In this document: positions 1 to 64,000 of the stretch, one piece after another | Position numbering within the stretch: position 1 is the stretch's first letter | Layout: every line of letters starts with the position of its first letter | NCBI RefSeq assembly: GCF_008370495.1 | Contig: NZ_VTUX01000009.1 | Coordinates: 62,376 to 126,375, forward strand | Direction of reading: 5' to 3' | DNA length: 64,000 nt | Origin: Pseudohalioglobus sediminis | GTDB lineage: Bacteria; Pseudomonadota; Gammaproteobacteria; Pseudomonadales; Halieaceae | The notes under the pieces: generated by a model | Databases searched by the model: none | What the model saw: only the letters and a program-made list of their open reading frames with translations | Told to the model about the DNA's origin: nothing | Program-made: the position numbers and the translations under genes

Positions 1-117
1 GACGGTGGCGTGGTATTCCACGAGGGTAACTTCACCGACTACGAGGAAGACCGACGCAAGCGCCTCGGCGCCGCCGCCGACCAGCCTCACCGGGTCAAGT
101 ATCGCAAGCTGAAGTAA
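1..117 (+). CDS. ettA: ABC-F translation factor EttA, C-terminal fragment
   Basis: The window opens inside this gene; 38 C-terminal residues remain before TAA. The reading frame contains FHEGNFTDYEED, then a tail HRVKYRKLK, which matches the end of the energy-dependent translational throttle protein EttA as I know it (FFEGNFTEYEE...RIKYKRI). EttA is a ribosome E-site ATPase that gates early elongation according to ATP/ADP ratio. No ATPase motif is inside the window, so the assignment rests only on this characteristic C-terminus. Confidence 0.75.
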   Translation, partial: DGGVVFHEGNFTDYEEDRRKRLGAAADQPHRVKYRKLK

Positions 118-130
118 CTTCGCCTGCCCG

Positions 131-246
131 CAGGAGCGGCTACAGCCGCGATTATTCGGCCCACCGGCACCCCTTCGCGGCTGTAGCCGCTCCTACAGTG
201 GCAACCGCTTGCCTCCCAGGCCCGTAGGAGCGGCCACAGCCGCGAT
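131..246. repeat. REP-like palindrome cluster
   Basis: Three copies of a short palindromic unit, core AGGAGCGGCTACAGCCGCGA: one forward at 132-151, one inverted at 175-194, and a variant with GGCCACAGCC at about 224-246. The same unit recurs at 773-918, 8081-8150, 50193-50310, 59251-59560 and 60271-60336, always between genes. This is the form of bacterial REP/BIME elements; no RAYT transposase is visible in this window. Confidence 0.85.
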
Positions 247-343
247 CATACCCCCGGCCCTAACCACCACCCGAGCAGTGGCATCCACGTGCGTGATCCC
301 TGCGCCACAAACAACACAATCTGCGCTTTTCATGGTGCAGGTA

Positions 344-372
344 TTTGCCTCCGCCACGCCCGGCGCTATAGT
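344..372 (+). promoter_or_regulatory. Putative sigma-70 promoter of the PilZ gene
   Basis: TTTGCC at 344-349 and TATAGT at 367-372 are separated by 17 bp and lie 32 bp upstream of the ATG at 405. The -10 box is close to consensus; the -35 box is weak. Confidence 0.45.
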
Positions 373-404
373 AGAACGATCACTAAGGTATCAAGGTTTT
401 TTAC

Positions 405-764
405 ATGTCCGACATTCGCAACGAGCAACGCAACTTTACCCGCGTGCAGCTGGACCTCCCGGTGGAAGTGCACCAGGGCGGAGACATGTGGTCACAACGC
501 CTCGTTGATATTTCCCTGTCCGGCATATCTACCGACCAACCGGATGTCTGGGATGCGCAGTACAACGAGCCCTTCACCCTCATCGTCAAGTTGCAGGATG
601 GCAATGAACTGGAGTTACACGCCTACCTGCAGCATGTGGAGGCCGGGCGGCTTGGCTTTGCCGTGCAGCACGTGGATCGCGAGAATATCGAACCGCTGAT
701 GAACCTGCTCGGCCAGCACATGGACCTGGCGGCGCTCGAGGAAGAGTTGGCGCGGCTGGAGTAG
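405..764 (+). CDS. PilZ domain protein
   Basis: A 119-residue single-domain PilZ protein, the usual cytoplasmic c-di-GMP receptor. The RxxxR motif is RNFTR at residues 9-13 and the second binding motif is DISLSG at about 35-40, so both ligand-binding elements look intact. The C-terminus is a short acidic helix (ALEEELARLE). It stands alone between two REP clusters with its own likely promoter and an AAGG ribosome site upstream. Target unknown; motility, polysaccharide or envelope control is typical of the family. Confidence 0.85.
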   Translation: MSDIRNEQRNFTRVQLDLPVEVHQGGDMWSQRLVDISLSGISTDQPDVWDAQYNEPFTLIVKLQDGNELELHAYLQHVEAGRLGFAVQHVDRENIEPLMNLLGQHMDLAALEEELARLE

Positions 765-772
765 CGTGCTGT

Positions 773-918
773 GATCGCGGCTGTGGCCGCTCCTACAGAT
801 CTACCTCTGCCTTGGTCTGCGCGGTGATCGCGGCTGTGGCCGCTCCTACAGTTGTTTCTGTTGCCTTTGGCCGCGCCCGTCCTGTTCTGCTTGTGGGAGC
901 GGCTATAGCCGCGAAAAA
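773..918. repeat. REP-like palindrome cluster
   Basis: Three copies of the GCGGCTGTGGCCGCTCCTAC-type palindrome (two in one orientation, one inverted near 891-915), filling the gap between the convergent PilZ gene and radA. Identical in type to the cluster at 131-246. Confidence 0.85.
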
Positions 919-927
919 CGCGGCGCC

Positions 928-2316
928 CTAGTCGACTGCCGCCAGCGCCTCTGACAATTTCGACACCGCGATAATGTCCATCCCGGCCAGCGCGCTTTTC
1001 GGGGCGTTGCCGCGGGGTATGATAGCGCGCTTGAAGCCGTGTTTCGCCGCTTCCGACAAGCGCTCCTGCCCGGAGGGTACCGGGCGTATCTCTCCCGACA
1101 GGCCTACCTCGCCAAAAATCACCATGTCCCGCGGCAGCTGCCGGTCGCGGTAACTGGAGACGATCGCCAGTAACAGCGCCAGGTCGGCACTGGTCTCCAG
1201 CACCTTGACCCCGCCGACAACGTTGGCGAACACATCCTGGTCCCCCACCTGCAGGCCGCCATGGCGATGGAGCACCGCCAGCAGCATGGCCAGGCGATTT
1301 TGCTCCAGGCCCACTGCCACCCGACGCGGGTTGCCCAGTTGGCTGTCGTCCACCAGCGCCTGGATTTCCACCAGCAGGGGGCGTGTACCCTCCCAGACCA
1401 CCATTACCGCCGAGCCAGATGCCGGCTCGCTGCTGCGGTCCAGGAAAATTGCCGACGGATTCTTTACCTCGCGCATGCCCTGCTCGGTCATGGCAAAAAC
1501 GCCCAGCTCATTGACCGCGCCGAAACGGTTTTTCTGTCCGCGCAGGGTACGAAAACGTGAATCGTGGGTTCCCTCCAACAGGATCGAGCAATCAATCATA
1601 TGCTCCAGCACCTTGGGCCCGGCCAGGGAGCCGTCCTTGGTCACATGCCCCACCAGGAACAGTACGGTGCCGGTCTGCTTGGCGAAGCGGGTAAGGTAGG
1701 CGGCGCACTCGCGCACCTGTGACACGCTGCCGGGGGCAGAGGCAATTTCGTCACTGTGCACCACCTGTATGGAGTCCACTACCAGCACCCGGGGCTTGAA
1801 CTCCTCGGCCGCGGCGACGATCGTTTCGACATTGGTTTCTGACATGAGGCGCAACTTGTCGGTGGGCAATTGCAGCCTGCGCGCACGCATCGCCACCTGC
1901 TGCAACGACTCCTCTCCGGTGATGTAAAGCGCCTCCATGGAGCGGGCGAGGTGACACATGGTCTGCAGCAACAGCGTGCTTTTACCCGCCCCGGGATTAC
2001 CCCCCACCAGCACGGCGGAACCCGGCACCAGGCCGCCGCCCAGCACCCGGTCGAACTCTTCCGCACCGGAGGAGAACCGGGGCAGGTCGTCCAGATCGAT
2101 GTCCTGCAGCACCCGCGCGCTGTCCAGTGCACCGGCAAACCCGGCGCGACTGGCAGTAACTCCACCACCGGCCCGGCCACTGCCCTTGCCGCCCGCCGGC
2201 CCCAGCCTGATTTCGGTTATCGTATTCCACTGCCCGCAGTCGCTGCACTGGCCCTGCCACTTGGCGTAGTCAGAGCCACATTCGTTGCATACAAAGGCCG
2301 TTTTCTGTTTTGCCAT
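928..2316 (-). CDS. radA: DNA repair protein RadA
   Basis: 462 residues, full length for RadA/Sms, the RecA-like DnaB-type branch-migration helicase in recombinational repair. Visible parts in order: N-terminal C4 zinc finger with cysteines at 10, 13, 24 and 27; Walker A GGNPGAGKST at 105-114; the RadA-specific KNRFG motif in the middle; and a C-terminal Lon-protease-like domain containing VGLSGEIRPV. Start ATG at 2314-2316. Transcribed alone on the minus strand. Confidence 0.97.
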   Translation of the reverse strand: MAKQKTAFVCNECGSDYAKWQGQCSDCGQWNTITEIRLGPAGGKGSGRAGGGVTASRAGFAGALDSARVLQDIDLDDLPRFSSGAEEFDRVLGGGLVPGSAVLVGGNPGAGKSTLLLQTMCHLARSMEALYITGEESLQQVAMRARRLQLPTDKLRLMSETNVETIVAAAEEFKPRVLVVDSIQVVHSDEIASAPGSVSQVRECAAYLTRFAKQTGTVLFLVGHVTKDGSLAGPKVLEHMIDCSILLEGTHDSRFRTLRGQKNRFGAVNELGVFAMTEQGMREVKNPSAIFLDRSSEPASGSAVMVVWEGTRPLLVEIQALVDDSQLGNPRRVAVGLEQNRLAMLLAVLHRHGGLQVGDQDVFANVVGGVKVLETSADLALLLAIVSSYRDRQLPRDMVIFGEVGLSGEIRPVPSGQERLSEAAKHGFKRAIIPRGNAPKSALAGMDIIAVSKLSEALAAVD

Positions 2317-2474
2317 TTTCTACTCAGTGTCCTTGCCTCGGCGCACGCGGTACGCCGAATGTTGTCATGTCATGGTCGCCGGCGCCCGCACCAGCCTGCT
2401 CGACCCGGCGTATTTCGCAAAGTCATTCCAGGATACCGCAGAGAGATCTGTGCGCTGGCGGGTTGCTGTCCGAG

Positions 2475-4088
2475 TCAGCCCTGGAGCTCGGTGAAGGCAC
2501 CTTCCTGCCACTGTTTGCGCAGCACGAATTTCTGGATCTTTCCGGAGCCGGTCATCGGGTACTCATCAACTTGAAACCAGTAGCGCGGAGTTTTCTGCGG
2601 CGACAGGTGCTCGCGAACGTAGGCAAACAGCACCTCGCGATCAAGCGTTTCCCCGGGAGCAGGCCGCAGGAAAGCGGCCACTTCCTCGCCCATGCGCTCG
2701 CTGGGCAGGCCCACCACCGCCACGTCTGCCACGGCCGGGTGCTTGAACAACAGCTCCTCGATCTCTCGCGTGTAGATATTCTCGCCGCCGCGAATGATCA
2801 TATCCTTGAGCCGGCCCTCAACCCGGGTGTAGCCGCGCGCATCCATTGCACACAGGTCCCCGGTATGCAGCCAGCCGTCGTCATCGATAGCCTCGGCGGT
2901 GGCCTCGGGCATATCAAAGTAACCATGCATGACGTGATAGCCGCGGGTGCAGTATTCACCCAGTTCCCCCACGGGTAACGTCTCGCCGCTGGCCGGGTCG
3001 ATGATCTTCACCTCCACGTGCGGCATGGGACTGCCCAGTGTGTTCGCCTTGTCTTCCAGGCTGTCGTCAGCACTGGTCATGGAGGCCACCGGCGAGCACT
3101 CGGTCTGCCCGAAGACGATGGTGAATGGCGCCCCCAGCCCGGATTCAATCTTCTCCACCAGCGCGGTCGGCACGGTCGCCCCACCCCCGGTGACGGCCTG
3201 CAGGGAGGACAGGTCACGGCGGGTGAAGTCCGGATGTTCCATCAGCGCCAGCAGCATGGTGGGCACACCGAACATATTGCGTGCCCGATAAGTCTCCATC
3301 AGTTCCAGAATCAGGCCGGGGTCGAACATCTGCACCACCACCAGGTTGGCGCGCTTGTGCAACGCCCCCAGCACACTGAGCACACTGCCCCCGGTGTGGA
3401 ACAGGGGCATGTAGCCCATGTGCGCACCGCCCGCTTCCATGCCGGTGCGCTCTCCCACATGGGCTGCATTGTTGAGCAGGCCACGGTGGTGCAATACCGC
3501 GCCCTTGGGAAAACCGGTGGTACCGGATGTGTACTGAATCATGCAGGCATCCAGCGGTTGCGCCTCGGGCAGTGGCTGCGTCAGCTCCCTGCCGGCGGCA
3601 ACCAAATCCTGCCACTGATCGAAACGAATCACCTCGCGCAGTGTCGGGCACTGGTCGCGCACGGCTTCCACGTGCTGCAGCATGCGGTTGCCGCGAAACT
3701 CCGGCAGCACCACCACGCCGGCACTGCGTGACTGCTGCAGTACGTAAGCCAGCTCCTTTTCCTGGAATGAGGGGTTCACCGTCACCAGCACTATGCCGGC
3801 CAGGGCGCAGCCGTATTGCAGTACCACCCATTCGGGCATATTGGGCGCCCACACGGCCAGCCGCTCGCCCGGTTCGAAGCGCTGCAGCAGGGTGCGGGCC
3901 ACCGCCTGGGCCTCATCGTAAAGCTCGGCATACGTCCACTGGCACCGCGCCGCCGGGTCGGTGCTGCCGTCTGTCATGGCGATGGCATCGGCAGCCTGCG
4001 CCGCGGTGTCAGCCAGCACCTGCCCGATGGTGACGTCGCTCACCGGCGGCGACAACGGGCCCTTGGCATACGCGAGCTGAGTGGTCAT
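2475..4088 (-). CDS. AMP-dependent acyl-CoA synthetase
   Basis: 537 residues of the adenylate-forming (ANL) superfamily. The P-loop-like AMP-binding motif YTSGTTGFPKG is at residues 186-196. The later GYFDMPEATAEAID and DGWLHTGDLCAMD segments and the C-terminal catalytic lysine context GSGKIQKFVLRKQW are all present. It should activate a carboxylic acid (fatty or aromatic) to its CoA thioester; chain length cannot be read from sequence. It is divergent from the DnaT-like gene, and a GGGAGAG ribosome site precedes the ATG. It closely resembles the FadD/medium-chain ligase group. Confidence 0.9.
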   Translation of the reverse strand: MTTQLAYAKGPLSPPVSDVTIGQVLADTAAQAADAIAMTDGSTDPAARCQWTYAELYDEAQAVARTLLQRFEPGERLAVWAPNMPEWVVLQYGCALAGIVLVTVNPSFQEKELAYVLQQSRSAGVVVLPEFRGNRMLQHVEAVRDQCPTLREVIRFDQWQDLVAAGRELTQPLPEAQPLDACMIQYTSGTTGFPKGAVLHHRGLLNNAAHVGERTGMEAGGAHMGYMPLFHTGGSVLSVLGALHKRANLVVVQMFDPGLILELMETYRARNMFGVPTMLLALMEHPDFTRRDLSSLQAVTGGGATVPTALVEKIESGLGAPFTIVFGQTECSPVASMTSADDSLEDKANTLGSPMPHVEVKIIDPASGETLPVGELGEYCTRGYHVMHGYFDMPEATAEAIDDDGWLHTGDLCAMDARGYTRVEGRLKDMIIRGGENIYTREIEELLFKHPAVADVAVVGLPSERMGEEVAAFLRPAPGETLDREVLFAYVREHLSPQKTPRYWFQVDEYPMTGSGKIQKFVLRKQWQEGAFTELQG

Positions 4089-4207
4089 GTTGTGGTCTCT
4101 CCCGGGTCTGGAAAGTGTCTGTGCCGCGTGGCCAGGGCAGGATTTTCCGCGCAGCTCAAGTCGAGTTCAGGTATCCTAGCAGACCGACCACAGAAACCGT
4201 AAACACG

Positions 4208-5341
4208 ATGTCCGAATCCTCTTTTGTGCCCGAACGACAGCTGGTATTTTCCCCCGGCCTCGCGGCGACCATCGGCCTTGAGGAAGCCATCCTGCTGCAA
4301 CACCTGCAGGCCCTGTTTGAGCATCGAGAGGCGCAACTGCGGGATAATTTTGCCTGGCTGAGGGTAGAGCGGAATTTCCTGCTGCACACACTGCCGTTCT
4401 GGAATGCGGTGGACCTGCACCGCATCACCCGCTCACTCGTCGACAAGGGCGTCATCCTGGTGGAATCGCCGCCACTGCACAGCAGCGAACACCTGTTATT
4501 CGCCATCAACGAACCCGTCCAGTCCGGCCGGGCCGCCCCCGAGGCGACGCCAACGCCGCAGCCAGCCTCGCCCTCGCGCCGCAGCGCCTCGCTGCTGCCG
4601 GTGCACTGGGCGCCCAGCGAAGACCTGCTGCAGTTGCTGGCGCTGAACCACAACATACCGCGCCAGTTCGCCCTCGACCAACTGGAAGATTTCATCTTTT
4701 ACTGGCGCGAACGCGGCGAGACCTCGCATGCCTGGGAAAACAAGTTCCGCCAGCATGTGGTCAGCAACTGGCGCCGCCAGCAGAGCCAGGGGTCGACGTT
4801 TGCGGTGCAGGGGCCAATGCCGCTGGACGCCAACTGGCGGCCCAGCGACGACGCCATGGAGATCATGGCGCGCAGTGGCATCGCCGCCGACTTTATCGAA
4901 CAGGCGATCCCCGAGTTCATCCTCTACTGGCGCGAGCGCGGCACCACACCCAAGGAGCTGAACTCCAAGTTTATCCAGCATATCCGTATCCAGTGGGCGC
5001 GCTTCAGCTCCAGCCTGGAACACAGCACAGAGCCAAAACGGATTGTGGATCACTGGCAGCCAAGTTCGGACGTGTATGACATACTGCGCATGTCCCATAT
5101 CGACCTGGAATTTGCACGCTCGCTACTGCCGGAGTTCATTGTCTACTGGAAGGATTCCAACCAGGCGCACACCTCCTGGAACAGCAAGTTTCTGCAGCAT
5201 GTAAAATACCACTGGGCCAAGCGCCATCAATTACAACAGACGGACACCAGCCATGGCGGACAGCAGGGAACTCATTCAACGGGTCGCACAAGAGATCGAA
5301 GCCTCGAAGACGACCTCACCGACACCAGCTGGGCCAACTGA
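4208..5341 (+). CDS. Replication protein with three DnaT-like domains
   Basis: 377 residues from the ATG at 4208, chosen over an upstream extension because MSESSFVPERQLVFSPGLAA starts a globular region. The N-terminal 100 residues look like a winged-helix replication-protein domain. Three tandem copies of a DnaT-type ssDNA-binding/primosome domain follow at about 129-182, 205-266 and 279-341. Each has W-x-P-S near its start, E/DFI-x-YW in the middle and W/LNSKF(I/L)QHV-like ends. E. coli DnaT has one such domain. The gene overlaps the lambda-P-like gene by 89 bp and sits near dnaB, so a role in loading the replicative helicase at restart or initiation is a reasonable inference. Confidence 0.75.
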   Translation: MSESSFVPERQLVFSPGLAATIGLEEAILLQHLQALFEHREAQLRDNFAWLRVERNFLLHTLPFWNAVDLHRITRSLVDKGVILVESPPLHSSEHLLFAINEPVQSGRAAPEATPTPQPASPSRRSASLLPVHWAPSEDLLQLLALNHNIPRQFALDQLEDFIFYWRERGETSHAWENKFRQHVVSNWRRQQSQGSTFAVQGPMPLDANWRPSDDAMEIMARSGIAADFIEQAIPEFILYWRERGTTPKELNSKFIQHIRIQWARFSSSLEHSTEPKRIVDHWQPSSDVYDILRMSHIDLEFARSLLPEFIVYWKDSNQAHTSWNSKFLQHVKYHWAKRHQLQQTDTSHGGQQGTHSTGRTRDRSLEDDLTDTSWAN

Positions 5342-5921
5342 TTCAGCCAGGGCGGCGAGCGAAGCGCATGTGGAGGCCATCAACCAGGTCTTCGCCCTGT
5401 TTCGCCTCAATTATCACAACCAGTACTACGCCGCCTATCCCGACCAGAGCCAGCTGAAGCAAATCAAGAAGCTGTGGCTCGATTCGCTCGCGGGATTCCC
5501 GGTGGAACAGATCCTGAAAGGTGCCAAACACGCCATCGAGCATTCCGAGTACCTCCCCACCCTGCACCGCATGCTCGAGTGCTGCCACGCCGGGCTATCA
5601 GACTTGGGCCTGCCGGCTCCTCACGACGCCTACGTGGAGGCGTGCCAGGCGCCCTCGCCCAAGTCGGCGCAGGACTGGAGCCACGCTGCCGTCTACCTGG
5701 CAGGCCGCGACAGTGACTGGTTCTTCCTCGCCAACAACCCGGAACGGCTGACCTGGCCCGTGTTCAAGGAGAACTACCAGCGTTACGTCTCGGCCGTGTT
5801 GCGAGGCGAGCAGCTGGAGATGCCGGAACCCGCGGCGCTGGAGCAGAAGCCATCGCAAGCGCTAACGCGTGAGGAGCAGCTGGCACAGCTGAAGCAGTTG
5901 CGAGAACGCAGCGGGCTGTAA
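5253..5921 (+). CDS. Lambda-P-like replication protein (putative helicase loader)
   Basis: 222 residues. The central part (about 35-200) carries features of the phage replication protein P family: FRLNYHNQYYAAYPD, LWLDSLAGFPVEQILKGAKH, YLPTLHRMLECC and DWFFLANNPE. Lambda P binds DnaB and delivers it to the origin. The first 30 codons overlap the end of the DnaT-like gene in another frame; no later methionine gives a sensible start, so the 89-bp overlap looks real and implies translational coupling. The tail is a charged coiled helix. Assignment to DnaB loading is inference from family resemblance and from dnaB 650 bp away. Confidence 0.65.
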   Translation: MADSRELIQRVAQEIEASKTTSPTPAGPTDSARAASEAHVEAINQVFALFRLNYHNQYYAAYPDQSQLKQIKKLWLDSLAGFPVEQILKGAKHAIEHSEYLPTLHRMLECCHAGLSDLGLPAPHDAYVEACQAPSPKSAQDWSHAAVYLAGRDSDWFFLANNPERLTWPVFKENYQRYVSAVLRGEQLEMPEPAALEQKPSQALTREEQLAQLKQLRERSGL

Positions 5922-5944
5922 GTCATCTCCAGCCTCCAATCCCC

Positions 5945-6141
5945 CGGATCCCGCGATGGCGGAGCACCGCCTACGCGGGGATGACAAATCACGGTCAAGG
6001 CTTACCTGACGCGAGATCCCCACCTACGCGGGGATGACAAATCACGGCCAGGGCTTACCTGACGCAGGATCCCACCTGCGCGGGGATGACAAATCACGGT
6101 CAAGGCTTACCTGACGCGGGATTCCCGCCTGCGCGGGTGAC
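5945..6141. repeat. Tandem 52-53 bp palindrome-containing repeats
   Basis: A composite element at 5945-5985 (GGATCCCGCGATGGCGGAGC...GCGGGGATGAC) is followed by repeats in which GGGATGACAAATCACGG recurs at 5978, 6031 and 6083 and a shortened GGGTGAC at 6135, giving spacings of 53, 52 and 52 bp. Each unit ends in a GGATCCC...GCGCGGGG palindrome. Related palindromes lie at 6203-6222, 56071-56097 and 56150-56189. There is no unique spacer, so this is not a CRISPR array. Confidence 0.8.
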
Positions 6142-6202
6142 AAGCTTTACAAATACGGCAGTGCTCAAATCAACGCGTAATTCATCCGTATTCGCCAACG
6201 TC

Positions 6203-6222
6203 ATTCCCGCGCAGGCGGGAAT
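6203..6222. repeat. Palindrome ATTCCCGC-GCAG-GCGGGAAT
   Basis: Perfect 8-bp arms around a 4-bp loop, 41 bp upstream of the GIY-YIG nuclease start. It is the same repeat family as the array just upstream and the copies near 56.1 kb. Confidence 0.8.
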
Positions 6223-6262
6223 CCAGTAGGCTCGATGCCTCATCCATACCAGGGAGGGTAGG

Positions 6263-6556
6263 ATGGCTTCGCAACCTGCGGTTTATATTCTGGCAAGTCG
6301 GCGTAACGGTACGCTCTATATCGGCGTCACCAGCAATCTGATACAGCGTGTCTGGCAACACAGGAACCTGCTGGCGGAGGGCTTTACCTGTCGCTACACC
6401 GTGCATCGACTGGTGTATTTCGAACTGTTTACAGACATGGACAATGCGATTGCGCGCGAAAAACGGCTGAAAAAATGGCACCGGGCATGGAAGCTGCGCA
6501 TTATCGAGGAGAAGAACCCGCACTGGCTTGACCTGTGGGACCAGATTTTCCCGTGA
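6263..6556 (+). CDS. GIY-YIG family nuclease (YhbQ-like)
   Basis: 97 residues, a minimal GIY-YIG nuclease domain. The paired motif appears as VYILAS then TLYIGVTS; the conserved arginine is in LIQRVWQH, and the catalytic glutamate in AIAREKRLKKW. The gene begins at an ATG preceded by GGGAGG. It is embedded in palindromic repeats: an array lies upstream and a palindrome just before the start. Single-domain members of this family are common and mostly uncharacterised. Codon use and GC look like the rest of the window. Confidence 0.9.
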   Translation: MASQPAVYILASRRNGTLYIGVTSNLIQRVWQHRNLLAEGFTCRYTVHRLVYFELFTDMDNAIAREKRLKKWHRAWKLRIIEEKNPHWLDLWDQIFP

Positions 6557-6570
6557 TAGCGTGCCGGTTA

Positions 6571-7980
6571 TCAGTGCTCGTCAGCGAAGCCCCGGGCGAG
6601 ATTCTCGAAGCGCGTGTACTGGCCGATGAACGCCAGTTTGCACATCCCGATCGGGCCGTTACGCTGCTTGCCGATGATGATTTCGGCGGTGCCCTTGTCC
6701 GGTGAGTCCTCGTTGTAGACCTCGTCCCGGTAGATGAACATGATCACATCGGCATCCTGCTCGATGGCGCCGGATTCGCGCAGGTCAGAGTTGACCGGAC
6801 GCTTGTTGGGGCGCTGTTCCAGGGAGCGGTTCAGCTGTGATAGCGCCACGACCGGTACCTGGAATTCCTTGGCGATGGCTTTCAGGCTGCGGGAAATCTC
6901 GGAAATCTCTGCCGTGCGGCCCTCGGAGGATCCCGCCACCTGCATCAGCTGCAGATAGTCGAGCATGATCATGCCCAGTTCACCGTTGTTTTCGCGCACC
7001 ACCTTGCGCACGCGACTGCGCACCTCGGTCGGCGTCAATGCCGGCGTATCGTCGATAAACAGCGGCATATCGTGCAGCTTGTTGATGGCGACGGTGAGCT
7101 TGGGCCAGTCCTCCTGCTCCAGCTTACCGGTACGGATACGGGTCTGGTCGATGCGGCCAATGGACGACAGCATACGAATCACCAGCTGGTCCGCCGGCAT
7201 TTCCATGGAAAACACCAGGATCGGCCGCTGGGTGCCCAACAGGGCGTTCTCCACCAGGTTCATGGCGAAGGAGGTTTTACCCATGGAGGGTCGGCCCGCC
7301 ACGATAACCAGGTCTGAAGGCTGCAGCCCGGAGGTCATGTTGTCGAGGTCGGCGAAACCCGTGGTCAGGCCGGTAATGTCCCCGCCCGAACTGTACAGCT
7401 CCTCGATGCGGTCGAGTGCCTTTTTCAGCAGCGGGTTAACCTCCTGCGGCCCGCCGGCCTTGGGCCCCTGCTCGCTGATCTGCATGATGCGCCGTTCGGC
7501 CTCGTCCAGCAGTTCCTGCGAAGTGCGCCCCTCCGGGCTGAAGCCGGAATCGGCAATTTCCTGCGCCGCTTCAATCAGCTTGCGCAGGCTGGCACGCTCC
7601 CGCACAACCTGGGCATAGGCCCTGATATTGGACGCACTGGGGGTATTCTGGGCCAGCTCTGCGAGATAGGGCAGGCCGCCGGCGCCATCGAGCTCACCCT
7701 TGGCTTCCAGCTTGTCGGCCACGGTAATCACGTCGATGGGCTCTGCGGCGTCAGCCAACAGGGCGATTTCGCGGAAAATTGAGCGGTGCGCCGGCCGGTA
7801 GAAATCCGCGGCGGCCACTTCTTCCGCCACCGCGTCCCAGCCATCCGCCGAGAGCAACAGGCCGCCGATAACGGACTGCTCTGCTTCCAGCGAGTGAGGC
7901 TGCATCTTGATCCGGGCTATCTCGCCATCGGCGGAACCGGGCAGCTCGGAAACGTTGGGTGGGTAGCCGGGATCTTCCAT
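6571..7980 (-). CDS. dnaB: Replicative DNA helicase DnaB
   Basis: 469 residues, normal length. The N-terminal primase-interacting domain starts at about residue 28 (PHSLEAEQSVIGGLL). The RecA-like C-terminal domain has Walker A GRPSMGKTS, Walker B-type MIMLDYLQLM, and the DnaB-specific SQLNRSLEQRPNKRPVNSDL and ESGAIEQDADV segments. It is the replicative fork helicase, acting as a hexamer. It is convergent with the GIY-YIG gene (15 bp apart) and downstream of the rpsF operon, as in many gammaproteobacteria. Confidence 0.98.
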   Translation of the reverse strand: MEDPGYPPNVSELPGSADGEIARIKMQPHSLEAEQSVIGGLLLSADGWDAVAEEVAAADFYRPAHRSIFREIALLADAAEPIDVITVADKLEAKGELDGAGGLPYLAELAQNTPSASNIRAYAQVVRERASLRKLIEAAQEIADSGFSPEGRTSQELLDEAERRIMQISEQGPKAGGPQEVNPLLKKALDRIEELYSSGGDITGLTTGFADLDNMTSGLQPSDLVIVAGRPSMGKTSFAMNLVENALLGTQRPILVFSMEMPADQLVIRMLSSIGRIDQTRIRTGKLEQEDWPKLTVAINKLHDMPLFIDDTPALTPTEVRSRVRKVVRENNGELGMIMLDYLQLMQVAGSSEGRTAEISEISRSLKAIAKEFQVPVVALSQLNRSLEQRPNKRPVNSDLRESGAIEQDADVIMFIYRDEVYNEDSPDKGTAEIIIGKQRNGPIGMCKLAFIGQYTRFENLARGFADEH

Positions 7981-8080
7981 GTATTACGATTTCTTATTTG
8001 GCCTGACAGGGTACCGAAAAAGCCTGGCAGCTGTCATCAATCTGCGGTTGATTGCCAGGTGAAATGTGCCCGGGGCGCCC

Positions 8081-8150
8081 GTAGGAGCGGCTTCAGCCGC
8101 GATCAGTTGGGATATCTGCACACCCTATCGCGGCTGAAGCCGCTCTCAGG
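8081..8150. repeat. REP-like inverted pair
   Basis: GTAGGAGCGGCTTCAGCCGC at 8081-8100 and its inverted partner at about 8127-8148, with a TTC/GAA variant at the palindrome centre that is matched in both copies. Lies between rplI and dnaB. Confidence 0.8.
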
Positions 8151-8176
8151 GCGCGCGACACTGAAGTGACAGACAC

Positions 8177-8209
8177 AAAAAATGCACCGGCCAGCTATGA
8201 CCGGTGCAT
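8177..8209 (-). terminator. Rho-independent terminator of the rpsF-rplI operon
   Basis: On the minus strand, ATGCACCGG and CCGGTGCAT arms (plus-strand 8201-8209 and 8182-8190) enclose a 10-nt loop and run into TTTTTT. It is 45 bp past the rplI stop. Confidence 0.9.
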
Positions 8210-8253
8210 CTCAGTCTTCTGCAGCCGCCCGTTTCCGGGCAGCGGGCAACGAT

Positions 8254-8703
8254 TTACTCGGCTACCACGGCCAGCGCGATATCGCCGGTCACGTCGCCGT
8301 GGACCTGGATGACGATCTCGTACTCACCCAGCTCACGCAGCGCACCTTCAGGCAGGCGCACTTCAGACTTGTCGATTTCCACACCGGCAGCGGTGACCGC
8401 GTCGGCGATGTCGCGCGTGCCGATTGAGCCGAACAGCTTGCCTTCTTCACCGGCATTGGCGGTGATGGTGATCAGCTGCAGCTCGTTAATTGCAGCAGCG
8501 CGCGCTTCCGCAGCGGCCAGTGCCTCTGCTGCTGCCGCTTCCAGTTCAGCGCGGCGCGCCTCAAACTGGGCCACTGCATCTTCAGTGGCAGGCACTGCTT
8601 TACCCTGCGGGATCAGGTAGTTACGGCCAAAACCGGCTTTCACGTCAACCTTGTCACCCAGGGCACCCAGGTTGCTGATGTTCTCCAGCAAAATGACTTC
8701 CAT
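8254..8703 (-). CDS. rplI: 50S ribosomal protein L9
   Basis: 149 residues. The N-terminal signature [19 protein letters not shown] and [13 protein letters not shown] are followed by the long alanine/glutamate-rich connecting helix (about 45-80) and the C-terminal RNA-binding domain with [15 protein letters not shown]. Last gene of the rpsF operon; a strong terminator follows. Confidence 0.98.
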
Positions 8704-8750
8704 CTTACTTTCCTCTTAATGGGGAGCGTGCTCCCGCTACTTCAAAATTC

Positions 8751-9638
8751 TCATTCGTCATCGCGGCGGCTGACATCCCGGGTGGCAGAGCCACTCCAGC
8801 GCTGGCGAAAATCAAACCAGCTGTCAGCGATAGCCGCGAAGACCACCATCAACTTCACCGGGTCCAGTATCAACCAGGCCAGGTAAAAGGCGACCAGCCA
8901 ACCTGTGCCCTGCCCCTTGAGGTGGACCCTGGCATGCACCAGCGCGAGGCCGGCGAAACTCAGCGGCAGCATCACAATCATTGCCCAACTGCGATACTCA
9001 ACACCGATACTGGACAGCACAACAGCTACCAGGGCCAGGGCCGTCACCACCAGCGGCGAATACCGCAGCGCCCTGAACTCAGTGCCAAAACCGCCCGGGT
9101 TGTAAAGGGCTGCCTGCCAGTAGCGGCCCAGCATCAGGCACAACACCGCAGTCATCCCGGTGCCAGCCCCCATCATTCCCGCGATCTGCGCGGCGGTGGG
9201 CCGGGCCAGCTGTACGGGCTCACCACCCTGTGACAGCTGCTGTTCCATATTGGCCAGGAACTCGCCAAAAACACTCACCATCTGCTCGAGATAGTGGCTG
9301 CCCAGCGTCATCAGTACCAGGGCACTGAAAACCCCTACAGCAATGCTGGCCAATACGGCCAACGGCAGATTCACAGTGGTGCGCAGTATCACCGCCAGCA
9401 GTGTCGTTCCCACCAGCAGTGAGAGCGGTCCACCATCGCCGACGGCATACAACAGCACACCCGACGGTAACAGGGCCCAGAACAACAGCTGGACCCCGGG
9501 TCCCACGCCTTTGCGCAGGGTGACCAGTGCCACCACGGCGGCACTGATCCAGCAAAACAACAGGCTTCCGGCGCCCGCCACGGTCAGCAGCAGGGCCTGG
9601 AAACGTCCGCGCATGGCAAACTCAGCTATCGCCTTCAT
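8751..9638 (-). CDS. DUF2232 family membrane protein
   Basis: 295 residues with about eight hydrophobic segments and a charged C-terminus (RRDDE). Its place between rpsR and rplI is the usual location of a DUF2232/YybS-like integral membrane protein in many gammaproteobacteria. The biochemical function of the family is not known. The 39-bp gap to rpsR and the 47-bp gap to rplI fit a single transcript. Confidence 0.8.
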   Translation of the reverse strand: MKAIAEFAMRGRFQALLLTVAGAGSLLFCWISAAVVALVTLRKGVGPGVQLLFWALLPSGVLLYAVGDGGPLSLLVGTTLLAVILRTTVNLPLAVLASIAVGVFSALVLMTLGSHYLEQMVSVFGEFLANMEQQLSQGGEPVQLARPTAAQIAGMMGAGTGMTAVLCLMLGRYWQAALYNPGGFGTEFRALRYSPLVVTALALVAVVLSSIGVEYRSWAMIVMLPLSFAGLALVHARVHLKGQGTGWLVAFYLAWLILDPVKLMVVFAAIADSWFDFRQRWSGSATRDVSRRDDE

Positions 9639-9677
9639 CGACCGATGCCTCGCTACGCCAAGCGCGGTACAGGATTC

Positions 9678-9905
9678 TTAGTTATGGGAATCCGAGTACG
9701 GCAGCAGGGCCAGGAAACGCGCGCGCTTCACTGCGGTAGCCAGCTGACGCTGGTACTTGGCCTTGGTACCGGTGATACGACTGGGTACGATCTTGCCAGT
9801 TTCAGACACATAGGCCTTCAGGGTGTCGAGATCCTTGTAATCGATCTCTTTAACGCCTTCGGCGGTGAAACGGCAGAACTTACGGCGACGGAAAAAACGG
9901 GCCAT
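9678..9905 (-). CDS. rpsR: 30S ribosomal protein S18
   Basis: 75 residues: [20 protein letters not shown] at the start, [18 protein letters not shown] in the middle and an [13 protein letters not shown] end, all standard S18 features. Only 17 bp after rpsF on the same strand; S6 and S18 form a heterodimer on 16S rRNA. Confidence 0.98.
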
Positions 9906-9922
9906 GACAATACTCCTCTCTA

Positions 9923-10366
9923 TTACTCTTCGGAGGCGGCTGTTTCTTCAGCCGGCTCTGCTGCTTTTTCGGCGGGCTTTTCCTCGGCCGCGGGGGCCTC
10001 GGCTGCCTTGCGCTCTTCGTAACGGCTCTTGCGCTCGCGCGACTCTTTCTCGGCCTTCATGATGTCGGATTCACCGGTCACGGCCTCATCGCGGCGGATC
10101 ACCAGGTTACGGATCACAGCGTCGTTGTAACGGAAGGTGGTGGTCAACTCTTCCATGGCGTCGTTGGATGCTTCCACGTTCATCAGCACGTAGTGTGCCT
10201 TGTGGATCTTGTTGATGGGGTAGGCCAGCTGGCGACGACCCCAGTCTTCCAGGCGGTGTACCTGGCCACCATCCTTGGTGATGGTGTTGGAGTAGCGCTC
10301 GATCATGCCGGGCACTTGCTCTGACTGGTCCGGGTGGACCATAAATACGATTTCGTAATGACGCAT
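9923..10366 (-). CDS. rpsF: 30S ribosomal protein S6
   Basis: 147 residues. The S6 core is [20 protein letters not shown], then [20 protein letters not shown]. The C-terminal 35 residues are a low-complexity Glu/Ala/Lys tail ending EETAASEE, longer than in many species; S6 tails are commonly variable and, in E. coli, glutamylated. First gene of the operon rpsF-rpsR-DUF2232-rplI, with a GGAG ribosome site 7 bp before ATG. Confidence 0.97.
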
Positions 10367-10371
10367 TGAAT

Positions 10372-10440
10372 AGCTCCTTACGGGTTAATGCTGCCCATCA
10401 ATGTGGTGCAGCAAGGAGGATCGGCGGCACGGGGCCCCCG
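10372..10440 (-). promoter_or_regulatory. Possible S6:S18 autoregulatory leader
   Basis: The mRNA leader between the promoter and rpsF has a stem GCTGC...GGCAGC (plus-strand 10391-10412) whose loop carries ACCACATTGATG, preceded by CCGCCGATCC. S6:S18 leaders in bacteria present a CCG bulge and CACCA-like loop copied from the 16S site. I see the ingredients but did not fold it. Confidence 0.35.
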
Positions 10441-10461
10441 GGCAAATTTTGAGGCGCGGAT

Positions 10462-10488
10462 TGTATAGAGTTTGAGCAGGGGTAGCAA
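10462..10488 (-). promoter_or_regulatory. Putative rpsF operon promoter
   Basis: On the minus strand, TTGCTA (10483-10488) and TATACA (10462-10467) are spaced by 15 bp (16-17 bp if the -35 is shifted to CTTGCT or GCTTGC), about 95 bp upstream of rpsF. Confidence 0.45.
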
Positions 10489-10554
10489 GCCTGTGGAATG
10501 CCCCTTCTACATTAACGCTCGCAATGCCGGGCGGTGAGGCAATCGGTATCCGGC

Positions 10555-10663
10555 CAGGTCCCGGAACTGCCGCCCGAAAACCGCCAAAAAGCGGCATCCG
10601 TGCCAGGCTTGGCGTCGGCCGTCCCTGGCCGACGACATTTTCGGGCGGCAGTTCCGGCACCTG
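10555..10663. repeat. Cloverleaf-like inverted-repeat element
   Basis: A 20-bp perfect inverted repeat (10561-10580 and 10638-10657), extended by CAGGT/ACCTG to 26 bp with one mismatch, encloses three small hairpins in a row: CCGC/GCGG at 10581-10594, GCCA/TGGC at 10602-10613, and GTCGGCC/GGCCGAC at 10614-10633. The whole folds as a four-armed structure. No T-run follows either side, so it is not a simple terminator. It lies between the rlmB stop and the rpsF promoter. Identity unknown; could be a mobile miniature element or a structured RNA. Confidence 0.7.
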
Positions 10664-10770
10664 TCCTCCGTCATCGACTCAGCTGACGCTTATTGGCGAT
10701 TTTCGGGAGGGAAACCCGGCACCTAGACCATGTGTGCAAGAACTCTCGGCCCAGCCTGCCCGGTGTCCGC

Positions 10771-11529
10771 TTACGCCCCCCGCTGCCGCACCACCTCAAA
10801 CAGGCAGATGCCGGTCGCCACCGAGACATTGAGGCTGCTTACCGAGCCGGACATGGGCAACTTGACCAGGAAATCGCAATGCTCGCGGGTCAGGCGCCGC
10901 AGCCCGCCCCCCTCGGCGCCCATTACCAGCGCAGCGGAGCCACGTAAGTCACTGTCATAAATAGTTTTTCCTGCCTCGCCAGCAGTGCCGTAGACCCACA
11001 CATTGCGTTCCTGCAGGGCCTTGAGGGTGCGGGCTATATTGGTAACCCGGACAAAAGGCACCACTTCGGCGGCGCCGCAGGCCACCTTGCGGGCGGTGGG
11101 CGTGAGGTCGGCCGACTTATCCTTGGGCACTACCACCGCATCGACACCGGCGGCATCGGCACTGCGCAGGCAGGCGCCCAGGTTGTGGGGGTCGGTGACG
11201 CCGTCGAGCACCAGGATCAGCACCGGCCCCTGTTTTTCATCCACGGCGCGCAGCAGATCGCTTTCCTGCCACAGGTTGGACTGGACAACGCTACCATGCA
11301 CCGGCGCATCCAGCGTTTCCGCCACCACACCCTGGTGGCGCCCGCTGACCATATCGTCAAGGTCCTTGCGTGGCTCGCGGGCAATCGGCACTCCCTGGTT
11401 CTGGGCCAGCTCCAGCAGGGCCGCTATACGCTTGTCTTCCCGCCCCTGCTGCACCCACAGGCGCTGCACCGAGCGCGGGTTCTGCCGCAGCAGGCTGTCA
11501 ACCGCATGTATTCCATAGATGTACTGCAT
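10771..11529 (-). CDS. rlmB: 23S rRNA (guanosine-2251-2'-O)-methyltransferase RlmB
   Basis: 252 residues, full length. An N-terminal SpoU substrate-binding domain (MQYIYGIHAVDSLLRQNP) precedes a SPOUT methyltransferase domain with its three motifs: LDGVTDPHNLGACLRSADA, MGAEGGGLRRLTREHCD and SGSVSSLNVSVATGICLFEV. The enzyme methylates G2251 in the ribosomal P loop. It follows rnr by 69 bp on the same strand, the common rnr-rlmB arrangement. Confidence 0.97.
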   Translation of the reverse strand: MQYIYGIHAVDSLLRQNPRSVQRLWVQQGREDKRIAALLELAQNQGVPIAREPRKDLDDMVSGRHQGVVAETLDAPVHGSVVQSNLWQESDLLRAVDEKQGPVLILVLDGVTDPHNLGACLRSADAAGVDAVVVPKDKSADLTPTARKVACGAAEVVPFVRVTNIARTLKALQERNVWVYGTAGEAGKTIYDSDLRGSAALVMGAEGGGLRRLTREHCDFLVKLPMSGSVSSLNVSVATGICLFEVVRQRGA

Positions 11530-11598
11530 GCTTACACTCTCGCACTCACGATCGCGCTATTCACCCTTTAGGTAGGGGCCGGAAGTGACGGCCACGGC

Positions 11599-13965
11599 CT
11601 AGTGGTGGCGCCGCAATCCTGTCTTGCCCTTGCCACGGCCTTTCTGGGCCGTCGCGGACTTGCCACCGCGCTTGCGCCTGGACCCTTTCTCTTTCGCCTG
11701 TCCCGACTTTTTCGATGCCTGCTGTTTCGGCCCCTTCTTTGGCGGCCTCGCATCGATCATTTCCAGGTCGATCTTGCGGTCGTCCAGGTCCACCCGGGCG
11801 ACCTGCACCCGCACCTTGCCGCCCAGCTGGAAACTGCGCCCGGTGCGCTCACCGGTAAGTCGCTGCTTGGCGTGATCAAAGTTGTAGTAATCACCCGGCA
11901 GAGACGTCACATGCACCAGGCCCTCGATGTACAGGTCGCTGAGCTCCACGAACAGGCCGAAGCTGGTCACGGCGGCAATCACGCCGTCAAATTCGTCGCC
12001 CACGTGCTCCTGCAGGTATTCGCACTTGAGCCATGCATCCACCTCGCGAGTGGCGTCATCGGCGCGGCGCTCCGTCATGGAGCAATGATCCCCGTGCACG
12101 GTCATGGCATGGATGTCGTAGGGGAAGATCCGCTTGCCCGGGATTGGCTCGGCGCCCTCCACACGGCGCACGCCCTCTGCCGGCTGCTGTGAGCGCACCA
12201 GGGAGCGAATGCCGCGGTGAACCAGCAAATCGGGATAGCGGCGGATCGGCGAGGTGAAATGCGCATAGGCCTCGTAGTGCAGGCCGAAGTGGCCGCCGTT
12301 CTCGGGCTGGTACTTGGCCTGGCTGAGCGAACGCAGCAACATGGTCTGGATCACATGGGCGTCGTCACGATCCGCGATCTGCTCCAACAAATGCTGGTAA
12401 TGCAGCGGTGTGGGTTTAACGCCGCCGCTTAATTCCAGACCCAGCTCCCCGAGGAATTTGCGCAGCGCTTCCAGTTTTTCTTCACTGGGCCCCTCGTGCA
12501 CCCGGTAGAGAATCGGCAACTCGTTGGCCTCGAAGAAGCGCGCGGCCGCCACGTTGGCACAGAGCATGGCTTCTTCGATGAGCTTGTGCGCATCATTGCG
12601 CACCACCGGCACGATGGACTCGATCTTTTTCTGGCGGTCAAAAATAATGCGTGTTTCCACGGTATCGAAATCAATGGCGCCGCGCTCGTCCCTGGCGCCG
12701 CGCAGGACCTTGTACAGCGCGTGCAAACGACCGAGGTCGTCTACCCGCTCAGAGTCCACGTCGGGGTGGCTGCCCCATTCCAGTACCTCACCCACCTGGG
12801 TGTAGGTCAGTCGGGCATGAGAATGAATCACCGCTTCATAGAACTCATACCGGGTGAGCCGACCCGTCCGCGACAGCTCCATTTCGCACACCATGGCCAG
12901 GCGATCGACCCTGGGTTTGAGCGAACACAGCCCGTTGGACAGCACCTCCGGCAACATCGGCACCACACGCTCGGGGAAATAGACCGAGTTGCCGCGATTG
13001 GCCGCCTCTTCGTCCAGGGCCATGCCGGGACGGACGTAGTGGGACACATCGGCGATGGCTACAAACAGGCGCCAGCCACCGCGCCGCTTCTCGCAGTACA
13101 CCGCATCGTCGAAGTCGCGCGCGTCCTCGCCGTCGATGGTGACGAAAGGCAACTTGCGCAGGTCCACGCGGTGCTGTTTGTCGGCTTCTGCAGGCTCCTC
13201 ATCAAGGCTGCCGGCCTCCGACTGCACCGCTTCCGGCCACTCGAAGGGAATGCCGTGGGAGCGAATGGCAACGTCGATTTCAAGGCCCGGGTCGAGGTGG
13301 TCGCCGAGTATCTCGGTAATGCTCGCCTTGGCACCCAGCCGCCGTGTGGGGTAGTCGGTGATTTGCGCGGTGACGATCTGGCCATTGGCCGCACCGTTTT
13401 TCTCCTTTGGCGGGATCAGGAACTGGTGGGTGAGGCGCCCGTTCTCCGGGATGACAAAGCCAATACCGCTTTCTTCCTGGTAGCGGCCCACCACCGTGGT
13501 AATGCCGCGCGACAGCACCTCGACAACCTTGCCCTCGAGGCGGCCACGCCGGTCCTCCCCGGTGACCATGATCAGCACCTCGTCGCCATCAAACACGAAG
13601 TGCATCTGCCGCGCATTGAGATAGATGTCGTCACCTTCGCCGAGCGGCATGGCAAAGCCGTAGCCATCGCGGTGGCCCTGCACCTTGCAGTGGATCAGGT
13701 TCATCTTATCCACCAGGCCGTAAGCGCCCTTGCGATCCGACATGATCTGGCCGTCGCGCTCCATGGCGCGCAGGCGCTTGCGCAGGGCATCGACCTGTTC
13801 CGCTTCAGTCAGGTTCAGCTTTCTGCACAGTTTGTCGTGATTCAGCGGCTTGTTGACTTCTTCCAGCAACTCGAGGATCAGTTCCCTGCTGGGAATGGGA
13901 TTATCGTAATTGGCCGCTTCACGCGCAGCGTGAGGATCGGTTTTGGTTTTTTTCTCTCGGGCCAT
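11599..13965 (-). CDS. rnr: Ribonuclease R
   Basis: 788 residues from the ATG at 13963-13965 (MAREKKTKTDPH); the open frame runs 37 codons further upstream without family similarity. Order: an N-terminal helix-turn-helix region (PIPSRELILELLEEV), cold-shock domains, the RNB catalytic domain with DGEDARDFDDAVY carrying the metal-binding aspartates, an S1 domain (DEFDGVIAAVTSFGLFVEL), and a Lys/Arg/Gly-rich tail of about 60 residues. A 3'-5' exoribonuclease acting on structured RNA. A hairpin precedes it at 14088-14110. Confidence 0.96.
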   Translation of the reverse strand: MAREKKTKTDPHAAREAANYDNPIPSRELILELLEEVNKPLNHDKLCRKLNLTEAEQVDALRKRLRAMERDGQIMSDRKGAYGLVDKMNLIHCKVQGHRDGYGFAMPLGEGDDIYLNARQMHFVFDGDEVLIMVTGEDRRGRLEGKVVEVLSRGITTVVGRYQEESGIGFVIPENGRLTHQFLIPPKEKNGAANGQIVTAQITDYPTRRLGAKASITEILGDHLDPGLEIDVAIRSHGIPFEWPEAVQSEAGSLDEEPAEADKQHRVDLRKLPFVTIDGEDARDFDDAVYCEKRRGGWRLFVAIADVSHYVRPGMALDEEAANRGNSVYFPERVVPMLPEVLSNGLCSLKPRVDRLAMVCEMELSRTGRLTRYEFYEAVIHSHARLTYTQVGEVLEWGSHPDVDSERVDDLGRLHALYKVLRGARDERGAIDFDTVETRIIFDRQKKIESIVPVVRNDAHKLIEEAMLCANVAAARFFEANELPILYRVHEGPSEEKLEALRKFLGELGLELSGGVKPTPLHYQHLLEQIADRDDAHVIQTMLLRSLSQAKYQPENGGHFGLHYEAYAHFTSPIRRYPDLLVHRGIRSLVRSQQPAEGVRRVEGAEPIPGKRIFPYDIHAMTVHGDHCSMTERRADDATREVDAWLKCEYLQEHVGDEFDGVIAAVTSFGLFVELSDLYIEGLVHVTSLPGDYYNFDHAKQRLTGERTGRSFQLGGKVRVQVARVDLDDRKIDLEMIDARPPKKGPKQQASKKSGQAKEKGSRRKRGGKSATAQKGRGKGKTGLRRHH

Positions 13966-14087
13966 GAAATGGGGCCTATGTATTAAACGTGGGGTGAATG
14001 GATTGTTCTCGCTCCCGATCAGGCGGTGTTCCGCCAATGCGAAATTCGGTAAGCGGCAGCACCCTTCCCCGCTCAATAGCAGGCTGA

Positions 14088-14110
14088 CATCCTCACAAAA
14101 AATGAGGATG
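14088..14110 (-). other. Hairpin in the gdhA-rnr gap
   Basis: CATCCTCA and TGAGGATG (8-bp perfect arms) enclose a 7-nt A/T-only-rich loop. On the minus strand the T-run is in the loop rather than after the stem, so terminator function is doubtful. Confidence 0.4.
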
Positions 14111-14173
14111 TGGATGACTACACCCTCATTATACGCCAGGGAGCGGAGGATAGCGGCACTTTCCCCCGCAGGC

Positions 14174-15517
14174 TCAGATCACGCCATAGGCCAGCATGGC
14201 GTCGGCCACCTTGATGAAGCCGGCCACATTGGCGCCCTGCACATAGTTCACGTGGTCCTCTTCCTGCCCGTAGCGGACACACTTGCGATGAATATTGGTG
14301 ACGATCTGCCGCAACCGCGTTTCCAGCTCATCCGCCGTCCAGGACATGCGCTGGCTGTTCTGGCTCATCTCCAGGCCGGACACCGCCACGCCGCCGGCGT
14401 TCGCTGCCTTGCCCGGGCCGTAAACCACCCCCGCTTCCTGCAGCACATGCACCGCAGCAGACGTTGTCGGCATATTGGCGCCCTCGGACACGGCAATGCA
14501 GCCGTTGCTGACCAGTTTGCGCGCATCCTCCTCCTCGAGCTCATTCTGCGTGGCGCAGGGGAAAGCCAGGTCACACTCCACACCCCAGGGACGCCCCTCG
14601 TGGAACTCGCAGCCGTATTTTTCGGCGTACTCCTGTATACGGCCCCGGCGCTCAAGTTTCAGCTCCTTGATCCAGGCGAGTTTCTCCTGGTCGATGCCGT
14701 CAGCGTCGTAAATAAAGCCAGAAGAATCCGAGAGAGTCACCACCTTGCCGCCCAGCTGGATTAACTTTTCGGCACAGAATATCGCCACGTTGCCGGAACC
14801 GGACACCACGCAGGTCTTGCCATCGATGCCGTCGTCGCGATGGTGCAGCATTTCCTCCATAAAGAAGGCGTTGCCATAACCGGTTGCTTCCGTGCGGATC
14901 AGGCTGCCGCCATATTCCAGCGCCTTGCCGGTGAGCACGCCGGTGAACTCCTTGGCCAGGCGCTTGTACTGACCGAACATATAGCTGATTTCGCGGGCGC
15001 CGACACCGATGTCGCCAGCGGGCACATCCACGTCTGCACCGATATGGTGCCAGAGCTCCGTCATGTATGACTGGCAGAAGCGCATCACCTCGCGGTCTGA
15101 CTTGCCCTTGGGATTGAAATCCGCCCCACCCTTGCCAGAACCCATGGGCAGGGTGGTGAGGCTGTTCTTGAAAGTCTGCTCAAACCCCAGGAACTTGAGT
15201 ACGGAAAGGTTGACCGAGGGGTGGAAACGCAGCCCGCCCTTGTAAGGGCCAATGGCATTGTTGAACTGCACCCGGTAGCCGCGGTTGATGCGCACGTTGC
15301 CCTCATCGTCCTCCCACACCACGCGGAATATCAGCGTCCGGTCCGGCTCGGTCATCCGCTCCAGGATGCGCGCCTCGCGGTAGCGCTGTTTATCCAGTAT
15401 GTAGGGGATGACCGACGCGGCAACCTCATGGACGGCCTGGTGGAATTCCTTCTCGCCGGGATTGCGCTTGACCAGTCCGTCCATGAAGCGGTCAAGGGTG
15501 AGTTCGTCGTAGTTCAT
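14174..15517 (-). CDS. gdhA: NADP-specific glutamate dehydrogenase
   Basis: 447 residues, the usual length of the hexameric bacterial enzyme. The substrate-binding and catalytic region shows GPYKGGLRFHPSVNLSVLKF and PMGSGKGGADFNPKGKSD, including the catalytic lysine in GKGG. The Rossmann motif is VVSGSGNVAIFCAEKL. It forms glutamate from 2-oxoglutarate and ammonia, a nitrogen-assimilation step. The length and N-terminus match the NADP-dependent type. It is divergent from the tRNA-Leu gene. Confidence 0.95.
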   Translation of the reverse strand: MNYDELTLDRFMDGLVKRNPGEKEFHQAVHEVAASVIPYILDKQRYREARILERMTEPDRTLIFRVVWEDDEGNVRINRGYRVQFNNAIGPYKGGLRFHPSVNLSVLKFLGFEQTFKNSLTTLPMGSGKGGADFNPKGKSDREVMRFCQSYMTELWHHIGADVDVPAGDIGVGAREISYMFGQYKRLAKEFTGVLTGKALEYGGSLIRTEATGYGNAFFMEEMLHHRDDGIDGKTCVVSGSGNVAIFCAEKLIQLGGKVVTLSDSSGFIYDADGIDQEKLAWIKELKLERRGRIQEYAEKYGCEFHEGRPWGVECDLAFPCATQNELEEEDARKLVSNGCIAVSEGANMPTTSAAVHVLQEAGVVYGPGKAANAGGVAVSGLEMSQNSQRMSWTADELETRLRQIVTNIHRKCVRYGQEEDHVNYVQGANVAGFIKVADAMLAYGVI

Positions 15518-15623
15518 GGGCTTTGCCTGTTTTTTATAAGGTCATGATTTAACTACGATATAAGGCATTGCCCAGATCGTTACAAGCGACTATTTTCACC
15601 CGCCGATTTTTGCCGGCACGGCA

Positions 15624-15652
15624 TTGACAAAAACACCTCGGGTCAGTAAAGT
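15624..15652 (+). promoter_or_regulatory. Sigma-70 promoter of tRNA-Leu
   Basis: Consensus TTGACA at 15624-15629 and TAAAGT at 15647-15652 with 17-bp spacing, about 40 bp before the mature tRNA 5' end, followed by a GC-rich discriminator typical of stable-RNA promoters. Confidence 0.75.
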
Positions 15653-15698
15653 GCGCGCCCTCGGGTTGCGCTGCGGCAAACACAGCGCCACCCGCGAT

Positions 15699-15785
15699 GC
15701 CCAGGTGGTGAAATTGGTAGACACGCTAGCTTCAGGTGCTAGTGCTCGCAAGGGCGTGGAGGTTCAAGTCCTCTCCTGGGCACCA
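15699..15785 (+). tRNA. tRNA-Leu (anticodon CAG)
   Basis: 87 nt including encoded CCA. Acceptor arms GCCCAGG and CCTGGGC pair perfectly; the anticodon stem CTAGC/GCTAG encloses the loop TTCAGGT, giving CAG, which reads CUG. A long variable arm (TGCTCGCAAGGGCGT) marks it as class II, and GGTTCAAGTCC is the T arm. Confidence 0.97.
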
Positions 15786-15791
15786 CATTCG

Positions 15792-15820
15792 AAAGGCCGG
15801 TCACATGACTGGCCTTTTTT
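15792..15820 (+). terminator. Rho-independent terminator after tRNA-Leu
   Basis: AAAGGCCGGTC and GACTGGCCTTT arms with a 4-nt loop, running into TTTTTT, 7 bp after the tRNA CCA end. Confidence 0.9.
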
Positions 15821-15894
15821 GTGCCCGCACAGGTAGCAGGAGAGGACTTCCGGGGTCCGGCCTCCCGGCCGGCTGATAACGCGCCGGCGCGAAC

Positions 15895-15927
15895 CCTCGC
15901 TCGAAGCGGTGCTTCGACAACGCGAGG
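15895..15927 (-). other. Hairpin downstream of amidohydrolase 1
   Basis: TCGAAGC/GCTTCGA inner stem and CCTCGC/GCGAGG outer stem with a bulge on one side. It lies just past the stop of the minus-strand amidohydrolase; no T-run follows, so it may be a Rho-dependent or transcript-stabilising hairpin. Confidence 0.35.
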
Positions 15928-15939
15928 AACATCCCTCTC

Positions 15940-17298
15940 TCAGTTCAATGTGTTCTTATAGATCACGCCGTCCTTCATAATCAGATCGAAGTTGTTCTCG
16001 TAATCCACCATGATCATGGCGTCTTCCACCGGGTTGCCATCAACCAGGAGGATGTCCGCATAGGCGCCTTCCTTGATCACACCCAGCGGACCAGCAGGGT
16101 ATGGGTTCAGTTTGCCCGACAAGGCGAGCAATTCCCCAGCTTTTGATGTTGCCTGCATCAACACTTCATGCGATGACCAGGCTTCCAGGCGGTACTTGAA
16201 CTCGTCATTCTGTTTGGTGAGCGCAGCAGGGCTACCGATGATATCGGTTGAAAATGCGACTTTCTCAATCTTGTACTCTTTGAGCAGCTTCATCTGATTC
16301 CTGGCGCCGTTCTGCACCTTGAGAAACTTGGGTGCAGCATGGGGTCCCAGTGCTGTCCTGACGGTCTCCTCGTCCAATCCAAGCAGCGAGAAGAAGGGGA
16401 CGACCCAAACATCTGCTTTCTTGATTGCTTTCGCCGAAACCTCGGTCATCAGTTGGGCATGGTCAATACTTAGGACACCGGCGTCGATTGAACGCAGGAT
16501 AGCCTCATCATTGTAAACGTGTACAAGCACGTATGTGTCCCAGTCCGCTGCGGCTTTTACAGCCGCCTCCAGTTCCTCTGGCAAATATTGCACGGTGTGC
16601 AGTGGATCCACACTCGACGACACGCCACCACCGGCCATTACCTTGATTTGTGAAGCGCCGAGGCGCAGGGCCTCCCGTGTCGCCCGCAGCACTTCGGGAA
16701 CGCCGTCAGCCAGGAATTCCAGGTGTTGATTAAAGAAAGAAGGGGAAGCACCTTCAAAATTTGGGTGCGGTTCTGTGTAGTGGCGATGTTCGCCATGGCC
16801 TGACGTTTGCGAAATGACCGGCCCGGAAGGGTAGATGCGCGGGCCTACAGCCTTGCCCTTATCGATAGCTTTCTGCAGCCCCATGGCGGGCCCACCCGCG
16901 TCCCGCACACTGGTAAACCCGCGCAGCAACATCTTTTCCGCTTCAATGGTGGAAACTGCGCCCCAGTACATCCAGTCATAGTTGTCCCTGAGGTCGGCGA
17001 TAGATTCGGTAATGGTCATGTGGACGTGAGCGTCGATCAGGCCCGGCATCAGGGTACGCCCACCGCCGTCGATCACTTCGGCGCCTTCGGGCTTCGGGAT
17101 TGACACACCTACTGCAGCTATGAGGTTGTCTTCCACCAACACATTGGTGTTCTTAACCAGCGATTTGCTGACGCCATCAAACACGTTGACGTTGGTGAAC
17201 ATTATTCGATTAGGTGCTGCCGCTTCCTGGGCGAAGGAAAAACTGGCTGCAATAGAGATTGTTAGAGCAAGCAAAGTAACCGTGAGATGTTTCTTCAT
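15940..17298 (-). CDS. Secreted amidohydrolase (COG1228-type, peptidase-like) 1
   Basis: 452 residues with a clear Sec signal peptide (hydrophobic 6-19, cut after SFA). It is followed by the amidohydrolase composite beta-sandwich start (RIMFTNVNVFDG) and the metal motif HVH at 91/93. Further likely ligands and catalytic residues lie in KVMAGGGVSSS, VLVHVYND, SIDHAQLM and FSTDIIG, and the sandwich closes with GVIKEGAYADILLVDGNP. This subgroup includes imidazolonepropionase-related Xaa-Pro/Xaa-Arg dipeptidases, so hydrolysis of a dipeptide or N-acyl compound in the periplasm is plausible. Paralogue of the gene at 21487, in a cluster with porins and a dipeptidase. Confidence 0.85.
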   Translation of the reverse strand: MKKHLTVTLLALTISIAASFSFAQEAAAPNRIMFTNVNVFDGVSKSLVKNTNVLVEDNLIAAVGVSIPKPEGAEVIDGGGRTLMPGLIDAHVHMTITESIADLRDNYDWMYWGAVSTIEAEKMLLRGFTSVRDAGGPAMGLQKAIDKGKAVGPRIYPSGPVISQTSGHGEHRHYTEPHPNFEGASPSFFNQHLEFLADGVPEVLRATREALRLGASQIKVMAGGGVSSSVDPLHTVQYLPEELEAAVKAAADWDTYVLVHVYNDEAILRSIDAGVLSIDHAQLMTEVSAKAIKKADVWVVPFFSLLGLDEETVRTALGPHAAPKFLKVQNGARNQMKLLKEYKIEKVAFSTDIIGSPAALTKQNDEFKYRLEAWSSHEVLMQATSKAGELLALSGKLNPYPAGPLGVIKEGAYADILLVDGNPVEDAMIMVDYENNFDLIMKDGVIYKNTLN

Positions 17299-17349
17299 AT
17301 TCTTCTCTCTTGGTCGGTAGAAGGCGAATCCTGCCCGCCACCGGCGTAT

Positions 17350-17463
17350 TCAATTCAAGGTGCTCTCTTGGATCACGCGGTCCCTCATGATCAGTTTGAT
17401 GTTGCCTGCAAACGAGGACGGTGCGGATAGCCAACTGTTGAGCGAGATGCTGCGCGCAATCAT
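17350..17463 (-). pseudogene. Remnant of a third amidohydrolase C-terminus
   Basis: A 37-codon open frame ends NIKLIMRDRVIQESTLN, which aligns with the last residues of both intact amidohydrolases here (DLIMKDGVIYKNTLN and RVIMKDGTIYKNTL). An earlier WLSAP matches WLDAP of the second paralogue. Nothing upstream of codon 1 resembles the family, so this is a leftover of a deleted or replaced tandem copy. It lies between amidohydrolase 1 and the AraC gene. Confidence 0.7.
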
Positions 17464-17596
17464 TAAAAGGTCGGAGTATCTGGCCAAATGCAGTTACGCC
17501 TCACACGAGTACAATTCTGCTGGTCAATACTAGCTAAATCCACGCCGGTGTTTATACTTGGTTTTTATCATTTCTGGACATACTACTCTCGCCGAC

Positions 17597-18598
17597 ATGG
17601 ACACCGGTACGATCCCATTGATACGTGGCAGCCAGCTGTCACCCTTCATCAACTACCTTCATGATTGCGGGATTGGCGCAGACAAGTTGCTGAGAGTATG
17701 CCGTTGCCCCCTCAGGGAAGACTTTGACAATCCCGACCTGATCATACCCACGAATAGACTTTGGCAGTTCATTGAGGAAGCCGCTCGTGTACTGCGCGAT
17801 AAAGATCTCGGATGGAAAGTAGCAATGCGGTACGGCGTTTACGGCGGCGGCCACTTCGGCTACCAACTGGAAAACCAGCCGTCCCTGAGAGAGGCTATTC
17901 GCTGCTACAGCAGCACGATTTCCGAACACGCCAGTGTCAGTCACGGACAACTCGAAGCCATCGGAGGTAACGTCTGGTTTTACCGAGCGACCCTGCCCAG
18001 GAAGGGGTCTGCGTACTTCCAGGTCGAACAGTACGCCCTGGGGACCCTGGTTCACATTGTGAAGCGCTACCTTGGGCGCCAGTGGCGCCCAAAACGCATC
18101 GCCATTACAACGAGGCCATCGCGGGCAGAACGGCTCGCCATTGCAGCTTCCTGTGACGAACTGATCACCGGTGCAGCAAGAGCGGCCATAGAAGTTCCGG
18201 TGGCGGGCCTCGATGCAACGCCAGGTGCCTTACCCGCCTCGATAAAGGAGCCTGGCATTCCCGCTAAACCTTTCCCTGACGAGGTCCCGCACATCCTTAC
18301 GCAGATGTTGATGTATTACATTGGCGACTATCCCATTACCCTCAACGTGGTGAGCGATATACTTGAAATGCACCCGCGCACCCTGAATCGCCGGCTTGAG
18401 ACCTACGGTTTGAGTTTCCGAGATGTCAGAAAGCAGGTCTTGATAGAACGGGCCAAATGGGAAATCAACAGAGCAACATTCTCGATAGAGGAAATTTCAC
18501 GGCTACTCGGGTATTCGCACCAGAGTTCTTTTTCTCGCGCCTTCGCCGCAATCGTCGGGGTCCCGCCAAGAGAGTTCGCGGCACATGCTACGGATTGA
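17597..18598 (+). CDS. AraC family transcriptional regulator
   Basis: 333 residues from the ATG at 17597; an earlier TTG at 17558 would add 13 residues. The N-terminal 180 residues resemble the arabinose-binding-like (OruR/ArgR-type) sensor domain of this AraC subgroup. The C-terminal 90 residues hold the two HTH motifs (LEMHPRTLNRRLETYGLSF and IEEISRLLGYSHQSSFSRAF). It is divergent from amidohydrolase 1 and its remnant, and the likely activator of the surrounding hydrolase/porin cluster. Confidence 0.88.
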   Translation: MDTGTIPLIRGSQLSPFINYLHDCGIGADKLLRVCRCPLREDFDNPDLIIPTNRLWQFIEEAARVLRDKDLGWKVAMRYGVYGGGHFGYQLENQPSLREAIRCYSSTISEHASVSHGQLEAIGGNVWFYRATLPRKGSAYFQVEQYALGTLVHIVKRYLGRQWRPKRIAITTRPSRAERLAIAASCDELITGAARAAIEVPVAGLDATPGALPASIKEPGIPAKPFPDEVPHILTQMLMYYIGDYPITLNVVSDILEMHPRTLNRRLETYGLSFRDVRKQVLIERAKWEINRATFSIEEISRLLGYSHQSSFSRAFAAIVGVPPREFAAHATD

Positions 18599-18723
18599 CT
18601 ATCGATCGAGATGTTGAACAGACCCTGCAGTGGATAGCCAGGGACTGGAGGCGGGGAAAACGCAACTATCCAGCGCACGACAAAGCAATTCACGTGGGTC
18701 TGGACCCTAAATAATGGTGTATT

Positions 18724-20013
18724 TCAGAGGGTCAGGCGGATACGCAAACCAGTGACCCAGACGCTGTCGTCTTCTTCGTTCAGGGCCGGGTCCTTGAGTA
18801 ACTGGATGTTGGGAGTAATCGCCAGGTTCTCCGCCAGTTGCAGGCGGTAGAAAAATTCGCCAGTCGTCTGGGCCTCCAACTCGTCCTGGGGCGGTTCTCC
18901 CCAGTTCACCGCCAGGCCCAGCAGATCGGCGTTACGACGAAACTTGCGCATAAAACCCAGAGTGTAGGATTTCTCCATTAAGGATGCGTCGCCGTCGGCC
19001 CATCCGGCCCGGGCAAAATACATCCAGCGCTGGTCACCACTGGTCCAATTGGCGCCGACTGTAAAGCCGCTGGCGGAATCCAGCCCGGCTTCCTCCCGCT
19101 CGTCCACGTGCCATACGCCCAGGTGAATGTTGGTGGTGTAACGTTCACCGCGGCCAGGTGACCAGCCCACCTCACCCCATTTGAAGAACTCGGAACCGTC
19201 GCGGAGCCATTGATAATTGGTGAGAGTGCCGTTGGCATCGTTAATGGATCCCTTGACGTACCAATTGTCTCCTAACCAAGTACCGCCCCCGAGACCCCAG
19301 GAGACGTCCGGGAACGCGACCGCCGGGTTCAGCAGGGTGGACAGGTTGGAGAATGAGGTCCAGGGATTGGCGTAGCCGAGTACGGCCAGGTAGTCCATGG
19401 GATCGAAACGGCCTGCGATAATACCACCGGAGCCATTGCCCAGACCCTGTTGCCAGTTAAAATCGATTACTTGCCAACCGATATCGTTGAACAGCACACC
19501 GGTCTGTCCGATGTATCCAGCCTCACCCCCCAGATTGGCAATGGTGATGTCAGAGCCGATCTTGTGGCGGTTATCCAGCTTGAATACCAGGCGTCCGGCA
19601 TTCCTGTCCTGGCGATTAAAAGGTGTCCACTCCCCGTAGGCGCGCAAAATGCCCGAGGCGGCCCAGTTTTCGTCGGTCAGGGAGTCACTGAGGTGCTGAT
19701 ACCAGGCGGTGTAGTCAATACCGAAGCGTAAGCCGTGCCTGTCGTCAATCCGCGACTTGAAGTCATACCAGCCCTCCATCGAATCGTCGATTTCCGGGAA
19801 GCGCAGCAGGGGTTCGGTGCGAATATCCTCCTCTACCAGCAAGCGAGTCGGTGTATTCGGCGAACCGAGGTTTGCGCCACGGCCTTCGTAACCCACCTTG
19901 GTGAGCTGTCTTTCGGCAGGCTCCTCATTCTGCGCAAATACCTGGCTCTTTGACATTGCAAGGAGCACCAGCCCGGTAAGAGCTAGTCGCTGGTGTTTAA
20001 CGGCGTAGTCCAT
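18724..20013 (-). CDS. OprB-like carbohydrate porin family protein
   Basis: 429 residues from the ATG at 20011-20013, chosen because a signal peptide (hydrophobic LALTGLVLLAM, cut after VFA) begins there. The mature protein shows OprB-family features: WYDFKSRIDDRHGLRFGIDYTA near the start, DPMDYLAVLGYANPWTSF in the middle and a C-terminal strand ending in an aromatic-poor GLRIRLTL. It would form a 16-18-strand outer-membrane channel. In this cluster the substrate may be the amide or dipeptide compound rather than a sugar; that is inference. Confidence 0.8.
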   Translation of the reverse strand: MDYAVKHQRLALTGLVLLAMSKSQVFAQNEEPAERQLTKVGYEGRGANLGSPNTPTRLLVEEDIRTEPLLRFPEIDDSMEGWYDFKSRIDDRHGLRFGIDYTAWYQHLSDSLTDENWAASGILRAYGEWTPFNRQDRNAGRLVFKLDNRHKIGSDITIANLGGEAGYIGQTGVLFNDIGWQVIDFNWQQGLGNGSGGIIAGRFDPMDYLAVLGYANPWTSFSNLSTLLNPAVAFPDVSWGLGGGTWLGDNWYVKGSINDANGTLTNYQWLRDGSEFFKWGEVGWSPGRGERYTTNIHLGVWHVDEREEAGLDSASGFTVGANWTSGDQRWMYFARAGWADGDASLMEKSYTLGFMRKFRRNADLLGLAVNWGEPPQDELEAQTTGEFFYRLQLAENLAITPNIQLLKDPALNEEDDSVWVTGLRIRLTL

Positions 20014-20163
20014 CTTCAGGTCCCTGGGACTGGTGAAAAGATTTAGCATATCAGGACAATTCACGCACCCGCGCAATCAGCGCGACCCAGAATTGCTGGC
20101 GGCCATAGTAAAATGCCGTTACCAGCATAGACAACGTATTTACTGGAAGAGGCGCAGAGCGCA

Positions 20164-21381
20164 GTGAAGGACACTATCTACATATCGTTTTTATTCCGGC
20201 CCACGTTGCTGGTGTTTTTTGTACTGATTGGTATTTCAGGGGCTGCACGCGCGGATACCTGGCAACCCGTAACATCGCCGGAACAGTTGCAGCAGATCAT
20301 GTCAGACACCCGGATGAGTGCGACACTCAAAGAAGGAATTACGGCGACCGGCCAATACAATGCGGATGGAACCGGCACCGTCAGTGCATGGGGTGAGACG
20401 TTCCAGCGCCGTTGGCACATCAACGCCGACAACACGCTCTGCATTGACTACGGCAAGCGGCAAGACTGCTTGAAAGTGGAACAACACACGACACGCGACG
20501 GATTGTATCGCGCCACTAACCTCGCCACTGGAGCAAGCCAGGAATTTTCTGTGCAGCGGCAGGGGGAGCCCCTGGTGCTGACGTCCCCAGCTGCACGCCA
20601 GGGCAGCGCCGCAGCACCCTCGGCAGACGAGCTGGCGAAATCCCTGGCCAACCCCAACACACCGTTGGCGACGCTCAACTTTAAACTTCAGTATCGAACC
20701 TTTGACGGCGACCTGCCCGGTGCCAGCGATGAAAGCGGTACCAGCCTGTTGTTCCAGCCGGCTTTTCCCTTCCCGCTGGATAACGGTGACACGGTATTCT
20801 TCCGCCCTGCATTCCCTATCCAGTTCGACCAGTCAATTTTTGAGGGGGAAGCAGGATTCGATTCCGTCAGCGGCCTGGGAGACATCGCCTTCGACCTGGC
20901 TTACGGCCGCACCAACAAGGAAACCGGCCTGGTCTGGGCAGCGGGTATGATCGCCTCCTTACCTACGGCCACCGAGGACGAGCTGGGTTTTGATCGCTGG
21001 ACTGCCGGCCCGGAACTCCTCGTCGCGAAGCTCTCGGCCAACGCCGTGCTGGGAGCCCTGACTACTTACCAGACCGACTTCGCAGGTTCCGGAGACCTGG
21101 ACGTGAGCACATTCACCGTGAATGCCATCGCCATTTTTCTCCCGGGCGGCGGCTGGAACGTCGGTACCGTGCCCATCATGACCTATGACGAAGAAAACAG
21201 TCAGTGGACCGTGCCCGTAAACCTGCAGGTAGGCAAGACCGTCATCCTGGGCGGCAGGCCGTGGAAATTCGGAGTCGAAGTCAATTACTACGTCGAGCAG
21301 GCGGATGCTTTTGGCCCGGAGTGGATGGTCGGCTTCAACTTCGGCCCGGTGGTTGACAACATTTTCGCCGGCTGGTTCTAG
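20164..21381 (+). CDS. Putative outer-membrane beta-barrel protein with N-terminal periplasmic domain
   Basis: 405 residues from a GTG start that directly precedes a signal peptide (LLVFFVLIGISGAARA). Residues 31-125 form a small domain (GITATGQYNADGTGTVSAWG...LCIDYGKRQDCLKVE) that I do not recognise confidently. Residues 160-405 alternate like beta-strands and end in a terminal aromatic (DNIFAGWF), typical of a BAM substrate. It resembles MetA-type or transporter-like barrels without a named family. Divergent from the OprB-like gene, so probably co-regulated with it. Confidence 0.6.
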   Translation: MKDTIYISFLFRPTLLVFFVLIGISGAARADTWQPVTSPEQLQQIMSDTRMSATLKEGITATGQYNADGTGTVSAWGETFQRRWHINADNTLCIDYGKRQDCLKVEQHTTRDGLYRATNLATGASQEFSVQRQGEPLVLTSPAARQGSAAAPSADELAKSLANPNTPLATLNFKLQYRTFDGDLPGASDESGTSLLFQPAFPFPLDNGDTVFFRPAFPIQFDQSIFEGEAGFDSVSGLGDIAFDLAYGRTNKETGLVWAAGMIASLPTATEDELGFDRWTAGPELLVAKLSANAVLGALTTYQTDFAGSGDLDVSTFTVNAIAIFLPGGGWNVGTVPIMTYDEENSQWTVPVNLQVGKTVILGGRPWKFGVEVNYYVEQADAFGPEWMVGFNFGPVVDNIFAGWF

Positions 21382-21486
21382 TGTGCTGCCTGTTTAGTAC
21401 GCGGGGGGGCCAGCTCAGCCGCCACCTCCTCGCGCATCACAAATTTATGATTCGAGGCCCTTTTAACGGCGCCCGGATGTATGCAA

Positions 21487-22917
21487 CTACAGGGTATTCT
21501 TGTAGATCGTGCCGTCTTTCATGATAACCCGTATAGGCTCAACTTCCGGCCCACGGGGCGGCGCATCCAACCACTGGTGATGACCGCCAATCGCGGTGAT
21601 GTCTTCCAGTGGGTTGCCGTCCACGATCAGGATATCGGCATAGGCCCCTTCCTCGATCACGCCCAGCTTGCCAGGGTAAGGGTTATTCTCCCCGGTCAGG
21701 GCGGCCAGTTCCCCGCCCGTTGAAGTCAGGGCTTTCAGAGCTTCAAAATTGCCGATGCCCTGGGCGAAGAACCACTTTTCATGGTCGATATGGGCGCGCA
21801 TTCTGGAGCCGGTGGTGAAAACGATATCGGTGTTGAATACCGTCTTGGGCTTGACCTTCTTGAGCACGTTGAACAGGTTCTTACTGCTCTCCATAAACGT
21901 CAGCACCTTAGGGTACTGGGGCCCGTTGGGGTTACCGTAAACGGGGTGCTTGAGCAGGTCCCTGTTCATCGCTGCAGTATTGGGGGAAATAAATGCGCCT
22001 TTAGCTTTTAGGTTTTTTGCGGTCTTTTCGCTGATGAACTGGGCATGGTCGAATACCTTGATGCCGAGATCCAGGCCGCGCTGGATGTGCTTGTCGCGGT
22101 ATACATGAGCCGAAACATAGGTATCCCACTGCTCCGCGGCCTCGACAGCGGCGCGCACTTCATCGGGGGTGAACTGGATGGAGTGTAGTGGATCCTTTTC
22201 TGACGATACGCCGCCGCCGATCATCATTTTCAGGTAGTCGGCTCCACCGGCAAAATTGAGTCTGGAGGCCTCCAGTACTTCCGGCCTGCCATCCGCCACG
22301 CGAGTAATGCCGAGATTAATGGTACTGGCCTTGTCCCGGTCAAACTGTCCCACTGCGGACGATTCATGGCGAAAATCCCCGTGCCCTGAAGTCTGGGACA
22401 GGCAGCCACCACTCAGGTACAGACGCGGACCCGCAATCAGGCCCTTGTCGATCACCTTGCGCATACCGTGGTGCATGCCACACATATCGCGGGCGGTGGT
22501 GAAGCCGTTCTTCAACCACTCCTGAGCAGCGTAGACCGCATAAGCGCCGATCTCTTCCCAGGTCTTGCTTTCCAGCCCGGCCGGTCCGCCGTCCACCATC
22601 ATGTTGAAATGCACATGGCTATCGATCAGCCCCGGCATCAAGGTGCGACCACCGCCATCGATCACAGTAGCGCCGGCGGCGGAGATACTCGAGTCGGACA
22701 CGCTCTTTATCAGGTTGCCCTCCACCAGGACATTCTGGTCTCGGTAGAGTTTGTTATGCGTGCCGTTAAACACGTTCACATTGGTAAACAGGGTCTGGGG
22801 AAGCGCTGCCTCGCCCTCCGCTGCCATGCCAAGGGAGGCCGAAAGACCGCCGCTGATCGCCAGGGTGGCCAGCAGCAAATTTCTAACAAAAGATCTTCTT
22901 CGCATATTAGAGTTCAC
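21487..22917 (-). CDS. Secreted amidohydrolase (COG1228-type, peptidase-like) 2
   Basis: 476 residues. The signal region MRRRSFVRNLLLATLAISGG has consecutive arginines before Ser-Phe and could be a Tat signal, although the motif is not perfect. The sandwich start TLFTNVNVFNGTHNK, the metal motif HVH at 101/103, then LKMMIGGGVSSEKDPLH, VSAHVYRD, VFDHAQFIS and FNTDIVFT mark an intact active site. The end has GAYADILIVDGNPLEDI. It parallels the gene at 15940 and has a short insertion near its C-terminus (WLDAPPRGPEVEP) that the remnant at 17350 shares in part. Confidence 0.85.
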   Translation of the reverse strand: MNSNMRRRSFVRNLLLATLAISGGLSASLGMAAEGEAALPQTLFTNVNVFNGTHNKLYRDQNVLVEGNLIKSVSDSSISAAGATVIDGGGRTLMPGLIDSHVHFNMMVDGGPAGLESKTWEEIGAYAVYAAQEWLKNGFTTARDMCGMHHGMRKVIDKGLIAGPRLYLSGGCLSQTSGHGDFRHESSAVGQFDRDKASTINLGITRVADGRPEVLEASRLNFAGGADYLKMMIGGGVSSEKDPLHSIQFTPDEVRAAVEAAEQWDTYVSAHVYRDKHIQRGLDLGIKVFDHAQFISEKTAKNLKAKGAFISPNTAAMNRDLLKHPVYGNPNGPQYPKVLTFMESSKNLFNVLKKVKPKTVFNTDIVFTTGSRMRAHIDHEKWFFAQGIGNFEALKALTSTGGELAALTGENNPYPGKLGVIEEGAYADILIVDGNPLEDITAIGGHHQWLDAPPRGPEVEPIRVIMKDGTIYKNTL

Positions 22918-22994
22918 TCCGATTGATATCCATGAATTGCCAACCTATCCCCGCCAGTGCTGGGATGACATGTACGGGCGGAGATAACGAATAA

Positions 22995-24248
22995 TTACTC
23001 CCAGTTTGCCTTGTAAACACGCAGCAGGTTTTCGCCAAGAAAACCGCGAATTTCCGCTTCGGTCCAGCCATAGGTGTCTTCCAGCTCGCGCACTACACCC
23101 CATACCTCACCGGGCTTACCCATATGCGATGGAGTGGCGTAGCCCATCTCGACGGGGAAGTTCTTCGGGTTGCGCAAAATCCACAACAGGGTATCGGCGT
23201 AGTTGTAGACATAGTCAGAACCGTGACACAGGGCCTCTGGCCCCACCAGGTTGCGGATGTACTGCACGTGCTTGGCGATATCGTAGGGACGCGCCAGTCC
23301 CTGGGGATTGAGGAAGCCGCCGATGAAATTCACACAGATCACCCCCCCGGTAGCAGCTACGGCCTTGACTGCCTGGTCGGACACGTTGCGGTCGATCGGC
23401 TGATAGGTCATCAGGTTGGAGTGGGACAATATCATCGGTTTGCGGGTCATGGCCGCTGCTTCGATGCAGGTCTGGTTACTGGAGTGGGAGCAGTCCACCA
23501 CAATGCCCAGTTTGTTCGCCTCCTTGACCACCGCTTCGCCCGGCCCGTGCACCCCCTGATCGGTACCATCGCTGTTGGAAACGCCGCCGTCCGCGTAGGG
23601 GGTATCAATGTTATAGGTGAAGTTCAGCTGCCGCAGGCCAAGCTTATGGTACTCGCGCAGGTTGGCGATGGCCTCTTCCTCGTTGCCCTCGGCCCCCAGC
23701 GGCATCATGCTCTGGAAGTTATGCATCACCGCCAACTTGCCGCTCTTGCGCGCCTTTTCGATGTCATCAAGGCCGAAAACCTGTACATACCGGTCGTCCC
23801 GCTCTTTCCAGTACTGGTTGACCCCGGCCATGCGTTCTTTAACCACCTCAGGAGTGTCCTCCGGCGGCCCGTTGGTGATGGTGGCGGAAATAAAGTTGAA
23901 CTTGTTGTCGATGGAGTGCTGGATCGCGGTCTCGTACAACTCGGCCGAAAACCCGGCTGGGAAACCCGGGGCGCCGACGAACAGGCTGTCCATAACAATG
24001 GCCTTGCGGTAGCGCTTCTGCAGCTCCGCATCTTTGGCCCGCTCCGCCTCACTGCGCGGCTCCGCCACCTCCACCAGGTAGTCGATATAGGCGGGGAATT
24101 CCTTCTCCTCCGTGGGGCGAGGCTTCATCTCAAAATCGGTGCGCGAGGCACCCGGTGAAGCCAGCATTTCGTCCACCATATGCTCTTCAGCCACTGTAAT
24201 AACGCTGAACAAGAGAGTTGAAGCCAGTGCCATCGAATTCATCTTCAT
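22995..24248 (-). CDS. Secreted membrane-dipeptidase (M19/COG2355) family protein
   Basis: 417 residues from the ATG at 24246-24248, which has a strong AAGGAGAAAAG ribosome site; an upstream extension lacks one. Signal peptide 1-21. The M19 barrel is recognisable by GLRQLNFTYNIDTPYADGG, VVDCSHSSNQTC, PMILSHSNLMTY and ATGGVICVNFIGGFL. The usual N-terminal HxD zinc motif is replaced by MDSLFVG, and the bridging Glu position by a Met-His-Asn-Phe-Gln context. The metal centre is therefore atypical, as in the GFQ-type subgroup of the family. Same cluster and strand as amidohydrolase 2 (77 bp upstream of it). Confidence 0.8.
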   Translation of the reverse strand: MKMNSMALASTLLFSVITVAEEHMVDEMLASPGASRTDFEMKPRPTEEKEFPAYIDYLVEVAEPRSEAERAKDAELQKRYRKAIVMDSLFVGAPGFPAGFSAELYETAIQHSIDNKFNFISATITNGPPEDTPEVVKERMAGVNQYWKERDDRYVQVFGLDDIEKARKSGKLAVMHNFQSMMPLGAEGNEEEAIANLREYHKLGLRQLNFTYNIDTPYADGGVSNSDGTDQGVHGPGEAVVKEANKLGIVVDCSHSSNQTCIEAAAMTRKPMILSHSNLMTYQPIDRNVSDQAVKAVAATGGVICVNFIGGFLNPQGLARPYDIAKHVQYIRNLVGPEALCHGSDYVYNYADTLLWILRNPKNFPVEMGYATPSHMGKPGEVWGVVRELEDTYGWTEAEIRGFLGENLLRVYKANWE

Positions 24249-24566
24249 CTCTTTTCTCCTTTCTAGTGAGGGGCGACAATACTGCACATCGATGCGCTGA
24301 AGGATACACAGGCTTGCGCAACATCGACTTATCAGTTCTGGACATTTTTAAGCTGCCAGGGCTATGAAAAGCATCAAGCCGATCAATGTCTCTGGTTTAA
24401 TGCAGCGGTCATTAAATGCAAAGCGAGTCGTCAGAGGACGGGAGACATCCTATTTTGCGCAGGCAACAGTGTCGCTTCGGTGATTTCGCAATGGCGGCAA
24501 TTCCGTCAGTGAAAAAGTCACGCTACTACTCATAACCCGGCTCTAAGAACCAGGACTCAGATCTCC
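24249..24566. promoter_or_regulatory. Divergent control region of dipeptidase and porin-fusion genes
   Basis: 318 bp without a gene. It is more AT-rich than its neighbours and carries a small palindrome TTTAATG-N7-CATTAAA at 24396-24416 that could be an operator. No convincing sigma-70 boxes were assigned. Confidence 0.35.
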
Positions 24567-26246
24567 ATGAAGATTCAGATCACACTCACTGCCCTGCTTA
24601 TCGGGCTACTACTTCCCGCCTTGGGTTTCGCCCAACCCGCAAGTGACAGGTCCGATGAAAGACCAGTGCAAAGCTACGAATCCATTCTGTTGCGCAACGT
24701 GACCCTGATCGACCCGGACGCTGTTGGGCAGACCGTGCAGGTGAATGTCCTGATCCGGGACAACAAGCTGGAACTGGTCTCCGAGGACCTGATTGCCCTG
24801 GATGAGGCGGAAGTCACCCTGGATGCCCGCGGCGGCGTCGTGCTGGGCAAGATGACGCTGGGAGAGCCCGCCAGTTTCATGGTCATGGATGGCAACCCAC
24901 AGCAGGACATCGACATCCTGCTCGATACCAAGGCTCACAATCTGTTCGCCATCAGGCGCGGCGAAATAGTGCGGAACCGTTTGGAAATGATTACCGAGGA
25001 GACCCCGGAGGAACGCAAGCGTAGCCAGACCGGCTGGCTGGCCTATTCTCCACCGCCGCTGGCGGTGCCACTCGACTACAACGACCCCAGCAAATTCAAC
25101 CGCTTCGATACCAAGGCCGCATCCGGCATCTTCGCAGCAGCGGTGGTACTGGATCGCATGTACTGGGTGGACCAGGACGGGGACAGCTTCAGCCAGGTCG
25201 GGGACCTGGAAGCCTTCGACGGCGGCGAGATTCGCGGTTTGCGTGCAGGCGGGGTCGGCACCATCAATTTTGATAAACCCTGGGTATGGACTGTGTTCGG
25301 TGCCACTCACGCCTTTGACAAAGGCTTCGACGTACGCGAAACCGACGAATTCACTTTCTTCGACGTGCGCCTGGACATCCCGGTGTGGGAGAAAGCGAGT
25401 TTTTCTATAGGCAAGCAGAAAGAACCGATTTCCATGGAAAGGATTATGTCCATGGCTTACCTTCCCCAACAGGAACGCTCAGCCGCGGCAGACGCACTAC
25501 TTCCCTCCCGCAATGTGGGCCTGGTCATGTCCGGCTCGATACTCAACGATCGCGTTGTGCTGGCGGGCGGTGCTTTCAATAGCTGGCTGGACAAGGACCA
25601 ACCAGATTCTTTCAGCGACAATACGACCAACTACGCCGGGCGTGCCACCTGGGTGCCCTTTGAGGACGAAAGCCAGAGCACGCTGCTGCACCTGGGGATG
25701 GCCTATCGCTACTCCGATGGCAAACAGGGCGCCATCGTTACCACCGAACCCGAGTTCAACCAGTCACCCGATTTTGTCAGCAGTGAATTCTTCGATGTCG
25801 ACAGGATAGACACCTACCAGGCCGAGGCATCGCTGCGCTCCGGTCCCTTCTGGCTGCATGGTGAATGGATACGCGCGGATACCGAGTCCCCTTCCATGCT
25901 GGACCCCACAGCCGAGGGCTATCACGTCAGCGCATCCTGGGCACTGACCGGGGAAATGCGCGATTACAACAAACGCGTGGGCGTGTTCAACCGCCTGCCC
26001 ATCGCACGCACGGTGCACCAGAACGGCGTGGGCGCCTGGGAACTGGGTGTCCGCTACAGTGCCCTGGATGCCAACGACGGCCTGCTGGAAGCGGGTGACA
26101 TGGACATCTGGTCAGCCGGCATCAACTGGTGGTTGACGCCCTACTTCAACGTCAACCTGAACTACCGCTATATCACGCTGGACAAGGATGGCCTGGAGGG
26201 AACCAGCCAGGGCATCAATACCCGGGTGGTGCTGATACTTGAGTAA
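24567..26246 (+). CDS. Porin fused to an amidohydrolase-like beta-sandwich domain lacking the catalytic barrel
   Basis: 559 residues with a Sec signal peptide (1-22). Residues 39-90 read as the first half of an amidohydrolase composite sandwich (ILLRNVTLIDPDAV...VTLDARGG). This joins directly to the second half at 93-138 (LGKMTLGEPASFMVMDGNP...NLFAIRRGEIVRN). The whole metal-dependent TIM barrel that should sit between them is absent, with no HxH. From about residue 150 it is an OprO/OprP-like (phosphate-selective type) porin: GWLAYSPPPLAVPLDYND, SIGKQKEPISMERIMSM, LLPSRNVGLVMSG, ending YRYITLDKDG...NTRVVLILE. A periplasmic binding or docking domain on a porin is the likeliest reading. Confidence 0.8.
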   Translation: MKIQITLTALLIGLLLPALGFAQPASDRSDERPVQSYESILLRNVTLIDPDAVGQTVQVNVLIRDNKLELVSEDLIALDEAEVTLDARGGVVLGKMTLGEPASFMVMDGNPQQDIDILLDTKAHNLFAIRRGEIVRNRLEMITEETPEERKRSQTGWLAYSPPPLAVPLDYNDPSKFNRFDTKAASGIFAAAVVLDRMYWVDQDGDSFSQVGDLEAFDGGEIRGLRAGGVGTINFDKPWVWTVFGATHAFDKGFDVRETDEFTFFDVRLDIPVWEKASFSIGKQKEPISMERIMSMAYLPQQERSAAADALLPSRNVGLVMSGSILNDRVVLAGGAFNSWLDKDQPDSFSDNTTNYAGRATWVPFEDESQSTLLHLGMAYRYSDGKQGAIVTTEPEFNQSPDFVSSEFFDVDRIDTYQAEASLRSGPFWLHGEWIRADTESPSMLDPTAEGYHVSASWALTGEMRDYNKRVGVFNRLPIARTVHQNGVGAWELGVRYSALDANDGLLEAGDMDIWSAGINWWLTPYFNVNLNYRYITLDKDGLEGTSQGINTRVVLILE

Positions 26247-26266
26247 GCAAACATGAAGACGAGGGC

Positions 26267-26660
26267 TTAAATCGGGAGCTCAGTGGTCTGCTTTATTTCT
26301 TCCATTACAAAGCTGGCGCTGACGTCGAACAAGTCGGCCCTGATCAGTTGCTGGTACAACTTGTCGTAGCCGGCCATATCCCTCACTACCGCCTTGATCA
26401 GGTAATCCACTTCTCCTCCCATGCGGTTTACCTCCAGTATTCCCGGGATGTCCTGCACCACTGACTCGAAATGGTTGGCCCAGCGCTCGTAACGCCTGCG
26501 CTGGTTCGTCCTGCCCCAGGAAATAGCCCGATCCGCTGCTTGCCAACCAGGTCTACTGTCGACCCTGTAGGCTTTACGAAGCATGAGCCGCGCCCGCTGT
26601 CACAGCACTGCCCTTTTTGCAGCGCAGGCGCAGAAAGTGTTAGCGTAACGACCTGCTGGA
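26267..26660 (-). pseudogene. Degenerate Lrp/AsnC family regulator
   Basis: The last 75 codons (26267-26500) encode a clear Lrp ligand-binding/dimerisation domain: WANHFESVVQDIPGILEVNR, MGGEVDYLIKAVV, YDKLYQQLIRADLFDVSASF, ending TTELPI. Upstream the frame is wrong. Pieces resembling the HTH end (LTLSAPALQK) and the linker (LVGKQRIGLF) occur in another frame around an A-run, with an in-frame TGA. No complete helix-turn-helix can be read, so the gene appears frameshifted and inactive. A truncated RAM-only protein could still be made. Confidence 0.65.
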
Positions 26661-26760
26661 TAGCGTTGATGCTGTCCACCGGTTCCAACCCCCGCTGGTC
26701 GCAAGGGTTGTTGAGCTACCGGGCACGTTGCCACTATCCGTTCTGACAGGAGACCAGGGA

Positions 26761-27048
26761 ATGGGACTACAGATTTTTGCATTGGTGGTACTGGGCGTAT
26801 TGGTCGCCGCTGCCATCTGGTTGATCGTGATCATAGGGAACATTCCCGGCAACATGGCCCGCGCTGCCAACCACCCGCAGGCAGACGCCATCAGCACCCT
26901 GGCCTGGATAGGCCTGCTGACCCTCGGACTGGGCTGGTTCATCGCGCTGGTATGGGCAAGGATGAAGCCGGTCCTGCCCACAGCGGAACTCGAGCAGCGC
27001 ATTGCAGCGCTGGAAGCGCAACTGGCCAACCGGGAGGTGCAGTCGTGA
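26761..27048 (+). CDS. DUF3302 family inner-membrane protein (YiaW-like)
   Basis: 95 residues from the ATG at 26761, with AGGAG 9 bp upstream. Two transmembrane segments (3-27 and about 43-66) and a C-terminal coiled helix ([17 protein letters not shown]). Size, topology and direct coupling (GTGA overlap) to an HlyD-type membrane-fusion protein match the E. coli yiaW-yiaV pair. Function of the family is not established. Confidence 0.75.
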
Positions 27049-28037
27049 TTGCGTTTATCTCGATCATATATGCCAGCCTCTACATCATCATTTTTAATAA
27101 ACTCGGCCTTTTGAAAAAGACCGTGGGCAATATCTGCGCCTTCGCCGGCGTGGGTGTGGTGATGATCGCTGCCATTGTTTTCATGTGGTACACCTTCGCC
27201 CCGATCAGCAATGACGCCCGAATGTTCCGCTACATCATTCCCATTGTGCCCAACGTGAGAGGCGAGGTGGTTGAAGTACCCATACAGGCGCTCCAGCCCC
27301 TGGAAGCGGGCGATGTGTTGTTTAAAATTGACCCGGAGCCTTTCGAAATTGCCGTACGCCAGCTGACCGCACAGGTGAACGTGCATGAAGCCGAGAGGCG
27401 CCTGGCAGAGGTCAATGTCGAGCGCGCCAAGAGCCTGCTGAAAGTGCAGGCCGCGGCCCAGATCGATCTGGATACCTGGACAGCCAATCGCGACAAGGCG
27501 ATTGCCGCCATCGAGGCCACCGAAGCACAGCTGGACAATGCCCGCTGGCAGTTGCAGGAAACCGTGGTGCGCGCCCCCGGCCCGGGGCATGTCGTCAACC
27601 TGCAGGTACGTCCGGGGAACGTGGTCACCACCGTGCCCGTGGCATCACCCATGGCCTTTGTCTCTGACGAAACCAATACCGTGCTCGCCAGTTTCAGCCA
27701 GAGTGCCGTGCGGCGCATAAACGTGGGCGATGAGGCCGATGTGGTGTTTGTCGGCAAGCCCGGCCAGACCTTCGCGGGCAAGGTCGAGCGCATCGTTGCC
27801 GCCAGCGGCCAGTCGCAGATGAGTGCCAGCGGGCAGCTGCCCAGTTTCACCGGCGCACCGGTCACCGACCGCTGGGCCGTTGCCATAAGCCTGGACGACG
27901 AGGAGTTGGCCCGCAGCTTGCCCCAGGGCACCGCCGGCACCGTGGCCGTGTATACGAACGCGGGCAAGCCCGTGCACGTGATCAGCAAGGTCGCCATGCG
28001 CATGAGTGCCTGGCTGAGTTACCTCACCTCGCCCTGA
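27045..28037 (+). CDS. HlyD-type membrane fusion protein (YiaV-like)
   Basis: 330 residues from a GTG that overlaps the previous stop. Two N-terminal hydrophobic segments (about 1-15 and 25-46) anchor it. The biotinyl-lipoyl half motif [30 protein letters not shown], a coiled-coil hairpin (about 110-165), the second lipoyl half [21 protein letters not shown] and a beta-barrel domain follow. It would be the periplasmic adaptor of an efflux system whose inner-membrane partner is the DUF3302 protein; no outer-membrane channel gene adjoins. Confidence 0.85.
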
Positions 28038-28180
28038 GGCGCTGTTGCCGCGCCATGGCGGTGGCAATCCGGCAGACTCGAACTCAATGGTCACCGACTA
28101 TACTGGTGCTCCAGGGCAACGGCTTGTGACAACACACCGTGGCCATGTTTTCTTTTGCAAACTGTGTGAGGTTGCAAGGC

Positions 28181-28642
28181 ATGAGTGAACAACAGCACGA
28201 AGCAGCGGAGCATCTCGTCGGCGTCTGGTCCCTGGTCAGGTCGGAATTTCGCACGGCGCAGCAGCAAGTGATGTATCCACTGGGTGAGGACGCCGTCGGC
28301 CAGGCAATCTTCACTCGCTCGGGTCATATGTCCGGGCAACTTATGCGCCGGGAACGCGCCAACTTCGCCTCGGGCAACCAGCTCACGGGCACACCGGAGG
28401 AAGTACAGGGCGCGTTCCACGGATACGTTGCCTACTTCGGGCGCTACGAGGTGGATGCGGGGCAAGGCACTGTCAGCACCCATGTTGAGGGCAGCCTGTT
28501 TCCCAACTGGACGGGCGGCGTGCAGCTGCGGTACTACCAGGTGACGGCGGAGCAACTGGTGCTGACCACGCCGCCGATCCCGCTGGGAAATGATGAGATT
28601 ACCGGGGTGCTCACCTGGCAGCGGGTGACGCCAGTTGCGTAA
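28181..28642 (+). CDS. Lipocalin-like domain protein
   Basis: 153 residues from the ATG at 28181, preceded by AAGG; upstream codons lack family similarity. It matches the bacterial lipocalin-like domain (PF13924 type): LVGVWSLVRSEFR, YPLGEDAVGQAIFTRSGHMS, GYVAYFGRYEVD, and VEGSLFPNWTGGVQLRYY. These small cytosolic proteins are often found in catabolic clusters and may bind a hydrophobic ligand. Convergent with the P450 gene. Confidence 0.8.
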   Translation: MSEQQHEAAEHLVGVWSLVRSEFRTAQQQVMYPLGEDAVGQAIFTRSGHMSGQLMRRERANFASGNQLTGTPEEVQGAFHGYVAYFGRYEVDAGQGTVSTHVEGSLFPNWTGGVQLRYYQVTAEQLVLTTPPIPLGNDEITGVLTWQRVTPVA

Positions 28643-28671
28643 CCCGCCGGCCCGGCCGCGATCAGGAACTG

Positions 28672-29814
28672 TCAGGCGCGAATGGTGAGCGCGGCATAAC
28701 CGCGGGCCCAGTGTGACAGGCGCCAACGCGATTCGATGATCTCGTACTCGGGGTATTTCTGCAGCAGGCGCGGGAAAAATGCGCGCGCCTCTGCCCGGGC
28801 GATATGCTGCCCGACACACTTGTGCAACCCGAAGCCCAGGGCGAGATGATCCTTGTTGGCGCGTTCAATATCGAAAGCTTCGGGGTCAGGGTAATGCTCC
28901 GGGTCGTGGTTGGCCGCCGCGAACACCAGGCTGATCTCTGAGCCGGCGGGAATCACGGTATCGTGCAAGGTGAGGTCAGCCGTGAGGCGCCGCGGCAGGC
29001 CCTGCGCGGGAGGTTCCATACGCAACATTTCTTCGATGGCGCCGTCGAGCAACTGCGGATTCGCAAGCAGTTTGCGGCGCTGCTCCGGAAAGCGCGCCAG
29101 CAGGCCGGTGCCATTGCCGAGCAGGTTAATGGTGGTATCCACCCCGGCAAAACCCAGGCAGTTGGCGAAAATCGTGACCTCCTCCGCCGTCAACACGCCC
29201 GCCTGTTCTCTCGCCACCAGCCAGCTCAGGTGATCGTCTCCCGGATGGCGGCGCTTTTCCTCCAGCACCTGCTGGATCATGGCCGCGAAGTCATCCAGCA
29301 GCTGCAAGGCCACCGTCGCGCTGGGCTCATCGTCCGATGCCGGATCCGCTCCCATCAGTATCTTGCCGAGTTCGTGCCAGTGGCCCGCCTCTGACTCGGG
29401 GAAGCCGAGGAAGCGGGTCATGAACTGCTGCGGCAGGCGCAGGATCACGCTGTGATAAAGGTCGATATCGCCCGTCGCCGGCAGTGCGTCGAACAGTTCG
29501 TCGGCGATGGACTCGATCATCGGCGCCAGGCGCTCCGCCACGCCGCGATTGAATTCGCCGATCACCCCCTTGCGCACGGTAGCGTGAAGCTCGCCATCAC
29601 TGGTGGCCAGGCTGGGAATGTAGCTGTGACCGGTGTCGCCGTTCAAGGTACCCTCCGGGTGACGCAGCAGCCGGCGCACATCATCGTAGCGGGTAATCAT
29701 CCAGATATTGCGACTGGCATCGAAGTAGACCGGGTGCTCCCGCCTCAGGATGTCATAGCGGTGATAGAGCTCGTCGTGATACTCCGGTGACAACACATCT
29801 ACGATGGCGTTCAT
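28672..29814 (-). CDS. Cytochrome P450
   Basis: 380 residues from the ATG at 29812-29814, which has an AGGAGGGG ribosome site. I-helix oxygen-binding motif GFAGVDTT (221-228), ExxR in EEMLR (about 272-275), and the haem-ligand loop GFGLHKCVG with the cysteine at 333. A soluble class-I bacterial P450 needing separate ferredoxin/reductase, which are not in this window. Substrate unknown; the neighbours (SDR, lipocalin-like, aromatic-type cupin) suggest oxidation of a hydrophobic carbon source. Confidence 0.93.
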   Translation of the reverse strand: MNAIVDVLSPEYHDELYHRYDILRREHPVYFDASRNIWMITRYDDVRRLLRHPEGTLNGDTGHSYIPSLATSDGELHATVRKGVIGEFNRGVAERLAPMIESIADELFDALPATGDIDLYHSVILRLPQQFMTRFLGFPESEAGHWHELGKILMGADPASDDEPSATVALQLLDDFAAMIQQVLEEKRRHPGDDHLSWLVAREQAGVLTAEEVTIFANCLGFAGVDTTINLLGNGTGLLARFPEQRRKLLANPQLLDGAIEEMLRMEPPAQGLPRRLTADLTLHDTVIPAGSEISLVFAAANHDPEHYPDPEAFDIERANKDHLALGFGLHKCVGQHIARAEARAFFPRLLQKYPEYEIIESRWRLSHWARGYAALTIRA

Positions 29815-29983
29815 GCAGTGGCCCCTCCTGTCGCGCAATAACGATCTGTAACCGCACTATAGTACCCCAACTTATCCAGTGCAGGTCCTCATCGCCAGGC
29901 CCTTGCGACGAAGGCTGTCACCCACCCGGACTCATCGCGCCGCCGAAGGTCGCGGCACGACACCGGCTGATCCTGTGGCGCAA

Positions 29984-30745
29984 TCAGTCCAGCAACGGGT
30001 ACTTGAAGTTCACGAAGCCATCGTCGCCGTTGACGGTGGTGCCGTTAATGCAGTTGGCGTCCGACGAAGCGAGAAAAGCGAACACCCTGGCGATTTCCTC
30101 GGGCTGGGTGAAGGTATCGCGCATATGCTCACGCCGGATGTGCTCCCACAACCCCAGGGCCTCGTACTGGCGCAGCATGGGTGTGTCGACGCGCCCGGGC
30201 GCCACCGCCACCACACGGACATTGTGCGGCGCGAATTCCAGCGCGGCGCACTTGGTCATCATGTCTACCGCCGCCTTGCTGACGTTGTAAACGAACGACA
30301 TCTCCGCCGCCATCTGACCGTAGACGGAAGACGTGTTGAGAATCACGCCGGGCCTGCCCAGCTCCACGAATTTCCTGCCCGCCGCCACCAGGCCGTGATA
30401 AACGCCTTGCTGATTGACCGCGGTAGTGAGTTCCCAGTCCTGCTCAGGGTCATGCTCCAGCAGCGGCTTGGGCAGCCCCACACCGGCATTGTTGACCACG
30501 ATATCCAGCGTGCCGAAGGCGGCCACCGCGGCGTCCATCATGGCTGTAACCTGGCCATAATCGGTCACATTACAGGCCCAGGCGGCGACAGCATCGCCGT
30601 AGTCATTGGCCACGGCGTCCACTGAGGCCTTGTCGAGGTCAACGGCCATGACCCGCGCGCCTTCCTCGACAAAAATCCTGACGATTTCGCTGCCGATACC
30701 CCCGGCAGCGCCAGTGACGATTGCAACCTTGTCCTTCAATCTCAT
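29984..30745 (-). CDS. Short-chain dehydrogenase/reductase
   Basis: 253 residues, classical SDR. NAD(P)-binding TGAAGGIG at 11-18 with an acidic AVDLD after beta-2 (favours NAD), NNAG at 85-88, catalytic Ser near 139, Tyr153 and Lys157 in YNVSK. It could interconvert an alcohol and ketone produced by the neighbouring P450. It is divergent from the AraC gene, with a shared operator-like element in between. Confidence 0.93.
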   Translation of the reverse strand: MRLKDKVAIVTGAAGGIGSEIVRIFVEEGARVMAVDLDKASVDAVANDYGDAVAAWACNVTDYGQVTAMMDAAVAAFGTLDIVVNNAGVGLPKPLLEHDPEQDWELTTAVNQQGVYHGLVAAGRKFVELGRPGVILNTSSVYGQMAAEMSFVYNVSKAAVDMMTKCAALEFAPHNVRVVAVAPGRVDTPMLRQYEALGLWEHIRREHMRDTFTQPEEIARVFAFLASSDANCINGTTVNGDDGFVNFKYPLLD

Positions 30746-30846
30746 CTTCTCACCTCATTCTTATGCCATTGTTCGGTTATGCAACCAGGCTGCTCGCCTG
30801 ACCATGGCCATCACGTTACCGCCCGGGCGCGGAATTCTCTTGACCC

Positions 30847-30876
30847 TTCGCGAATCAATCTTGATATATTGCGAAT
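30847..30876 (+). promoter_or_regulatory. Putative AraC operator, copy A
   Basis: Two CGAA(T) repeats start at 30851 and 30872, exactly 21 bp apart, flanking CTTGATATATT. The same layout recurs at 32535-32564 with 24 of 30 positions identical. Located between the divergent SDR and AraC genes, 37 bp before the AraC ATG. Confidence 0.6.
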
Positions 30877-30913
30877 CGATAACAGCGCTAACGAGATCGA
30901 GGTAGCAGTCGCC

Positions 30914-31924
30914 ATGTCCCTGGTACGCAGCGGCGCCCTGGAAGGCTACGAGAAACAGGTCAAGCGGCTGGGCGGCAATCCGGTGCAATTGCTGTCCCAG
31001 GTAGGGCTGTCGCCCGCCCTGCTGCGCAATCCCAATACCTATATTTCCTACAGCAAAATGATCGAGCTGCTGGAAGTGAGCGCCCGGGCCTGCGCCGAGC
31101 CCTGCCTGGGCCTGCTCATGTCGCAACAGCAGACGTCCGCCATCCTCGGGGACCTGAACATGACCGTGTTCCGGCAACCAACGGTCGGCGACGCCATAGC
31201 GACGGTCAGCCGTCACCTCTACCTGCACGCACGCGGCGCGCGCCTGCAGCAGGAGCCGCAGGGCGACAACACCCTGCTGGCCCTGAGCATCGACATCAAC
31301 AGCCCGCTGGGCATGGACCAGACCATGCAGTTGAGCGTTGGGCAGCTGGGCAACTTTATGCGCGAACTCCTCGGCAGCGCCGACTCCGGCTGCAAGGAGT
31401 TACTGCGGCAACCGGCACCTGCCGCCGGGCAGAGTCGGGTGTCGGCACAACGCCTGTCGCGCATCGAGTTCGGCGCTCGCGCCGACGGTGTGAGATTCCC
31501 CAGCCACTGGCTGCAGGCGCAACCGCGCTTCGATGAGGAACGCATCAGCGAACACCTGAACAGCTATCTCGGCACACTGCAGCAGCGCTACCCGGACAAT
31601 TTGCGTGACCAGGTAAAAGACATCATCGGGCAGTTACTGTCGTCCGGGGAGTGCAGCCTGGAACAGGTGGCCTCCACCCTGAACCTGCAATCCCGGGTGC
31701 TGCAGCAGCGCCTGCAGGCCAGCGGCACCCACTACGGGGAATTATTGCGGGAAACGCGCCAGGATATCGCCGAGCAACACCTGCGCCACGGCTCGCTGTC
31801 AGTCACCGACCTGGCACTGCAACTGGGCTTTGCCGAGGCCTCGGTGTTCAGCCGCAGCTTCAAGTCCTGGACCGGCCAGTCCCCGCGGGCGTGGCAGCGG
31901 CAGCACGGGACGCAAAGCCCGTAG
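30914..31924 (+). CDS. AraC family transcriptional regulator
   Basis: 336 residues from the ATG at 30914, which follows a GAGG site; the longer open frame would run through the operator-like element. N-terminal arabinose-binding-like domain (about 10-200, including GNPVQLLSQVGLSPALLRNP), then two HTH units (SLEQVASTLNLQSRVLQQRL and SVTDLALQLGFAEASVFSRS). Probable regulator of SDR, cupin and symporter genes through the two shared elements, and probably of itself. Confidence 0.88.
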   Translation: MSLVRSGALEGYEKQVKRLGGNPVQLLSQVGLSPALLRNPNTYISYSKMIELLEVSARACAEPCLGLLMSQQQTSAILGDLNMTVFRQPTVGDAIATVSRHLYLHARGARLQQEPQGDNTLLALSIDINSPLGMDQTMQLSVGQLGNFMRELLGSADSGCKELLRQPAPAAGQSRVSAQRLSRIEFGARADGVRFPSHWLQAQPRFDEERISEHLNSYLGTLQQRYPDNLRDQVKDIIGQLLSSGECSLEQVASTLNLQSRVLQQRLQASGTHYGELLRETRQDIAEQHLRHGSLSVTDLALQLGFAEASVFSRSFKSWTGQSPRAWQRQHGTQSP

Positions 31925-31943
31925 CGGCCACTGCAGGCGGATT

Positions 31944-32450
31944 TCAGTCGCAGGAGTAAGCGGCTTCCGCACCCGGCTTGATGTACCTGGGCACGCCCAG
32001 ACCCTGTGCTTTGGCAGCTTCGAGTACCATTTTTTCAATCCAGCCGGCATCCATGATGTTCACGAAGTTGCCGTCCTCGTCAAAGTTCACGTTGCAGCCA
32101 TTGATCACCATAAAGCCGTCAGCGCCCTCGCCATCCGCGTCCGTGGCGAAGGTGTGCACGGAGCCGCCTGGCTCGTAGAGGTAACAGCCGGCAGTCTGTG
32201 GCTGGTCGGGATACTCCAGGTAGTGCCAGCTGCCGGCAGTGGTGTAGAAATGCACCGTGCCGGTGTGGAAGTGCTTGGGCAATACGATACCGGGGTCGAA
32301 CCTGGCGCGAATCACCCACACGCCATTCTCCGGATCCAGGAACAGCGGCCAGATGTGGACGCCCGGAAGGGCGTTCTCAACCATGGGCAAGGTGCTGGTG
32401 TCCAGGGTGAGTAAAAAGTCCTGATGATGAACGATGTCGGGCAGTGCCAT
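31944..32450 (-). CDS. Cupin dioxygenase-like protein (2,4'-dihydroxyacetophenone dioxygenase family)
   Basis: 168 residues, a single cupin. The metal-binding strand is PKHFHTGTVHFYTT (histidines at the expected spacing), then SWHYLEYPDQPQTAGCYLYE and GGSVHTF. This pattern is, to my knowledge, characteristic of the 2,4'-dihydroxyacetophenone dioxygenase-like family, which cleaves a C-C bond next to a carbonyl. Its true substrate cannot be told. It ends 19 bp from the convergent AraC gene and is divergent from a sodium:solute symporter. Confidence 0.75.
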   Translation of the reverse strand: MALPDIVHHQDFLLTLDTSTLPMVENALPGVHIWPLFLDPENGVWVIRARFDPGIVLPKHFHTGTVHFYTTAGSWHYLEYPDQPQTAGCYLYEPGGSVHTFATDADGEGADGFMVINGCNVNFDEDGNFVNIMDAGWIEKMVLEAAKAQGLGVPRYIKPGAEAAYSCD

Positions 32451-32534
32451 GGTGAATCTCCTGTGCTTGTTATCTGCGGTTATTGCTCACTGTGGTAACA
32501 CTATAGCGGTTAGCAGCTGCTAAAAACTTGGCGT

Positions 32535-32564
32535 TTCCCGAAGCCAACTTGATATTTTACGAAT
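32535..32564 (+). promoter_or_regulatory. Putative AraC operator, copy B
   Basis: CGAA at 32539 and 32560 (21 bp apart) flank CTTGATATTTT, matching the element at 30847-30876. It sits in the divergent region of the cupin and symporter genes, 85 bp from one start and 110 bp from the other. Confidence 0.6.
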
Positions 32565-32673
32565 GCCATCCCTCGCCGCTTACCACCCAATGCGGTCTTG
32601 CCCACGCTGGCATTGCCGCGGGCTCCACGATAAGTTGTCAGCACACCTTTTACACAGAGCCCGCCACCCGCGT

Positions 32674-34287
32674 ATGAACGCACTGATCACGCCGCTGGAC
32701 TGGACTATTATCGGCACCTATCTCGCCGCCCTGATCCTGCTCAGCGCCTGGCTGTCACGCTCGCAGCATTCACGTGGCGACTACTATGTGGCGGGCCGGG
32801 AAACCGGCCCCTGGCCCATCGCCATATCGATCATGGCCACCCAGTGCTCCACCAACAGCATCCTTGGCGCGCCCGCATTCGTGGCGTTTGCCGCAGGTGG
32901 CGGCTTGATCTGGTTGCAGTACGAACTGGCAGTGCCCCTGGCCATGGTCCTGGTGATGGTGTTTCTCCTGCCCCTGTTCCGCAGCCTGTCGCTGATCTCG
33001 GTATACGATTACCTGGAGCGACGCTTCGACCTGCCCACCCGGCTCTGGCTCAGCGGGTTATTCCAGGTACTGCGCGCATTTGCCACCGCGGTGACCGTGT
33101 ACAGCATCGCGCTGGTGGTGGAACTGATATCCGGGCTGTCGTTTTTCTGGTCGGTGGTCCTGCTGGGACTGATGACCGTGATCTACGACGTCATGGGCGG
33201 CATCCGCGCGGTAATCTACAGCGACGTTATCCAGATGGTGATCCTGGTGGCGGTCCTGCTGCTGTTGTTTGGCCTGCTGCTGGACGCTATCGGCGGCCCC
33301 CGGCAGCTGCTGGCCGGTTTACCGGAAGAACGCAGGACGGCCATTGATTTCGCCCATCACGGCCTCGGCGACGGCCGGGATTTCGCTTTCTGGCCCATGC
33401 TCTTCGGCGGCCTGTTTCTCTATGTCTCCTACTACGGCTGCGACCAGAGCCAGGTGCAGCGCGAACTCTGCGCGCGCTCGGTGGATGATGGCAACCGCGC
33501 CCTCTTCCTCAACGGCCTGCTGCGCTTTCCGCTGGTATTGCTGTACTGCCTGATCGGCGCCGGGCTGGCGGTCTACGCCAGCGCCGAGCCGGGTTTCCTC
33601 GCCTCCCTGCCCGCCAACGGTGATACCCCCAACTACAACCTGGCGGTGCCGCAGTTCATGCTCCAGCAACTGCCCGCAGGGGTCGTGGGCATTGCGATGG
33701 TGGCGCTGTTCGCCGCCGCCATGTCGTCACTGGACAGCGTCATCAACAGCCTCAGCGCCACCACCATGGAAGATTTCGTGCGCCGCTTTCACGCCGGCGA
33801 CAGCTGGTCCGACGCCCGCGAACTCTGGTGCTCCCGCGGCCTCACCGTGGCCTGGGGTGTCGTCACCCTGGGCATGGCCTTCCACGTCGGTGACATCGCC
33901 GATACCGTGCTGGTGGCGATCAACAAGATCGGCTCGCTGATCAACGGCCCGGTGCTGGGTGTATTTGCGCTCGGCATCCTCACCCGCCGCAGCAATGGCA
34001 CCGGCGCCAGGGCCGGGCTGCTGGCAGGCTTTGCGCTCAACCTGCTGTGCTGGCAGTTCCTGCCGCAGCTGTCCTGGCTGTGGTGGAACGTGTTCGGCCT
34101 GGCCGCCACTGTGCTGGTGGGCTACGGCGTCAGCCGCGCTGGCGCGCTACCCGCGCAGGACCTGTCGGAACTGGTGTGGAGTCGCGCCCGCTATGCCAGC
34201 TTCGGTTTTACTCGCAACTGGTGGCCACGCTACCTGGTGCTGCTGGGCTGGTTTGCCGCACTGCTAATGTTACTGACACAGTTCTGA
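32674..34287 (+). CDS. Sodium:solute symporter family transporter
   Basis: 537 residues from the ATG at 32674; the frame is open upstream but the first 37 codons are low-quality and lie over the operator region. About 13 transmembrane segments. SSS-family signatures: SRSQHSRGDYYVAGRETGPW, SIMATQCSTNSILGAPAF, SVYDYLERRFDLPTR and FAAAMSSLDSVINSLSA near the sodium site. It would import a small organic solute with sodium. Divergent from the cupin gene, so likely the uptake step of the same pathway. Confidence 0.9.
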   Translation: MNALITPLDWTIIGTYLAALILLSAWLSRSQHSRGDYYVAGRETGPWPIAISIMATQCSTNSILGAPAFVAFAAGGGLIWLQYELAVPLAMVLVMVFLLPLFRSLSLISVYDYLERRFDLPTRLWLSGLFQVLRAFATAVTVYSIALVVELISGLSFFWSVVLLGLMTVIYDVMGGIRAVIYSDVIQMVILVAVLLLLFGLLLDAIGGPRQLLAGLPEERRTAIDFAHHGLGDGRDFAFWPMLFGGLFLYVSYYGCDQSQVQRELCARSVDDGNRALFLNGLLRFPLVLLYCLIGAGLAVYASAEPGFLASLPANGDTPNYNLAVPQFMLQQLPAGVVGIAMVALFAAAMSSLDSVINSLSATTMEDFVRRFHAGDSWSDARELWCSRGLTVAWGVVTLGMAFHVGDIADTVLVAINKIGSLINGPVLGVFALGILTRRSNGTGARAGLLAGFALNLLCWQFLPQLSWLWWNVFGLAATVLVGYGVSRAGALPAQDLSELVWSRARYASFGFTRNWWPRYLVLLGWFAALLMLLTQF

Positions 34288-34299
34288 CCAGGCGCGCGT

Positions 34300-36063
34300 T
34301 CAGCCGCCGCCGGCGAGATCCTCCCGATCCTGCTGGAACAGGCTGGCCAGCTCTTCGCGGCTGTAACGGCTGTGCTCGATAAGGGCATCCATATCGTCCG
34401 TCATTTGCAGTGAATTCTGCAGCGTTTCTTCATCGTGACGCCGGAACAGCTCCACCATGCGCTCGGCCTCGGCCTCGTCGAAGCCGTATTCGCGCAGCAC
34501 CTGGTCTGCCGCGAGCAGGCTGCCCGCCAGCATCTCGCGTACCACCCCTGCAACGCCCAGTTGGTTGAACAGTCGCACACTCATGCGGTTGTGGGCACGG
34601 GCCACCACGCGCACCTGCGGGTAGTTCTCGCGCACCAGTTCGGCCACGCGCAGGCACTGGCTTTCGTCATCCAGCGCCAGCAACACCACACGGGCATGCT
34701 CGATACCGGCGGTTTTCAGCAGGTCCAGGCGGGTGGCGTCACCATAGAACACGCGGTTGCCAAACTTCTTCACGAACTCGATGTGCTCGGCATCGTTGTC
34801 CAGGGCGGTGAAGGGAATCCCGTTGGCGGCGAGTATGCGCCCCGTTATCTGGCCGAAGCGGCCAAAGCCGGCGATGATCACCGCGGGCTCGGCCTGCTCG
34901 CGACTGTCGTCATAAACCCGCGGGCAGTTCTGCGAGCTGAAAAACTGGCTGTGCAGGATCACCAGCGGCGCGGTCAGGGCCATGGAAACGCCCACGATCA
35001 GGGTCACCTGGTTGGCCAGCGCCGGCTCGATGAGGCCGTTGGCGGCCGCCTGGGCCATCACCACAAAGGCGAATTCCCCGCCCTGGGAGAGCATCAGGCC
35101 CACGCGCATGGCGTCCCTGGACACCTGCCCCGATGCGCGCAGCAATGTCCAGATCACCGCCGTCTTCAGTGCCACCAGCGCCACCGCGGCACCCAGGATC
35201 AGCACCGGCTCACGAGTGAGCAGGCCGAGGTCCAGGTTCATGCCGATAGCGATGAAAAACAGGCCCAGCAACAGGCCCTTGAAAGGCTCGATCTCCATCT
35301 CCAGCTGATGCCGGAAGCTGGAGTTGGCCAGCAGGACCCCGGCGAGAAACGCCCCCATACCCATGGACAGGCCGGCGGCATCCATACCCAGCGCCGTCAG
35401 CAACACGATCAGCAGTGCCGAGGCTGTCATCACCTCGGCGCTGCCGGAGCGGGCCACCAGCCGCAGGAAGGGGTTGAGCAGGAAGCGGCCAACCAGCAAT
35501 ACCAGCACAATGGCGCCAATGCCGACATACCAGGCCGGCGCATCCGGCGAGCCCCTGGCGGCCAGTGACTCCACCAACAGCAGGATGGGAATCACCGCCA
35601 GGTCCTGCATCAGCAGGATGCCGAACCCCTGCTGCCCGGGAGGGCTGTTGAGCATGCGATGCTCGTTCATCAACTGGATCGCGAAAGCGGTGGAAGACAG
35701 GGCCAGGGCCAGCGCGATCACCAGTGCCACAGGCCAGTCCCCTAGGAGCCACAGCAGCGCCAGGCCGATCAACCCTGCGCACGCCAGCATCTGCCCGCCG
35801 CCGGTGAGCACCACCGCGCCGCGCAGGCGCCACAGCTTCTCCGGCTCCAGTTCAATACCGATCAGGAATAACAGCAGCACCACACCCAACTCGGCGAAGT
35901 GCAGGATAGTATCCGGGTCACTGACCAGGTTGAATACCGAGGGCCCGATCAGGGCGCCGGCAACCAGGTAGCCGAGAATGGCGCCCAGCTTCAGTCGCGT
36001 AAACAGTGGCACCGCCAGAACCGCGGCACCGAGGAAAATCACTGTCGAACCTATCAGACTCAC
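34300..36063 (-). CDS. Kef-type monovalent cation:proton antiporter (CPA2) with RCK domain
   Basis: 587 residues from a GTG at 36061-36063 that has an AGGGGGTGG upstream and begins directly with the first membrane helix. Twelve to thirteen helices (1-380) include LGYLVAGALIGP, FLIGIELEP and the QDLAVIP motif. A TrkA-N/RCK nucleotide-binding domain starts at about 405 (IIAGFGRFGQITGRILAANG). The C-terminal 70 residues are helical and charged. It resembles KefB/KefC, glutathione-gated potassium efflux antiporters, but the KefF/KefG partner is absent, so I give no symbol. Confidence 0.88.
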   Translation of the reverse strand: MSLIGSTVIFLGAAVLAVPLFTRLKLGAILGYLVAGALIGPSVFNLVSDPDTILHFAELGVVLLLFLIGIELEPEKLWRLRGAVVLTGGGQMLACAGLIGLALLWLLGDWPVALVIALALALSSTAFAIQLMNEHRMLNSPPGQQGFGILLMQDLAVIPILLLVESLAARGSPDAPAWYVGIGAIVLVLLVGRFLLNPFLRLVARSGSAEVMTASALLIVLLTALGMDAAGLSMGMGAFLAGVLLANSSFRHQLEMEIEPFKGLLLGLFFIAIGMNLDLGLLTREPVLILGAAVALVALKTAVIWTLLRASGQVSRDAMRVGLMLSQGGEFAFVVMAQAAANGLIEPALANQVTLIVGVSMALTAPLVILHSQFFSSQNCPRVYDDSREQAEPAVIIAGFGRFGQITGRILAANGIPFTALDNDAEHIEFVKKFGNRVFYGDATRLDLLKTAGIEHARVVLLALDDESQCLRVAELVRENYPQVRVVARAHNRMSVRLFNQLGVAGVVREMLAGSLLAADQVLREYGFDEAEAERMVELFRRHDEETLQNSLQMTDDMDALIEHSRYSREELASLFQQDREDLAGGG

Positions 36064-36304
36064 TGGCCGCCACCCCCTGTCGGCATTGCATATGCCGACA
36101 GTATATAGAACGGCTTGGGCCAATGGTGGCGCCAGGCCAGGCCATGCCCCTGCAATCTGCAGTGAAATTCATGGCCCTTCTCCCTTCGCCCGGGTTGTGG
36201 CACCATCACGCTTTCACCAGCGACAACCCAACTGCATGCACGGCAACCAGAACAGACCGCAGCGCGCTCTCCCCGGCTATGGGAAACAGGAGCTCGCTCG
36301 CTGA

Positions 36305-37327
36305 ATGCGTGACTACTTCATCAGGCGCCTGTTGCTGGTCCCGCCCACCCTGCTGGGTATTACCATCATTGTCTTCGCCATCACCCGGCTGGTGCCCGGC
36401 GGCCCGCTGGAGCGGGCGATCATGGAAGCCCAGCAGGCGGACGTGACCAGCGGCATCAGCAGCCAGGCCGCCGGACAGGGCATGGCCATCTCCGAGGCGC
36501 AGCTGGAGAAGCTCAAGGAATACTACGGGTTCGACAAGCCGGTGCTGCAAAGCTATGCCCAGTGGCTGGGCAAGGTCATGTCCGGCGATCTGGGCAACTC
36601 CTACCGCTACAACGAACCGGTGTGGGATGTAATCAAGGATCGCTTCCCGGTATCGCTGTATTACGGCCTGGTGACCCTGGTGCTGACCTATGCCGTGTGC
36701 ATTCCCCTGGGCGTGGTGAAGGCGATCAAGCACAGAACGGTGGTAGATAATGCCACCTCGGTGCTCATATTCATCGGCTATGCCATACCCGGTTACGCCC
36801 TCGGCTCCCTGCTGCTGCTGTATTTCTCGGTGCGCCTGGACTGGTTCCCGATGGGCGGCTTTGTCAGTTACGACTTCCAGGACAAGGATTTCGCCGGCAA
36901 GGCCTGGGACCTGCTGCAACACTCGGCGCTGCCACTGATCTGCTACATGGTGGGCGCGTTTGCACTGGTCACCATGCTGCTGAAGAACCATCTCATGGAC
37001 AACCTGGCCGCAGACTACATGCGCACAGCCGTGGCCAAGGGCGTGTCTTTCAAGCAGGCCGTCACCCGCCATGCCATGCGCAACTCGCTCATTCCCATCG
37101 CCACCACCTTTGGCCAGAACATCACCCTGCTGGTGTCCGGCTCGTTCCTGATTGAGACCATTTTCGATATCGACGGCTTCGGCCTGCTGGCGCTGACCGC
37201 GGTGCTGGACCGGGACTACCCGGTGGTCATGGGCGTGGTGCTGGTCAGCAGCCTGCTGTTGCTGATCGGCAATATCCTCTCGGACCTGCTGGTGGCTGTT
37301 GTCGACCCGCGGATCAGGTTCCACTGA
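36305..37327 (+). CDS. yejB: Oligopeptide/microcin-C-type ABC importer permease (YejB-like)
   Basis: 340 residues, six membrane helices. The binding-protein-dependent permease coupling motif is RTAVAKGVSFKQAVTRHAMRN (EAA loop), and the ending DLLVAVVDPRIRF is typical of DppB/OppB/YejB. The long periplasmic segment after helix 1 (about 35-95) matches YejB. First gene of five: permease, permease, binding protein, ATPase, ATPase. Confidence 0.85.
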   Translation: MRDYFIRRLLLVPPTLLGITIIVFAITRLVPGGPLERAIMEAQQADVTSGISSQAAGQGMAISEAQLEKLKEYYGFDKPVLQSYAQWLGKVMSGDLGNSYRYNEPVWDVIKDRFPVSLYYGLVTLVLTYAVCIPLGVVKAIKHRTVVDNATSVLIFIGYAIPGYALGSLLLLYFSVRLDWFPMGGFVSYDFQDKDFAGKAWDLLQHSALPLICYMVGAFALVTMLLKNHLMDNLAADYMRTAVAKGVSFKQAVTRHAMRNSLIPIATTFGQNITLLVSGSFLIETIFDIDGFGLLALTAVLDRDYPVVMGVVLVSSLLLLIGNILSDLLVAVVDPRIRFH

Positions 37328-37330
37328 CAT

Positions 37331-38398
37331 ATGTTTCGCTTCAATCCACAGACGCTGAAAAAGCTGCGCCGCTTCCGCCATATCAAGCGCGGCTATTACA
37401 GCTTTCTGTTTCTCTCGGTGCTGCTGGTGATACTCGCCTTCGGCGAGTTGCTGGTGAACAGCCGCGCGCTGGTGGTCAGCTACGAGGGGGAACTGTATTT
37501 CCCCACTTACACCAACTTTCACCCGGGCACCGACTTCGGTTTTGATTACAGCTACGAGGTGAACTACCGGGACCTGAAGCGTCACTTCGAGGAACAGGAC
37601 CAGGGCAACTGGGTGATCATGCCACTGGTGCCCTACAACCCCTACGAGAACAACGCCAGCAACGGGGTGTTCCGGCCCTCGCCGCCCTCGTTCGAGAGCC
37701 AGCACTACCTGGGCACCGACACCACCAGCCGGGATATCCTGGCGCGCCTGTTCTATGGCACCCGCATCGCGCTCATTTTCGCGCTGGCATTTACGGTCTG
37801 GGTCTACCTGATCGGCATCTCGGTGGGCTGCGCCATGGGCTACTTCGGTGGCGTGTTCGACCTGTTCTTCCAGCGCGTGATCGAAATCTGGTCGAATATA
37901 CCGTTCCTGTACATGGTGATTATCGTGTTCTCGGTGATCCCCTCCAGTTTGTCGATACCGTCACGCATCGGCATTCTGCTTTTTATCATGGTGCTGTTCT
38001 CCTGGACCGGCATGACCTACAACATGCGTACCGAGACCTACAAGGAAAAGTCGCGCGACTACATCGCCGCCGCGCGCATCCTCGGCGCCTCCGACACGCG
38101 CATCGTGTTCCGGCATATCCTGCCCAATGTACTGGCCACGCTGGTGACCTTCATGCCCTTTATCGTGGTGTCCGCCATCTCCGCCATCACCGCACTGGAC
38201 TTTCTCGGTTTCGGCCTGCCGCCACCCACGCCCAGCCTGGGCGAGTTGCTCAAGCAGGGCACCGCGAACCTGCGCACCGCGCCGTGGATTGTGTCCGCCG
38301 CCTTCACCACACTGGTGGTGCTGTTGACGGTCGTGACCTTCATCGGCGAGGCCGTGCGCGAATCTTTCGACCCCAAGAAATTTACTGTTTACCGTTGA
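37331..38398 (+). CDS. yejE: Oligopeptide/microcin-C-type ABC importer permease (YejE-like)
   Basis: 355 residues. One N-terminal helix, then a large periplasmic loop of about 100 residues (LYFPTYTNFHPGTDFG...FESQHYLGTDTTSRDILAR) that is characteristic of YejE, then five helices. The coupling loop is AARILGASDTRIVFRHILPN. Starts 3 bp after the first permease gene, so certainly co-translated. Confidence 0.87.
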   Translation: MFRFNPQTLKKLRRFRHIKRGYYSFLFLSVLLVILAFGELLVNSRALVVSYEGELYFPTYTNFHPGTDFGFDYSYEVNYRDLKRHFEEQDQGNWVIMPLVPYNPYENNASNGVFRPSPPSFESQHYLGTDTTSRDILARLFYGTRIALIFALAFTVWVYLIGISVGCAMGYFGGVFDLFFQRVIEIWSNIPFLYMVIIVFSVIPSSLSIPSRIGILLFIMVLFSWTGMTYNMRTETYKEKSRDYIAAARILGASDTRIVFRHILPNVLATLVTFMPFIVVSAISAITALDFLGFGLPPPTPSLGELLKQGTANLRTAPWIVSAAFTTLVVLLTVVTFIGEAVRESFDPKKFTVYR

Positions 38399-38408
38399 GG
38401 AATCCGGA

Positions 38409-40385
38409 ATGAACAAAGCAAGCTTCGAGCGCAACTGGCTGCGCCTGCTGGCGATTTTTGCGGCAACGCTGGTCCTCGCCGCCTGCGGCGGCGGTACTGA
38501 TGGCGATGCACAGGGCGAGGCCGCCGAAGTGTACGACAATACCGAGGAGGTAAAAGCCTACTACGCCGCCAATCCGGAGTTCTTCTATTTCAAAACACTT
38601 GCGGACCTGCCCGCCAACCTCAACTGGGAGAACGGGGCGGATTTGCCAGAGATGGGCTCCCCGGAAGCAAAGAAGGGCGGCACCGAATACCGGGCACTGC
38701 AGGACTTCCCGCGCACGCTGCGCACCCTGGGCCCGGATGCCAACGGCAGCTTCCGCCCCTTCCTGCTGGACAACGTGGAAATGCGCATTGGCTGGCGCCA
38801 CCAGGATGAGTTCGATTTCATTCCGGGCCTGGCCACGGAATGGGCCATGGGCGAGGACGGCAGGACCGTCTATGTGCGCCTTGACCCTGCGGCGCGCTGG
38901 TCCGACGGCGAACCCGTGACCACGGATGACTTCCTGTTCATGTTCTGGTTCTACCGCTCGCCCTACGTCACCGCGCCCTGGTACAACAACTTTTACAGCA
39001 CCATGTTTACCAACATCACCCGCTATGACGACCTGACCTTCTCCATCACCAGCACCGCGGCCAAACCCGATGCCGACTCCAGGGTGCTGGAGCTCACGCC
39101 GAAGCCCCAGCACTTTTACCGCGAGGTGGGCGAGGACTTCGTGGATCGCTACCAGTGGCGCGTGGCGCCCACCACCGGCGCCTACACCGTGCGTGAAAGC
39201 GATATCAAGAAAGGCCGCTCCATCGCCCTTACCCGCGTCAAGGACTGGTGGGCCAGGGACAAGAAGCACTTCCGCTATCGCTACAACGCCGACCGCATCC
39301 AGTTTTCCGTGATTCGCGACACCGAGAAGATGTTCGAGGCATTTCGCCGTGGCGACCTTGACCAGAACAGCCTGAACCTGTCTGAGTACTGGTACGACAA
39401 GCTGCCCGACGACGCCCCGGAAGTGCAGGCCGGCTATATCCACAAGTCTGTATTCCATAACCAGCGCCCCAGGCCCAACATGGGGCTGTGGATCAACACA
39501 TCCCGCCCGCTGCTGGACGACCTGAACGTGCGCCTGGGCATTCACCACGCCACCAACTTCCAGCTGGTCATCGACAGCCTGTTCCGCGGCGACTATAGCC
39601 GCCTGCAAACCGCACACGAGGGCTTCGGCGAGTTCTCCGCTTCCGGCGTCAAGGCACGGGAGTACGATATCGACAAGGCCCTGGCCTACTTCGCCGCCGC
39701 CGGATTCACCGAGCGCGGATCCGACGGCATCCTGGTCAATGCCGAGGGCCAGCGCCTGGCCTTCACCCTGTCCAGCGGCTACCAGAGCATGCGCGACGTA
39801 CTCACCATCCTGAAAGAGGAAGCCGCCAAGGCCGGCCTCGAATTCCGTGTAGAGGTACTGGACAGCACTGCGGGCTGGAAGAAAGTGCAGGAAAAACAGC
39901 ACGACATCCAGCTGGCGGGATTCAGCGTCTTCCTGGAGATGTACCCGCGCTTCTGGGAGCACTACCACTCGGACAACGCCTACGACAAAGCCTTCCTGGA
40001 AGACGGCAGCGTCAATCCGGCGCGCAAGCTGAAAACCCAGACCAACAACCTGGAAACCTTCGCCATGCCCGAGGTCGATGCGCTGATCGAGCGCTACCGC
40101 GCCTCCCCCGACAAGGCCGAGATGATCGAGATTGCCAACGAACTCACCCGGATCCTGCACGAGCACGCCTCCTACGTGCCCGGCTTCTACCAGGGCTTTT
40201 ACCGCATCGGCCACTGGCGCTGGATCCAATACCCCGAGTTCTTCAACCACAAGCACAGCCGCAGTGCCGGCCAGCTGTTCGTGCACTGGGTAGACGAAGA
40301 CATCAAGCAGGAAACCCGGGACGCCATGCAGTCGGGCAAGACGTTCGAACCGCAGATTCGCGTTTACGACCAGTGGCGGGATTAA
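38409..40385 (+). CDS. yejA: ABC importer substrate-binding lipoprotein (YejA-like)
   Basis: 658 residues. Signal peptide with lipobox LAAC (cysteine at about 26) predicts a lipoprotein. SBP family 5 (cluster C) features include FDFIPGLATEWAMGEDGRTVYVRLDPAARWSDGEPVTTDDF and the late LTRILHEHASYVPGFYQGFY. The length is above the usual 530-600 of DppA/OppA and near YejA. It should bind peptides or peptide-like compounds in the periplasm. Located 10 bp after the YejE-like gene. Confidence 0.87.
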   Translation: MNKASFERNWLRLLAIFAATLVLAACGGGTDGDAQGEAAEVYDNTEEVKAYYAANPEFFYFKTLADLPANLNWENGADLPEMGSPEAKKGGTEYRALQDFPRTLRTLGPDANGSFRPFLLDNVEMRIGWRHQDEFDFIPGLATEWAMGEDGRTVYVRLDPAARWSDGEPVTTDDFLFMFWFYRSPYVTAPWYNNFYSTMFTNITRYDDLTFSITSTAAKPDADSRVLELTPKPQHFYREVGEDFVDRYQWRVAPTTGAYTVRESDIKKGRSIALTRVKDWWARDKKHFRYRYNADRIQFSVIRDTEKMFEAFRRGDLDQNSLNLSEYWYDKLPDDAPEVQAGYIHKSVFHNQRPRPNMGLWINTSRPLLDDLNVRLGIHHATNFQLVIDSLFRGDYSRLQTAHEGFGEFSASGVKAREYDIDKALAYFAAAGFTERGSDGILVNAEGQRLAFTLSSGYQSMRDVLTILKEEAAKAGLEFRVEVLDSTAGWKKVQEKQHDIQLAGFSVFLEMYPRFWEHYHSDNAYDKAFLEDGSVNPARKLKTQTNNLETFAMPEVDALIERYRASPDKAEMIEIANELTRILHEHASYVPGFYQGFYRIGHWRWIQYPEFFNHKHSRSAGQLFVHWVDEDIKQETRDAMQSGKTFEPQIRVYDQWRD

Positions 40386-40394
40386 GACAGAACC

Positions 40395-41362
<968 letters not shown>

Positions 41363-41366
<4 letters not shown>

Positions 41367-42340
41367 GCGCGCCGTTGCTGGAAGTAAACAACCTGCAGAT
41401 GCACTTCCCTGTGCGCGAGGGCCTGCTGCTGCGCTCACGCCGGCACAACCGCGCCGTGGACGGCGTCTCACTGCATATTCAACCGGGAGAGACCCTGGGC
41501 CTGGTGGGCGAGTCCGGCTGTGGCAAGTCTACACTGGGCCGCTGTATCAGCCGCCTGTACCAGCCCACGGGCGGCAGCGTGCAATTTGCGGGGGATGACA
41601 TCACCCACCTGCGCGGCAAGGCACTGATGCCCTACCGCCAGCACATACAGATGATTTTCCAGGACCCGATGGAATCACTGAACGCGCGTCACACGGTAGG
41701 GGAGATTCTGGAAGAGCCGTTCATCATCCACAAGATGGGTGACAAGGCCTTTCGCAGCGAGCGCGTGCGCAAGTTGCTGGATACCGTGGGGTTGCCGGCG
41801 CGCTCAGCCACCCGCTACCCGTTTGAATTTTCCGGTGGCCAGCGCCAGCGCATCGGTATCGCCCGCGCCATCGCCCTGAACCCGCAATTGATTGTCTGTG
41901 ACGAACCGGTGTCGGCGCTGGATGTCTCCATACAGAGCCAGATCCTGAACCTGCTCAATGACCTGCAGCAGGAGTTCAAGCTGTCCTACCTGTTCATTGC
42001 CCACGACCTGGCGGTGGTCAAACACATCTCCGACCGGGTCGCCATCATGTACCTGGGCAAGATCGTGGAAACCGCCGACGCCGAAGGCATCTACCGGCAG
42101 CCGCGCCATCCCTATACCCGGTCGCTGATCTCCGCCATTCCGGTGCCCGACCCCCACCGCAAGGTGCAGCGGCAGATACTGAGCGGTGATGTGCCCTCGC
42201 CCATCGACCCGCCCTCGGGCTGCCACTTCCACCCCCGCTGCCCGGAGGCCGAAGCGCAGTGCAAAACCACCTCACCGGAGCTGATCGCGGTGTCCGGCGG
42301 ACACGACTGTGCCTGTTTGCTGGCCCGGGGCGATGCCTGA
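41363..42340 (+). CDS. Peptide ABC importer ATPase (DppF-like)
   Basis: 325 residues from a GTG overlapping the previous stop by 4 bp. Walker [22 protein letters not shown], signature [15 protein letters not shown], Walker [13 protein letters not shown], and the terminal [18 protein letters not shown] cysteine pattern. Last gene of the operon; a GCAGGC/GCCTGC hairpin at 42341-42357 follows without a T-run. Confidence 0.92.
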
Positions 42341-42418
42341 GCAGGCGCAATGCCTGCCCCGGACTGGCGGCTGACACAACAGCGTCAACTTCCAGCGCCA
42401 CCACCTTCGGCATCTTCC

Positions 42419-43258
42419 TCAGGGAAACTGGCCGGCCTGGTAATCGCGCAGGGTCTGCTCGATTTCCTCGATAGTGTTCATCACGAAGGGGCCGTAGTGG
42501 GCCACCGGCTCGCGCAGGGGCTTGCCCTGCATGATAAGTACGCAGGCACCGGCGCTACCCGATTGCAACACCAGGGCATCGCCCTCACCGGTAATCAGCA
42601 GCTGCCGGGGCAATACCTCGCGCTCGGCGACCCGCACGCTGCCGTCGTAGACGTAGCCGATGACGTTGTGCTGCGCCGGCAACGCCAGGGTCACCGTGGT
42701 CTCGGGCGCCAGGTGAATGTCCAGCAGTCCCGCGTAGGCCGCCAGTTCGGTCAGCGGGCCGGTGACTGCACCGTTGTCGAGATGCCAGGTGCCGGCAATT
42801 GCGGTGGCATCGATACCCGCGGCCGAGTATGTCGCCAACTCACTGGCCGGCACATCGCGGTAGCGCGGTGGCGCGCCCTTCTCGGCCGCCGGCAGATTGA
42901 ACCAAAGCTGGAAGCCGTGCAGCCCCTGCGTATCCAGCGTCGGCATTTCCGAGTGGATAATGCCACGGCCGGCGGACATCCACTGGGCGCCGCCGCCACG
43001 GATCTCACCGCGATTGCCCTCGCTGTCCTGGTGAATGATGCCGCCGTGCTTGAGGTAGGTCAGCGTCTGCATGCCGCGGTGCGGGTGCGGCGGAAAGCCA
43101 CCGGCGAAGTCTTCCCGGTGCTCGGAGCGCAGCTCGTCGATCATCAGCACCGGGTCCATGCCCGCGTGCTGCATACCGGCGATGCGCTGGATGGCCACGC
43201 CGTCGCCATCCCGGCTGGGATGGGCACTGCGGATTTCCTGTATGTGCCTTAATTGCAT
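42419..43258 (-). CDS. Pirin family protein
   Basis: 279 residues. Bicupin pirin: the N-terminal metal site is FPPHPHRGMQTLTYLKHGGIIHQDS with a later HSEMP, and the C-terminal pirin domain starts at about 165 (LLDIHLAPETTVTLALPAQH). Iron-binding; several bacterial pirins have quercetinase activity, others regulate metabolism. Here it is convergent with the peptide transporter and gives no pathway hint. Confidence 0.9.
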   Translation of the reverse strand: MQLRHIQEIRSAHPSRDGDGVAIQRIAGMQHAGMDPVLMIDELRSEHREDFAGGFPPHPHRGMQTLTYLKHGGIIHQDSEGNRGEIRGGGAQWMSAGRGIIHSEMPTLDTQGLHGFQLWFNLPAAEKGAPPRYRDVPASELATYSAAGIDATAIAGTWHLDNGAVTGPLTELAAYAGLLDIHLAPETTVTLALPAQHNVIGYVYDGSVRVAEREVLPRQLLITGEGDALVLQSGSAGACVLIMQGKPLREPVAHYGPFVMNTIEEIEQTLRDYQAGQFP

Positions 43259-43590
43259 AAGTCTCCCCTCGCTAGGTTTCGGGAAAGCTTATGATCGTTA
43301 TTAACGAATGAATAGCACAAATAAACGGCAAATAATTTCGATAATATCGAATTACTTGCCGCTCAGAACGGATTTGACGGAACCGGCCACGTCATCCCCC
43401 TCGAGCCACGGCGGTGTCGCGGGCCTCCGGTCCCGGCTTGCAGGTGACGACATCGAAGCAGTGCGCCCGGGCGGGAGATTGCCGGGACATGGCATGCGTT
43501 TCAAAAATACTCGCGCATTGAGCAGGACAAAGCGAACGCAATGGGAGTTACAATTGACGAGCCACATTCGTCACGCCCGGACTGTTCCCA
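43259..43590. other. Intergenic region without recognisable gene
   Basis: 332 bp between two divergently placed genes. The first 90 bp are AT-rich (GATAATATCGAATTACTTGC) and probably hold the promoters. The rest is GC-rich with no frame that I recognise and no repeat of the families seen elsewhere. Confidence 0.5.
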
Positions 43591-44322
43591 ATGACGTCCT
43601 ACATTTGGTCATTTCTCGGTATGTCCCTGATTGTCGGTGCGCACTTCCGCGCCGAGAGCATCCTCAGCGCGCATCGTCACACGACCACGCTGTTAAACGT
43701 GATCGCGGGGATAGCCATCGCCTACGCATTCGTCGACGTGTTTCCGCACCTTGCCCGCAAACAGCCTGTTCTCGAGGGGCTGTTTCCCGGCCCCATTGGC
43801 GCCTATCTCTCTAATCACGTCTACGTGATGGCCCTTGTTGGTTTTTGCGTGTATGTGGGCATACGAGTATTCAGTGTGGCAGAAATTGACCGCCGGCATT
43901 CACGCATGGCCTATATCGCTCTGGTGATATCCATGTGTGTTTACGCGCTATTTATCGGCTACATGCTGGCGGAGCAACCACTGTATCGGCCGGAACCTGC
44001 GTTCCTGTTTGGCCTGGCCATGGCTGCTCACTTCCTGGGACTACACCACGAACTCATGCATGAATGGCCGGAACTCTACAACAATGTGGTGCGCTACCTA
44101 CTGATGGCGGCGACAGTCCTGGGCTGGTGGGGCAGCTTCTTTTACACGATTTCGCTGCCCGTGTACGCGCTGGGCTTCGCATATATCGCAGGTGGCATCG
44201 TTGCCGCCGGTGCCATCAATGATCTTCCTCGAGTAAAGTCTGCGCCTGCCCTGGTTGCTTTCCTGGCCGGAGCCGCGGCTTACAGCATCCTGTTGCTGAC
44301 AATCGAGGCATTTCGAGTATAG
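43591..44322 (+). CDS. Multi-pass membrane protein of unknown function
   Basis: 243 residues with seven to eight hydrophobic segments and short loops. A histidine-rich stretch lies in the first loop (SAHRHTTTLL, residues 26-35) and another in a helix at HFLGLHHELMH (about 147-157), a pattern that could hold metal or haem. I do not recognise the family confidently; distant similarity to ZIP-type transporters is possible but unproven. Confidence 0.6.
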   Translation: MTSYIWSFLGMSLIVGAHFRAESILSAHRHTTTLLNVIAGIAIAYAFVDVFPHLARKQPVLEGLFPGPIGAYLSNHVYVMALVGFCVYVGIRVFSVAEIDRRHSRMAYIALVISMCVYALFIGYMLAEQPLYRPEPAFLFGLAMAAHFLGLHHELMHEWPELYNNVVRYLLMAATVLGWWGSFFYTISLPVYALGFAYIAGGIVAAGAINDLPRVKSAPALVAFLAGAAAYSILLLTIEAFRV

Positions 44323-44673
44323 GTATTGCGGCGCGTCTTAACTCGTTAGCGTGGAGATAAGTGCTACGCGATGTTCCCGCCGCGCCCACCGGGAACGCTT
44401 CGCGGCACTGACAGGCTGAACCGGGGGATGCGCGCTGTAGAACTTGCCGCGCGGCCTGTCATTCTTACAAGCGATGCCGACTGCAGGCGCCTGCAAGTGC
44501 ATCCAGGTGCCGCGAGCTGCGCCAGGCCAAGTCTTGAAACCCGCGCCAGCCCTGGCCTGCAGGGTTTTTAACCACATCGACAGCACTTCTGGCACACAGG
44601 TTGCAACCTCTCACCCAAGCGCGGAGTGGACGGGCCGCTTCGGACTTCAACAACACTGAAAAGGAGAGTCATC
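44323..44673. other. Intergenic region without recognisable gene
   Basis: 351 bp with short open frames on both strands that show no family features. A GGCAGCC-like palindrome CAGGCGCCTG lies near 44485. It ends with the AAGGAGAG ribosome site of the next gene. Confidence 0.5.
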
Positions 44674-44838
44674 ATGATGGGTTGGGCACTGACATTCTTG
44701 ATCATCGCACTGGTAGCAGGCCTGCTTGGCTTTACCGGCATCGCGGGTACCGCCGCCAACATCGCCTGGATACTGTTCGTCGTCGGCCTGGTACTGGCCG
44801 TCATCCTGTTCATCACCGGCAGGCGACCGCGCGTCTGA
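44674..44838 (+). CDS. DUF1328 small membrane protein (YtjA-like)
   Basis: 54 residues, two transmembrane helices separated by [10 protein letters not shown], ending TGRRPRV. Size, topology and the [20 protein letters not shown] pattern match the UPF0391/DUF1328 family, usually induced under envelope or general stress. Preceded by AAGGAGAG 6 bp before ATG; a second ATG follows immediately. Confidence 0.88.
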
Positions 44839-45018
44839 CAGCGCTGCAGACGCCATAGATAGAGTGCGCAAACCGCAACACGCGCAATCACTAAAGCATC
44901 GCTGCGTGGCGCAGGCGCAAAGCCTGTGCCACGCACTTCTGCCTCCAGCAATCGTTTTCACCATGCAGTACGTAACAACAGGTACAGTCACTGCCCATAC
45001 GGGGTTCGATTCACACCA

Positions 45019-45891
45019 ATGTCACGCTCTGCCTTTCACAGCGCCCTGCGCGCCGGGGTCATACTCATGACCGGGTTCCTGGCCGCCTGCACCGACCTCG
45101 GGCTACGCGCCGTGAGTGCACCCTCAGAACTGTTGGGTGACATGCGGGTGGAAAGCGACATCCCCTATGGCAACAAAGCGCACCAAGGCCTGGACCTGTA
45201 TTTTCCCGCAGCGGCAGCCGGCGCCACAGCACCCCAGCGCCTGGTCATTTTCGTCTACGGCGGCGACTGGACCTCGGGCAACAAGGACGGCTATGCCTTC
45301 GTCGCCGATGCGCTCACGGCTGCCGGCTACACCGTGGCCATCCCTGACTACGCCAAGTACCCCGACGTCACCTTCCCCGATTTCGTGGCCGATGTCGCGC
45401 TGGCCGTCAGCTGGCTGGCCGGCAACGGCGGCCGCTTCGAACACGTGGACGAGATCGTCCTGATGGGGCATTCAGCCGGCGCCCACACCGGCGCCCTGCT
45501 GGTGACCGACCCGCGCTTCCTCGGCGCCCACCAGTTCCCCCTGCAACGCATAGACGCTTTCGTCGGCCTCGCCGGACCCTACGCCTATCTGCCGCAAAAC
45601 CAGAAATACCGGGATATATTCGGCAACCTGGAGGACTACCAGCAGATGCAGCCACTGCACTTCCTCAGCGGCAGCGAGCCGCCCATGTTGCTGCTGCATG
45701 GCGAGGACGACTCCACCGTGTTGCCGCTGCACACGCAGAAATTTGCCGACAAGGCGACAGCACTGGGCGTGGATGTCAGCGTTCACATTTACCCGGGGCG
45801 CGGTCACGCCAACCTGGTGCTGGCATTGTCGCGACTGCAGAGTGAGAACAACGCGGTGCGCGAGGACATTCTCTCCTTCCTCGAACGCTGA
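45019..45891 (+). CDS. Lipoprotein alpha/beta-hydrolase
   Basis: 290 residues from the ATG at 45019. Signal peptide with lipobox LAAC (cysteine near 24). Alpha/beta-hydrolase fold of the esterase/lipase HSL-like group: nucleophile elbow GHSAGAH, acid in GEDDSTVLPLH, and histidine in GRGHANLV. The usual oxyanion HGGxW is YGGDW here, so the first His is replaced by Tyr. Probably an envelope-bound esterase of unknown substrate. Confidence 0.83.
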   Translation: MSRSAFHSALRAGVILMTGFLAACTDLGLRAVSAPSELLGDMRVESDIPYGNKAHQGLDLYFPAAAAGATAPQRLVIFVYGGDWTSGNKDGYAFVADALTAAGYTVAIPDYAKYPDVTFPDFVADVALAVSWLAGNGGRFEHVDEIVLMGHSAGAHTGALLVTDPRFLGAHQFPLQRIDAFVGLAGPYAYLPQNQKYRDIFGNLEDYQQMQPLHFLSGSEPPMLLLHGEDDSTVLPLHTQKFADKATALGVDVSVHIYPGRGHANLVLALSRLQSENNAVREDILSFLER

Positions 45892-45930
45892 AACGCGGTC
45901 ACGCCCGGACCGCGGCCGGGCCCGGCAACG

Positions 45931-46497
45931 CTACTGGCTGAGCTGTCGCAGCGCCTCGCGATCCGCTTCCGTCAGTGAACGATTCAGGTGCCGCGATGCC
46001 TCGCGCTCAAGATGATTTTGCGGATGCCACTCCTGCTGTTTCCGTCCGTGGTTTGGGAAGCCGTTTTCCGGCGTACAGGTGTGACACACCTGGCCGCTGG
46101 GATCGCGCCAGCGATTGACGTGATAGTCGTAGTAGAAGCCACCTGCACCAGCATCCTTGCCGGCGTGATGATGGTGGTGCCCCGATTCCTTGACCGGGCC
46201 CGAATCATAATTGGTATGGACCTTTTCCACCCCGCCGTGCTTGTTCACCTTGCAGGTACCGGTGGCAAACCTACCGCCCCAGCTGACGGTCCAGTCCACG
46301 TTGCTGTGGTGGTGCGTGCCGGAGTTGACTGAGAACGCGGCCATGGGCAGGTGCTTGAACTTGCTTTCATAGGCCAGCCGGTCACGGCAGGCACGCAGCT
46401 GCTGATCAGTGGGGTGCTTGTGCTCTGCCAGGGCAAGGTCCGCGCTGAGCAGCACCAACAGCAACGGCGCATGGGTAAAAGACTTCTTGATAATCAT
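45931..46497 (-). CDS. Secreted histidine-rich protein of unknown function
   Basis: 188 residues from the ATG at 46495-46497, where a signal peptide starts (hydrophobic LLLVLLSADLALA). The mature part is His-rich (THHHSN, then SGHHHHHAG) and has cysteines at RACRD, TGTCKV and a VCHTCTP motif. It could bind metal or form disulfides. C-terminus is a charged helix (LTEADREALRQLSQ). No family recognised. Confidence 0.6.
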   Translation of the reverse strand: MIIKKSFTHAPLLLVLLSADLALAEHKHPTDQQLRACRDRLAYESKFKHLPMAAFSVNSGTHHHSNVDWTVSWGGRFATGTCKVNKHGGVEKVHTNYDSGPVKESGHHHHHAGKDAGAGGFYYDYHVNRWRDPSGQVCHTCTPENGFPNHGRKQQEWHPQNHLEREASRHLNRSLTEADREALRQLSQ

Positions 46498-46763
46498 GTT
46501 CGAATACTCCGGGAAAACTGACACCGCCACAAAAAACCCTGTTTTTTAAGTGGATTATGAGGGCAACACCTGCCTGCAGGGCGTTGCGCTCCACCCCGTT
46601 TACTCTAGCAGTTTGTTTGCCGTTTGTGGGGGAGAACCAACTACACAATGGCAGTTTATCGACTAGAATAAAGCGGCCGGCGACTATCGCCCAGCAGGCT
46701 CCCAGCATCAGAATCCTGGAGAGGGCCCAACACCGTAGTGATCAAACCACCAGGGAGAACATC

Positions 46764-47336
46764 ATGTACAGAACAACCATCGCCGGTCTTTCACTTCTGC
46801 TCAGCCTGCCAGCGCTGGCCGTGGACAGCCGCGACATGAATCAATCGATTGCCATTAGCTATGGCGTGGTGGAGAGTATCCAGCGCAAGAAAATCGACTC
46901 TGCCGCACCCGGCGGCGCCGTGCTCGGCGGCATCATCGGTGCGGCCACCGGCGGCCATCATCACCGCGGCAAGAATGCAGCAATCGGCGCCGTCAGCGGC
47001 GGTGTGCTGACTGCCATCCTGCAGGGCAAGCGCGACGCCTACGCCTACCAGTTACAAATGGTAAACGGCGGTGAAAAGGAAATCATGACCGAACAGAACA
47101 CGGCGCGGGAAGGCGACTGTGTTGCTGTAGAGGAGGGCCGTCTGGCCAATATCCGCAGAGTATCTTCCGCCCACTGTGAACACCACGACCACGCCGCGAC
47201 CCAGGGATACCTGATTCACTCCAAGAGCCAGGAAAGCGCCGCCGAGTGTCATGTGGCGAAAGAAGCGGCGCTGCAGGCGAATACCGAAGAAGAGATGGAT
47301 ATCGCACTGAAGAAAGTGCAGATCTTCTGCGACTGA
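46764..47336 (+). CDS. Glycine-zipper outer-membrane protein (SlyB/17-kDa antigen-like)
   Basis: 190 residues from the ATG at 46764, with AGGGAG upstream. Signal peptide (1-17), then a glycine-zipper 2TM segment (GGAVLGGIIGAATGGHHHRGKNAAIGAVSGGVL, about 50-82) of the SlyB type, but no lipobox cysteine. The C-terminal half is soluble with four cysteines and a HCEHHDH motif. Stops exactly where the convergent patatin gene's stop begins (no gap). Confidence 0.7.
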   Translation: MYRTTIAGLSLLLSLPALAVDSRDMNQSIAISYGVVESIQRKKIDSAAPGGAVLGGIIGAATGGHHHRGKNAAIGAVSGGVLTAILQGKRDAYAYQLQMVNGGEKEIMTEQNTAREGDCVAVEEGRLANIRRVSSAHCEHHDHAATQGYLIHSKSQESAAECHVAKEAALQANTEEEMDIALKKVQIFCD

Positions 47337-49586
47337 CTAGCGCCCGGGCCGCAAGTCGTCCAGCATGAAAGGCCATGACAGCGCCAGGTAGAAGGTGTCG
47401 GCAGAGTCCGAGGTAACGCCCCAGGCAAAATACACCGGGCCCACCGGCGTGTCGGTGCCAACGTACAGGCTGCCGGCCCAGTTCAGCTCACCGAGGGAGA
47501 TATCCTCACGGAAACTCCACAGCTCGGCGCCCTCGATGGACGCGCCCACATAGATCGGGCTGACAAATGGCAGTACGCCCGGCTGGGTCAGGCGGCGCTG
47601 GTACTGCGCCATAACGAAGGCGAGCTGGCGCCCGGAAAGCGCGTTGTAAGGCAGGCCGGAGAAGTTAAACAGGCCACCCAGCTGATAAAGATTCTGCGGC
47701 TGCGCGGGGGCGTCCTCACTGGCGAAGACGCGTCCGCTGAAAATCAGCGTGTGCTGGTCGTCAGCACCGAGCGAGATGGCGGACTGGCCGATCAGCCGCG
47801 CGCGCTTGAGCTCTGCGTCTGCGCCCAGGGCGCTGTCGTGGTACTGGTAGTCTGCGTACAGGAAATTGCCCCGGGTCGGAAAGTAGAGGTCGTCGAGGGT
47901 GTCGTAGCGAAAACGCGCCAGCCAGCCACCCTCGTCAAAACTGCCCTCTTCCAGATCCGCCGTCGCGGTGCGGCTGAAATCGTAGTGACCGCTGGCGCGA
48001 AACGGCCCCACCTGGAACTGGGCACTGTCGCCAAACTGGAACCCCGCCATCAATTCAGCCTGCGTCGTCTCCACACGCCAATCGCCCACCGACTCGCCCA
48101 GGTCGAACTCGATACCCAGCGAGGTCACCTTCTTGTCGCTGTAGCTGATGGCGGGCGCAATGAAAAACCGTGAACCGTAATCCAGCGGCTGGTAAAACTG
48201 CAGGTACGCAGCCGGGCGATCTCCCAGTTCAAGGCTGCCGTAGAGTTCGCCGCCGCGGCTGTTGAGGTCGCGCGCGAGGTAGCTGCCAAACAGGCCGAAG
48301 TCTGTCTGGTCGCCGATCTCGGACAGCAGACCGAGGCTGAATTTCAATGAGCTGGCCTCCCGCTCGGAGGCGCGCGCGGTGATCTGCACGCCCTCGCCGC
48401 GCTCATCGGTGACCAGGCTGTACTCGATGGTTTTCCAGTAGCCGAGAGCATAGGCGTCGGCAATATTGCGCTCCAGGGTGGCGCTGTCCAGTGGCTGGCC
48501 CTTCTGCTGCTCGATCTTGGCAAGCAGCACCTGGTCGGAGATGTTCGAGTCGTTGTCCAGGGCGATAAAGTCAACCTGTTGCCGGGCCTGGGGCAGGGGT
48601 TGTGTCGCGGCGACGTAGTCCTGCCAGGCAGCGTCCGAGAGGCGCAAGGCCTGCAATTGCGCCGCCATCGCCATGGTCGCCTCGTAGCCCAGCGCGACGA
48701 TCTGCTCGGCCTCATAAAAATCCAGCAGGCCAATGCTGGCCACATCGGGCGCGATCAGCACATCCTCAGGGCGCATCAATGCGAGCTGCTCATTGGAATT
48801 GCGCAGGCTCATCAGTTTGACCAGCTGCGCCGCCACCGCCACCATACCGCCGATCTCATCCTGGGGTTTGAGGTGGGTACCTATGTCGACCACAATCAAG
48901 TGGTCCACGCCCATATCAAGTGCGGGCTGCACCGGGATGTTCATCGAGGCACCGCCATCCACCAGCAGGCGACCGTCCATCTCAACCGGGGCCAGCAGCC
49001 CCGGTATCGACATACTGGCACGCATGACACTGCCCATATCACCCTGCGCCAGCACCACCGGCATGCCAGTGGCGATATCGGTCGCCACCGCGCGGTAAGG
49101 ACGCGGCAGCTGGTCAAAGTCCGAGACATATTCCGCGCCCTGCAACATGCTGACAATCATTGCCCTCGCCTGCTGCCCCTCCAGCACGCCCAGCGGATCA
49201 GCCGGGCCTGATTTGCTCAGCTGCAGACGCAGTTCCCCGGGCGCGTCATAATCGTCACCCTTGCGGCGCTGCGGGCGCAGGGCCCGTTGCTCGGTGTCGC
49301 GGAACGCCTGCGACCAGTCCATGTCGGCAACGGCGGCATCCAGCGCAGCCGCGTCCATGCCCGCAGAGTAGAGACCGCCCACCAGCGCGCCCATACTGGT
49401 ACCGGTAACTGCATGTACCGGCACCTGCAGTTCCTCGAGCGCGCGAATAACACCCACATGAGCCAGCCCGCGCGCACCACCGCCGGCCAGCACCAGCCCG
49501 ACGCGCTCGGCGGCGGCTGTGGCCATGGGAAAGGTCAGTACCGTGGCCAGCAGGAACCTTGGAAATGGGAACAGGGACATTGTCAT
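47337..49586 (-). CDS. Patatin-like phospholipase with Omp85-type barrel (PlpD-like, type Vd secretion)
   Basis: 749 residues. Signal peptide (1-26). Patatin domain 28-320: oxyanion loop GGGARG (35-40), nucleophile GTSMG with Ser64, and catalytic Asp in the DGGAS context. Then a POTRA-like domain (about 345-420, FIALDNDSNISDQVLLAKIEQQKGQ) and a 16-strand Omp85 barrel with VGASIEGAELW and the end WPFMLDDLRPGR. This is the architecture of Pseudomonas PlpD: the barrel exports the lipase to the surface. The catalytic dyad is intact. Confidence 0.92.
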   Translation of the reverse strand: MTMSLFPFPRFLLATVLTFPMATAAAERVGLVLAGGGARGLAHVGVIRALEELQVPVHAVTGTSMGALVGGLYSAGMDAAALDAAVADMDWSQAFRDTEQRALRPQRRKGDDYDAPGELRLQLSKSGPADPLGVLEGQQARAMIVSMLQGAEYVSDFDQLPRPYRAVATDIATGMPVVLAQGDMGSVMRASMSIPGLLAPVEMDGRLLVDGGASMNIPVQPALDMGVDHLIVVDIGTHLKPQDEIGGMVAVAAQLVKLMSLRNSNEQLALMRPEDVLIAPDVASIGLLDFYEAEQIVALGYEATMAMAAQLQALRLSDAAWQDYVAATQPLPQARQQVDFIALDNDSNISDQVLLAKIEQQKGQPLDSATLERNIADAYALGYWKTIEYSLVTDERGEGVQITARASEREASSLKFSLGLLSEIGDQTDFGLFGSYLARDLNSRGGELYGSLELGDRPAAYLQFYQPLDYGSRFFIAPAISYSDKKVTSLGIEFDLGESVGDWRVETTQAELMAGFQFGDSAQFQVGPFRASGHYDFSRTATADLEEGSFDEGGWLARFRYDTLDDLYFPTRGNFLYADYQYHDSALGADAELKRARLIGQSAISLGADDQHTLIFSGRVFASEDAPAQPQNLYQLGGLFNFSGLPYNALSGRQLAFVMAQYQRRLTQPGVLPFVSPIYVGASIEGAELWSFREDISLGELNWAGSLYVGTDTPVGPVYFAWGVTSDSADTFYLALSWPFMLDDLRPGR

Positions 49587-49785
49587 CGCTCAAACGCTCG
49601 GGTTTCACGCGGCCTATTGCATCAGTTGCAGGCGCCCGAGGCAATGTGCCCTGCGCTGTTAATTTACTTTCAAATGCGGTTGCCATTGTTGCCAGCTGCG
49701 ACAGGCGTGCTATGTTCTGGCTTTGAACCCAAGGCGCCTGATGCGAGCAAAATGCCGATTGCGCCGCTACCAAGGAGTACGACCC

Positions 49786-50181
49786 ATGCTCAGAGTGATA
49801 TCCCTGCTCGCAGCTGTCACGCTATCCGCCAGCACCATGGCTGCCAGCGTTGAAGGTGTATGGAAGACCGAAACCAATGACGAAGGCGGCTATCTCGAAA
49901 TCACCGTGAGTCCATGCTCCGAAAACGCCAGCCTCACCTGCGGGCTCATCACCCAGGCCGTCCGCTCCGATGGCCCCAACCCCGACTACGAACACATCGG
50001 CAAGCTGATGATCGAGGACATGCAGCGGGACGACGAGCGCCGTTTCTCCGGCGGCACCATCTGGGACCCGGAAGCGGACAAGGTCTACAAATCCAAGATG
50101 CAGCTCGATGGCAATGAGCTGGAGGTGGAGGGCTGCATAGCCTTCTTCTGCGATGGCCAGACCTGGACGCGCGTGGAGTAG
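49786..50181 (+). CDS. DUF2147 family secreted protein
   Basis: 131 residues from the ATG at 49786 with a consensus AAGGAG 10 bp upstream. Signal peptide (1-20), then the DUF2147 lipocalin-like core: GVWKTETNDEGGYLEITV, two cysteine-flanked loops, GGTIWDPEADKVYKSKMQLDG and the end CIAFFCDGQTWTR. Function of the family is not known; often metal- or stress-associated. Confidence 0.87.
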   Translation: MLRVISLLAAVTLSASTMAASVEGVWKTETNDEGGYLEITVSPCSENASLTCGLITQAVRSDGPNPDYEHIGKLMIEDMQRDDERRFSGGTIWDPEADKVYKSKMQLDGNELEVEGCIAFFCDGQTWTRVE

Positions 50182-50192
50182 CCGGCAGGATT

Positions 50193-50310
50193 CTCGCGGC
50201 TGTGGCCGCTCCTACGGGGAGACGCTGGGCCCTGGGTGGGGTTATCGCGGCTGTGGCCGCTCCTACAGGGAACAACCTGATTTGTGGGAGCGGCTACAGC
50301 CGCGAATGCC
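50193..50310. repeat. REP-like palindrome cluster
   Basis: Three copies of the GCGGCTGTGGCCGCTCCTAC palindrome: two in one orientation with a 42-bp spacing, one inverted at about 50285-50308. Fills the gap between convergent genes. Confidence 0.85.
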
Positions 50311-50334
50311 ATCGCTACCGGCACCAACCCTCCT

Positions 50335-51309
50335 TCAACTATGCCCCGGCGAACCGCCATAGGCGTTGGCGATGTGCGCCTCGATTTTTTTCATCGGCAG
50401 CAGGTCCTGGCGGCGGTTGAGCACAAACTCCAGGAAACGGTCCGCCACCAGTGACAGTGTCTTTTGCTGCAGGTGCACCACGTACCAGTGGGACATGATC
50501 GGGAAGGTACGCACCGGCAACTGCATGAGCCCGTCTTCCTGGGCATTGGCCAGCACATAGGCCGAGAGAATGGCGATACCCATGTCGGCCATCACCGAGT
50601 ACTTGATGGCCTCGTTGCTGGCGATGGTGATGTGCTTGCCGATCGCCCAGCCATGCTGGCGCAGGTGCTGCTCCACCGCATTCTGCGTGCCCGAACCGGC
50701 TTCGCGCACCAGGAACTTCTCATTGGCGATGTCTGCCCATTCCAGCGGCCCGCGCCGGCCCAGCGGATTCTCCGACGAGGCGATAACCGCCAGGGGGTTG
50801 GGCAGGAACTGGTGCCGGCGAATAGCCAGTTCCTGCGGCGGGTCGTCGAACAGGTAGAGGTCGTCGCGATTGCCCTTGAGCCGCTCGATGATCTGCGCGC
50901 GATTGCCGACCTTGAACTCCACGTCGATATCCGGGTACTCGCGGCAGAAGGGGCCGAGAATATGCGGCATGAAATACTTGGCCGTGGACACCACGGCAAT
51001 GCGCAGGGTACCGGCAGTCAGGCCCTTGATATTGTTAAGGTTTTCGTCCAGCCGCTGGATAGACTCGAAGAGTTCCTGGCCGGTGCGCACCACCTGCTGC
51101 CCCGCCTCGGTAAGGTGGACCTGTTTACCGATGACCTCGTACAGCGGGATATCGAGGGCCTCGCTCAGCTTCTTCACCTGGTTGGAGACACTGGGCTGGG
51201 CCAGGTGCAGCGACTCCGCCGCGCGGGCGATGCTGCCGGTCTCGGCTACACGCATGAAGATTTCCACCTGTCTCAGGGTACCGAGGCGGGTCAGCAGCCG
51301 TGTATCCAT
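50335..51309 (-). CDS. LysR family transcriptional regulator
   Basis: 324 residues from the ATG at 51307-51309. N-terminal winged HTH (LRQVEIFMRVAETGSIARAA, then LHLAQPSVSNQVKKL) and a periplasmic-binding-protein-like effector domain (about 95-300). It resembles the CbbR/CysB-like branch of LysR. Divergent from a DUF4437 cupin gene, its probable target. Confidence 0.9.
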   Translation of the reverse strand: MDTRLLTRLGTLRQVEIFMRVAETGSIARAAESLHLAQPSVSNQVKKLSEALDIPLYEVIGKQVHLTEAGQQVVRTGQELFESIQRLDENLNNIKGLTAGTLRIAVVSTAKYFMPHILGPFCREYPDIDVEFKVGNRAQIIERLKGNRDDLYLFDDPPQELAIRRHQFLPNPLAVIASSENPLGRRGPLEWADIANEKFLVREAGSGTQNAVEQHLRQHGWAIGKHITIASNEAIKYSVMADMGIAILSAYVLANAQEDGLMQLPVRTFPIMSHWYVVHLQQKTLSLVADRFLEFVLNRRQDLLPMKKIEAHIANAYGGSPGHS

Positions 51310-51327
51310 GGATCGCTCACCAATCAA

Positions 51328-51379
51328 TTACTATTTATGAATGCATATAATAATAATTATCAAGTATCGTGAATAGTAA
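51328..51379. promoter_or_regulatory. Divergent LysR/cupin control region with inverted repeat
   Basis: AT-rich region with TTACTATT at 51328-51335 and AATAGTAA at 51372-51379 (8-bp inverted repeat, arms 36 bp apart), plus TGCA-centred ATGCAT in between. Typical position for a LysR binding region; exact T-N11-A site not assigned. Confidence 0.4.
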
Positions 51380-51430
51380 AACTCCCCTAGCATGGTTTCC
51401 TTATTGATAAGCACCCCAGAGGAGACACCC

Positions 51431-52327
51431 ATGCGCCCCCATGTAGAACTGGTCGATGAACGGGACCTGATCCGGCATCCCGCAGAATTTGAACACGCCA
51501 CCGGCAGTGCCGAGCAACAGCACCTGAGCTATGACGAAGAGGACGGTTCCGCCACCCTCAAGGTGAAATTCACCAGCGACTGGCAGCGCCCCGCCGGCCG
51601 TCACGCCGCCCAGACCGAGTGGTTCGTGCTCTCCGGCAGCATCACCGTGGGTGACCAGCAGCTGGGCAAGGGCGGCTACTGGTGCGCCCCCAAGGGCGTC
51701 GTCACCCCGGCAATCCAGGCTACCGAGGGCACCGAGATCCTGCTGTTCCGCGACTTCGGCAATTGGGCCTTCACTCCCGCTGGCAACGGCGATGGCACCG
51801 CCGATGCCGGCTTCATCATCCAGGACTCCGAGACCATGAACTGGTACGAGGTGGAAGACCCGGAAAACGGCAGCCCGATGAACTTCGAGCGCGGCGGCAC
51901 CCCGGTACCGGGGCTGTACATCAAGCTGCTGTTCCGCAACCCGGAAACAGGCTTCTACACGCGCCTGATCAAGGCCAAGCCGGGCTGGCGTGAACACCCC
52001 CTGGCACACCACCCGGTGTTCGAGGAGGCCTACTGCCTGGAGGGCCTGTTCGATTACAACTACGGGCAGATGGTACCCGGCCAGTACTTCTTCCGCCCGG
52101 CGGGCATCCGCCATGGCGACTTCACCGCGGGCGACGCAGAGGGCTGCACCTGGATCGTGCGCTGTGACGGCGACCTGGTAGACTGGTATACGGAAGAGGC
52201 CTCGGTGGAAATGAAGGGCAAGCCGGTCAACTGGGGCGAGGGCTTCCCGCAATCGGAACCGCCGGCGCTGATACAGCCGGTACGTTCACGCTCGGTCGGC
52301 GAGTGGGCCGATCCCACTTACCAGTAG
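51431..52327 (+). CDS. DUF4437-type cupin protein
   Basis: 298 residues from the ATG at 51431 with AGAGGAGA upstream. Two cupin halves: an N-terminal one (RPAGRHAAQTEWFVLSG... YWCAPKGV) and a C-terminal one (KPGWREHPLAHHPVFEEAYCLEG... PAGIRHGDF). The second half carries the clearer metal-ligand set. It resembles the DUF4437/ChrR-like bicupins of unknown substrate. Followed by a strong terminator. Confidence 0.75.
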   Translation: MRPHVELVDERDLIRHPAEFEHATGSAEQQHLSYDEEDGSATLKVKFTSDWQRPAGRHAAQTEWFVLSGSITVGDQQLGKGGYWCAPKGVVTPAIQATEGTEILLFRDFGNWAFTPAGNGDGTADAGFIIQDSETMNWYEVEDPENGSPMNFERGGTPVPGLYIKLLFRNPETGFYTRLIKAKPGWREHPLAHHPVFEEAYCLEGLFDYNYGQMVPGQYFFRPAGIRHGDFTAGDAEGCTWIVRCDGDLVDWYTEEASVEMKGKPVNWGEGFPQSEPPALIQPVRSRSVGEWADPTYQ

Positions 52328-52350
52328 CACTGCGCAGCAGCACGCTCCAT

Positions 52351-52375
52351 GCCGGGTTCTGCCCGGCTTTTTTTT
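52351..52375 (+). terminator. Rho-independent terminator
   Basis: GCCGGG/CCCGGC arms around TTCTG followed by eight T's, 23 bp after the cupin stop. Confidence 0.9.
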
Positions 52376-52457
52376 GCGTTCTTGTCGGAGCCTGACTGCC
52401 GGGGCGTTTGCTGATGCATTTACATCGTTATGCTGGCTGCAAGCTTCGGTGTTGGGT

Positions 52458-52524
52458 CCTGCGGGGGAAAGGGTTCAGGGCTCGGAAGGCCAAGATACTC
52501 GCTCTGAACCCTTTCCCCCGCAGG
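52458..52524 (-). repeat. Long hairpin repeat, copy 1 (inverted orientation)
   Basis: 24-bp arms (52458-52481 and 52501-52524, one mismatch) enclose a 19-nt loop that reads GAGTATCTTGGCCTTCCGA on the minus strand. Flanks CGATGTTGCAAGGG and AGGACC match the other copies. No T-run; not a terminator. Confidence 0.8.
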
Positions 52525-52635
52525 CCCTTGCAACATCGAGGTTGCGTTGAAGATTGTGGCAGGGCCGGCCTCGCGGTATTGGCCGCGCCATGCCCAGCGC
52601 CTCCGGCGCTACCAGACCCCTCGGCAAACCCTAAA

Positions 52636-53157
52636 GCCCGCTCGATAGTGCAAGGGCCTTCCCGATACTGGGTTCAGGGTGAGTATCCTGGCCTTCCGAG
52701 CCCTGAATCCATTATCGGGAAGGACCAAATACCCAGGCTCAAAGCCAAAGGAGCAAACTAGATGCCATTACCTGCCATGCCATGAACCCGCTCCCTCGCA
52801 AACCCTAAAGCCCGCTCGATGGTGCAAGGGCCTTCCCGATACTGGGTTCAGGGTGAGTATCTTGGCCTTCCGAACCCTGAATCCATTATCGGGAAGGACC
52901 AAATACCCAGGCTCAAAGCCAAAGCAGCAAGCTCGATGCTCCTGCCCGCTGAGCCATGAACCCGCTCCCTCGCAGGCCCTAAAGCCCGCTCGATAGTGCA
53001 AGGGCCTTCCCGATACTGGGTTCAGGGTGAGTATCCTGGCCTTCCGAGCCCTGAATCCATTATCGGGAAGGACCAAATACCCAGGCTCAAAGCCAAAGCA
53101 GCAAGCTCGATGCTCCTGCCCGCCGAGCCCTGAATCCAGTATCGGGAAGGACCAAAC
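52636..53157 (+). repeat. 174-bp tandem repeat with hairpin core, three copies
   Basis: GCCCGCTCGATRGTGCAAGG begins at 52636, 52810 and 52984, an exact 174-bp period, with few differences between copies. Each unit holds a 23-bp-armed hairpin (52657-52723, 52831-52897, 53005-53071) whose loop is TGAGTATC(C/T)TGGCCTTCCGA(G/A). Since 174 is divisible by three, open frames run through the array on both strands; these look like by-products, not genes. Confidence 0.85.
53128..53150 (+). repeat. Hairpin repeat, 3'-half only
   Basis: CCCTGAATCCAGTATCGGG and AGGACCAAACACCCAG match the right arm and flank of the tandem copies; the left arm is missing. Note the CAG/CTG change that would pair with the left arm of the neighbouring copies. 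Confidence 0.7.
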
Positions 53158-53344
53158 ACCCAGCCTGGTACGATGCCCCGCTGCACCGGGCGCCCAAATC
53201 CGGGCAGCATTTCACAACTCTGGCCAGCCCCCACCCCGGATTCAGATTGAGTTCAGACTCAGCCGCATAATGCGCGCGTCGCGTTACATAATGCAGCAAT
53301 AACAATCGCGCCCAACAACAATCCAAACAAGCGAGAGTGAGAAG

Positions 53345-55711
53345 ATGAGAATTGTGACTCAATTAGCCGTCGTGCTACTGGGATTCAGCCTGCTGGCAGC
53401 GTGTTCCGACGGCGGCAGTTCGTCCCGCCCGGTGGCGCAACCCGAGGTGGAACAGCCCGCCGAGCCGGTGGACCCCAACCTGATCGTCATAGAAGCCGGT
53501 GAGGGCTTCCAGACCCGCCTGATCGAGGCGCTGATCGGTGCCGAGCCCGGCCACGTGATAGAGCTGCCCGCGGGTGAGTTCGACCTCGATACCGCACTGG
53601 GCATCGACGTGGACAACGTCACCCTGCGCGGCCAGGGCCTGGAGCAGACAGTGCTCAATTTCGGCACCCAGACCAGCGGCGGCGAAAGCCTGCGCGTAAC
53701 CAGCAACAACGTGCTGCTGGAAGACTTTGCCGTGGTGGATCCGCCTTCTGACGGTATCAAGTTCAAGTTCAGCAACGGCGTTACCATGCGCCGCATCCGC
53801 GTGGAATGGACCTGCGGCGCCTGCGAGGAAAATGGCGCCTACGGCCTGTACCCGGTGCAGACAGAAAACGTGCTGATCGAAGACAGCATCGTGATCGGCG
53901 CCTCTGACGCCGGTGTGTACGTCGGCCAGTCTGACAAGATCATCGTGCGTCGCAATACGGTTTCGTTCAACGTGGCCGGTATCGAGATCGAGAACAGCAC
54001 CAACTCCGAGGTCTACGACAACACCGCCGTGGACAACACCGGCGGCATCCTGGTGTTCGACCTGCCCAACCTGTCCCGCGAGGGCGCACGCACCCGCGTT
54101 TACAACAACGTGGTACGCGGCAACAACACCCCCAACTTCGCGCCGGAAGGCAATATCGTTGGCGTGGTACCCACCGGTACCGGCATGCTGATCATGGCCT
54201 TCTCGGATGTGCAGGTGTTCGACAACGTCATCGAAGACAACCAGTCCGCCGCCATCGTCATCGTGCACTACGACATCAGCGGCTTTACCACCGACGACCC
54301 GAACTACGACGGTGCGCCGCGTCGTGTGTACATCAGCAACAACCAGTACGCCAATAACGGCTACGAACCCGCAGACCTGGCCACCGACGTGGCCGGCCTG
54401 TTCACCGGCCCCGGCGGCATCCCGCAGATCGTCTACGACGGCATCGGCGAAGCCGGCAGTCCGTTTGCCGAGGAAGACCGCATCTGCATCAACGAGGACG
54501 AATCCGTCACCCGTGGTGTGATCTTCGGACCCAACGGCACCGAGGTAGGCAGCGAGTTCTTCAACTGCGCCCACGCCTCCCTGCCCGAGGTGGTACTGGA
54601 TACGCCGGATGAGATCCTCGAAGGCGAGAAGCCCCTGACCCAGGAAGAGATTGCCGCGCTGTGTACACCGCAGGGCAATGGCCCCAACTTCGAGGCGCTG
54701 GAAGTGAACTGCCCGTCGCTGGAAGGCTACAACCTGTTCAGCGACGCGCTGGAGCCACGCCGCGCGCCCAACAGCGGCATCGCCTATGACCTGATCACGC
54801 CGCTGTTCACCGACTACGCCGAGAAGTACCGCTTCATCTACATCCCGGAAGGCAAGCAGGCGGCCTACTCCAGCCGCGACAGTCTGGACTTCCCGGTGGG
54901 CACCATCATCGCCAAGACCTTCACCATGCCCAACGACTTCCTCAATGAGTCTGCCGGTGAGGTGATCATCGAGACGCGCCTGTTGCTGCACCGCAAGGAC
55001 GGCTGGGCCACCCTGCCCTACACCTGGCGCGAAGACGGCACCGGCGCCGACCTGACCCTGGCCGGCGGCACCCGCTCACTGACCTGGATCCACTCTGATG
55101 GCAGCACGCGCAGCACGGATTACGTCATCCCCGACGCCAACAGCTGCAAGACCTGCCACAACGCCACCCGCCCGGAAACCGGCAGCGGTCGCAACATGGA
55201 AACGGTCATCATCCCCATCGGCCCCAAGGCTCGCTTCCTCAACATGGACAATGTCTATGCCGGCAAGCGCGCCAACCAGCTGGAATACATGTGGGAGCAG
55301 GACGTACTCGTGGGCCTTCCGGCTGACCTGGACAGCATCGACACGGTACCGGCCTGGGACGACCCGGCAGCAGACCTGGAAGCGCGCGCCAAGGGCTACC
55401 TGGATATCAACTGCGCCCACTGCCATACCCCGGACGGCTTCGCCAGCAACTCTGGCCTGTCGCTGGAATACTGGCGTGAGGTCGACACGGCCTACGGTAT
55501 CTGCAAGCAGCCGGTCGCCGCGGGCTCCGGTTCCGGCGGCCTCAAGAACGACATCGTCCCCGGCGACGCGGACGCTTCCATCACTGTGTACCGCATGGAC
55601 TCCAACGAGCCGGACGTGCGCATGCCGGAGATTGGCCGCAGCCTGGTTCACGACGAGGGCGTAGCGCTGATCCGCGAGTGGGTGAACAGCCTCTCTGGCG
55701 GCTGCGAATAA
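53345..55711 (+). CDS. Lipoprotein fusing a parallel beta-helix to a diheme cytochrome c (SO_2929/SO_2930-like)
   Basis: 788 residues. Lipobox LAAC with cysteine 20. Residues 45-385 form a right-handed parallel beta-helix (repeated short strands with N and G turns, such as VLIEDSIVIGASDAGVYVGQ and NNVVRGNNTP). Residues 440-788 match the SO_2930/HNE_0200-type cytochrome family: ELFS-like start NLFSDALEPRRAPNSGI, YDLITPLFTDYAEKYRFIY and two haem motifs, CKTCH at 601-605 and CAHCH at 690-694. These two families are, to my knowledge, normally encoded by neighbouring genes; here they are one polypeptide. Outer-membrane or periplasmic redox role is likely. GAGAGTGAG precedes the ATG. Confidence 0.85.
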   Translation: MRIVTQLAVVLLGFSLLAACSDGGSSSRPVAQPEVEQPAEPVDPNLIVIEAGEGFQTRLIEALIGAEPGHVIELPAGEFDLDTALGIDVDNVTLRGQGLEQTVLNFGTQTSGGESLRVTSNNVLLEDFAVVDPPSDGIKFKFSNGVTMRRIRVEWTCGACEENGAYGLYPVQTENVLIEDSIVIGASDAGVYVGQSDKIIVRRNTVSFNVAGIEIENSTNSEVYDNTAVDNTGGILVFDLPNLSREGARTRVYNNVVRGNNTPNFAPEGNIVGVVPTGTGMLIMAFSDVQVFDNVIEDNQSAAIVIVHYDISGFTTDDPNYDGAPRRVYISNNQYANNGYEPADLATDVAGLFTGPGGIPQIVYDGIGEAGSPFAEEDRICINEDESVTRGVIFGPNGTEVGSEFFNCAHASLPEVVLDTPDEILEGEKPLTQEEIAALCTPQGNGPNFEALEVNCPSLEGYNLFSDALEPRRAPNSGIAYDLITPLFTDYAEKYRFIYIPEGKQAAYSSRDSLDFPVGTIIAKTFTMPNDFLNESAGEVIIETRLLLHRKDGWATLPYTWREDGTGADLTLAGGTRSLTWIHSDGSTRSTDYVIPDANSCKTCHNATRPETGSGRNMETVIIPIGPKARFLNMDNVYAGKRANQLEYMWEQDVLVGLPADLDSIDTVPAWDDPAADLEARAKGYLDINCAHCHTPDGFASNSGLSLEYWREVDTAYGICKQPVAAGSGSGGLKNDIVPGDADASITVYRMDSNEPDVRMPEIGRSLVHDEGVALIREWVNSLSGGCE

Positions 55712-55736
55712 GCCACCCCTCTGGCAACTGTCTCGC

Positions 55737-55766
55737 AAGGCCGGTCATTTGATCGGCCTTTTTTTT
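55737..55766 (+). terminator. Rho-independent terminator
   Basis: AAGGCCGGTC/GATCGGCCTT arms, loop ATTT, then a run of eight T's, 26 bp after the stop of the beta-helix/cytochrome gene. Confidence 0.92.
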
Positions 55767-55775
55767 GCTATCGCG

Positions 55776-55957
55776 GTGAGCATTGCATAGATGGCTTTCT
55801 CGTCGGGTGTTTGGCCTCACGCGGTACAGGGTTCAGAGCCTTGAAGGTCGGTGAGCCTTGCATAGATGGCTTTCTGGTTGGGTATTTGGCCCCGCGCGGT
55901 AAAAGGTTCAGGGCTCGGAAGGCCAAGATACTCGCTCTGAACCTTTTGCCACGCAGG
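55776..55957 (-). repeat. Hairpin repeats, partial copy plus full copy (inverted orientation)
   Basis: Two 75-bp-spaced units start GTGAGC(A/C)TTGCATAGATGG at 55776 and 55851. The first carries only one arm (CGCGGTACAGGGTTCAGAGC). The second continues into a full hairpin with arms 55891-55914 and 55934-55957 and the conserved loop GAGTATCTTGGCCTTCCGA on the minus strand. Same family as 52458-53150. Confidence 0.75.
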
Positions 55958-56026
55958 TCCCGGCACCATCGAGTTTGCTTTGCAGAACGCTACTGGGTCC
56001 TTGTGCTGGGAACCGGTCTGTCCCCG

Positions 56027-56189
56027 GAAGGCCGACCCCCGGAAGGCCGGCCCCCGGAAACTCGTTTCTTGTCATCCCCGCGCAGGCGGGGATCCAGGGG
56101 CTGGCCATCCAGGGGCTGGCCATCTAGGTAAGTGACGGAACTCACTGGATTCCGCAATGGCGGACCACCGCCTTCGCGGGAATGACGGT
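56027..56189. repeat. Short direct repeats and GGGGAT palindromes
   Basis: CCCCGGAAGGCCG occurs twice (plus a third partial) at 56022-56058; the palindrome ATCCCCGC-GCAG-GCGGGGAT lies at 56074-56093; CCAGGGGCTGGCCAT is duplicated at 56095-56124; and a second composite palindrome (GGATTCCGCAATGGCGGACC...GCGGGAATGAC) lies at 56150-56189. The last matches 5945-5985 near the GIY-YIG gene, with paired changes in both arms. Confidence 0.75.
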
Positions 56190-56480
56190 TTTAGCGAGAT
56201 ATCCATGTTTTCTGACTGAAACCAGTTAGCGTCAGCTATATGGGTTAAAGACTCAATGGCAACTGGATCAGAGTCGGGCGAGCGGCTGAAATGACCGCTG
56301 CAAGTGCGCGCCGCAGGAGTGGAGCGAGAGGGTCTGCCCCGCTTTATCGGGTACAGCGAAGCGCTTTAAGGCTCGCGACCGACTAAGGGTACCCCGGAGG
56401 TGGTGCGGCATTCCGAGCGCGTGTTCAAGACGGCCAGTTTCAGGCACTCGCCCGACGGCTTTGGCGCCACGCGATCCCAT
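56190..56480. other. Intergenic region without recognisable gene
   Basis: About 290 bp between two repeat blocks. Short open frames exist on both strands but none has domain features. It could hold debris of an old mobile insertion; I see no intact transposase or integrase motif. Confidence 0.45.
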
Positions 56481-56514
56481 AGCAAACCACAAAACCCGCT
56501 CGATGATGCAGGGG

Positions 56515-56581
56515 CCTGCGGGGTAAAGGGTTCAAGGTGAGTATCTTGGCCTTCCGAACCTTGAACCCTTTACCGCGCGGG
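56515..56581 (+). repeat. Long hairpin repeat, full copy
   Basis: Arms 56515-56537 and 56559-56581 with loop TGAGTATCTTGGCCTTCCGAA. The inner arm bases are TTCAAGG/CCTTGAA where other copies have TTCAGGG/CCCTGAA, a compensated change. Flanks ACCCGCTCGATGATGCA and GGCCAAACGCCCAACC follow the family consensus. Confidence 0.8.
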
Positions 56582-56637
56582 GCCAAACGCCCAACCCGAA
56601 AGCCATCGGACAGCACTGTACATCCCTGCCTTCCGAG

Positions 56638-56660
56638 CCCTGAACCGTTTACCGCGCAGG
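56638..56660 (+). repeat. Hairpin repeat, 3'-half only
   Basis: CCCTGAACCGTTTACCGCGC plus AGGACCAGGAAC match the right arm and flank of the family; preceded by the loop end CTTCCGAG. The left arm is missing. Confidence 0.7.
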
Positions 56661-56777
56661 ACCAGGAACTAACCTCCAAAGCATTTACCTCCCGCAAAAA
56701 CCCGCAGAACCGCTACCGCTTGATTTTCGCCACCACTCCCCGCAACCTGTGCAGACCGATAACGAAGAACCGCCGCC

Positions 56778-57080
56778 ATGAACCTGAACCAGACCATCAC
56801 GCTTTCACCCGAAGTCATTTCCCAGGAAGTTTCCGGGGAGACCGTGTTACTGGACCTGCAGAGCGAGAACTACTTCGGCCTGGACGAAGTCGGCACGCGC
56901 ATCTGGCAGCTGATACAGGAATCCGGGCAGTTGCAAACCGTCTACGATACGTTGCTGCAAGAATACGACGTGACGCCCGCACAGCTGCAGCAGGATCTGG
57001 AAAAGCTGCTGCAAGCCATCCAGGCTGCCGGGCTGGTCAGCCTGGAAGCAGCCAGCAACGAGACAGCGGCCAACGATTAA
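56778..57080 (+). CDS. PqqD family protein (orphan RiPP-recognition-type domain)
   Basis: 100 residues. PqqD/RRE fold signature: ETVLLDLQSENYFGLDEVGTRIWQL (about 22-46), then a helical half YDTLLQEYDVTPAQLQQDLEKLLQ and AAGLVSL. Such domains bind leader peptides for radical-SAM or lasso-type maturation. No precursor peptide, radical SAM, cyclase or ABC gene is adjacent. It lies 25 bp before a molybdopterin oxidoreductase, so the two are probably co-transcribed. No RBS better than GAAGAACC is seen. Confidence 0.8.
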   Translation: MNLNQTITLSPEVISQEVSGETVLLDLQSENYFGLDEVGTRIWQLIQESGQLQTVYDTLLQEYDVTPAQLQQDLEKLLQAIQAAGLVSLEAASNETAAND

Positions 57081-57105
57081 CACCCACCCACCGAGGGAAA
57101 GCCCC

Positions 57106-59235
57106 ATGCCTACTACCCACCGCCGCGCCTGCCACCTCTGTGAAGCCATCTGCGGGCTGGTCATCGAAACCGAGGGCGAGCAGATTCTCTCCATCAAGGG
57201 CGACAAGGACGACCCCCTCAGCCGCGGCCACATCTGCCCCAAGGCGGTGGCGCTGCGGGACATCCACGAGGACCCGGATCGACTGCGCCAACCGGTGAAA
57301 AAAGTCATCGGCGACAGCGGCGAGACCCGCTGGGAAACCCTCTCCTGGGACGAGGCCCTGGACACCGCCGCCGCGGCCCTGGTGCGCACTATCGGTGAGC
57401 ACGGCGTGCATGCAGTGGGCGTTTACGCCGGCAATCCCTCGGTACACAACTACGGCATGATCACCCATGCCGGCAACCTGTTCCGGCATATCCGCACCAA
57501 CAACCGTTTCTCCGCCACCTCGGTGGACCAGTTACCGCACCACCTCGCCGCGTACTGGCTCTATGGCCACAAGGTGCTGTTTGCCGTGCCCGACATCGAT
57601 CGCACGCAGTATTTCCTGATGCTGGGGGCCAACCCCCTGGCCTCCAACGGCAGCCTGTGGACGGTGCCGGATGTGAAGAAGCGCATCAAGGCGCTGCAGG
57701 CGCGCGGTGGCAAACTGGTGGTGGTCGATCCGCGGCGCACGGAAACCGCGGAGCTGGCCAGCGAGCATTTCTTTATCACCCCCGGCAGCGATGCGCTGTT
57801 GCTGCTGGCACTGCTGAACACGCTGTTCAGCGAAGGCCTGGTGGACCTCGGTCACCTGGCGCCCTTCACCACCGGGCTGGCGGAAGTGGAGCAGGCCATC
57901 GCCGGGTTCACCCCGGAGTTCGCCGCGCCCCATACCGGCATCGAGGCCGACGCCATCCGCCGGCTGGCGCGGGAGCTGTCGGCGGCGGAGGCCGGCATCT
58001 GCTATGGGCGCATGGGTTGCTCAACCCAGCGCTACGGGGCCCTGTGCCAGTGGCTGATCCAGCTGATCAACATCGCCACCGGCAACCTCGACAAACCGGG
58101 TGGCAGCCTGTTTGCCACGCCGGCGGTGGACACCGTGGCCACATCCGGGCCCGGTGGCTTCAACCGCCACCAGAGTCGCGTGCGCGGCCTGCCCGAGTTC
58201 GACCGGGAACTGCCCGCCGCGGCCATGGCCGAGGAAATCACCACCCCCGGTGAAGGCCAGATCCGCGCGCTGTTCACCGGTGCCGGCAACCCGGTGCTGT
58301 CCACCCCCAACGGCGCGCAACTGGACGCGGCGCTGGAACAACTGGATTTCATGGTATCGCTGGACCCGTACATCAACGAAACCACCCGGCACGCCGATAT
58401 CATCCTGCCGCCCACATCACCACTGGAGCATGACCACTACGACCTCACCTTCCACCTGCTGGCGGTGCGCAACACCACCCGCTACAACCCGCCCCTGTTC
58501 GACAAGCCCGAGGGCGCCCTGCACGACTGGGAGATTTTTTCCGAACTCGGCAAGCGTGTCGCCGCGGGCCTCGGCCAGGACGCCCAGGAGGCGGTGCCGC
58601 CGGAGCAGATCGTCGATATGGGCCTGAGGGCGGGGCCGTGGCAGGAGCGCGGGCTCAGCCTGGCGGAGCTGAAGAACAACCCCTCGGGCATCGACCTCGG
58701 GCCATTGCAGTCGCAGCTGCCGGAGCGGCTGATGACCCCCGACAAACAGATCCGCTGCGATGCCGCGGCACCACTCGCGGACCTGGCCCGGCTGCACGCG
58801 GAATTTGCCGATGCAGGGCAGCAGGCCAACGGTGACGGCACGCCACTGCGGCTGATTGGCCGGCGCCATGTGCGCTCCAACAATTCGTGGATGCACAACT
58901 ACCGCCGGCTGGTCAAAGGCCGCGATCGTTGCACCCTGCTGATGCACCCGGACGACATGGCCGCGCGCGCTATCGCCGATGGCAGCAGCGTACAGGTGCG
59001 CTCACGGGTCGGTGAGCTCGCGGTGACGGTGGAGGCCAGCGATAGCATGATGCCCGGCGTGGTCAGCCTGCCCCACGGCTACGGCCACAATCGCCAGGGC
59101 ATCCGCATGGACATCGCCGAGGCCCACGCCGGTGTCAGCTGCAACGACCTCACCGACGACCAGTACCTCGACGAGCTTTGCGGCAACGCCGCCGTCAATG
59201 GCGTCCCGGTGGAAGTATCCGCGGCCGCGCCCTGA
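57106..59235 (+). CDS. Molybdopterin oxidoreductase with [4Fe-4S] cluster
   Basis: 709 residues of the DMSO reductase superfamily. N-terminal cluster ligands C9, C12, C16 and C44 (CHLCEAIC...HICPK). Molybdopterin domains follow, with GANPLASNGSLWTVPDVKKR and FTGAGNPVLSTPN, and the C-terminal cofactor domain has LIGRRHVRSNNSWMHNYRRL and SLPHGYGHNRQG. No Tat signal, so probably cytoplasmic. It looks like the NasA/FdhF-like soluble group. The expected electron-transfer partner is not adjacent. Confidence 0.9.
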   Translation: MPTTHRRACHLCEAICGLVIETEGEQILSIKGDKDDPLSRGHICPKAVALRDIHEDPDRLRQPVKKVIGDSGETRWETLSWDEALDTAAAALVRTIGEHGVHAVGVYAGNPSVHNYGMITHAGNLFRHIRTNNRFSATSVDQLPHHLAAYWLYGHKVLFAVPDIDRTQYFLMLGANPLASNGSLWTVPDVKKRIKALQARGGKLVVVDPRRTETAELASEHFFITPGSDALLLLALLNTLFSEGLVDLGHLAPFTTGLAEVEQAIAGFTPEFAAPHTGIEADAIRRLARELSAAEAGICYGRMGCSTQRYGALCQWLIQLINIATGNLDKPGGSLFATPAVDTVATSGPGGFNRHQSRVRGLPEFDRELPAAAMAEEITTPGEGQIRALFTGAGNPVLSTPNGAQLDAALEQLDFMVSLDPYINETTRHADIILPPTSPLEHDHYDLTFHLLAVRNTTRYNPPLFDKPEGALHDWEIFSELGKRVAAGLGQDAQEAVPPEQIVDMGLRAGPWQERGLSLAELKNNPSGIDLGPLQSQLPERLMTPDKQIRCDAAAPLADLARLHAEFADAGQQANGDGTPLRLIGRRHVRSNNSWMHNYRRLVKGRDRCTLLMHPDDMAARAIADGSSVQVRSRVGELAVTVEASDSMMPGVVSLPHGYGHNRQGIRMDIAEAHAGVSCNDLTDDQYLDELCGNAAVNGVPVEVSAAAP

Positions 59236-59250
59236 GCGCAGGCTGCTTGC

Positions 59251-59560
59251 CAGCTAAAAACTCCTCGCGGCTGTGGCCGCTCCTACAAGCACCAGCAACC
59301 CACCCCGTGGGAGCGGCTACAGCCGCGATAACCCCACGCCACAAAAGGTACCCGCCAGCTAAAAACTCCTCGCGGCTGTGGCCGCTTCTACAAGCACCAC
59401 CAACCCACCCCGTAGGAGCGGCAACAGCCGCGATAACCCCACGCCACAAAAGGTACCCGCCAGCTAAAAACTCCTCGCGGCTGTGGCCGCTCCTACAGGC
59501 CCCACCAACCCACCCCGTGGGAGCGGCTACAGCCGCGATAACCCCGGGCAGAGAAATGTG
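59251..59560. repeat. 105-bp tandem REP array
   Basis: CAGCTAAAAACTCCTCGCGG starts at 59251, 59356 and 59461 (105-bp period). Each unit carries an inverted REP pair (GCGGCTGTGGCCGC... and GAGCGGCTACAGCCGC). Very few changes between copies (for example CTTCTA for CTCCTA, GGCAAC for GGCTAC) indicate a recent amplification of a whole BIME. Confidence 0.9.
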
Positions 59561-59647
59561 CTAAAACAACGACTCCAGCTGCTACTATGCAAGCCGGTAT
59601 ACTAGACTCGTGCTTTCATGGCACCACTTCCTGGGGGAGACAATCAC

Positions 59648-60241
59648 ATGTCCGGATTCACGATATTCCTGCTACTGGCACTGGCGCTGGCGATCTATGT
59701 CGTCAGCATCTACAACAAACTGGTCAGCCTGAAGAACCGCTTCAAGAACGCCTTCGCGCAGATCGAGGTGCAACTGAAACGGCGCTATGACCTGATCCCC
59801 AACCTGGTGGAAACCGCCAAGGGCTACATGGCCCACGAGCGTGAAACCCTGGAAGCGGTCACCACCGCTCGCAACGACGCCGCCGCCGCACTCAAGGCGC
59901 TGGAAGGCGGCAACCTGGGCGGTGCCGACATCGCCAAGCTGGCCAGCGCGGAAGGCGCACTGCAGGGTGCGCTGGGCAAACTCAACGTCACCATGGAAGC
60001 CTACCCGGACCTCAAGGCCAGCGAGAACATGCAGCAGCTGTCCGAGGAACTGACCACCACCGAGAACCGCATTGCCTTCGCGCGCCAGGGCTACAACGAC
60101 GCGGTGATGCAGTACAACACCTACCGCCAGAGCTTTCCGCCGGTGTTCTTCGCCGCCACCTTCGGCCACCCGGAAGATGCCAAACTGCTGGAATTCGAGG
60201 ATTCCGCAGAGATCCAGGCCGCGCCCAAGGTGACTTTTTAA
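59648..60241 (+). CDS. lemA: LemA family protein
   Basis: 197 residues from the ATG at 59648 with GGGGGAG upstream. One N-terminal membrane helix (5-20), then the LemA helical core: YNKLVSLKNRFKNAFAQIEV, LKRRYDLIPNLVETAKGYM, and TTTENRIAFARQGYNDAV near the end. Neighbour of an M48 protease, a pairing commonly seen with HtpX-like proteases and thought to be part of membrane-protein quality control. Confidence 0.93.
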   Translation: MSGFTIFLLLALALAIYVVSIYNKLVSLKNRFKNAFAQIEVQLKRRYDLIPNLVETAKGYMAHERETLEAVTTARNDAAAALKALEGGNLGGADIAKLASAEGALQGALGKLNVTMEAYPDLKASENMQQLSEELTTTENRIAFARQGYNDAVMQYNTYRQSFPPVFFAATFGHPEDAKLLEFEDSAEIQAAPKVTF

Positions 60242-60270
60242 GCGCAGATGCGCTTGTACCCGCAGGTCTT

Positions 60271-60336
60271 GATCGCGGCTGTAGCCGCTCCTACGGGGGT
60301 CGGCGCGTGTAGGAGCGGCTACAGCCGCGATCGGCA
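60271..60336. repeat. REP-like inverted pair
   Basis: TCGCGGCTGTAGCCGCTCCT and its inverted partner AGGAGCGGCTACAGCCGCGA, separated by about 20 bp, in the lemA-M48 gap. It could slow decay or attenuate transcription between the two genes. Confidence 0.8.
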
Positions 60337-60341
60337 CTAAG

Positions 60342-62300
60342 ATGGACTTCTTCCAGCAACAGGACATCGCTCGCCGCAACACCCGCGGCCTGGTGCTGGT
60401 ATTCTGCCTGGCGGTGCTGGCGCTGATTGTGCTGACCAATGCCGTGGTCGCCGGCTTCCTGTTCTTCGCCGACGACTACAACGTCTACAGCGGCAGCCGC
60501 GGCGGCCTGCAGGCCTTTCTCTCCTACTTCAGCTGGCAGCGTTTTGGCGGCATCGGCATTGCCGTCACCGCGGTGGTGGCGCTGGTGGTGCTGGTGCGCT
60601 GGATACAGCTGTCAACGGGCGGCAAGGTGGTCGCTGAAAGCATGGGCGGCGTGCGCATCCTGCCGCAAACCCGTGACCGCGCCGAGCGCCGCTGCCTCAA
60701 CGTGGTAGAGGAAATGGCACTGGCGGCGAACATGCCGGTACCGCCGGTCTACGTGATGAACCACGAGCGCGGCATCAACGCGTTCGCTGCCGGCATCGTC
60801 CCCGCCGACGCGGTAATCGCCGTGACCCGCGGCACCATCGATCACCTCAAACGCCATGAACTGCAGGGCGTGATCGCCCACGAATTCAGCCACATTCTCA
60901 ACGGCGACATGCGCCTGAACATCCGCCTTGCTGCCATGCTCAAAGGCATTACCTTCATCGGCGACGTGGGCCACATCCTGCTGCGCAGCAGCAACCGCGT
61001 GCGCACCGGCGGCAGTTCCCGGGGCCAGGGCGCGGCCCTGCCTATCCTGGGCCTGGCGCTGTGGGTGCTGGGTTGGCTGGGCGGGCTGGCGGCGGGTTTC
61101 ATCAAGGCCGGTATCAGCCGGCAGAAGGAATACCTGGCCGACGCCAGCGCGGTGCAGTTCACCCGCGATCCCCGTGGCATTGCCGATGCGCTGAAAGTCA
61201 TCGGCGGCTACCTGCCTGGCTCGCTGGTACACGCGGCGCGGGCGGCCGAGATGTCGCACATCTTTTTCGGCGAGATCGAGCACCACCTGTGGCAACTGTT
61301 CGCCACCCACCCACCGCTGCAGGAGCGCATCCGCCGGCTGGACAAACAGTGGGACGGCAACTACATACAGCGCAAACCCAAGCACTACCCCAACCCGAAG
61401 ATCGACCCCTCCGCGGTGGAAGGCCACGGGCGCGCAGCCATCGTTGCCGCGGCCATGGCCTCGGTGGCCGCAGCAGACAACCTGCAAGCCCGCCCCCAGC
61501 TGGAGGATGCCGACTTCCCCGATGACGTCCCCGGCCAGACAGCCCCGGACTACGAGGCCGAGACCGCCGAACAGGAAGGCATTCCCGTGGCCCTGGTGCG
61601 CCACAGCCATGAGCCGCTGGGTGCGCACGCGGTGATCAGCGCCCTGCTGATGAGCCCGGACGAGGCCATCTACCAGCAGCAGATGACCGTGCTGCAGGGC
61701 AGCGCAACGCGCGGCCTGGCCGAATTGACCCACACCCTGTACCCGGCGGTGGCGGCGCTGGGGGCACCGCGCCGGCTGCCGCTGATGGAAATGTGCCTGC
61801 CGGCGCTGAAAAGTATCTCATTCGGCCAGTACCGCAGCCTCAAGCAGACCCTGCTGCGGCTGATACAGGCGGACGCCCGCATAGAGCTGCACGAATGGTG
61901 CCTGTACCAGCTGGTGCGGCACTACCTGGACCCTGAGTTCATCCAGGTCAAACCCAGTAGCCCTCGGTACCGCAGGCTGGCCCGGGTCAGGCAGCCCCTG
62001 CAGGTGACGCTGTCGGTGCTGGCGCACGAGGGCGGCGGGCACACGGAAACGGTTTACCAGCTGGGCATGGCCGAGCTGGACCTGGCCGATACACCGCTGC
62101 TAGCGCGCGAACAGTGCAGCGTGGCCGCGTTCAGCAAGGCCGTACACACCCTGGCCGACGTCTACCCGCTGCTGAAACCGCGGGTGCTCAAGGCCATGAC
62201 CCTGGCCGCCGGTGAAGACGGCCGGCTCAGCCCGGAAGAGAAAGAGATCATCGCTGCCATGGCCGCGGTCATGGACTGCCCTTCACCCGAGCTGCTCTGA
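60342..62300 (+). CDS. Membrane M48 metalloprotease with TerB-like C-terminal region
   Basis: 652 residues. Two N-terminal helices (about 16-41 and 70-90), then the M48 core with the zinc motif HEFSH at 180-184 and a downstream glutamate in KEYLADASAVQF. Another hydrophobic segment lies at about 230-255. Residues 400-652 are an extra helical region ending LAAGEDGRLSPEEKEIIAAM, which resembles the TerB-like fold. HtpX-type proteases are only about 290 residues, so this is a much longer subtype. Pairs with lemA 100 bp upstream. Confidence 0.87.
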   Translation: MDFFQQQDIARRNTRGLVLVFCLAVLALIVLTNAVVAGFLFFADDYNVYSGSRGGLQAFLSYFSWQRFGGIGIAVTAVVALVVLVRWIQLSTGGKVVAESMGGVRILPQTRDRAERRCLNVVEEMALAANMPVPPVYVMNHERGINAFAAGIVPADAVIAVTRGTIDHLKRHELQGVIAHEFSHILNGDMRLNIRLAAMLKGITFIGDVGHILLRSSNRVRTGGSSRGQGAALPILGLALWVLGWLGGLAAGFIKAGISRQKEYLADASAVQFTRDPRGIADALKVIGGYLPGSLVHAARAAEMSHIFFGEIEHHLWQLFATHPPLQERIRRLDKQWDGNYIQRKPKHYPNPKIDPSAVEGHGRAAIVAAAMASVAAADNLQARPQLEDADFPDDVPGQTAPDYEAETAEQEGIPVALVRHSHEPLGAHAVISALLMSPDEAIYQQQMTVLQGSATRGLAELTHTLYPAVAALGAPRRLPLMEMCLPALKSISFGQYRSLKQTLLRLIQADARIELHEWCLYQLVRHYLDPEFIQVKPSSPRYRRLARVRQPLQVTLSVLAHEGGGHTETVYQLGMAELDLADTPLLAREQCSVAAFSKAVHTLADVYPLLKPRVLKAMTLAAGEDGRLSPEEKEIIAAMAAVMDCPSPELL

Positions 62301-62421
62301 GCCGGCGGCGCATCAATTTCGCCCTGCGACTTTCCAATCACCCCACCTGTGCTAGCCTGAATAATGCGCCGCCGGATTGCGGCGCCAAGCAATTACTTCC
62401 GTCAACCACAACAAGGATGTT

Positions 62422-62823
62422 ATGGCCATGGAACAGACACTACCCCTGGGCGCGGGGGCTTCACATGCCTGCGCGCAAACCACTACTTTCCCGCCGGCGG
62501 CGCGCTATCGCACCACCGATCGTGTACTGCAGATACTGCTCAATGGTGACCTGTCGCGGCTGCGCGCCGAATCCGTCGCCGAAAGCCTGGGCATGAGTTG
62601 CACCACCCTGCGTCGCCGCCTGCGCGCGGACCAGACCCACTACCAGTTCCTGCTGGATCGCGCCCGCCAGTACCGCTGCGAGCAACAGCTGCGCGACCAC
62701 TGGCTGCCGGGGAAATGCCTGGCGGACCAGCTTGGCTACCTGGAAGTGAACAGTTTCTACCGCGCCTTCCGGCGCTGGACGGGGCTGAACTACAGTGAGT
62801 ACAAAGAGCGCTACCACAACTGA
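62422..62823 (+). CDS. Stand-alone AraC-type HTH protein
   Basis: 133 residues from the ATG at 62422, preceded by AAGGA; another ATG is at 62428. The C-terminal 95 residues form a double-HTH AraC/XylS DNA-binding domain: RLRAESVAESLGMSCTTLRR and CLADQLGYLEVNSFYRAFRR, ending YSEYKERYHN. The usual sensor domain is absent; the first 40 residues are low in structure. It may be constitutively active or controlled by expression level. Confidence 0.82.
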   Translation: MAMEQTLPLGAGASHACAQTTTFPPAARYRTTDRVLQILLNGDLSRLRAESVAESLGMSCTTLRRRLRADQTHYQFLLDRARQYRCEQQLRDHWLPGKCLADQLGYLEVNSFYRAFRRWTGLNYSEYKERYHN

Positions 62824-62852
62824 CGGCGGGGTGACGCGAGTGCGGACGCACG

Positions 62853-64000
62853 CTAGTTAACCAGGCTCAGGCCCTTGTAGTTGCCGATCATCACCTTGTT
62901 GCGGCCGTTTTCCTTGCCGTGATAAAGCGCGGTGTCGGCGCGGGCGATACAGGCATCGAGGGATTCACCCTTGCGGAAAGCGGCAATGCCGAAGGTCATG
63001 GTGATGCTGAGGCGCTGGTCATCGAAGGCGACCAGGTTCTGCTCTACCGCCTCGCGCAGTTTCTCGGCCACCACGGCGGCGCCCTCGGTGTCGGTCTCGG
63101 GCAGCAGCAGGATGAATTCCTCGCCACCCCAGCGCGCCACCCGGTCCACCTCGCGCAGGCGGTCCTGCAGCAGTGCAGCGGTGCGCTTGAGCACGTGGTC
63201 GCCACAGACGTGACCATACTGGTCGTTGAACTGCTTGAAGTTGTCCACATCGGCCAGTACCACACAGAACGGTTTGCCGGAGCGGAAGGTGCGGCGGATC
63301 TCGCCCTCGGCCTCCTCGGTAAAGCCGCGACGGTTAAGCAGGCCGGTAAGGTGATCCACCCGCGCCACCCGGGCCAGCTGGCGGTTGGCCTCGCTCAGTT
63401 CCGCGGTGCGCTCGGCCACCTCGGTCTCCAGGGCGGTGTACATGGTGGTAAAGCGGTTGGCGAGCGACACCATCATCGACACCAGCACCGCCAGGAAGCC
63501 TAACGGCGCCAGCCGCGGGCTCTCCAGGGGCACCAGGTCGATGAGCATGTCGTTCAGCGCCGTGCACACGAAAATCAGCGTGCCCAGCAGCACGGTGCGC
63601 GCCTCGGCGTTGCCGGCGCGGGTCTCCCGGAACAGCACCCAGGGCGCCAGCACCATGCTGGGCAGGCACAGCAACTGCCACCACTCCAGGGTGAGGTAGT
63701 GCACGGTGTGCCCGGGTATGGCCACCACCAGCAGGGCCGCCAACACGAAGGTCAGCTGGTAGGCGCGCAGCCAGCGCTTGATGGGCAGGCGCAACAGCGA
63801 CCAGATCATCTGGATGGCTACTGCCGGAAACAGGTAAACGGCCCCGAACTCGATCTTCTTCATGGTCAGGAAGGTGAGATCAGTGGCGTACTTCCACTGC
63901 GTCAGCATGACCCCGTAGATCGCGATATTGCAGGCCATCAGCCCGAACCAGAAAAACGTCTCCAGGCTGCGATTGCGCCAGTACAGGTAGAGGTGATAAC
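62853..64000 (-). CDS. Diguanylate cyclase, membrane sensor (5' end outside window)
   Basis: Open to the window edge on the minus strand, so the N-terminus is missing; the visible 380 residues start in membrane helices with YHLYLYWRNRS, as in 7TMR-type sensors. About six helices, then a short coiled coil (EVAERTAELSEANRQLARV), then GGDEF: DHLTGLLNRRGF, active loop GGEEF, and an inhibitory-site RxxD (REVD) five residues before it. An active, feedback-inhibited c-di-GMP synthase is predicted. Confidence 0.92.
   Translation of the reverse strand, partial: YHLYLYWRNRSLETFFWFGLMACNIAIYGVMLTQWKYATDLTFLTMKKIEFGAVYLFPAVAIQMIWSLLRLPIKRWLRAYQLTFVLAALLVVAIPGHTVHYLTLEWWQLLCLPSMVLAPWVLFRETRAGNAEARTVLLGTLIFVCTALNDMLIDLVPLESPRLAPLGFLAVLVSMMVSLANRFTTMYTALETEVAERTAELSEANRQLARVARVDHLTGLLNRRGFTEEAEGEIRRTFRSGKPFCVVLADVDNFKQFNDQYGHVCGDHVLKRTAALLQDRLREVDRVARWGGEEFILLLPETDTEGAAVVAEKLREAVEQNLVAFDDQRLSITMTFGIAAFRKGESLDACIARADTALYHGKENGRNKVMIGNYKGLSLVN

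Follow-up and report, generated by a model that had tools for sequence, protein, structure and literature searches.

A fused beta-helix and dihaem cytochrome lipoprotein of Pseudohalioglobus sediminis with a candidate P460-like haem region

In the window, a 64,000-nucleotide stretch of the Pseudohalioglobus sediminis genome, one gene encodes a lipoprotein in which a right-handed parallel beta-helix is joined to a dihaem cytochrome c region (Table 1). Two aspects of this protein appear to be new: on predicted structure and profile alignments, its haem-1 region seems to resemble the P460/c'-beta fold and to retain the P460 cross-linking lysine, and its AlgE-like beta-helix seems to retain one motif set whichever haem partner accompanies it. 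We hypothesize that the protein is a lipoprotein oxidoreductase of the cell envelope, probably of the outer membrane, made up of an AlgE-like beta-helix, a P460-like haem 1 and a His/Met haem 2, a reading that we hold tentatively, at a little short of an even chance.

The frame starts with ATG and has no internal stop, and this intact gene confirms the preliminary description, which had proposed one lipoprotein with one lipobox and CxxCH motifs at residues 601-605 and 690-694. The two domain assignments made there were upheld in profile searches. TIGR03805 (beta_helix_1 in NCBIfam) matches residues 59-367 over its full length, with 371.4 bits against a curated cut-off of 141.5, and TIGR03806 ('SO2930 family diheme c-type cytochrome') matches residues 455-783 over profile positions 1-314 of 314, with 387.9 bits against 313.3. 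With both halves over the curated cut-offs, no structural difference from these families was found; their names give no function, and the TIGR03805 entry presumably already mentions a possible fusion of the pair. A simple pattern search picked out a lipobox-like motif in 38 of the 41 fused frames of loci L052-L130, and the serine that follows Cys20 presumably directs the protein to the outer membrane; we infer a membrane and surface location.

Table 1. Features of the fused lipoprotein gene, in coordinates of the window.
Feature	Coordinates	Strand	Basis
Whole fused lipoprotein gene, 788 aa	53345..55711	+	single open frame, also in relatives
Lipoprotein signal peptide, lipobox L17-A-A-C20, Ser at +2	53345..53404	+	sequence motif
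Right-handed parallel beta-helix (TIGR03805), aa 45-405, AlgE-like fold	53477..54559	+	profile and predicted structure
Conserved motifs, aa 163-241: NGAYGxYPV, DAGxYVGQS, NVAGIEIEN, NTGGILVFDLP	53831..54067	+	alignments
Linker, beta-helix to dihaem region, about aa 406-452	54560..54700	+	
P460/c'-beta-like haem-1 domain (candidate), aa 453-652	54701..55300	+	predicted structure, structural and profile comparison
K524 codon; the residue aligns with the P460 cross-linking lysine	54914..54916	+	profile alignments
Haem 1 attachment motif CKTCH (601-605)	55145..55159	+	sequence motif
Haem 2 attachment motif CAHCH (690-694), PSCyt1/class I-like	55412..55426	+	sequence motif, profile
Codon of M760 in invariant Met-Pro	55622..55624	+	149/149 rows

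The likeness of the haem-1 region to cytochrome P460 is suggested by structure and by profiles. The AlphaFold model of residues 443-788 is confident (pLDDT 94.4, pTM 0.91), and when this predicted model was compared with the PDB by VIA-align, the 11 best rows all belonged to cytochrome P460 or cytochrome c'-beta (Z from 7.4 down to 5.3, next row 4.5; 117-134 residues aligned at 8-13% identity), where Z values below 8 may reflect a common arrangement. Foldseek with the dihaem model returned nothing at E <= 0.001, with P460 (2je2) at rank 16 (E 0.63). Profile-profile comparison of the region with a P460 alignment gave 88.7% probability (84-91% with four other masters), compared with 0.2% for the reversed control and <=0.5% in 30 column shuffles. 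The local alignments place FPVGTIIAK524 on the P460 motif FPxGTxxxK, whose lysine is Lys106 of NsP460, the residue that forms the cross-link (mutant structure 6w6n; PMC11928373, Table 2, in the accessible text). The K524 position is lysine in 149/149 aligned rows from 125 loci, the row of the window included (after exclusion of loci L001, L002, L037, L115 and L117 and of TIGR03806 matches that covered <280 query positions), as well as in all eight divergent fusions of the dihaem module examined, five of them to glucose/sorbosone dehydrogenase (GSDH) and not to a beta-helix. By contrast, lysine occupies the equivalent site in only 7 of 18 P460-family comparators (one of 19 rows, L158, was dropped). 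According to the accessible part of the same review, lysine introduced at this site in two c'-beta proteins resulted in a cross-link, with peroxide treatment if needed (PMC11928373). Alternatively, K524 might have a structural role or serve as an axial ligand.

Points of likeness to NsP460, NeP460 and McP460 would be the predicted haem-1 fold, with a CxxCH placed after the sheet, and the FPxGTxxxK lysine motif, and invariant Tyr593, shortly upstream of the haem motif, may correspond to the tyrosine near the proximal histidine in the P460 review. Unlike in P460, a beta-helix precedes the region and a second haem domain follows it, and the dihaem part scores 16.1 bits against a gathering threshold of 27 with Pfam P460 (PF16694). 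Because of this score, we propose a remote P460/c'-beta relative rather than file the protein as a member; among relatives, 23/55 match PF16694 at E <= 1 (best 0.0024). No P460 structure came up when the PDB was searched by sequence, whether the query was the whole protein or the dihaem profile, and one hit, the covalently connected c555 trimer 9l08 (E 6.5e-07), was rejected as matching only around one CxxCH stretch (single c552, 0.33). An active P460 requires a distal carboxylate (Glu96/Asp102), and in the global alignment neither of the candidates, E543 and R545, was placed on it with confidence. Both residues are invariant in the 149 rows, and both are lost in L132, one of the eight divergent fusions. 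Apart from H605, H692, H694 and M760, no histidine or methionine that could act as a sixth ligand of haem 1 is conserved at >=95% in these rows. Hydroxylamine oxidation is not favoured as the actual function, because the hosts of the family are, we assume, mostly not nitrifiers and because the distal carboxylate could not be placed. The two cysteines and the histidine of both CKTCH and CAHCH are kept in 149/149 rows, and M760 is the likely sixth ligand of haem 2.

The predicted beta-helix is closest in structure to AlgE6/AlgE4 (5lw3, Z 33.4, rmsd 2.1, 292 residues aligned; 2pyg, Z 33.0). A sequence search with its profile matched phage appendage proteins and one putative pectin lyase (E between 1.8e-04 and 8.7e-04), and nothing else. 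A second beta-helix family, with a copy in the genome of the window, has its own C-terminal cytochrome c and adjoins a MauG/CCP-type dihaem gene in all 15 loci from the window's family, among them its own, and in 6/6 others. The 15 MauG-linked and 125 TIGR03806-linked beta-helices have 35 residues in common, with Tyr166 and Tyr192 invariant in both families. The preliminary description had raised the possibility of a haem domain seated on a surface-binding beta-helix; the joining is real, but this picture undersells the haem half, with its P460-like region and invariant candidate cross-link lysine, and possibly the beta-helix too, given the motif set conserved beside different haem partners. 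Membership of the NosD maturation family is rejected (TIGR04247, 37.6 bits against 300); with Pfam NosD (PF05048) the protein does score above the threshold (45.7 against 23.6), as is common among beta-helices.

One alternative is that the beta-helix is itself the catalyst, with a modified AlgE-type site oxidizing or epimerizing sugar acids, while the dihaem module only removes electrons. The 35-residue set retained across haem partners, the second family beside its MauG/CCP gene and the five GSDH fusions, in which the haems could serve only as electron acceptors in the manner of the cytochromes of PQQ sugar dehydrogenases, are consistent with it. The catalytic residues of AlgE are Tyr149, Asp152, His154 and Asp178 in the accessible text of PMC7385640. 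A Tyr-Gly-x-x-Pro segment stands at the place of the active site (YGLYPV here, YGFDPH in AlgE), a pairing made only by eye because hhalign residue pairing with AlgE gave 2.5%; unlike in the mannuronan C5-epimerases, Asp152 and His154 are absent from it, and no histidine is conserved at 97% in the beta-helix (149 rows). Pfam and NCBIfam scans recognised no cofactor motif there. Further, wild-type P460s have very low potentials, −340 to −424 mV in the accessible part of the review (PMC11928373), and therefore a cross-linked P460 haem would be a poor acceptor for sugar oxidation. Taken together, we consider catalysis by the beta-helix unlikely, though well worth keeping in view.

Alternatively, in line with the picture of the preliminary description, the protein might be a plain surface electron-transfer cytochrome carried on a binding beta-helix, as might be expected from the usual grouping of SO_2931 with the Shewanella outer-membrane cytochromes and from the lipoprotein signal. 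SO2930/SO_2931-type cytochromes, which occur in many Pseudomonadota and also in Bacteroidota, Myxococcota and others, are catalogued as electron-transfer proteins, with no function given in the accessible text. However, one haem region resembles a ligand-binding fold with an invariant lysine, and the protein is no MtrC/OmcA-type decahaem cytochrome, having two haem motifs against ten and 9.9 bits against 209.3 with TIGR03507. Many of the named hosts, to our knowledge, also lack known extracellular respiration, and we regard this explanation as improbable. Shewanella itself carries the fused form in all 24 named loci, as do 3/3 Ferrimonas/Endozoicomonas loci, all of these loci having been picked for their likeness to the fused query, and the outer-membrane dihaem lipoprotein SO_2931 is probably the same fusion, judging from close Shewanella relatives. 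In S. xiamenensis (L078) and strain ANA-3 (L082), the fused lipoprotein is followed by a stand-alone TIGR03806 gene, which is consistent with the two adjacent outer-membrane cytochromes, SO_2931 and its neighbour SO_2930, of strain MR-1 in the accessible literature. Compared with this system, the linker is shorter in fusions from Halieaceae, and a profile search found a single TIGR03806 match in the genome of the window. The literature searched gave no confirmation of SO_2929 as a beta-helix protein.

A third possibility is that the P460-like haem and haem 2 form a two-haem oxidase in the manner of MauG/MbnH; it would generate a protein-derived cofactor within the beta-helix, and the beta-helix would then do the work. 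The MauG/CCP-type gene beside the other beta-helix family and the two tyrosines invariant across both families would fit this scheme; nevertheless, a modified residue has left no direct sign, and TIGR03806 is not MauG-like (CCP_MauG, PF03150, 11.1 bits against 25.6, which also rejects the protein as a bacterial CCP/MauG), making it a very improbable one. MauG/MbnH systems and GSDH-cytochrome fusions likewise pair a non-haem domain with c-type haems in a modular way, but with other catalytic domains, and the window protein belongs to neither by sequence.

Fused and split forms of the pair both exist. Among 130 loci compared, a set biased towards relatives of the fused query, 62 are fused and 63 are split pairs; five were excluded (L001, which duplicates the gene of the window; L002, a paralogue; L037, L115 and L117, with no beta-helix found). 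Since the fusion recurs in Halieaceae, in Shewanella/Ferrimonas/Endozoicomonas and in Oligoflexus, it is not unique, and no description of it, nor any link of TIGR03806, SO2930 or SO_2931 to P460, was found in the titles, abstract openings and passages covered among the papers listed from the open-access literature searched, with subscription papers mostly outside. Separately assembled relatives with 47-84% identity have the same single frame, which disposes of the concern that a frameshift had joined two genes; third-position GC is 0.80-0.91 throughout the junction, nothing was found in support of frameshift, misassembly or chance joining, and we regard any of these as practically out of the question.

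In an even draw of 299 genomes from the phylum, TIGR03806 is over its cut-off in 33, and TIGR03805 accompanies it in all 33, beside it in 28 and in the same frame in 5. The statement that the two are normally separate neighbours therefore holds for most genomes but not for the loci compared from Shewanella, the very genus cited. In all 35 TIGR03806 rows over the cut-off, TIGR03805 lies within 3 kb on the same strand, and from the fusion together with this strict adjacency we argue that the two parts act together, in partial support of the earlier interpretation; the fusion itself, which recurs in several lineages and whose dihaem family NCBIfam already names after a Shewanella gene, is not news. 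Conversely, each of the 42 TIGR03805 genes over the cut-off in this draw either is fused to a c-type haem protein or has one next to it (a second fragment row of gene G169 was dropped, and about 30 sub-cut-off rows are left out of this count). The label is also applied to beta-helix proteins in other settings, for example in a Burkholderia exopolysaccharide cluster for which the accessible text mentions no cytochrome (PMC3584217). As a clue to the substrate, no neighbour was common to most lineages among the clusters listed for 79 loci. Shewanella and its allies account for the widest of these (up to 21 loci); beyond that group, the most widespread of those listed are two 10-locus clusters, each over a few genera, one regulator-like and one short-chain-dehydrogenase-like by eye. 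At the window locus, the downstream genes are shared only by the closest relative within the flanks compared.

In the oxidoreductase that we propose, the AlgE-like beta-helix would present a conserved putative ligand site, probably for a glycan, and the P460-like domain would hold haem 1 with a free distal side and a probable lysine cross-link from K524. Chemistry would take place at haem 1, on or close to whatever the beta-helix binds, with electrons moving from the low-potential haem 1 to haem 2, a putative His/Met class I-type relay, and on to a partner. That the whole TIGR03806 family, the little-studied SO_2931 included, carries an envelope lysine-cross-linked P460-type haem, apart from the P460 enzymes known from the nitrogen cycle and together with an AlgE-like beta-helix or a PQQ-type sugar dehydrogenase, is possible but rather doubtful; if so, the family would represent a new class of extracellular haem oxidoreductases of modular build that act on polysaccharide or beside it.

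Should haem 1 prove to be catalytic and of the P460 type, a large family would shift from 'wire' to 'enzyme', and P460 chemistry would extend beyond nitrification. The close coupling to a polysaccharide-type beta-helix would then point to where a substrate may be sought.

The fused gene (53345–55711, +) is an uninterrupted open reading frame of 788 amino acids, and the preliminary description of a single lipoprotein with a lipobox and two CxxCH motifs was borne out, with the lipobox ending at Cys20 and the motifs lying at residues 601–605 and 690–694. Its domain assignments also held, as both NCBIfam models scored over their curated cut-offs: TIGR03805 (beta-helix) on residues 59–367 (371.4 vs. 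141.5 bits) and TIGR03806 (SO2930 family dihaem c-type cytochrome) on residues 455–783 (387.9 vs. 313.3 bits). In Pfam, the first half matched Beta_helix and NosD, and the cytochrome matches of the second half were all sub-threshold. Third-position GC is steady along the gene (0.80–0.91), and the full-length model was confident (pLDDT 92.5, pTM 0.86), residues 1–26 being the sole stretch with pLDDT below 50.

The fusion is neither an artefact nor a one-off, and the proposed search for further fused and split forms found both. Five of 130 loci were set aside: L001 (which duplicates the window gene), L002 (a beta-helix paralogue), and three that yielded no beta-helix (L037, L115, and L117, the first and last of which start at a contig end). 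Among the remaining 125, the two domains share one frame in 62 and occupy two frames in 63, in a set biased by its 79 loci that are the best 79 of at least 567 relatives of the fused query. In a less biased sample of 299 genomes, drawn evenly across the phylum, TIGR03806 exceeded its cut-off in 33 genomes (35 rows), each row having a same-strand TIGR03805 match over cut-off no more than 3 kb away. The open-frame lengths class 5 of these genomes as fused (including the window's own) and 28 as split. Across 100 genomes of the window's family, 32 of 38 TIGR03806 rows over cut-off have open frames of at least 794 amino acids, and the 19 new family loci (L033–L051) comprise 17 fused, one split, and one cut by a contig end.

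In a quick phylogeny built from 149 TIGR03806 domains, three changes account for the fused label, and starred branches force at least two of these. Fusions of the Halieaceae type are close to those of the Shewanella type, split Marinobacter and Alcanivorax falling among the two, and a further two fusions, of the Oligoflexus type, stand apart inside the split side. Fusion or fission thus occurred more than once. In 56 of the 63 split pairs, the second gene's stop-free stretch starts at the latest directly past the stop of the first (28 overlapping, 28 in the same frame directly after the stop). A stop codon alone separates the stretches of these 28 same-frame pairs (e.g., L065:5860–8217, +), a count that is partly a product of how the loci were found. 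A simple pattern found lipobox-like motifs in 29 beta-helix and 34 dihaem ORFs of the 63 pairs.

The fused gene is present in all 24 named Shewanella loci examined. A further TIGR03806 ORF lies downstream in 22 of them (one partial; e.g., L078:8735–9916, +) and in both Ferrimonas loci, and is absent from the Endozoicomonas locus L087; the 24 such ORFs that were sufficiently complete to be placed in the tree group as one clade. Shewanella papers name SO_2930 and SO_2931 among the outer-membrane cytochromes, and SO_2931 was deleted along with the others in one study (PMC5829830). SO_2931 is probably the fusion, judging by S. xiamenensis (L078) and ANA-3 (L082) rather than by MR-1 itself. The naming of SO_2929 as the beta-helix found no support, the one paper found to contain that name being off topic.

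The AlphaFold model of residues 443–788, built with 55 relatives, was confident (pLDDT 94.4, pTM 0.91). Foldseek gave no match to it at E ≤ 0.001. In VIA-align, ranks 1–11 of the 1000 top chains were cytochromes P460 and c'-beta (Z 7.4–5.3; next row 4.5), values below 8 that need other support. Such support for a P460-like fold came from Pfam P460, which matched 23 of the 55 relatives at E ≤ 1 (best 0.0024; the window protein itself fell under the cut-off), and from hhalign, in which the first 215 positions scored 88.7% against 18 P460-family sequences plus NsP460 (reversed alignment 0.2%; 30 column shuffles ≤ 0.5%).

Local alignments placed FPVGTIIAK524 on the P460 motif FPxGTxxxK, whose Lys corresponds to Lys106 of NsP460 (via mutant chain 6w6n), listed as the cross-linking residue in Table 2 of PMC11928373. 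This position is Lys in all 149 aligned rows (24 second copies and the window's own row among them) and in all eight divergent fusions examined. Three of the eight are fusions to a beta-helix, of which L137 barely exceeds the TIGR03806 cut-off; the other five, with open frames of up to 2165 amino acids, are fusions to glucose/sorbosone dehydrogenase (GSDH). Only 7 of the 18 P460-family comparators have K (L 4, M 4, R 2, G 1), so the fold does not impose Lys there. According to the same review, Lys introduced there in two c'-beta proteins gave the cross-link, where necessary after treatment with peroxide (PMC11928373). E543 and R545 are invariant on the strand after that of K524 in the model; their pairing with the catalytic Glu96 position of P460 is not secure, and L132 has neither. 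The natural ligands of haem 2 would be H694 and M760, which is invariant and followed by Pro; H692, inside CAHCH, is kept in 145 of 149 rows. Apart from H605, H692, H694, and M760, no His or Met is kept in 95% of the 149 rows to serve haem 1 as a sixth ligand.

Features of the window and of related loci
Feature	Position	Strand	Remark
DUF4437 cupin			upstream of fused gene
LysR-type gene			upstream of fused gene; by eye
PqqD-like small protein	56778–57080		downstream; adjoins molybdopterin oxidoreductase
Molybdopterin oxidoreductase	57106–59235		downstream of fused gene
Second beta-helix (monohaem C-terminus), directly after CCP/MauG (MbnH-like) dihaem gene	L140:4781–6406, L140:6294–7526	-	own genome, contig C21
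TIGR03806-like dihaem–GSDH fusion	L131:4380–10496	+	plus F5/8-type C and ThuA domains
TIGR03806-like dihaem–GSDH fusion	L132:2696–9190	+	plus CBM26 and PSCyt/PSD domains
TIGR03806-like dihaem–GSDH fusion	L133:845–4456	+	
TIGR03806-like dihaem–GSDH fusion	L138:3364–5571	+	
TIGR03806-like dihaem–GSDH fusion	L139:3054–5627	+	

The best structural matches of the beta-helix half are the mannuronan C5-epimerase modules AlgE6 (Z 33.4) and AlgE4 (Z 33.0), at 20% identity, and alginate epimerase/lyases. RbmB and polygalacturonases come next, and NosD scored Z 28.3. Where AlgE has YGFDPH (catalytic residues from PMC7385640), YGLYPV (166–171) falls by eye, keeping the Tyr but not the Asp and His, a pairing unconfirmed by profile alignment (2.5%). 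No His is conserved at 97% anywhere in this domain. The 125 TIGR03806-linked and 15 MauG-linked beta-helices have 35 residues in common, including Y166, P170, D188, Y192, E214, E216, N217, and N231.

The window's genome has a second beta-helix gene (34% identity) with a cytochrome c motif at its C-terminus. Of 61 family genomes, 47 have a match to this gene at E ≤ 1e-20, some of these matches being window-type fusions. A MauG-type gene adjoins the second-type beta-helix in 15 of 15 family loci checked, its own locus among them, and in 6 of 6 loci outside the family. A further small ORF with two CxxCH lies beside five of the six non-family pairs. The sample of 299 genomes has 42 TIGR03805 genes above cut-off (leaving out a second fragment row of one gene), and none of these stands alone: 33 lie by TIGR03806 over cut-off, two (G078, G169) share a frame with sub-cut-off TIGR03806, six belong to the MauG type, and the last is the second gene of the window's genome. 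Two papers apply the TIGR03805 label to beta-helix proteins in other settings, namely a Burkholderia exopolysaccharide cluster (PMC3584217) and Streptococcus salivarius (PMC5847202).

Within available flanks of 15 neighbourhoods, the downstream genes are shared by the closest relative L162 alone and the upstream genes by none; neighbour genes are not evidence for the function of the fused protein. The best named relatives place the window's genome in or near Halieaceae. Imperfect palindromic repeats (arms ~27 nt, spacing 19–21 nt) are interspersed on both sides of the gene (52434–53160 and 55774–56664), the upstream ones including three tandem 174-nt copies. Tandem repeats of 'PVGAATAAITPRHKRYPPAKNSSRLWPLLQAP' lie in an apparent ORF between genes at 59178–59564.

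The earlier picture of a haem positioned on a binding beta-helix stands as anatomy but is probably too modest for the haem, and the fusion of the two families is not new as such. Wild-type P460 haem potentials are −340 to −424 mV (PMC11928373). A cross-link at K524 would presumably give haem 1 a similarly low potential and make it a donor of electrons to haem 2, not an acceptor. A beta-helix tied to c-type haem in every case over cut-off and a dihaem module that swaps between beta-helix and sugar dehydrogenase have the look of components of envelope oxidoreductases.
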